Part shown: positions 1 through 23,830 of the stretch, in pieces | Numbering within the stretch: position 1 is the stretch's first letter | Layout: each line of letters opens with the position of its first letter | Origin: a virus | DNA: 23,830 nucleotides | IMG/VR virus record: IMGVR_UViG_3300025767_000125 | Span: 1 to 23,830 of that record | Direction: 5' to 3' (one strand) | The notes under the pieces: model-generated | What the model saw: only the letters and a program-made list of their open reading frames with translations | Told to the model about the DNA's origin: nothing | The model's database searches: none | Made by a program: the position numbers and the translations under genes

Positions 1-363
1 GTCTTTAAACTCTAAACTTTCTTCAAATCTTATGTCTGAAGTTGTTAAGTTTTTTCTGTTTATTAAATCATCGAGTTTTGTTCTTGACTTATACTCTATT
101 AGATAATAGTCTTTTGTTGCTTCTTCGAATCTAAAAAAATCATTATTTTCTTTAGCAGTTTCAACTTCAAATGAATTATAGTAAAACTCAGAGTCTGATA
201 TTTTTCTAAGTTCTTGAGAGTCATAATCTTCTTTATAAACAATTGATCTATCTGATACGGTTGCATAAGAAAAATCGAGATTGTTTTTTGACATTAGCTC
301 AAGGCCTCTACCAGTCAAACTAAAATCTATAACTCTGTCTTTTTTATTTAGAAATCCTGACAT
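1..363 (-). CDS. Phage structural protein, N-terminal part (cut by window edge)
   Basis: The first 121 codons of a minus-strand gene whose 3' end lies beyond position 1. The ATG at 363-361 has a strong AAGGAG ribosome binding site a few bases upstream and follows the stop of the gene at 366 by two bases. The protein opens MSGFLNKKDRVIDFSLTGRG, an N-terminus of the 'FLNKK-R-VID-LT-G' type that I associate with a virion structural protein of marine T4-like phages. It then continues as a charged, Tyr/Asp/Glu-rich sequence with no catalytic motif visible. It is the last visible gene of the baseplate/tail run and is probably co-transcribed with it. The precise role is unknown. The reading frame and start are secure; the structural assignment rests on context and a remembered N-terminal pattern. 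Confidence 0.7.
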   Translation of the reverse strand, partial: MSGFLNKKDRVIDFSLTGRGLELMSKNNLDFSYATVSDRSIVYKEDYDSQELRKISDSEFYYNSFEVETAKENNDFFRFEEATKDYYLIEYKSRTKLDDLINRKNLTTSDIRFEESLEFKD

Positions 364-365
364 TG

Positions 366-2438
366 TTACTCCTTGTAAGCACCGTCTGTTATTCTAGAAT
401 AACTATCAATGTTCCAAGTTTTATCTGATGAAAAAGGATCATATTGTCTAAATCCTTGGAACCATCTTCTATGCACATTGTATTTAGGATACTTCTCTTC
501 GTGAACTTGCCAAGGAGATGATTTTATGTAGTCAGAAAAATGTCCAAATCTTCTTGTGTGATAAAACAATTTATTTTTCTTATAAGGTTCGTCTATTAAT
601 TTCTCTGTGTAAAATGACTCTATGCAATTAACAGAAGAACCTAGCGTGCCTGTCTCTTTTTGACCAAAATAAGTTCCGTATATAAAACTAACAACTTTTC
701 TTCTGTTAAAATATAGCGTTTTTGAGTGTATAAGTGACTCATTAAGTTCATCAGAATTGTCTCCGTTAAACTCTATATTTCTTTTAATATTATCATGTAT
801 GTCTACTATGTTTGTTTTAACGAAGGGTTCATTATTTGATTGATATGAACCGTAAAGAGTAATAGATAGTCCTCCTAAGATTTTTACTAAGTCTATACCA
901 GCACCTTGTTCAAAGCTCATATTAGGAGAGAAAGAAACACCAAACGTTAGCTTGTCACTTCGCTTTAATACATAGCTTGCAGATTTTCTTGTATTTGATA
1001 AAACACTTACGGGTTTATATGAATCATTTTCATTTACTGACACAACTTCAGCTGGATAATGTTCGGCACCAAAATTTTTAGTTCTAGAAGTCTGCCTATT
1101 AAGATATCCTCTTCCGTGATTGTAACAAGTAGGATAAATTTCTGACTCAGACATTTTATCGTTTTTGTCTTTGTAAGTTACTCCGATATTTGTGTCTGTC
1201 TTTATTTCTATTTTACCAGTAATTCTATTTGTGGTACTAGTCTGTAATCCTGTATAGAAGTCGCTATCTATAACAGCATTTGCTAAATTGTGTGAATTAT
1301 TACCTGCTATTCCAGTGTTTATAAGAAGTATTTTGTTATAAAACACTAAGTCTCTCATCTCTTGTGTAGATGCTGGAAATCCAGTAGTAGATATTGCATT
1401 GTTAGCGTCATCATATACACTGAATTTTCTTATGTCACCTGCGTCATCTATTAAAGACCAGTCTCTTTTAAGAACATAATAAAGAATATCACTACTTGTC
1501 TTAGGATTGGCGTCAAGTAAATATACACTTGCGTCATCGTAAACTTTGTCAGGAATAGAGTCGTTTTCAAATTCTCTATTGTTTAATATAAAAAAATTTA
1601 AATATTGTAGCTGCGTGTAGTCTGATCTGTTTCCAAGATAGTCTATATCTAATGAGACTCTAACACTGTCTAATACAAAATCTTGACTTATGTAATTTGA
1701 CATGTCTAATTTGCTACTGTCAAGAGGTTGAAACTTTACATCGAAAGGAAATCCAAACGTTGTTGTAGGGTCACCTCCAGTTGCAGATATATTCATACCA
1801 GTATTATTACTATTAGAAGTAAGACTTGTAAACGCTATAGGTGCTTCTAATATATCTGAACCTATATTAAAGTAATTTTTATTAATATCACCTAAGTAAA
1901 CCCATTGCTTTAATAAAAAGTCCCAATAGCCTATATTAGAGTTTCTAGCAAGAATTGTTTCACCGCCAACGTCTACATTCTGATCTGTATTTGAATTTTT
2001 TGCAAACTGAAAATATCCGTCTTTTCCTGATAAATTAATGTCTATTTTCAGTTTGCTTTTTGTCTCGTTTTCATTTCCTCTTATTGAAGTCTCTACAAAA
2101 GGTGAATTTGAAGTAAATTCGTTGTTAACTTCTCCTATTACATAGTTATCTTGTACTTTACTAGGAATTCTTTGTACTGTTATGTCATCGTGTGTTGAAG
2201 GTGATGATATGTAATTTAAGCTATTTATAGCATTAGGAATTGTAGCATCATTTAAATCTGTTAAAAATTCAACAGTTTTTTTATCATCGAATGGAGAAAT
2301 ATTGACTTCAGGATTCAATGAGTTAAAATTTTCAGGCTTGTAATCTACGAAATTTTCTTTTTGAAATTTTTTATTTGTGCTACTTAGAATTCCAGATTTA
2401 TTTTCTGTTCCTGAGTTTTTTATTCTTATTTTAGGCAT
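366..2438 (-). CDS. Large virion structural protein (690 aa), unknown role
   Basis: A 690-residue protein without signal peptide or membrane segment, rich in Ser, Asn, Asp, Tyr and beta-prone stretches. The first 130 residues are polar and probably flexible. A middle part (about 170-400) looks beta-rich. The last 250 residues contain a hydrophobic beta stretch (LGGLSITLYGSY) and an aromatic/basic C-terminus with HTRRFGHFSDYI. That C-terminal pattern resembles what I recall from large structural proteins of marine myoviruses, but I cannot name the family. The start ATG (2438-2436) overlaps the stop of the preceding gene as TAATG, with AAGGA about 14 bases upstream, so translation is probably coupled. 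It lies downstream of the gp6/gp7-like wedge genes, which suggests a peripheral baseplate or fibre-attachment part. No function is asserted beyond virion structure. Confidence 0.65.
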   Translation of the reverse strand: MPKIRIKNSGTENKSGILSSTNKKFQKENFVDYKPENFNSLNPEVNISPFDDKKTVEFLTDLNDATIPNAINSLNYISSPSTHDDITVQRIPSKVQDNYVIGEVNNEFTSNSPFVETSIRGNENETKSKLKIDINLSGKDGYFQFAKNSNTDQNVDVGGETILARNSNIGYWDFLLKQWVYLGDINKNYFNIGSDILEAPIAFTSLTSNSNNTGMNISATGGDPTTTFGFPFDVKFQPLDSSKLDMSNYISQDFVLDSVRVSLDIDYLGNRSDYTQLQYLNFFILNNREFENDSIPDKVYDDASVYLLDANPKTSSDILYYVLKRDWSLIDDAGDIRKFSVYDDANNAISTTGFPASTQEMRDLVFYNKILLINTGIAGNNSHNLANAVIDSDFYTGLQTSTTNRITGKIEIKTDTNIGVTYKDKNDKMSESEIYPTCYNHGRGYLNRQTSRTKNFGAEHYPAEVVSVNENDSYKPVSVLSNTRKSASYVLKRSDKLTFGVSFSPNMSFEQGAGIDLVKILGGLSITLYGSYQSNNEPFVKTNIVDIHDNIKRNIEFNGDNSDELNESLIHSKTLYFNRRKVVSFIYGTYFGQKETGTLGSSVNCIESFYTEKLIDEPYKKNKLFYHTRRFGHFSDYIKSSPWQVHEEKYPKYNVHRRWFQGFRQYDPFSSDKTWNIDSYSRITDGAYKE

Positions 2439-3334
2439 TAGTCAACGCATCCTTGAAAAGATAAACTTTGTGAAGTTTTAAAATACGATAAATCATTATC
2501 ATATCCGCATCTTGCATAAACAGTTTGTTCATCTTTATTATAAGATTTATCGTAAAAACTGTTATTTTCATCATCTATAAAAGTATTATTTTGTCTTTCG
2601 TCTACTTCGTAGTATGTTGTCATATTATCGCGTTTTATTACAGGAACGATGTTTGAAATAATTGATATATTGTCTATTTGATATCTGTTTCTCTCTAAAT
2701 AATCTAATTGAACATCAACAATGCTATTTACAGTTTGATCACAATATGGTGCTATTTCATCTTTTCCTTCTACGTGGTCTAATATTCTATTTGAAATACG
2801 TTGGACAGTTACGCCTGAAGTTGTGACATTAGAATTTACACCTGACTGAAGGTACTCGGGCATTGCTGTTATTTTTTCGTATACAGAGAGAACCTGTATA
2901 CAACCACCTTCTCTATGTGATATATCTCTTGTAAACTCTATTGGATAAGAAACAAGATCATCTAAATTTTCATTTATTATTTTTACTGTAAGCTTATTTT
3001 CATCTTCATCTATAAATTTGCTTGAGTACTTGTCATGATAGTACTCTTCTTTATCGAATCTTGTATATTTTAAATTATAAGACTTAAAATCGTTTCTTAT
3101 TTTAGGAAGATTTCTGTTAAATTTTTCATGAAATACTTTTGTTTTGTACACGCTTTGTTCATATGTTTTATCAACTACTTCAAAGTCTGAGTAAAAGTCT
3201 TTGTTTACTCTAGGTAAAGCGTCAATTGTTCCAACAAGATCATAGTTTGCACTAAATAGTATATTAGGCAAATCTTCAGGTGCAGGTAATTTTTGCAAAG
3301 GTATTTTTGTGTCACAGCTGCAGTCACAAAACAT
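2438..3334 (-). CDS. Putative baseplate-associated protein (298 aa), unrecognised
   Basis: A 298-residue soluble protein. The open frame extends to a TTG at 3340, but the ATG at 3334-3332 is the better start: AAAGG sits 7 bases upstream. It gives an 11-base overlap with the end of the 1101-aa gene. The N-terminus is Cys-rich (MFCDCSCDTKIPLQKLP). The remainder is charged and Tyr/Asp-rich with alternating beta-like segments and no catalytic motif. Its size and place, just after a gp7/gpI-like protein, recall T4 gene 8 (334 aa) after gene 7. I see no sequence signature for gp8, so this is only a positional analogy. The short valine/threonine run VTVQRISNRILDH loosely matches ITVQRIPSKVQDNY in the next protein (366-2438), hinting at a shared assembly motif. 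Confidence 0.6.
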   Translation of the reverse strand: MFCDCSCDTKIPLQKLPAPEDLPNILFSANYDLVGTIDALPRVNKDFYSDFEVVDKTYEQSVYKTKVFHEKFNRNLPKIRNDFKSYNLKYTRFDKEEYYHDKYSSKFIDEDENKLTVKIINENLDDLVSYPIEFTRDISHREGGCIQVLSVYEKITAMPEYLQSGVNSNVTTSGVTVQRISNRILDHVEGKDEIAPYCDQTVNSIVDVQLDYLERNRYQIDNISIISNIVPVIKRDNMTTYYEVDERQNNTFIDDENNSFYDKSYNKDEQTVYARCGYDNDLSYFKTSQSLSFQGCVD

Positions 3335-6300
3335 CGTCAAGCCTTTCAGTGCTTATTATTCTTCCAAATTCACTAGAATTCTTGTTTTCTTGATAGTAAT
3401 TATGATTAGAACTTCTTTGCCATGCAGGCAATCTATTTTCACCCATTTTATATTGGTACTTATTTCTTTCAAGTATATGTGACTCTACAACGTAGGTAAA
3501 CCCATTATAGTTTACATTTTGAGGGACAAGACTATAAAGTATTTCTTCCATTATGTTTTCAAAATATTTAAAAATTTGATATATTGGCTTATAGTTTATT
3601 TCTGATTCAAGTCTTTCGAAATATTGCCTTCTAATATTATCAATGCTTGTGTAGTTATAGTCGAATCTAGAAGTGCTATTAATTACTGCTTCTGTAAAAA
3701 AGTCATACGCATCTATTGTTCTATTGATGTCTTCGTTTAACATTTTTACTGAGCTGAACTCAATCACAACTTGCCTTTTATTGTCGTAAGACGTGATTGC
3801 TTCACTATTGTGCATTCTAATGTTATCTTTTCTATTATAGTTATATTCTTTGTCATTTTCAAAAGAAGCAATATTAATTTTTTTAAAGTTAGAAGGAAAG
3901 TCTATCATGTAGTTCTGTTCTAAAACTGGATGTTCTATAGACTTAAAACACTCAGAAGATGAAACAATTTCACCTGTTAACTTAAATCTTCCATTAAGAG
4001 AATCAATATTGTTATGATTGTAGAAAAAAGTCTGTCCTGTAATTTCTGTATCTTCTGTTACTTCTTCGAAGCTAGTATAAATACTAAGATTTTTTTGAAT
4101 ATTTTTATAAAAGCTTAATTCTGATAATGTATTTTCTTTTGATACACTAGTAGGATCTTTTGCGTGAATGTACATATCCCTTTCAGAAAGTGAATCTGTC
4201 CATACTTTTATTCCAGCTAGAAGGCCTTCAAAGTCTGTAGTATAGTCTTTTTCTTGATAAGTCTCAGAAAGTTGTCTAGGACCAAAAGATATTGTAGCGT
4301 TTTGTTGAAATTGTTGCGTCTTTTTTATTTCTATATTTTTAATTTTTTTAGTAAATAGTTCTGATTCATCACAAGATTTTTTTATCGCTAATCCTATTTC
4401 TACGTTATCTGTGGTTAATTTTTTGCAATATATACTTGTGTACCATGTGTCATTTGCAAAAAGATCAATATCATTAATTGTTATCTCAGTAGTATTTCCT
4501 GTTCCTTCAAGATCTATATAAGCTTTTATGTCGCCTAATTTAGAATCGTTTTTAACTGAAAATACTATATTTAACAAAAGATCATTGTTGTTATTGTTTA
4601 TTATTTTTACAAGCGACTGTTTGCTTTTGTATAAGTCTTTCTTTTGATAGTTAAATCTTGTGTAAAATTCTATATTCCAGCAGCAATCTACATTAAAATC
4701 ACAAAAATCTTGAACTTCATGCTCTAAAACATATGAGTTTATAGGAAAACCTTGCGCGTCATATACTATTTGTTTTCCAATATCTCTATCAAAGCTAAGC
4801 ATGTTAATTCTTTTGTTTTTTCTATTAAACATTAAGTTATAATTTATTTTGTTTTGAGAAGTAAACTCTGCTACATTTATAAACTTAGTATGATCAACTC
4901 CAAAAACATTAAATGCTGATTTTATGCTGTTTATAGTTCCTTTTGATCTTAATATGTCTTGTGTGTTAATAAGAAGTCTTTTCCATAAAATGTTTTGTAT
5001 ATCTCTAATTGTCCTGTCTGACTTTGATTTTTCATGTGTCAATCCTATTCCTGAAAGTTTTTCTAGTGTAGGAGAATCAAATATTTCATTAAAGTCATAG
5101 CCTAAGCTTTTTGCAGCAAGTTTTATTATTGCGCTAGACTGATCAGCATCGTTTATATTATCGTAATCAACGTCTAATACGTCTGACAATGCATCTACAA
5201 AGCATTTTAAATTATCGAAAAACCTTCCCCACGTTAGTAATAAATTTACTAAATAGTGATTTGCAGGCTCACTTTGTATTCCATTGTTATTGTAATACTC
5301 GTTTTCAAGACTGCTTTTGTCACTGCCTTCAAGAAAAAGATACTTAGGAAAAAGCTTGAACACAAGATTAGGGTTAAACTTGTCATATTTCTTTGCTTCT
5401 TCGACAATTATATTGTAATTTAAATTAGTAACGCCAATATCAGGAAATAAACTTAGCGTATAATATGATTTTTCATACAATATGTCTGTACTTTCTAATC
5501 TAATCTCTTCTAACTTTGCAAGAGTAACATCAGAATTATCCAAGTTTCTAATAATGCCGTGCAGTTTATTTCCAGAACTATCAACAACTACAAGTCTGTT
5601 TGAATAATTTTCAGGAATTTCATTAAATCTATAAAGTACCTGTGTACTATCAGATGAATCAGAACCTTCCTCTATGTTACTTATTATTTTATTTAATGGT
5701 AATATGTTTGTTTGAATTAAAAAGTCATCTAGTATACATTCTGATAATCCGTATTGAACTTCGTCGTATATATTGCCGCCACCTATTATAAGACCTGCAG
5801 TGCTGTACTCTTTTCTGTGCTGTTTTAAGTCTATAGCACCATAGTATTCAGCGTTTGCTTTTTTGGCATTTAAATATACTGTTGTCGATATTCTTCCAAG
5901 ATCACTTTTGTTAGTAAAGCAGACATTATATGTCTTACCTTTTACAAGAAAAACCGAAGTTTTATACGACTGATTTTCGCTTATTAAATGTTGCGTGAGT
6001 TTGCAATATTCTTCATCTATATTTTCTATGTTTATTGAAAATCCTTCGTTTTTATCACCTAGATACATTTTCTGTGCAACTATATAATTGTTATTAACTA
6101 AGCTTGGAGTTATCCAGAACTGAAATGTTGTATCTTTTTCTAATACTTTTATGTTACTTGTTATTTTTCCATCTTGTATTTTTTTATCATCTTTTACGTC
6201 TATATAAAATGTACCGTCAAACTTATATTTTCCAGGTCTTTTTAATATTTTATTTTCAAGTATGTAATTACTATATCCGTCTAAGTTTACTATAAAGTTT

Positions 6301-6629
6301 TCTATTTCTTTCTTGCTACTGTCATATGGAAAATTATTAATAATATTAGAAAATGCGTATGTTGTCTTAGCTTCAGCAGAGTCAAAAAACACGTGATTTT
6401 CAAATTTAGAATAGTCGATATTTGAAAGCTGAGAAGTAGAAAATATTGAATCATAATCATCTATTCTTCCTTTCAAAGAAGAAAAGTTTTCAATACCTGA
6501 TTTATTACCAGTTAACTTCTTTATTCTACTTGCGCTAGTCGTGCTCTCTGCTTTTTCTAAGAAGCTATTTTTCTTTTTTTTACTTCTGTAGAATTTTTGA
6601 AGATCAGACTTTGAAGTGTAAGTTGCCAT
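3324..6629 (-). CDS. Baseplate wedge protein, gp7/P2 gpI-like, with two LamG-like domains
   Basis: An 1101-residue protein, close in size to T4 gp7 (1032 aa). Residues about 460-580 hold the part that identifies it: a helical stretch with LWKRLLINTQDILRSKGT followed by a short helix and VFGVD. This 'R-LL-N-...-L-KGT-SI---...G' pattern is that of P2 gpI and the matching core-bundle region of gp7, which joins gp6-type proteins in the baseplate wedge. Around it are two beta-sandwich segments of concanavalin/LamG type: about 165-315 (TFQFWITPS, VYLNAKK, IDDFLI-like strands) and about 650-830 (WNIEFYTRF, NDTWYTSIYC, LAGIKVWTDSLSE). LamG-type folds often bind glycans. The ATG at 6629 has GAGG 10 bases upstream. 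The N-terminus is very lysine-rich. Gene order (gp25, J, ..., I) matches P2 W-J-I. The wedge role is well supported; glycan binding is inference. Confidence 0.72.
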   Translation of the reverse strand: MATYTSKSDLQKFYRSKKKKNSFLEKAESTTSASRIKKLTGNKSGIENFSSLKGRIDDYDSIFSTSQLSNIDYSKFENHVFFDSAEAKTTYAFSNIINNFPYDSSKKEIENFIVNLDGYSNYILENKILKRPGKYKFDGTFYIDVKDDKKIQDGKITSNIKVLEKDTTFQFWITPSLVNNNYIVAQKMYLGDKNEGFSINIENIDEEYCKLTQHLISENQSYKTSVFLVKGKTYNVCFTNKSDLGRISTTVYLNAKKANAEYYGAIDLKQHRKEYSTAGLIIGGGNIYDEVQYGLSECILDDFLIQTNILPLNKIISNIEEGSDSSDSTQVLYRFNEIPENYSNRLVVVDSSGNKLHGIIRNLDNSDVTLAKLEEIRLESTDILYEKSYYTLSLFPDIGVTNLNYNIIVEEAKKYDKFNPNLVFKLFPKYLFLEGSDKSSLENEYYNNNGIQSEPANHYLVNLLLTWGRFFDNLKCFVDALSDVLDVDYDNINDADQSSAIIKLAAKSLGYDFNEIFDSPTLEKLSGIGLTHEKSKSDRTIRDIQNILWKRLLINTQDILRSKGTINSIKSAFNVFGVDHTKFINVAEFTSQNKINYNLMFNRKNKRINMLSFDRDIGKQIVYDAQGFPINSYVLEHEVQDFCDFNVDCCWNIEFYTRFNYQKKDLYKSKQSLVKIINNNNNDLLLNIVFSVKNDSKLGDIKAYIDLEGTGNTTEITINDIDLFANDTWYTSIYCKKLTTDNVEIGLAIKKSCDESELFTKKIKNIEIKKTQQFQQNATISFGPRQLSETYQEKDYTTDFEGLLAGIKVWTDSLSERDMYIHAKDPTSVSKENTLSELSFYKNIQKNLSIYTSFEEVTEDTEITGQTFFYNHNNIDSLNGRFKLTGEIVSSSECFKSIEHPVLEQNYMIDFPSNFKKINIASFENDKEYNYNRKDNIRMHNSEAITSYDNKRQVVIEFSSVKMLNEDINRTIDAYDFFTEAVINSTSRFDYNYTSIDNIRRQYFERLESEINYKPIYQIFKYFENIMEEILYSLVPQNVNYNGFTYVVESHILERNKYQYKMGENRLPAWQRSSNHNYYQENKNSSEFGRIISTERLDDVL

Positions 6630-6630
6630 A

Positions 6631-8508
6631 TTATCTTAACCTCATCTTTAATGCTTCATTAACTATATTGTGTATTGTCCCAGATCCGTTATCTACGATA
6701 AGCTCGAACTGTATTTCTCTATCTTTTAAAATTTTTGAAGAATAAAAATCAAAAACATATTTTTCACCATCGAAATACAGTTTATTAGCTTCACTTACAC
6801 CTTCAATAAAATATTTTCCTGTTGCAATATCTTTAACAGAATAATACATGTCGCCTACGTTAACAGATGTTCTTGACATTTTCTTTCTTGTAGCTGTATA
6901 TTTCTCGTCTCTATCAATAAGAGAAACACTGAACGTCATTATATCGTCACTCGCAAGCTTTATTTCAGATGAATTACCTGTAATAACTACATACAGTCTA
7001 TCTAAGCTATCTAAAGTTTTTATAGATCTATAATATACTTCATCTTTTTCGATTACAAACTCTTTATTGTTTTTAATGCCGTATATTGTTATATCAACTT
7101 TAAGCTCATTATTTGTTATATTGTTTAAAATATTTTCATCAAATCTACTAACGTCTGTGCTTATTGAGCTAACTACTAGATGATTGTCCATAGTGTTGCC
7201 ATAAGTATCTGTTTTTTCTACCATTTGTCTATCAAAAAGAATATAGTCTTCATATGACATTGTCTGATCGTTATATCTGCTTATACTACCTCTACAAAAA
7301 ACTTGGTAGACGTTATTGTTGTCTATGAAGGCATCTATTCCTTTTACGCTTGTCTCAAAATTATTTTGAGAGTCAAATGTTTTTATGCTTGACTTTTTTA
7401 TACTATCTTTAAGATGCAAAACAAGCGTAGGTCTTAATATTAAGTTAGATACGTGCCTTGAAGCAAATCTTCTTACGAAATAAGTATTTTTATCAATAAT
7501 CATTTCGCTGCTAATACCAATTGCGAAACCTTTGTGTGATGCTATGTTGCCTAAAGCAAAGTTATCTAGCAAAGAAACAATAGATTCTGTAACATCTATA
7601 GACAAGTCTTCGTTTTTAATAGAAGTAGTTGTAAAAAACTCATCTCCTACTTCATGTCCTGTAGTAAGTTCACAAGGAACCAAGAAGTCAGTTGTTGTAC
7701 CATCGCTATTTTTCTGTAAAGTAACAAAATTACAATATCCTGGGTCTGACATTGTATTTACATCTGTACCATATCCTTCGTCGAAGTCTTTTAGCATTTC
7801 CCAACAAGATAGATCAACAGCCTCAGGTGAAGTATTTCCTAAGTTTACACTTCTAAGCAAAAGTTCAGCTTTGACTACAGCGTTACTTGAAATATTTTTA
7901 GACAAAAGTTTTTCAAAGTCTGGCCTTATAAAGCAGTAAGACTTTTCTACACAAGAAAAGTCCTTATAAGACAAAATGTTTAAGTTGTTGTTTGTAATTG
8001 TTAGTTTAGCTTCTTTATGAGCGTCATTTGTTTTTATAAAGACTATTGACTCTATATTGTCGTATGCACAAGATATTTTTCCTGCTATGTTACCTGAAGG
8101 ACCATCTTGTGTAACATTGCCTATGTTTTCGCATGTTTGACAAAAAATATTTAATATTGTATTTATGTCGTATCTGCTACCTATAGCACCTATAGGAGAA
8201 CCAATAGTATCTTCTCCAGGAATATTAGAACCTAAAATAAAATCTTCTAAGTTTTCTGTTATGAATTTTACACTAACATATTTTGAACCATCAAGCTCAA
8301 TATTTATTTGAATATTGTCAAATATGTTAGTGCCGTTAGTATCTGTAGGATAAAAATAAGAAGTATATTTTCCTCTATCATTTTCGTTGTATAGTTTAAA
8401 TATATCTAGCGTAGAAGCTCTTCCAAAGTTAGAATATGCACCATCAGTTCTTCCAATATTTCTATCTGTAACGTATGTGTCTTTTTGAATTTCGATAGGT
8501 AAAATCAT
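6631..8508 (-). CDS. Baseplate/fibre protein with DNRLRE-like domain
   Basis: A 625-residue protein between the gp6-like and gp7/gpI-like genes. The N-terminus (about 7-40) reads QKDTYVTDRNIGRTDGAYSN and then FGRASTLDIF. Around 205-380 it carries VVKAELLLRSVNLGN, a long loop with DVTESIVSLL, and FVRRFASRHVSNLILRPTLV before a closing LHL strand. The pairing 'DTY(V/I)...N-G...L' at the start with 'F-SR...RP-L-L-L' at the end is the pattern of DNRLRE domains, beta-sandwich modules of surface and adhesion proteins. The C-terminal 240 residues are beta-rich with ITGNSSEIKL and FSVSLIDRDEKY, possibly immunoglobulin-like. It starts at an ATG with AGGAA six bases upstream, three bases after the stop of the gp6-like gene. 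A baseplate-mounted structural or adhesion part is likely. No T4 counterpart is evident. Confidence 0.6.
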   Translation of the reverse strand: MILPIEIQKDTYVTDRNIGRTDGAYSNFGRASTLDIFKLYNENDRGKYTSYFYPTDTNGTNIFDNIQINIELDGSKYVSVKFITENLEDFILGSNIPGEDTIGSPIGAIGSRYDINTILNIFCQTCENIGNVTQDGPSGNIAGKISCAYDNIESIVFIKTNDAHKEAKLTITNNNLNILSYKDFSCVEKSYCFIRPDFEKLLSKNISSNAVVKAELLLRSVNLGNTSPEAVDLSCWEMLKDFDEGYGTDVNTMSDPGYCNFVTLQKNSDGTTTDFLVPCELTTGHEVGDEFFTTTSIKNEDLSIDVTESIVSLLDNFALGNIASHKGFAIGISSEMIIDKNTYFVRRFASRHVSNLILRPTLVLHLKDSIKKSSIKTFDSQNNFETSVKGIDAFIDNNNVYQVFCRGSISRYNDQTMSYEDYILFDRQMVEKTDTYGNTMDNHLVVSSISTDVSRFDENILNNITNNELKVDITIYGIKNNKEFVIEKDEVYYRSIKTLDSLDRLYVVITGNSSEIKLASDDIMTFSVSLIDRDEKYTATRKKMSRTSVNVGDMYYSVKDIATGKYFIEGVSEANKLYFDGEKYVFDFYSSKILKDREIQFELIVDNGSGTIHNIVNEALKMRLR

Positions 8509-8510
8509 TA

Positions 8511-10397
8511 TTAGTTCCTAATTTTTATATCGCTTATTAAATATTTTAACTCGAATATACCACCCGTAGGCGGATATATGATACCGTCTTCTATGCTGTC
8601 ATATACTGATATTCTATTTTTACTATAAACTAGGTCTTCGTCAAGGTCATATGAGTACCCATTGCTTGTTTCATCGACTATTTTTATTATTTCTTCTATA
8701 GGAGTTATGACTGATATTACGCCTTGTGTATTTAAGACTATGTTAACAATGTTATTAACATTTATACCTTGGCCTATATTCATGTCTTCATACGGGTAAA
8801 ATTCAATTATATTTTCATATACGTCATCTAATACATCATTTATATTTAGATTTTCTTTTACTTTAACAGATAGCTCTATTTTATAGTTTATAATAGGAGC
8901 ATCGACTATATTTAACTCATCACCTATAATTCTTAATTCGTTTAAATAGTCGCTTATGTTTAATTTAAGTGCGTCGTTTGCATTTTTAAGATAACCGTTT
9001 TTATCTTTACAAACAATGAATATATCTTTTGATGAATTGCTAAATTTATTTTTTTCTACAGAAGCTTTATGAATTTTACCAAAATTTGTAGGCATTGTGT
9101 AAATTCTAGCAAGCAAGTCTTCTATATTTACAACTCTGTTTTGCATCTTCATCATAGTAGGAATTATGTATCTCGCTTCTTCTATGGAAAGACCTTCGCT
9201 ACCGCCTACAGCAGACTCAATATTATCAGGATACATAGAACCTATTACGTTGCTTATTAATATATTTTTCGTTTCAGAAGTTATATTTGCTAATTCGCTT
9301 ATATAGTCAAACTTATATACAGGCTCTACAATGCTTTGCAATTGACCAGGTTCGATATTATGACTACTTCCTCCACCGTATCTATAAGTTATAGTTAATG
9401 TGTTTCCTGCAGGACTTATTCCGAAAGCTCTAGAGTTCAATAATTTATTAGGATCAAGTGAATATCTAGTCATGTAATTTCTTCCTTTAACAGGAAGAGC
9501 AATATCACTCAAGTCTGTCAAGACGTCAGTTTTAAGTTTTGTTCCTTCACCGTTTCCAAATCTTAAAGAAGTAATATTGTTTGTTATGTCTCTTTCTACT
9601 ACAAATCTCTTAGGTGCTAGGATTAACTGGTAATAGCTTTCATTTTCATTCTTAACTGCTTTGTACACAGTATCTTGAGATAAATACTCTACTTCATAGT
9701 ACTCTTCTCCGAGATCATCTATTACTGATATTATTTCTACAACATCTTCGTTTTGTAATTGATAAGAGAGAAATCTTCCTGTCGAATCACTTTGAAACGA
9801 AGCTGTTTCTGTAGCAATTTCTCCACTATAGCATATACCTTCTTTGTATATTAATAAGTTTTGTGGAATATCATCTTCATCTCTAAATACTTCAGATACA
9901 ACATAGTCTTCTAAGCTAAAGTCAACCTCTTCATATAAAACAAAAGTTATATTAGAAGATGACTCTATTTTTGTCATAGGCATTATTTTTGGTAAAAGTG
10001 CCTTAACAGGTTTTACAATGCCTTCGTTTTCTAAATAAGCAATATCGACAGGGACATTTATGTAAAGTCTACACATTAAAACTGCGTTTGACTTTGATAT
10101 ATTATTAATTCCTGCTCTTCTTATATGCTTTTGTATATTATCAGGATTTGTAGCTAGCTCATAATCCATTTCTGCCATCTGCTGATCAATGTAAAAAGAA
10201 GTAGACTCTCCTACAAAAGAAGCAAAATCAAGAAGCATTCCGCCAAGTGAGGCTTCTGAAAAATCGTTTATTTCGCTACTAAAGTTATTTCTTGCATAAT
10301 TTAAAAGCTGATTTCTAAAATCATCAAAATTTCTACCTATAAATTTAGGTCTGTCATTTTTCTTTATTTTATTCTGTAAGTTCAGTGATGATGACAT
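8511..10397 (-). CDS. 6: Baseplate wedge protein, gp6 / baseplate J-like
   Basis: A 628-residue protein near the size of T4 gp6 (660 aa). Residues 25-110 show the family's N-terminal pattern: FRNQLLNYARNNF, then DFSEASLGGMLLDFASFVGE, then FYIDQQMAEMDYELATN, then a helix ending RRAGI. In the middle are TSLRFGNGEG, PVKGRNYMTRYS and LTITYRYGGG. After these comes the hinge region SAVGGSEGLSIEEARY with a following helix, and VNIEDLLARIYTMP. These are hallmarks of baseplate J/gp6 proteins, which form the ring of wedge arches around the hub. The start ATG at 10397 lies just after the stop of the gp25-like gene (10401), with translation probably coupled. Its position directly after a gp25 homologue is the usual W-J order of contractile tails. 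Confidence 0.85.
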   Translation of the reverse strand: MSSSLNLQNKIKKNDRPKFIGRNFDDFRNQLLNYARNNFSSEINDFSEASLGGMLLDFASFVGESTSFYIDQQMAEMDYELATNPDNIQKHIRRAGINNISKSNAVLMCRLYINVPVDIAYLENEGIVKPVKALLPKIMPMTKIESSSNITFVLYEEVDFSLEDYVVSEVFRDEDDIPQNLLIYKEGICYSGEIATETASFQSDSTGRFLSYQLQNEDVVEIISVIDDLGEEYYEVEYLSQDTVYKAVKNENESYYQLILAPKRFVVERDITNNITSLRFGNGEGTKLKTDVLTDLSDIALPVKGRNYMTRYSLDPNKLLNSRAFGISPAGNTLTITYRYGGGSSHNIEPGQLQSIVEPVYKFDYISELANITSETKNILISNVIGSMYPDNIESAVGGSEGLSIEEARYIIPTMMKMQNRVVNIEDLLARIYTMPTNFGKIHKASVEKNKFSNSSKDIFIVCKDKNGYLKNANDALKLNISDYLNELRIIGDELNIVDAPIINYKIELSVKVKENLNINDVLDDVYENIIEFYPYEDMNIGQGINVNNIVNIVLNTQGVISVITPIEEIIKIVDETSNGYSYDLDEDLVYSKNRISVYDSIEDGIIYPPTGGIFELKYLISDIKIRN

Positions 10398-10400
10398 GTT

Positions 10401-10883
10401 TTAGCTCGCTGTCTTTATATCTATTGTAACTGAATTTGTTTTGTTACCTACTATATATGTAATATTTAATTTAAAGTAAGCAGGTTCAGTATCTGTAGCA
10501 TGAATCTTTTCAGAAATATATTCTTTTAGTGTTAAAGAAGGAAAATATACAGATAGCTCATTAACTAATTGACTAACCGCTTCTTCGTCAAGATTATTTT
10601 CATCTGTAGCATCATAAAAGTCATGTATTGAAGTTCCAAAAGAAGACTGGCCTAGTTTCTCGCCTTTTTTTGTCATTAAGAAAGTTTTAACGTTATTGTT
10701 TATAGACTCTTCTAAGGTCGTGCACATTTTAAAAAGTCTGTTTTTTGATTTTTCACCTTTTTGCAATGGAAGTTTTATACCAAATACAGCATCAGAGTCA
10801 GTAGACTTTTTGTTTGTCTCGTTAATTTTTTCAATGTACTCTATAGATTTTCCTGTGTTTTTAAAGTTAAACAGCCTTGACAT
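10401..10883 (-). CDS. 25: Baseplate wedge protein, gp25 / GPW-like
   Basis: A 160-residue protein, slightly longer than T4 gp25 (132 aa). The core fits the GPW/gp25 family: FGIKLPL near residues 34-40, a helix with TTLEESINNNVKTFLMTKKG, then GEKLGQSSFGTSIHDFY (74-90, the 'GER...P-FG--L--LLF' signature), a following helix and a final strand pair ending VTIDIK. gp25-like proteins connect the inner baseplate wedge to the sheath and share a fold with type VI secretion TssE. AAAGGGG lies about ten bases before the ATG at 10883. There are 37 bases of non-coding sequence upstream containing a promoter-like element, so this gene may head its own transcript as well as belong to a longer one. The N-terminal 30 residues are an extension with no clear match. 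Confidence 0.85.
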   Translation of the reverse strand: MSRLFNFKNTGKSIEYIEKINETNKKSTDSDAVFGIKLPLQKGEKSKNRLFKMCTTLEESINNNVKTFLMTKKGEKLGQSSFGTSIHDFYDATDENNLDEEAVSQLVNELSVYFPSLTLKEYISEKIHATDTEPAYFKLNITYIVGNKTNSVTIDIKTAS

Positions 10884-10906
10884 CTATACAAACCCCTTTT
10901 CTTTTT

Positions 10907-10916
10907 AATAAATATG
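10907..10916 (-). promoter_or_regulatory. Candidate promoter element CATATTTATT upstream of the gp25-like gene
   Basis: On the minus strand the 37-base gap between the spike and gp25-like genes reads CATATTTATT followed by AAAAAG, ending about 20 bases before the gp25-like ATG. Nearly the same sequence, CATATTTAATT then AAAAA, precedes the plus-strand gene at 17148. This is the only sizeable gap in the baseplate run, so a promoter is plausible. The canonical T4 late box TATAAATA is absent here. It is assigned by position and repetition only. Confidence 0.3.
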
Positions 10917-10920
10917 TTTA

Positions 10921-12495
10921 TCAAGAAATATACGTAATCTTTGATAAAATTTTGTCAAGACTTTCATTTATTAGATTAAGCTGTTTGACTATTTCGCTGT
11001 CAGAATTTGTTTGTTTTTCTAAGCTATTATATTCAGAAAGAACAATAGGCACTTCAGAATTTAAAGTAAAAGGAGTCACTGTAAATCCAGGAGTAGGTCC
11101 TGCAACTATAATAGGAGAAGAACTTATTACTTGATGGTTGTGTTCTTTTATTTCTGCAAGTGTCAAGTTAATAATAGAAAGAGTTTGTTTTTGAATTTGT
11201 ATAAGTTCTTCTATTACAGCTTTTAGTGAATTACCTTTTACAGCACTTTGCAAGTTATCTTTTCCTAAAAAGATATTAGAACTATTAATAATAGTTTTAC
11301 TAGCTGACATGCTTATGTTTGTTTCATGCAACTTTATGTTTGAACCAAGCTTTGAAAGATTTATTTCACCTTCATCTAAAGAAATTAAATTTATATTGTC
11401 TGATATTGCATTTATTGTAGGTACGGATTTTTCAGGTAATGCTTTAAAAACAGATGTTTTTTCTTTATATTTTGTCTTTGAATTTTCATAAAGATTTTTT
11501 AAATCTTCTATTACATCATGTCTTTCTGTAGATAAATTTACAAAGTAATCATTTTGAATATTTAAATTGTTTTCTAGCTCTAACACTTCTATTTTTGATG
11601 CGTCATCTTTTTTATTATATAAAAGAGACAAGTTTGTAGTTTTATTAGATATTCTTGTTCCATCTGGAAGCAAAGAATCTTTATTTGCAAAAAAATTTAA
11701 ATTTAAATTTGTCTGAATTCTTGTGTCGTTTATACATGTTACTTCATTTGTAGTGTCTATATAGTTTTTCTTAAGTGATAAAAAATCATCACTGTCTATA
11801 GAATAAGCGTCTTTAAAAGAGTGAGTTATTCTTTTTCTACTACCTACTCCTGCAACTATGTTTACAGCTGACATTTGATTGCTGTGTTCACCTAAATTAA
11901 TTACATTATTAGTAGAGCCTCTTATACTTAAATCTTGATGTTTAATAGGATAGTGTCTTTGAATATGTTTGTTTGAATTATTAAAAGTTAAAAATTGACT
12001 GTTGTCTAGTATATCTTGACTTTTAAAACTGTCGTAAACATTAGAAAATATTTCTACAATATTTGATTCTTGAGGTATCTTCTTTTCTCTTGCGTTTTTA
12101 TAGTTATATTGTACAACTCTGTCTCTATCACTAAATGTGTACGTAGTGTCTTCAGTATAATTTAAACCATGTGGCCTAGAAAGCCAGTAACCACTTACAA
12201 GTGTGTTGTTTTCTCTATAAGGATATACCCATACTTGTTCGCATGGCTTTATAGAAAAAGCAATATGCGAAGAGAAAAAAGGAAGACAGATATATTTGTC
12301 ACCAGTTTTAACATCTTCACAAAATACTGAATTTACAGGTAGAGTTTTTAAAAATAAAACACTATTACTGTTTTCAAAGTCAAGATCGTTTTTACTACTA
12401 AAATCAAGATATTCACCAGTTAAATTAACTAAGCTGTCAATATCTGAGTACAATTTTTCATCTAAAACTACATCTATTCTGCATTTTAAAAACAT
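10921..12495 (-). CDS. Baseplate spike / hub protein, gp5-like OB-fold type
   Basis: A 524-residue protein. Residues 1-135 look like an OB-fold barrel: MFLKCRIDVVLDE, VFCEDVKTGDKYICLPFF, CEQVWVYPYREN, SGYWLSRPHG. This is the usual start of phage central-spike or gp5-like proteins (the 'P-GE-VWV--G-GYWLSR' pattern). Residues about 365-480 hold short repeating strands (EGEINLSKLGSNIKLHE, ISMSASKTIINSSNIFLG) followed by SAVKGNSLKAVIEELI and HNHQVISSSPIIVAGPTPG, typical of the beta-helical end of membrane-puncturing spikes. No lysozyme domain is present, unlike T4 gp5. It is the first gene of the baseplate block as transcribed, eight bases after the small-terminase-like gene. The Shine-Dalgarno is weak (GAGA). 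Spike function is well supported by pattern and context. Confidence 0.72.
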   Translation of the reverse strand: MFLKCRIDVVLDEKLYSDIDSLVNLTGEYLDFSSKNDLDFENSNSVLFLKTLPVNSVFCEDVKTGDKYICLPFFSSHIAFSIKPCEQVWVYPYRENNTLVSGYWLSRPHGLNYTEDTTYTFSDRDRVVQYNYKNAREKKIPQESNIVEIFSNVYDSFKSQDILDNSQFLTFNNSNKHIQRHYPIKHQDLSIRGSTNNVINLGEHSNQMSAVNIVAGVGSRKRITHSFKDAYSIDSDDFLSLKKNYIDTTNEVTCINDTRIQTNLNLNFFANKDSLLPDGTRISNKTTNLSLLYNKKDDASKIEVLELENNLNIQNDYFVNLSTERHDVIEDLKNLYENSKTKYKEKTSVFKALPEKSVPTINAISDNINLISLDEGEINLSKLGSNIKLHETNISMSASKTIINSSNIFLGKDNLQSAVKGNSLKAVIEELIQIQKQTLSIINLTLAEIKEHNHQVISSSPIIVAGPTPGFTVTPFTLNSEVPIVLSEYNSLEKQTNSDSEIVKQLNLINESLDKILSKITYIS

Positions 12496-12503
12496 TTTTT
12501 CTC

Positions 12504-12872
12504 TTATTGGTTTATTTTATTAAATATGTCATCCTCTGATATTGTCTCTGATTTTTCTTGCTCTTTTGAAATAAGCTCTGCAAGCTTTAAAATCTGGTCG
12601 TTAGACTTTGACATTCTTTCTAAATATTTTGATATTACTGCGCCTATATTCATGTGATCGTTAAGGCCACCTGAAAGATTCAAGTAAGCATCAGTAAACA
12701 TCATTTTTGCTTTCTCTCTATCTTCTAGCGAGTTTTCGTATATTTCTTTCCATAGATGCTTTTTTTTATCTTCTATAGAATCTATATTATCTAAAAGATC
12801 TGAGAAGTTTTTTATTTTTACTTCTTTTTCATTTTGCTTGTCAATTTTTTTTGATATATCTTCGACGTTCAT
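12504..12872 (-). CDS. Probable terminase small subunit, gp16-like
   Basis: A 122-residue, almost wholly helical, charged protein. The central part reads LWKEIYENSLEDREKAKMMF, then a helix to DHMNIGAVISKYLERMSKSN and a final DQILKLAELISKEQEK. T4-type gp16 proteins share this layout: a helix, a short break followed by a residue pair like 'DH/RH', then a helix ending 'MT-N-EILKLHK'. In T4-like phages gp16 forms the ring that recognises DNA for packaging. The gene overlaps the sigma-factor gene by four bases (ATGA), so expression is coupled. The large terminase is not in the window. Alternatives are a late-transcription co-activator (gp33-like, which would fit next to a gp55-like gene) or an unrelated small helical protein. 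I find no gp33 signature. Confidence 0.45.
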   Translation of the reverse strand: MNVEDISKKIDKQNEKEVKIKNFSDLLDNIDSIEDKKKHLWKEIYENSLEDREKAKMMFTDAYLNLSGGLNDHMNIGAVISKYLERMSKSNDQILKLAELISKEQEKSETISEDDIFNKINQ

Positions 12873-13603
12873 TTTTTATAGTCCTCTAGGTTTACAAGCT
12901 TGTCTTCGCCTTGTATTTCTCTATATATTTTTCTTATTCTAGACAAAGAGCTACTAAGCTCAGCGTTATTAAGTCCTGATATTTCTCTCATGTAAACAAA
13001 AACTGCACGTTTATTAAAAAAGTTAACTTTATCGATATTATCGTAAAGATGACGTATAGCCTCTACACACTTTTTATCTCTAGGTGACTTTATTTTGCAT
13101 TCTATAATGTCTATTACCTTATAAATTCCTACAATAAAGTCTTCTCTGTCGTCTGCAGGATCTTCTTCAACAATATTGTCTCCAAACAAAAACTTCTTTT
13201 CTTCTTTTGTTAGTGACTCATGATTGTTTATGTCTACATTTCTTTTATAGTTTTTGTAAAGTCTTCTAGACTGTATAGTTAACCAGTTTTTTGCAACAAC
13301 ATTAAAGTAAGAAAATGCTTTTGTTCCTTTGCTTTCATCCCATTTATGTATTGTCTCAAATAAAAATGAAACACAATCAGACTTAAAATGATCCATTTCT
13401 TCGCCAAAGCTTTTATAGTTATAGACTGTTACTAAGTTGCATACTAATTCTGTAAAAGCTGGATGTATATATTTTTCATATATTCGATTTTTTTCAAAGT
13501 CAGAGCTACAATTTTTAAACTTTATTATATAACCTTCTGTGTCTTTAGTAAAGTAGTAGTTTGACTTCTTTTTTTTTTGAATAATATTTTCTTTTTCTTC
13601 CAT
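12869..13603 (-). CDS. 55: Late-transcription sigma factor, gp55-like
   Basis: A 244-residue protein with a sigma-70 region 2 signature: HKWDESKGTKAFSYFNVVAK at about residues 87-106, then NWL and a basic helix RRLYKNYKR. The 'F/WD-SKGTKAFSYFN-IAKNW' string is highly characteristic of T4 gp55-type sigma factors. These direct host RNA polymerase to late promoters with the help of the sliding clamp and a co-activator. The C-terminal half is helical (VRDKKCVEAIRHLY-like, MREISGLNNAELSSSLSRIRK) and may act as a reduced DNA-binding or clamp-contacting part. T4 gp55 is 185 aa, so this version is longer. It is separated by one base from the small membrane-protein gene and overlaps the next gene by four bases. 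A run of ten A's lies in codons 9-12. Confidence 0.85.
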   Translation of the reverse strand: MEEKENIIQKKKKSNYYFTKDTEGYIIKFKNCSSDFEKNRIYEKYIHPAFTELVCNLVTVYNYKSFGEEMDHFKSDCVSFLFETIHKWDESKGTKAFSYFNVVAKNWLTIQSRRLYKNYKRNVDINNHESLTKEEKKFLFGDNIVEEDPADDREDFIVGIYKVIDIIECKIKSPRDKKCVEAIRHLYDNIDKVNFFNKRAVFVYMREISGLNNAELSSSLSRIRKIYREIQGEDKLVNLEDYKK

Positions 13604-13604
13604 T

Positions 13605-13886
13605 TTACATTTCTTCTTCTTCCAACTCTTGAAGCGAAAGTTTTGCTGCTACCTCAATTACTGCTTGTCTTGCATCTTTTATGTCATTAAGGACTTGCCT
13701 TATTTCTCTACTGTCATGAAAAATAGGTATTTGCAATACCTCATTTATTTTCTCGTATTTTTCATCAAGAATTTCTAAACTTTGCTCAATGTTTTGCTGT
13801 ATGCTAATTATTATAATCGCAAACTTAACACAGTAAAAGATACTAATTGCAAGCATTAAACTTAACAATATCACTGCATATATCAT
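13605..13886 (-). CDS. Small membrane-anchored coiled-coil protein
   Basis: A 93-residue protein with one strongly hydrophobic N-terminal segment (about 2-28, AVILLSLMLAISIFYCVKFA and following isoleucines). It is followed by a helical, heptad-like region (IEQSLEILDEKYEKINEVL), a short break with PIFHDSREI, and a second helix (VLNDIKDARQAVIEVAAKL). The end is very acidic. There is no cleavable signal motif, so it is probably an inner-membrane anchor with a cytoplasmic helical tail. Similar short proteins with a TM segment followed by two helices occur near late-gene regulators in T4-like phages, but I do not know a function. It overlaps the upstream glycosyltransferase gene by four bases (ATGA) and precedes the sigma gene by one base. 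Confidence 0.7.
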   Translation of the reverse strand: MIYAVILLSLMLAISIFYCVKFAIIIISIQQNIEQSLEILDEKYEKINEVLQIPIFHDSREIRQVLNDIKDARQAVIEVAAKLSLQELEEEEM

Positions 13887-15004
13887 TTTACACCTACTAA
13901 TTCTTTGTACATTGACATTATCTCAGTTTTTCTGTAAATGTTTAAAGTATTACATGATTTTAATTTTGATAGTTGATCAAAAAAAGAAGATTTGTTATAT
14001 AAAGCCCATTCTGAATTTTTCTCTATAAAAGGCAAATTTATTTTTACTTTTTGCAACGAATAGTCTACAGGATAATACCCGTCATAATAGCTTAAATATT
14101 CAGTGTGTGCTGACCAGTTTGTTGCTATTACAGGTATTGCTGATACTGCTGCCTCAAGTGCGGGTATACAAAAACACTCTCCTTTTGTTAGCAGTATAAA
14201 AGCTTTTATAAAACTATTATCATATAACTTTCTAGTTTCATAGTCTGTAAGAGTTCCAGTAATAAATACAACGTCAATATATTTGCCATTAGAAAATATT
14301 TCTTTATAAAAACTTTCTTTAAACATACTAATGTCTCTGCTGCTGTTATGTCCTATAGAAGTTTTTATAAAAACTGTGCAACTTTCTGTTTTTGTTCTAT
14401 AATATTCATTAATATCACTTAACGTTGACAAAATAGACTTTCTGTCTTTAAAATTTTCAAATGAAGAAGTCTTGCCTACTATAAGATAATTGTCTAATGT
14501 ATCACAGTTTTTGTAAAAATCAAGTTTTTTAAATTCATTGTCAATATAGAATTCTTCACTTAAAAACAAAGGAATTACATCAATATCAGTAGTTATATCA
14601 ATATTATTAATTTTTGCTGAAGTTATAAAAGAAGATTTTGCGTGTGAAGAAGGTACAATTACTCTATTCATATTGTTTACAAATTCTAACCAAGACTTTT
14701 CGCAAAAAGTTGTTTCTATTCCTGCTGTTACACCTATATTGTATGACGCAATATTTTTATTCCACTCATTAGGAAGCAAAACTTGAAATGATATGTCATA
14801 ACTGTCAGACTTTTTATGACAATACTGTAGTATTTCTTTTGATTTTTTTTTGTTTACAAGATATGATCTAATATCATCACCCCATCTTGTATCCTCAACA
14901 TATAAATCTATGTCTAATACTTTTAGTGACTCAAATACTTGTCTTGCATGATTGCCGTACCCTGTAGAAGTAAGCAGAGGACCTCTTAAAAGAACTTTCT
15001 TCAT
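13883..15004 (-). CDS. Glycosyltransferase, GT-B fold (GT4-like)
   Basis: A 373-residue protein with a GT-B layout. The N-terminal strand VLLRGPLLTSTGYGNHARQV at residues 4-23 forms the acceptor-side loop. IVPSSHAKSSFITS at 116-129 is the typical 'V-SE/SW---' motif. A nucleotide-sugar domain follows, with YLIVGKTSSFENFKDRK and LTKGECFCIPALEAAVSAIP. The E-x7-E pair (Glu276 and Glu284) is the donor-binding motif of GT4-type retaining enzymes. It would transfer a sugar from a nucleotide sugar in the cytoplasm. The acceptor cannot be read from sequence; virion proteins, phage DNA or host surface glycans are all possible. ATGA overlaps on both sides couple it to a second glycosyltransferase and to the membrane protein. 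No signal peptide or TM segment is seen. Confidence 0.82.
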   Translation of the reverse strand: MKKVLLRGPLLTSTGYGNHARQVFESLKVLDIDLYVEDTRWGDDIRSYLVNKKKSKEILQYCHKKSDSYDISFQVLLPNEWNKNIASYNIGVTAGIETTFCEKSWLEFVNNMNRVIVPSSHAKSSFITSAKINNIDITTDIDVIPLFLSEEFYIDNEFKKLDFYKNCDTLDNYLIVGKTSSFENFKDRKSILSTLSDINEYYRTKTESCTVFIKTSIGHNSSRDISMFKESFYKEIFSNGKYIDVVFITGTLTDYETRKLYDNSFIKAFILLTKGECFCIPALEAAVSAIPVIATNWSAHTEYLSYYDGYYPVDYSLQKVKINLPFIEKNSEWALYNKSSFFDQLSKLKSCNTLNIYRKTEIMSMYKELVGVK

Positions 15005-16230
15005 ATTTTTGTAACTCTATACTTTGTTTTATTTTTCCAATTAACAATTGTTTTTTCTATTGACACGTCCCAGTCTATTATCATTTTACCATAACTAAAC
15101 TCTTCAGAAGCGTATTTGTAGCTTTTTTCACAAATACTTTCATATTCTTCTTTTTTGTTTTTCCAAATGTCGTAAAGCTTAAATATAGAATTTGATATAT
15201 TTTCATGTGAAGCAAAGTCTTCATAGATGTAATGGACTTCTTGATTACCATTAATCACAGAAACATCTGGATATATCGCGACACCATTTTCTGTGCCATC
15301 ATTATGGTTTATTATTTGTCTCTTCAGCCCGCCTGTAACCATTGCAATTCCAGGCTTTTTGCAGCAAAGACCTTCTAATATATTTAATCCAAAACCTTCA
15401 GCGTGACTAATGTTTATTGTTGCATCACTAATATTATACATTACGTTAATAAGAGAATTATTTAATTTATCTACAGAAAACTTTACATTTTTAGTAATGT
15501 TTAAATACTCTGCTATTTCTTCAAGATTATATCCTGATGGGTTGTTAACGTCTGTATGCATAATTAGTATTGCATCTTTTTCTATTGTTTTGTCTAAAAA
15601 CTTTTTCCAAGAAAACAATAGGTCTGCGCCTCTTTTTCTTAGTATGTTTCTGTTTATCCATAAAACTATAAACTTGTTTTTTTCTTCACCCAATATAGCT
15701 TCTTTGTTTTTAAAAATATCTTTCTTTTCCATTGGATATAACACGGTATTTGGTATACTGTGTGGTATAAAAGATGTTTTATTAGCAAAATTTTCTTTGC
15801 ACATTTCGTAAGTTAAGTAAGAGTGACAGTTTATTTGATCAACACTGTCGTAGACATAATCATTAAATCTAGGAGTTGGCATATTATCCCACACGTGCCA
15901 ATATATTATAGGACAAAACTCTCTTATGCTTTGCTCTCTATTGAAAATACTACTAAAAAATCTAGGATCATTAACAAGAATAATTGCATCTATATGATTT
16001 AATGAAACATATTCTAGAACTTGATTTCCTGTAGGAAATCCTACGTTATAAATTATTTTTAGATTTTCATTAATAATTTCTGTTTTGTTTTCGCCACTTA
16101 CTACTACTCCTATTTGAGTTATATTATATTTGCCTGTGCTTATCAAACCTTGAGTCAAATATAAAGATTGCAATGCAACGCCTGAAGTTGTTTTGATGTT
16201 GTCACTTATAAGCAATATATTTTTCTTCAT
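15001..16230 (-). CDS. Glycosyltransferase, GT-B fold (GT4-like)
   Basis: A 409-residue protein. The N-terminus NILLISDNIKTTSGVALQSL (4-23) is the classic first strand and glycine loop of GT4-type enzymes. The middle has IYWHVWDNMPTPRFND and SFIPHSIP (153-160), followed by the second Rossmann domain: FIVLWINRNILRKRGADLLF (187-206), ILIMHTD, and ISHAEGFGLNILEGLCCKKP (274-293). The E-x7-E pair is Glu278 and Glu286. It is related in type to the neighbouring glycosyltransferase (13883-15004), but the two are too different to be a recent duplication. Four-base ATGA overlaps join it to the nuclease gene upstream and to the second glycosyltransferase downstream. Substrate and acceptor are unknown; no membrane segment is present. 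Confidence 0.83.
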   Translation of the reverse strand: MKKNILLISDNIKTTSGVALQSLYLTQGLISTGKYNITQIGVVVSGENKTEIINENLKIIYNVGFPTGNQVLEYVSLNHIDAIILVNDPRFFSSIFNREQSIREFCPIIYWHVWDNMPTPRFNDYVYDSVDQINCHSYLTYEMCKENFANKTSFIPHSIPNTVLYPMEKKDIFKNKEAILGEEKNKFIVLWINRNILRKRGADLLFSWKKFLDKTIEKDAILIMHTDVNNPSGYNLEEIAEYLNITKNVKFSVDKLNNSLINVMYNISDATINISHAEGFGLNILEGLCCKKPGIAMVTGGLKRQIINHNDGTENGVAIYPDVSVINGNQEVHYIYEDFASHENISNSIFKLYDIWKNKKEEYESICEKSYKYASEEFSYGKMIIDWDVSIEKTIVNWKNKTKYRVTKI

Positions 16231-17060
16231 TTACAATGCTCCGTATCCCTAAACTCACAAAACTTACAAGAGTTTCTGTTTTTTATAAACATTTTTTTAT
16301 TTACTGTATTTACCATGCTTCTTACAAGCTTTTGAGATTTCTCTAGTATTACAGGTCCTGCTGAAACTTTTATAAGCTGACATGACTTTTCTTGTTTTGT
16401 TACTTTTTTTAGAAGAACAAACGCACATGAAATATTCTTCATTTCAATATTATGCTTTTTTCCCCAAAAATATTTATAAAGCACAACCTGAGCATGCATA
16501 TTAAAGTCGCGCTTTTTCTCTGTATCCCATCCTCTAGCTGACGCTGTTTTCCAGTCAATTATCCAGTATTTATCTTTTTCAGGAGTTTTTCCAGGCACCT
16601 TAATTATACAGTCTATAAATCCTTTAAACTTTGGAAAGTTTTCTTCTACGTCCTCATATAATGCTTCCTCAGCTGAAACATATTCCCAGTTAGGAAAGTT
16701 TTCTTCAAGAAATGCAGGTAGCGCAGATATGCATGTTTTTGCCCACATTATCCATTTATCTACATTATTATGTTTATATACCCACCCATTTCTTTTTGCA
16801 CTTATAGTCTGAAGCTGAACGAAATCCTCTGAGTCAAATCCACACTGGTCCCATGCTTCTACTATTTTTTCTTCTAATTCTTTTAGCTTTAACTGCCTTG
16901 TTTTTAAATAGTGCTCGCAAGCATCATGAACTATTGTGCCATAATGAAGATGAGGAGACTCTTCAAATGTTTGTATTTTATCTATATATACTAGTTTGTG
17001 GCGCCAGCCGCACTCTTTCCATTGTTTAATTTCAGAATAAGAAACATGTTCTTTGAGCAT
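16227..17060 (-). CDS. PD-(D/E)XK nuclease, RecB/Cas4-like with 4-Cys iron-sulfur site
   Basis: A 277-residue protein with a full RecB-family nuclease set. The N-terminus has SYSEIKQWKECGWRHKL with Cys17, then GTIVHDACEHYL with His45. Next come FKGFIDCIIKV (Asp150), YWIIDWKTASARGW (Asp169 and Lys171, the D-x-K core) and the QVVLYKYF motif (Gln191, Tyr195). The C-terminal NSCKFCEFRDTEHC supplies Cys265, Cys268 and Cys276. One early cysteine plus three late ones is the AddB/Cas4 arrangement that holds a 4Fe-4S cluster. Such phage proteins are single-strand or 5' exonucleases acting in recombination and DNA repair. No cas1/cas2 or repeats are nearby, so a CRISPR role is not supported. It heads the minus-strand operon after the divergent intergenic region; the ribosome binding site is weak (AGAGAG). 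Confidence 0.82.
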   Translation of the reverse strand: MLKEHVSYSEIKQWKECGWRHKLVYIDKIQTFEESPHLHYGTIVHDACEHYLKTRQLKLKELEEKIVEAWDQCGFDSEDFVQLQTISAKRNGWVYKHNNVDKWIMWAKTCISALPAFLEENFPNWEYVSAEEALYEDVEENFPKFKGFIDCIIKVPGKTPEKDKYWIIDWKTASARGWDTEKKRDFNMHAQVVLYKYFWGKKHNIEMKNISCAFVLLKKVTKQEKSCQLIKVSAGPVILEKSQKLVRSMVNTVNKKMFIKNRNSCKFCEFRDTEHCK

Positions 17061-17147
17061 AATAATCTCTCTTTTTTTATATTATAATACAAATGAAATT
17101 AATATGCACATATTTAATTAAAAATGACACATGTGAGGTAAAATAAA
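17061..17147. promoter_or_regulatory. Divergent promoter region with AT-rich dyad
   Basis: An 87-base gap between two divergently transcribed units. At 17097-17119 there is an imperfect dyad: CATATTAATT on the minus strand and CATATTTAATT on the plus strand, so each gene has a copy pointing towards it. The minus strand also has TATAAT at 17086-17081, near the nuclease gene, which could be a host-type -10 box. On the plus strand GAGGT at 17135-17139 sits eight bases before the ATG at 17148. Both transcription units must start here unless they are read from far upstream. The dyad might alternatively be an operator. Confidence 0.45.
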
Positions 17148-18203
17148 ATGGCAGACATTGAAAAATTTATTTATTATAATAACGGTTCGAAAAAAGTATT
17201 GAAGCCTACTGATAGAGTTGTTATAAGTTCAGGAGGACTTGCATTCGAAGGAGAAACTGATGATAATTTTGAAACACAGTTTGCAGTTCAAGATCCTACA
17301 GCTGACAGAACAGTAACTTTTCCAGATGCTTCAGGTACAGTTTTGTTATCTGACGGTTCTTATACTATGCCGACTTCTGACGGTACTTCTGGACAAGTTC
17401 TTTCTACAGACGGTAACGGAAATATTAGCTTTTCTAATGTTGAAAGCGGAACACAGCAAAGACTTTACTTTCAAGTAAATCAAAATCAAAGCAATCCTAT
17501 AACATTGACAGCACCATCTTCTTCTTACTTCGACGCGTTATATAACGTTAATTGCGCAACAGGATTTCCGTTCGATTTAAATGTTTTTACGCCTAATTCA
17601 GTACCGTCAGGATTTAAAATTACAATAAAAGGCGGAGTAGTTGTAAATGACGTTGTAACTGTAAAATGCACTTCTGGGTTTGTCCTTCAAAGCAATCCTT
17701 CTACAATTTCTACAAACTTTAAAATTAATAGAGCAGGTTATACAAAAACTTTTATTAGCAACGGCTCAGGCTGGTACGAAATAGACGAAAATGAACTTTC
17801 ATATAGCAATGACGTGTACTTAGCAGGAAGAGCTACAAACGACATTCTTTATTGGAACGGAAGTGATTGGCAAAACAAAAACTTAAAAACTGCAGTAGTT
17901 GAAAATGGGTTTATTAATACTGTATTTAGTTCTTCCACAACACTTACAGCGTCTAATAATACTGTTTATATATGTTATACATTATCAAACAATATGGTGA
18001 TAACATTACCATCAAATAGTCCTGCAGGTTCTATAATTGTAGTTAAAAGAGCTAATAGTAATAACACAGTTGCTATAGATCCAGGCGTGGGTTCTATAGA
18101 TGGCTCTACTAACAATTTAGAGCTTCTAAGCGGAACAGAATCAGTAACACTAGTAGCAAGAGGATCATTTAACCAATGGTATAAAATTGGCAGCACGTAC
18201 TAA
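17148..18203 (+). CDS. Fibre-like virion structural protein
   Basis: A 351-residue, beta-rich Ser/Thr/Asn/Gly protein. The N-terminus (KKVLKPTDRVVISSGGLAF at 15-33) looks like an attachment segment. Residues about 47-75 have DPTADRTVTFPDASGTVLLS, a motif common in tail-fibre and appendage proteins, followed by TSDGTSGQVLSTDGNGNISF. Two copies of a small beta module follow. One lies at about 105-215 and ends SGWYEI. The other lies at about 270-348, with MVITLPSNSPAGSIIVVKRA and WYKIGS. A DILYWNGSDW linker lies between them. The same module recurs in the minus-strand fibre genes at 21451 and 22624. It probably encodes a trimeric fibre or head/tail decoration. The start is supported by GAGGT. 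It is the first gene of a four-gene plus-strand island. Confidence 0.7.
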   Translation: MADIEKFIYYNNGSKKVLKPTDRVVISSGGLAFEGETDDNFETQFAVQDPTADRTVTFPDASGTVLLSDGSYTMPTSDGTSGQVLSTDGNGNISFSNVESGTQQRLYFQVNQNQSNPITLTAPSSSYFDALYNVNCATGFPFDLNVFTPNSVPSGFKITIKGGVVVNDVVTVKCTSGFVLQSNPSTISTNFKINRAGYTKTFISNGSGWYEIDENELSYSNDVYLAGRATNDILYWNGSDWQNKNLKTAVVENGFINTVFSSSTTLTASNNTVYICYTLSNNMVITLPSNSPAGSIIVVKRANSNNTVAIDPGVGSIDGSTNNLELLSGTESVTLVARGSFNQWYKIGSTY

Positions 18204-18279
18204 CATTAAGTTGTTAATATAAAAAGAAAAAATTACTTAATATTTATATTTGTCATTCAACAAAAGAAAGGTTTAAGAC

Positions 18280-19692
18280 ATGGCTAATTACTCTGATCAA
18301 TTAGTTGCTATAAGCGGCGGATCAATAAAAAGAATAACGGCTTCAGATTCAATCACACTAACAGCGTCTAGCTTAAGTATGACATCAGGAAGCTTGCGAT
18401 TAGTAGAAGGTGATATTATACTTGAAAGTGGCTCGCTTTCAATAAGTGGCGACGTTGTAACAACAGGAGACTCTTCAGCATCTGCAGGTAGCTTTTCAGG
18501 AAATGTTACTATAGGAGGAACGCTAGAAGTAACTGGAAATACAACGCTAAACGGAGACTTAACAGTTAATGGTACAACAACTTCAGTACAGTCTCAGACG
18601 CTAGAAGTGAAAGATGCTTTTATCAAAGTAGGTGATGGCAATATTTTAGCAGCTAATGCTAAAGACTTAGGTCTTTTATTCAGCATAGGAAATGGTTCTG
18701 CTGAAGATATTGACAATCGTGCAGTTTTTTGGGACTCTTCAGAGTCAGAATTTGCACTTGCTGATGTTGATACATTTAGCGCTACATCTTTTTCTGCAGG
18801 TGATCCTACAGTTGCAGCATACTCACCACTTCGCGCACTTGAATTAAGAGCAGGCGCATTAGGCGGTACTGAGGTTACGTTTGATGCTTCAGGTATTAGC
18901 TCTGCAGCTAGCTTAAGTTTATCTTCTAGCGCAGGCTCTGTTGATTTATCTTCAGCTACTACTATGGAACTTGCTTCAACAGGCGCAATGCATATTAACG
19001 GAACAGCAGCAGTTACTTTAACAGCAGGCGCTGGACTTGATATAAATGTTACCGGTTCAATCACAGCAGACGCTTCTACATCAATTGATTTAAGCTCTAC
19101 GACTACTACTACGATTGATGCAACAGGCGATATGACGCTTACTACAGGCGAAGATTTAATAGTTGCTTCTACTGCAAGCATTGGTTTAACTGCTGGTAGC
19201 ACAATGTCATTAGTAGCAGATACTGATATAAATGTTTCGTCTACAAGCGGATTTATTATTGCTGATGTTGTAGGTGCAGGCATATCATGGTCTGGTATCA
19301 AGTCTTCTTCTACATCTATTGCAGCAGGAATGGTTTTACAGGTTTCAAGCGATGGAACAAATACATATGTTGAAGAATCGACAGGAGACAATATGCCAAT
19401 TGGTGTTTCTTTAGAGTCAGCTGCAGGATTAACATCTGGTGTATATAGCAACAGTTCAATTAAATTGCATACTTTCAGAGGACTTCCTGCGCCTCTATAT
19501 ATGGGTGCTTCAGCGCCTGCAAAGTCAGACAATGGAAGTATCGTATATCTAGACAATGCAAATAGTCACGGAACGCTCACAGCACCTACATCAGGAGTCA
19601 TTTATAGACTAGGTGTTCTTACAGGCGCTGACGGCTCTACTACTACACCAACAGTATTGTGGGATCCTGAGTTCATTGCTGATCTTACTTAA
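18280..19692 (+). CDS. Repetitive beta-structured fibre/appendage protein
   Basis: A 470-residue protein with exceptional Ser/Thr/Ala/Gly content. The N-terminus (SGGSIKRITASDSITLTASS) resembles that of the preceding gene, suggesting the same docking site. Residues about 70-110 read VTIGGTLEVTGNTTLNGDLT, a solenoid-like repeat of 'L-V-G--T--G' type, followed by VKDAFIKVGDGN, a common fibre motif. The middle (about 205-335) consists of short strand repeats such as LSSSAGSVDLSSATTMELAS and TGDMTLTTGEDLIVASTASI, consistent with a beta-helix or stacked beta-prism shaft. The C-terminus (about 340-470) is a more varied domain that probably caps the structure. AAAGG lies eight bases before the ATG. 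Its base composition is visibly richer in G and C than neighbours because of Ala/Gly codons. No endosialidase or S74 peptidase motif is seen. Confidence 0.72.
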   Translation: MANYSDQLVAISGGSIKRITASDSITLTASSLSMTSGSLRLVEGDIILESGSLSISGDVVTTGDSSASAGSFSGNVTIGGTLEVTGNTTLNGDLTVNGTTTSVQSQTLEVKDAFIKVGDGNILAANAKDLGLLFSIGNGSAEDIDNRAVFWDSSESEFALADVDTFSATSFSAGDPTVAAYSPLRALELRAGALGGTEVTFDASGISSAASLSLSSSAGSVDLSSATTMELASTGAMHINGTAAVTLTAGAGLDINVTGSITADASTSIDLSSTTTTTIDATGDMTLTTGEDLIVASTASIGLTAGSTMSLVADTDINVSSTSGFIIADVVGAGISWSGIKSSSTSIAAGMVLQVSSDGTNTYVEESTGDNMPIGVSLESAAGLTSGVYSNSSIKLHTFRGLPAPLYMGASAPAKSDNGSIVYLDNANSHGTLTAPTSGVIYRLGVLTGADGSTTTPTVLWDPEFIADLT

Positions 19693-19700
19693 TACTTAGA

Positions 19701-19757
19701 TTTTAACTTATCCTTTGTGCAGTTATATAATTAATTAAAACAAAGGATAAGTTAAAA
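19701..19757 (+). promoter_or_regulatory. 18-bp perfect stem-loop covering the ribosome binding site, promoter-like loop
   Basis: TTTTAACTTATCCTTTGT at 19701-19718 is the exact reverse complement of ACAAAGGATAAGTTAAAA at 19740-19757. The two are separated by a 21-base loop. The right arm holds the AAGGA Shine-Dalgarno (19742-19746) and the A of the start codon at 19757, so a transcript read through from the upstream gene would hide the start. The loop contains TTATATAATTAATTAAA, which looks like a promoter. There is no T-run after the right arm, so a simple intrinsic terminator is unlikely. Confidence 0.7.
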
Positions 19758-20062
19758 TGAGTGATAGCAAAATTGTCAAAATAGGACTAGGTGAAGCACT
19801 TAGTCGATTTATCAAGCTTAATTTTTTAAAAGCAAGAGGCGTGATAAAGGATACTGACCCTGGCTGGAAAGAGATAGATCTACTTAAAGAAGCAATAGAT
19901 AGTATTAAATTAGATCTTTCTTTTGACTGCGATGGTGACGGAATTCCTGATACTGTTGAGATTTTTGAGAGATCTTCTAAGGATGATTGCTGCAGAGTCA
20001 TCAAAGGTGATTCAGCAAAAAAGCCTAGTGCAAGAAGAAGAAATACAAAAAAGAGCAAATAA
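19757..20062 (+). CDS. Small protein with DxDxDG calcium-type loop
   Basis: A 101-residue soluble protein. Residues 5-50 are amphipathic helices (VKIGLGEALSRFIKLNFL, WKEIDLLKEAIDSIKLDL). Residues 57-65 read DCDGDGIPD, followed by TVEIF. This is a DxDxDG-x-x-D loop of the kind that binds calcium in thrombospondin type-3, dockerin and EF-hand-like repeats. After it come a CC pair (78-79) and a strongly basic tail (SAKKPSARRRNTKKSK), which might bind nucleic acid or an acidic surface. I do not recognise the family. Translation should be controlled by the stem-loop that covers its Shine-Dalgarno. Its place directly after the fibre-like gene suggests a small virion or assembly part, but this is not shown. 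The gene at 20066 follows after three bases. Confidence 0.65.
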   Translation: MSDSKIVKIGLGEALSRFIKLNFLKARGVIKDTDPGWKEIDLLKEAIDSIKLDLSFDCDGDGIPDTVEIFERSSKDDCCRVIKGDSAKKPSARRRNTKKSK

Positions 20063-20065
20063 AAA

Positions 20066-20344
20066 ATGTTACCAGAATTGTCTCTGTTTGATCTTCTTTT
20101 TTGTTATGCATTAACATTCGGATTAATGAACAAAGTTACGTTTTTATATGATAGATTTACTATAACAGATAAACTTCTTTCTTGTTCTTACTGTACAGGA
20201 TTCCACTCTGGTTGGATGCTTTATTTTTTTAAAGGAATGAGCATAGAAAAATTTTCTGATGTAAAGCTATTAATTTATTATGCTATGATATCAGCAAGTT
20301 TCTGTTATATTGCTGACATGTTTTTGGTTTATATAGAAGAATAA
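20066..20344 (+). CDS. Small membrane protein with CSYCTGFHSGW motif (DUF1360-like)
   Basis: A 92-residue hydrophobic protein with probable membrane segments at about 7-26 and 66-90 and a shorter hydrophobic stretch near 48-57. Between them lies LLSCSYCTGFHSGW (37-50). A short Cys-x-x-Cys-x-Gly-Phe/His-x-Gly-Trp string like this marks a small family of phage and bacterial membrane proteins that I associate with DUF1360; the biochemical role is unknown. The CxxC could bind metal or be redox active. It begins three bases after the stop of the preceding gene with only a weak ribosome site, so it is probably translated by coupling. It is the last plus-strand gene and ends four bases from the convergent minus-strand gene, with no visible terminator between. 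Confidence 0.7.
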   Translation: MLPELSLFDLLFCYALTFGLMNKVTFLYDRFTITDKLLSCSYCTGFHSGWMLYFFKGMSIEKFSDVKLLIYYAMISASFCYIADMFLVYIEE

Positions 20345-20348
20345 TAAA

Positions 20349-20885
20349 CTATTCGTATCTTTTTATGATCATGTAATCATAATAACTATTGCCATAGTGT
20401 TTCTGAATTGTACCTGAAACTATACGAATGCTGTATTCAGTTGGCTGTGTTAAGTTTACACATAGTCTCATTGATTTGTCTGAATTCGGTTCAGTAGCAT
20501 GACATTTTATACCTTCGTATCTAGATTCAGTTATATTGTAAAAAGAATACACACCTACTTCACTAAGTGACGTGCTTGCTGTATTCTGATTTTGTACTCT
20601 TTCTATCCAGTATATTCCAGGCTGTAAAACAAATGTATCAAAAGCACCTGCGACATTGTTGCCATTATACTTTAATTGTATAAAATTATTATCTATATTA
20701 AGAATCCATGCATATTTAAAATAATAGTTTGTAGATGTATCTGTATACTTTGGTCTTACGCCTCCAGATTTAGAAGTATGTTGCATATATAGAACAACAT
20801 CATCATTAGAAGGCTCACCATTTATTATTATTTTGCTATTTCTATCTTGAGTCAGGTCATTTACATTAACGCATGAGTGTGACAT
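20349..20885 (-). CDS. Putative receptor-binding/fibre-tip protein, C1q-like beta sandwich
   Basis: I choose the ATG at 20885-20883 (MSHSCVNVNDL, 178 aa) over an in-frame ATG ten codons upstream. AGGGG lies about nine bases before it, the junction with the preceding stop is TAATG, and the neighbour also begins MSH. The protein has the look of a jelly-roll tip domain: AWILNIDNNFIQLKYN, a DTFVLQPGIYWIERV strand (the 'PG-Y-IE' motif of C1q/TNF-like and fibre-tip domains), then YEGIKCHATEP, and a final pair TEYSIRIVSG and YDYMIIKRY. No catalytic residues are seen. The gene is last in the minus-strand fibre block and probably encodes a short tip or accessory adhesin on the fibre made from the upstream genes. 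Fold assignment is inference. Confidence 0.6.
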   Translation of the reverse strand: MSHSCVNVNDLTQDRNSKIIINGEPSNDDVVLYMQHTSKSGGVRPKYTDTSTNYYFKYAWILNIDNNFIQLKYNGNNVAGAFDTFVLQPGIYWIERVQNQNTASTSLSEVGVYSFYNITESRYEGIKCHATEPNSDKSMRLCVNLTQPTEYSIRIVSGTIQKHYGNSYYDYMIIKRYE

Positions 20886-21454
20886 TACGATTTTACCCCT
20901 ACAACTTTTATCCAAGATCTTTCAGAAGGAGTAGTTCCTTGATTAGCTTTGCTAGCTACATTGCTACTATATATAGAAGGAGTATAAAACTTCATGTAAA
21001 TTTCATAGTCTTGAGTAGCATCTATATACAGTTTAGACAAATAAGGATTACCCCAAGTAGAAAAAGTTCCATTTGAAGTTACTGAAATGTTCGATCCTCT
21101 TCCTGATGTTTCATTAATGCTAAACGTTGCAAATCCTGTTGCTGAAAATTTTGGGAAAAATTGACATTCTACTATATATTTTCCTGGTGGCACAATTATT
21201 TTATTGTACCAGTTTGCACCACCATTTTCTATATTTGATATGCTAGAACCTTCTATAGTATTAATAGGATTTTCATCATAGAAATGAAGTTTATCAAAAT
21301 TAGGATATAATTCAGCGTTATAAGCTGTAGAGTAGTCTATGCTAGCGCCGCCGCCGATGTATATGATATTTTGCGGACCAGAAGTACTAGTTACTGTAAA
21401 ATCGCTAAATTTATCAGGCTTTTTGTTATTTAGTTTTACTGTATTGTGACTCAT
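20885..21454 (-). CDS. Putative receptor-binding/fibre-tip protein, C1q-like beta sandwich
   Basis: A 189-residue protein that resembles its downstream neighbour in layout. It starts MSHNTVKLNN and has a low-complexity linker with SGPQNIIYIGGGASI. A beta-sandwich region follows, with WYNKIIVPPGKYIVECQFFP ('PPGKY-IE' strand), FATFSINETSGRG, and a C-terminal YEIYMKFYTPS and SWIKVVGVK. This closing 'W-K-I' strand and the PG-Y strand are typical of C1q-like domains at phage fibre tips. The start ATG overlaps the stop of the preceding gene as ATGA, with GGGAG five bases upstream. It and the 20349 gene may be two versions of an exchangeable host-recognition tip, or parts of one hetero-assembly. Function is inferred from fold pattern and place. 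Confidence 0.6.
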   Translation of the reverse strand: MSHNTVKLNNKKPDKFSDFTVTSTSGPQNIIYIGGGASIDYSTAYNAELYPNFDKLHFYDENPINTIEGSSISNIENGGANWYNKIIVPPGKYIVECQFFPKFSATGFATFSINETSGRGSNISVTSNGTFSTWGNPYLSKLYIDATQDYEIYMKFYTPSIYSSNVASKANQGTTPSERSWIKVVGVKS

Positions 21455-22608
21455 ATTATCTCCCAGTTTGTTTTAGACAAATTATAAACAAGTGTAACAC
21501 TCTGATATGGGTTATCTAATGTTAGTGTAGCTTCGCCTTCTATTGTATCAATTATTGATCCTCCAGCAATTATTACTGAATTATTTAATGCAGAATCATT
21601 TATCTTAAACGTCACTCTTTCGTTATTAGAAGCTAAAGGCATTGTAACTGATATGTTTCCTACTGCTGCACCAGTTTCAATAGAGTAGTACATGCCTACT
21701 TCAGCATTAAAGCTTGCAGATTTATTTTGAAAAAGTGCTTCTTGTTGCAACTTTTCTTTGTAGTTGCTGTCTATTACTACCCATTCATTTCCGTTAAATG
21801 CAAACTTTACAAACTGATATGGTTTATCTAATGCGTAAAGAGTTTTTCCACCTTCGAGATTGTAGTCACTAGCAGCATTTATTGCTACAGGAACACTCAT
21901 TTCATCCATTTTAAAAGCAATTGTATCACCTTTTTTAAAACCATAAATAGAGCCAAAACTAAATCCAGAAGTCGGCAAAGTCAATCTCATACTAGTTATA
22001 TTTTCACCATTTGGATTAGTATCAAGCAAGTATGTTACATTAGGAACTATATTTGTAAGTGTAGAGCTTGTTAAACTTAAATCTCCTCTTGCTAGCCAGT
22101 TTTCATAAAAGCTAAAATTTATTATTGAATTTTCTTCTTCATATACTCTTGATATTTTCCATTGATTTTGTACAGCAGAAAATTTTAGCGTAAGAGTTTG
22201 CTTTCTAAACATATCTATTATATTGTCAGGCTCAGTTTCAAATGTATATGTACCTGAAAATTTTGAGATTTGCATGTATGTAGTTACACCTATATAATAA
22301 GGACTTGCTTCATCTTCTAATTTTATAACAATTACATCACCGTCTTCTGGACTTTCTGGTGTAACTAAAACAGGAGTTGTATAGTTAGTACCATTTGTTG
22401 AATTGTAATTGTTTACAGCATCTTTGTATTTTACAATATAATACTTATTTGACTCTAACTTTGGAAAAGCGTTAGTATCGTTATTATGCAAAGGAAGAAG
22501 AAAATTTTCTGGTTGGTCTAGAATAACTAAAGGTAGATTATTAGAAGATGTGCTACCTGTTCCTATGTTTGTAATGTCTAATTCGTACAGTCTTTTTAAA
22601 AATGTCAT
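21451..22608 (-). CDS. Tail-fibre-like protein with three tandem beta modules
   Basis: A 385-residue protein built from three copies of one beta module. Copy 1 is at about 85-155 (GDVIVIKLEDEASPYYIG ... LKFSAVQNQWKISRV). Copy 2 is at about 200-280 (RLTLPTSGFSFGSIYGFKKG ... YALDKPYQFVKFAF ... EWVVID). Copy 3 is at about 310-385 (GNISVTMPLAS, RVTFKIND ... TLDNPYQSVTLVYN ... WEII). Each has a 'I-(L/M)P' strand, a 'G/E-(T/V)I-FK' strand, a G-rich turn, and a closing 'V-...N-W--I' strand. The module also occurs in the genes at 22624 and 17148, so it is a shared fibre building block. A good AAGGA lies ahead of the ATG at 22608. The gene is 15 bases downstream of the previous fibre gene. The role is probably shaft or attachment of the adhesion fibre. 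Confidence 0.65.
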   Translation of the reverse strand: MTFLKRLYELDITNIGTGSTSSNNLPLVILDQPENFLLPLHNNDTNAFPKLESNKYYIVKYKDAVNNYNSTNGTNYTTPVLVTPESPEDGDVIVIKLEDEASPYYIGVTTYMQISKFSGTYTFETEPDNIIDMFRKQTLTLKFSAVQNQWKISRVYEEENSIINFSFYENWLARGDLSLTSSTLTNIVPNVTYLLDTNPNGENITSMRLTLPTSGFSFGSIYGFKKGDTIAFKMDEMSVPVAINAASDYNLEGGKTLYALDKPYQFVKFAFNGNEWVVIDSNYKEKLQQEALFQNKSASFNAEVGMYYSIETGAAVGNISVTMPLASNNERVTFKINDSALNNSVIIAGGSIIDTIEGEATLTLDNPYQSVTLVYNLSKTNWEII

Positions 22609-22623
22609 TTTATGTGTTCCTTT

Positions 22624-23830
22624 TTATACTAGTATCCAGTTTGTATTAGAGTCAGCTATTAATGTTATTGCGTCATTATTTTGAACGATAATTGAAGCTA
22701 TTTGTCCATCGTCAAATGTTATTCCTGCAGTAGGTTGCAGCAGTATATTGTTTGTAGAAGTACTTAAGTTTTTAATAATGAATTTTTGTCCTACGCGCTC
22801 AGGAGAGCCTAAATTAACTGTTTTCAGAGTATCTGCAATTCTTGATATAAAAATATATGTTTTGCAAGATACAGCTGATATTGTCGGCGTTGTCTCGTTT
22901 TTTGAAGTATCTGTAAAGCTTTCTATGTTTTCATCTAACATAAAAGCTGACTTAACTCTATAGAAACTTTGTCCATCATAAGTTTGCTGATCTACTGCTT
23001 CGAACTTGTAGCTCATAGGAGACGTAGAAGCATTTACAGGTAAAGTTAAGTTTGCTATTTCGCTACTTAAATTATAAGGTAAATCAATTTTAACATTAGC
23101 TGATCCTGTAAATGCAGTTTCTGTAGAAAGTGTAATATTGCCACCGTTGGTATTTAGTTTTAAATTTACTGCGCCTCTATTACTAGTAATATTTAATATA
23201 CTTTCTATGTTTCCTGTAGTTTCAAAAGTATATTGGCCAGGAGTAGTTAATGTATTTAAACCTGCAACATTTATTTTATTTGATGTTACTTCAGCAAATC
23301 GATTATTAATGCTTCCTAAACTTCCACTGTTTGTAACTTGAGGTACTAAGTTATACGGTGTAGCTATTGATCCTGATGTGCTATCTAGACCTGTCCTTAG
23401 AGTTATTGTATGCGCTTGATCGTCTGAAAGTCCTGGCAAGTAAGTTCCTCCTGAAGGCGCAGGTACATTAATCCAGTTTGTTCCATCGTATTTAAGAATT
23501 TCATTTGCGGCTAGTGAATTTAAGCTAACATCAGACATATGTGCTATAGATGTTACATCGGTTTCGTTGACTTCAGTATCACTTACCCAAACAAATGTTC
23601 TTGTTATATTAGGCTTTATTTCTATACTACTTGTTGTTCCTTGAGTTCCATTAGCAAGCTCATAAGTGATGCCTGTAAATGCCAAGTTAACGCTAGATGA
23701 AGAATTATTTCTTACTGAGAATATTCCGCCTGCAGCACCACTTGCAGCAGGAATTGTAATTGTAATTCCTCCTGTCGTTATATTATAATGTTGCCTTCTA
23801 ACGTCTGTTATTTGTTGAACAGTTTGACTA
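22624..23830 (-). CDS. Tail-fibre-like protein, 5' end beyond the window
   Basis: The frame is open from the stop at 22624 to the right edge, giving at least 402 codons. The only in-window initiator candidate near the front is a TTG at 23685, with no ribosome site. The protein reads on through it: TGGITITIPAASGAAGGIFS and SVRNNSSSSVNLAFTGITYE. So the true start is outside. The N-terminal part is already a copy of the beta module (strand 'ITITIPAASG', 'GGIFSVRN'). Further on come the linker EILKYDGTNWINVPAPSG, a beta-solenoid-like middle (NINSTRG-like strands, GNITLSTETAFTGSANVKI), and a C-terminal module (GQKFIIKNLSTSTNNILLQP ... ITLIADSNTNWILV). The same EILKYDGTNW-type linker is DILYWNGSDW in the gene at 17148. 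It is the lead gene of the visible fibre block. Confidence 0.65.
   Translation of the reverse strand, partial: SQTVQQITDVRRQHYNITTGGITITIPAASGAAGGIFSVRNNSSSSVNLAFTGITYELANGTQGTTSSIEIKPNITRTFVWVSDTEVNETDVTSIAHMSDVSLNSLAANEILKYDGTNWINVPAPSGGTYLPGLSDDQAHTITLRTGLDSTSGSIATPYNLVPQVTNSGSLGSINNRFAEVTSNKINVAGLNTLTTPGQYTFETTGNIESILNITSNRGAVNLKLNTNGGNITLSTETAFTGSANVKIDLPYNLSSEIANLTLPVNASTSPMSYKFEAVDQQTYDGQSFYRVKSAFMLDENIESFTDTSKNETTPTISAVSCKTYIFISRIADTLKTVNLGSPERVGQKFIIKNLSTSTNNILLQPTAGITFDDGQIASIIVQNNDAITLIADSNTNWILV

Follow-up and report, generated by a model that had tools for sequence, protein, structure and literature searches.

A predicted hairpin over the ribosome site of an undescribed phage gene, with a candidate late promoter in its loop

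The gene pair behind the fibre genes

The window, meaning the whole stretch of DNA analysed, is a 23,830-base IMG/VR fragment from a marine-type phage. Genes to the left of 17148 lie on the opposite strand, and the plus-strand fibre genes extend from 17148 to 19692. The genes on either side of the gap studied here are the following.

18280–19692, plus strand: fibre-like gene, 470 aa, with a C-terminus conserved in relatives; predicted source of read-through RNA
19757–20062, plus strand: 101-aa gene, a conserved family with invariant G10, G12, C58 and CCR and with no Pfam or PHROG family
20066–20344, plus strand: 92-aa membrane-type protein with the motif CSYCTGFHxGW (CxxC), conserved partner of the 101-aa gene

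When viral contigs were queried with single window proteins, no match was found. The 101-aa/92-aa family was opened up by using the conserved CSYCTGFHxGW motif as the query: a DNA pattern for this motif of the 92-aa protein retrieved 29 viral contig stretches, most of which encode a 101-aa homologue directly upstream. Eleven residues are invariant across 16 members of the 101-aa family (G10, G12, A14, R17, E39, A46, C58, F70, C78, C79 and R80). Homologues were found in seven related IMG/VR contigs, with the common order fibre gene, gap, 101-aa family member and CxxC membrane protein. A fibre-like upstream neighbour with a similar C-terminus is present in the A+T-rich relatives and in many others, ending in ...VLWDPEFIADLT in the window and in ...IWMPQFIAD in other contigs. 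Judged by its sequence, the 101-aa gene is a real gene and a member of an undescribed family. An earlier note on this DNA had called the gene unrecognised, and this held, as neither Pfam nor PHROG has a family for the 101-aa or the 92-aa protein and the phage GenBank collection searched contained no homologue of either.

The sole match in bacterial genomes (L117) was put down to chance resemblance to a repetitive protein. The structure model of the 101-aa protein was of moderate quality (pLDDT 74), and a fold search with it gave no significant match; the model of the 92-aa protein was unusable (pLDDT 56). The 92-aa relatives are small membrane-type proteins that keep the CSYCTGFHxGW motif and usually lie immediately behind a member of the 101-aa family. 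Elsewhere in the window, at 13883–16230 on the minus strand, two adjacent glycosyltransferase-like genes lie inside the baseplate region; for each of them, five of the six contigs from related phages encode a relative.

A hairpin over the start codon and its counterparts in relatives

The gap between the fibre gene and the 101-aa gene contains an inverted repeat that runs into the start of the 101-aa gene.

19700–19718, plus strand: left (5') arm of the hairpin, ATTTTAACTTATCCTTTGT
19719–19739, plus strand: loop of 21 nt
19723–19739, plus strand: the stretch TTATATAATTAATTAAA within the loop
19740–19758, plus strand: right (3') arm, ACAAAGGATAAGTTAAAAT, which holds the Shine-Dalgarno sequence plus the start-codon bases A and T
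19743–19747, plus strand: Shine-Dalgarno sequence AAGGA, inside the right arm

The earlier note had described an exact 18-bp repeat whose right arm took in AAGGA and the first base of the ATG. The repeat is real and exact and does include AAGGA, but it is 19 bp long, with the 21-nt loop between its arms, and covers both the A and the T of the start codon. The runner-up among perfect inverted repeats in the window is 14 bp long (loops of up to 60 allowed), and the longest ones in 15 dinucleotide shuffles of the window were 10–13 bp. Folding of the RNA around the hairpin had been proposed as a check, and it predicted occlusion of the start: the segment 19680–19800 gave −31.6 kcal/mol, whereas its shuffled versions gave −16.8 ± 3.1 (z −4.8), and none of 200 shuffles folded as well. 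Freeing the stretch from the Shine-Dalgarno sequence to the ATG was predicted to cost 24.3 kcal/mol, compared with 3.9 ± 2.3 after shuffling of the upstream flank, where 0 of 1000 shuffles reached the observed value. By start occlusion the 101-aa gene ranked first among the 23 starts in the window.

A hairpin over the ribosome-binding site (RBS) or the ATG was found in the same gap in all seven A+T-rich relatives (G001, locus L036/L044; G002, L020/L042; G003, L025/L043; G004, L053; G005, L027/L040; G006, L033/L041 together with the near-identical L049; and L100), which with the window makes eight of eight loci. In the predicted RNA coming from upstream, the Shine-Dalgarno sequence or start codon is paired in a stable helix at every one of them. 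The hairpin at L036 has 17 bp and a loop of 25, with a 59-nt span equal to that in the window, and its arm ATCTCCAGTAATATATT is unrelated in letters to the window arm ATTTTAACTTATCCTTTGT. Recognisably common arms are shared by G002 and G004, and the arms are otherwise mostly unrelated between loci. Since the hairpin is present at all loci although the arms are mostly unrelated, the pairing itself is what is kept. Formal alignment of the hairpin regions was poor because the arms have diverged, and column-wise covariation counts were therefore left unused. Relatives with compensating arms, which had been named as a further check, do exist in the sense that pairing is kept with different arms, but given the poor alignment this was judged locus by locus.

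In an occlusion control, only the upstream flank was shuffled and the RBS was kept, with 1000 shuffles per locus. As in the window, no shuffle reached the observed occlusion in G001, G004 or G006, while 1 did so in G002, 16 in G003, 31 in G005 and 40 in L100. The combined Fisher p over the eight loci was 4e-12, which overstates the case because the loci are kin. When occlusion was ranked among the predicted starts of each contig, the gene was 1 of 310 in G001, 2 of 18 in G002, 4 of 41 in G003, 4 of 289 in G004, 10 of 64 in G005 and 1 of 67 in G006, next to 1 of 23 in the window (G000). The weaker hairpins are those of G003, G005 and L100. Because the relatives retain the device with mostly different letters, this start-hiding hairpin is very likely functional.

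The same comparison bears on whether the repeat could be a DNA-level feature, either an operator bound by a dimeric protein or a scar without regulatory function, left when template switching during replication duplicated the RBS region. Other starts in the clade also lie in inverted repeats, such as those at 8271 (minus) and 8338 (plus) in G003, as repeated copying would give. However, the phages lack a shared operator sequence, since their arms mostly differ from one to the next, and yet each hairpin still pairs with its local RBS; a neutral scar, moreover, would decay among relatives of the same gene. We regard a DNA-level origin as very improbable.

Twelve relatives that are richer in G+C have a compact G+C-rich hairpin in the same gap, mostly with a T-rich tail (L011, L016, L017, L022, L026, L031, L038, L045, L051, L052, L055 and L108; some of these loci are near copies and a few of the tails are T-poor). 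As in the window, the hairpin is flanked by this fibre gene on one side and by this gene pair on the other. These hairpins have short loops, G+C-rich stems and mostly T-rich tails, and their stems end 13–72 nt before the start and leave it uncovered, whereas the hairpin in the window covers the start. Neither device was clear at five other loci (the L014 group, L028, L029, L035 and L056).

Because the hairpins of the G+C-rich relatives sit there, the gap appears to be a place where the fibre transcript is handled. The hairpin in the window could accordingly be read as closing the fibre mRNA at its 3' end (a terminator, a 3' exonuclease barrier or a processing site) that overlaps the start codon because the gap is short, and the 12 terminator-like loci favour such a reading. 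It is nevertheless unlikely, as neither strand has a T run beyond the stem (GAGTGATAGC / CTAAGTATTA), G–C pairs make up 4 of the 19, the loop is 21 nt long, a simple terminator scan found none at this hairpin, and the right arm reaches the Shine-Dalgarno sequence or the ATG at every A+T-rich locus, unlike the terminators of the relatives. An intrinsic (Rho-independent) terminator was rejected for the window hairpin on its A+T-rich stem, long loop and lack of a T run.

The candidate late promoter and the predicted short RNA

Promoter-like sequences and a possible sigma factor were located at the following positions in the window.

19726–19733, plus strand: TATAATTA within the loop, a putative late promoter octamer matching a motif found de novo upstream of the clade's other genes
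17109–17116, plus strand: CATATTTA, late-promoter-like octamer 31 nt ahead of the fibre gene at 17148
10909–10916, minus strand: CATATTTA, late-promoter-like octamer about 25 nt ahead of a gp25-like gene
12521–12528, minus strand: CATATTTA, late-promoter-like octamer about 25 nt ahead of a 524-aa baseplate-region gene
19703–19731, plus strand: sigma70-like alternative TTAACT-17-TATAAT, with 10 of 12 matches, no commoner than in shuffles
19739 (about ±2), plus strand: predicted transcription start, by analogy with T4 late promoter spacing
12869–13603, minus strand: gp55-like late sigma factor, 43–50% identical to its counterparts at related loci, two of which match PHROG 234

The de novo motif search was run on upstream regions with the RBS masked and with the hairpin loci of the window, G002, G003 and G006 left out; the hairpin region of G005 was absent from the set because the simple gene caller had missed its gene. 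An EM motif run without RBS masking returned the RBS alone. The best de novo motif was ATAATTA.TA, often with a preceding T and usually 18–35 nt before starts. The octamer in the loop agrees with this motif, which bears out the promoter-like loop suggested by the earlier note and makes TATAATTA a candidate late promoter. In the upstream regions of the clade, TATAATTA occurred 27 times in the sense and 13 times in the antisense direction, mostly 15–45 nt before starts. The octamer or a close variant was present in the sense direction in all eight hairpin gaps and in the antisense direction in none (about 1.1 expected), a count that is optimistic because the octamer was noticed partly in the hairpin loci and was widened (Y, W) after these had been seen; the independent motif is the de novo ATAATTA.TA alone. 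In its widened form, YATAWTTA, it has 17 sites in total and lies about 23–31 nt before four window starts (10883 and 12495 on the minus strand, 17148 and 19757 on the plus strand), where our own arithmetic gives a chance expectation of about 0.1. Across the whole window YATAWTTA was not enriched, and repeats of the loop sequence, sought in the window alone, were not found.

The T4 octamer TATAAATA was rejected as the late promoter of this phage, since the window contained 4 copies against 6.3 expected and the upstream regions of the clade contained 20 in sense and 20 in antisense, with no strand bias. The phage itself appears, from its sequence, to use a gp55-type late sigma. Its own gp55-like protein matched PHROG 234 ("late sigma transcription factor") only with an E-value of 0.06, and the link to this family runs through L006 (4e-5) and L004 (4e-4). 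An orthologue of the gp55-like protein was found in the window and in the contigs of all six relatives that were fetched.

T4 late promoters have the TATA box roughly one helical turn upstream of the start (PMC2988020). With the start placed 6 nt past the octamer, the RNA would begin at 19739, the last base ahead of the right arm, and in all eight gaps a start some 6 nt beyond the octamer would yield RNA without the left arm. In the window, the predicted cost of opening the start fell from 20.6 kcal/mol in the long RNA to 1.9 in the short RNA. The cost dropped at all eight loci, and at G005 the decrease from 12.4 to 8.3 kcal/mol left much of the occlusion in the short RNA. The Shine-Dalgarno sequence had an unpaired probability of 0.0 in the predicted read-through RNA; in the predicted short RNA from the window the ATG was free and the Shine-Dalgarno sequence partly free, as part of it can pair downstream. 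An RNA started in the loop and lacking the left arm had been proposed to expose the start, and the folding predictions agree.

Alternatively, the hairpin could occlude the start on every transcript and be opened by temperature, by a protein or by ribosomes arriving from the fibre gene, with TATAATTA being no promoter at all. Occlusion is the best supported part of the picture, and TATA-like words are common in A+T-rich genomes such as these. Yet the octamer is present in all eight gaps on the sense strand only and agrees with the motif upstream of other genes, simple breathing is unlikely for a perfect 19-bp stem, and the loops have little else in common for a protein to read, so that we consider permanent occlusion of this kind quite unlikely.

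A proposed switch and similar devices in the clade

We propose that the locus is probably a translational switch built around a late promoter. Read-through RNA from the fibre genes would hold both arms, fold, and pair the Shine-Dalgarno sequence and start codon of the 101-aa gene, which would then remain untranslated; the CxxC membrane protein gene immediately downstream may be held down along with it. RNA polymerase with the gp55-like sigma would initiate near 19739, downstream of TATAATTA in the loop, and the resulting RNA without the left arm would be translated, so that expression of the gene pair would be freed from the fibre transcript. The transcription start, the translation block, the timing and the effect on the second gene are all steps that we infer.

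In T4, the Shine-Dalgarno sequence and/or AUG of e, soc, 49 and I-TevI is sequestered in a helix on longer transcripts (PMC3014915, PMC2988022), and RNA made from the late promoters of e and I-TevI, in which the 5' strand is missing, is translated (PMC3014915, PMC2988022). The hairpin in the window is likewise predicted to pair the Shine-Dalgarno sequence and start codon on the longer RNA, and by analogy it is probable that it belongs with this mechanism. It differs in occurring in a different phage clade and at an undescribed gene pair, in its long perfect stem, in its candidate promoter (TATAATTA rather than TATAAATA), and in that the upstream RNA comes from late-looking fibre genes, whereas in T4 it comes from early or middle transcripts. 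The RBS is also held in a hairpin in the free-standing homing endonuclease genes mobE of Aeh1 and segB of T4 (PMC2988022). The window similarly has an RBS hairpin ahead of a small gene that lies within a transcription unit, but the 101-aa gene is conserved in place with its neighbour and is not mobile. A homing endonuclease (GIY-YIG or HNH) was rejected as the identity of the 101-aa protein, since the protein and its relatives had no family match and no significant fold match.

The T4-style switch put forward in the earlier note is supported as regards the RBS-occluding hairpin and the promoter-like octamer in the loop, the gp55-like sigma found here also supports it, and the logic of e, soc and I-TevI is well supported as a prediction for this hairpin. 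The timing known from T4 fits less well. Read-through to 19757 should come from the fibre genes alone, because the genes to the left of 17148 run in the opposite direction. The fibre genes bear late-promoter-like sequences of their own, and the upstream fibre transcripts are probably late. Since the fibre genes themselves look late, a timing of the T4 e type, "silent early, on late", is not established here. More likely than a block on early expression is that the switch makes the two genes independent of the fibre transcript, and such uncoupling fits better because relatives put terminator-like hairpins in the same gap. The simplest reading would be that both groups of phages need to keep these two genes separate from the fibre transcript.

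A broader proposal, which we hold tentatively and at somewhat less than an even chance, is that this clade of large marine-type phages uses an RBS-occluding hairpin enclosing a late promoter as a regular regulatory element, which shields the two genes from the fibre operon, a task for which the G+C-rich relatives use a terminator, and which has arisen also at other genes, for example a tail-sheath-like gene. If true, two different mechanisms would keep one regulatory outcome, and a classic T4 control device would be brought to a distant, uncultured phage clade. Pairing that persists through an almost complete change of letters would be strong evidence of selection on RNA structure. The locus would also mark an undescribed conserved gene pair whose expression the phages seemingly keep apart from the fibre transcript, and would yield a testable candidate late promoter in TATAATTA.

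In the G001 contig (IMGVR_UViG_3300033183_000491), a codirectional RBS hairpin was found at the start at 96646 on the minus strand, with an opening cost of 18.1 kcal/mol. Its loop contains TATAATAA, which gives a second case of the hairpin-around-promoter design, and the 1079-aa product of the gene is one that we take, from reading its sequence, to be a tail sheath. Divergent gene pairs in which the two ribosome sites are the two arms of one inverted repeat were found in G003 (8271 minus/8338 plus, where both proteins begin with MAIKNS), G006 (62259 minus/62331 plus), G004 (72714 minus/72782 plus) and G001 (52553 minus/52622 plus). By eye, those in G003, G006 and G004 look like one and the same pair, presumably of a PIN/PhoH-like protein and a small Cys-rich protein. 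Finally, the upstream regions of G001 and G004 show a strong excess of AGTGTAA and TATAATA ahead of genes, and these words probably make up the two parts of an early promoter.
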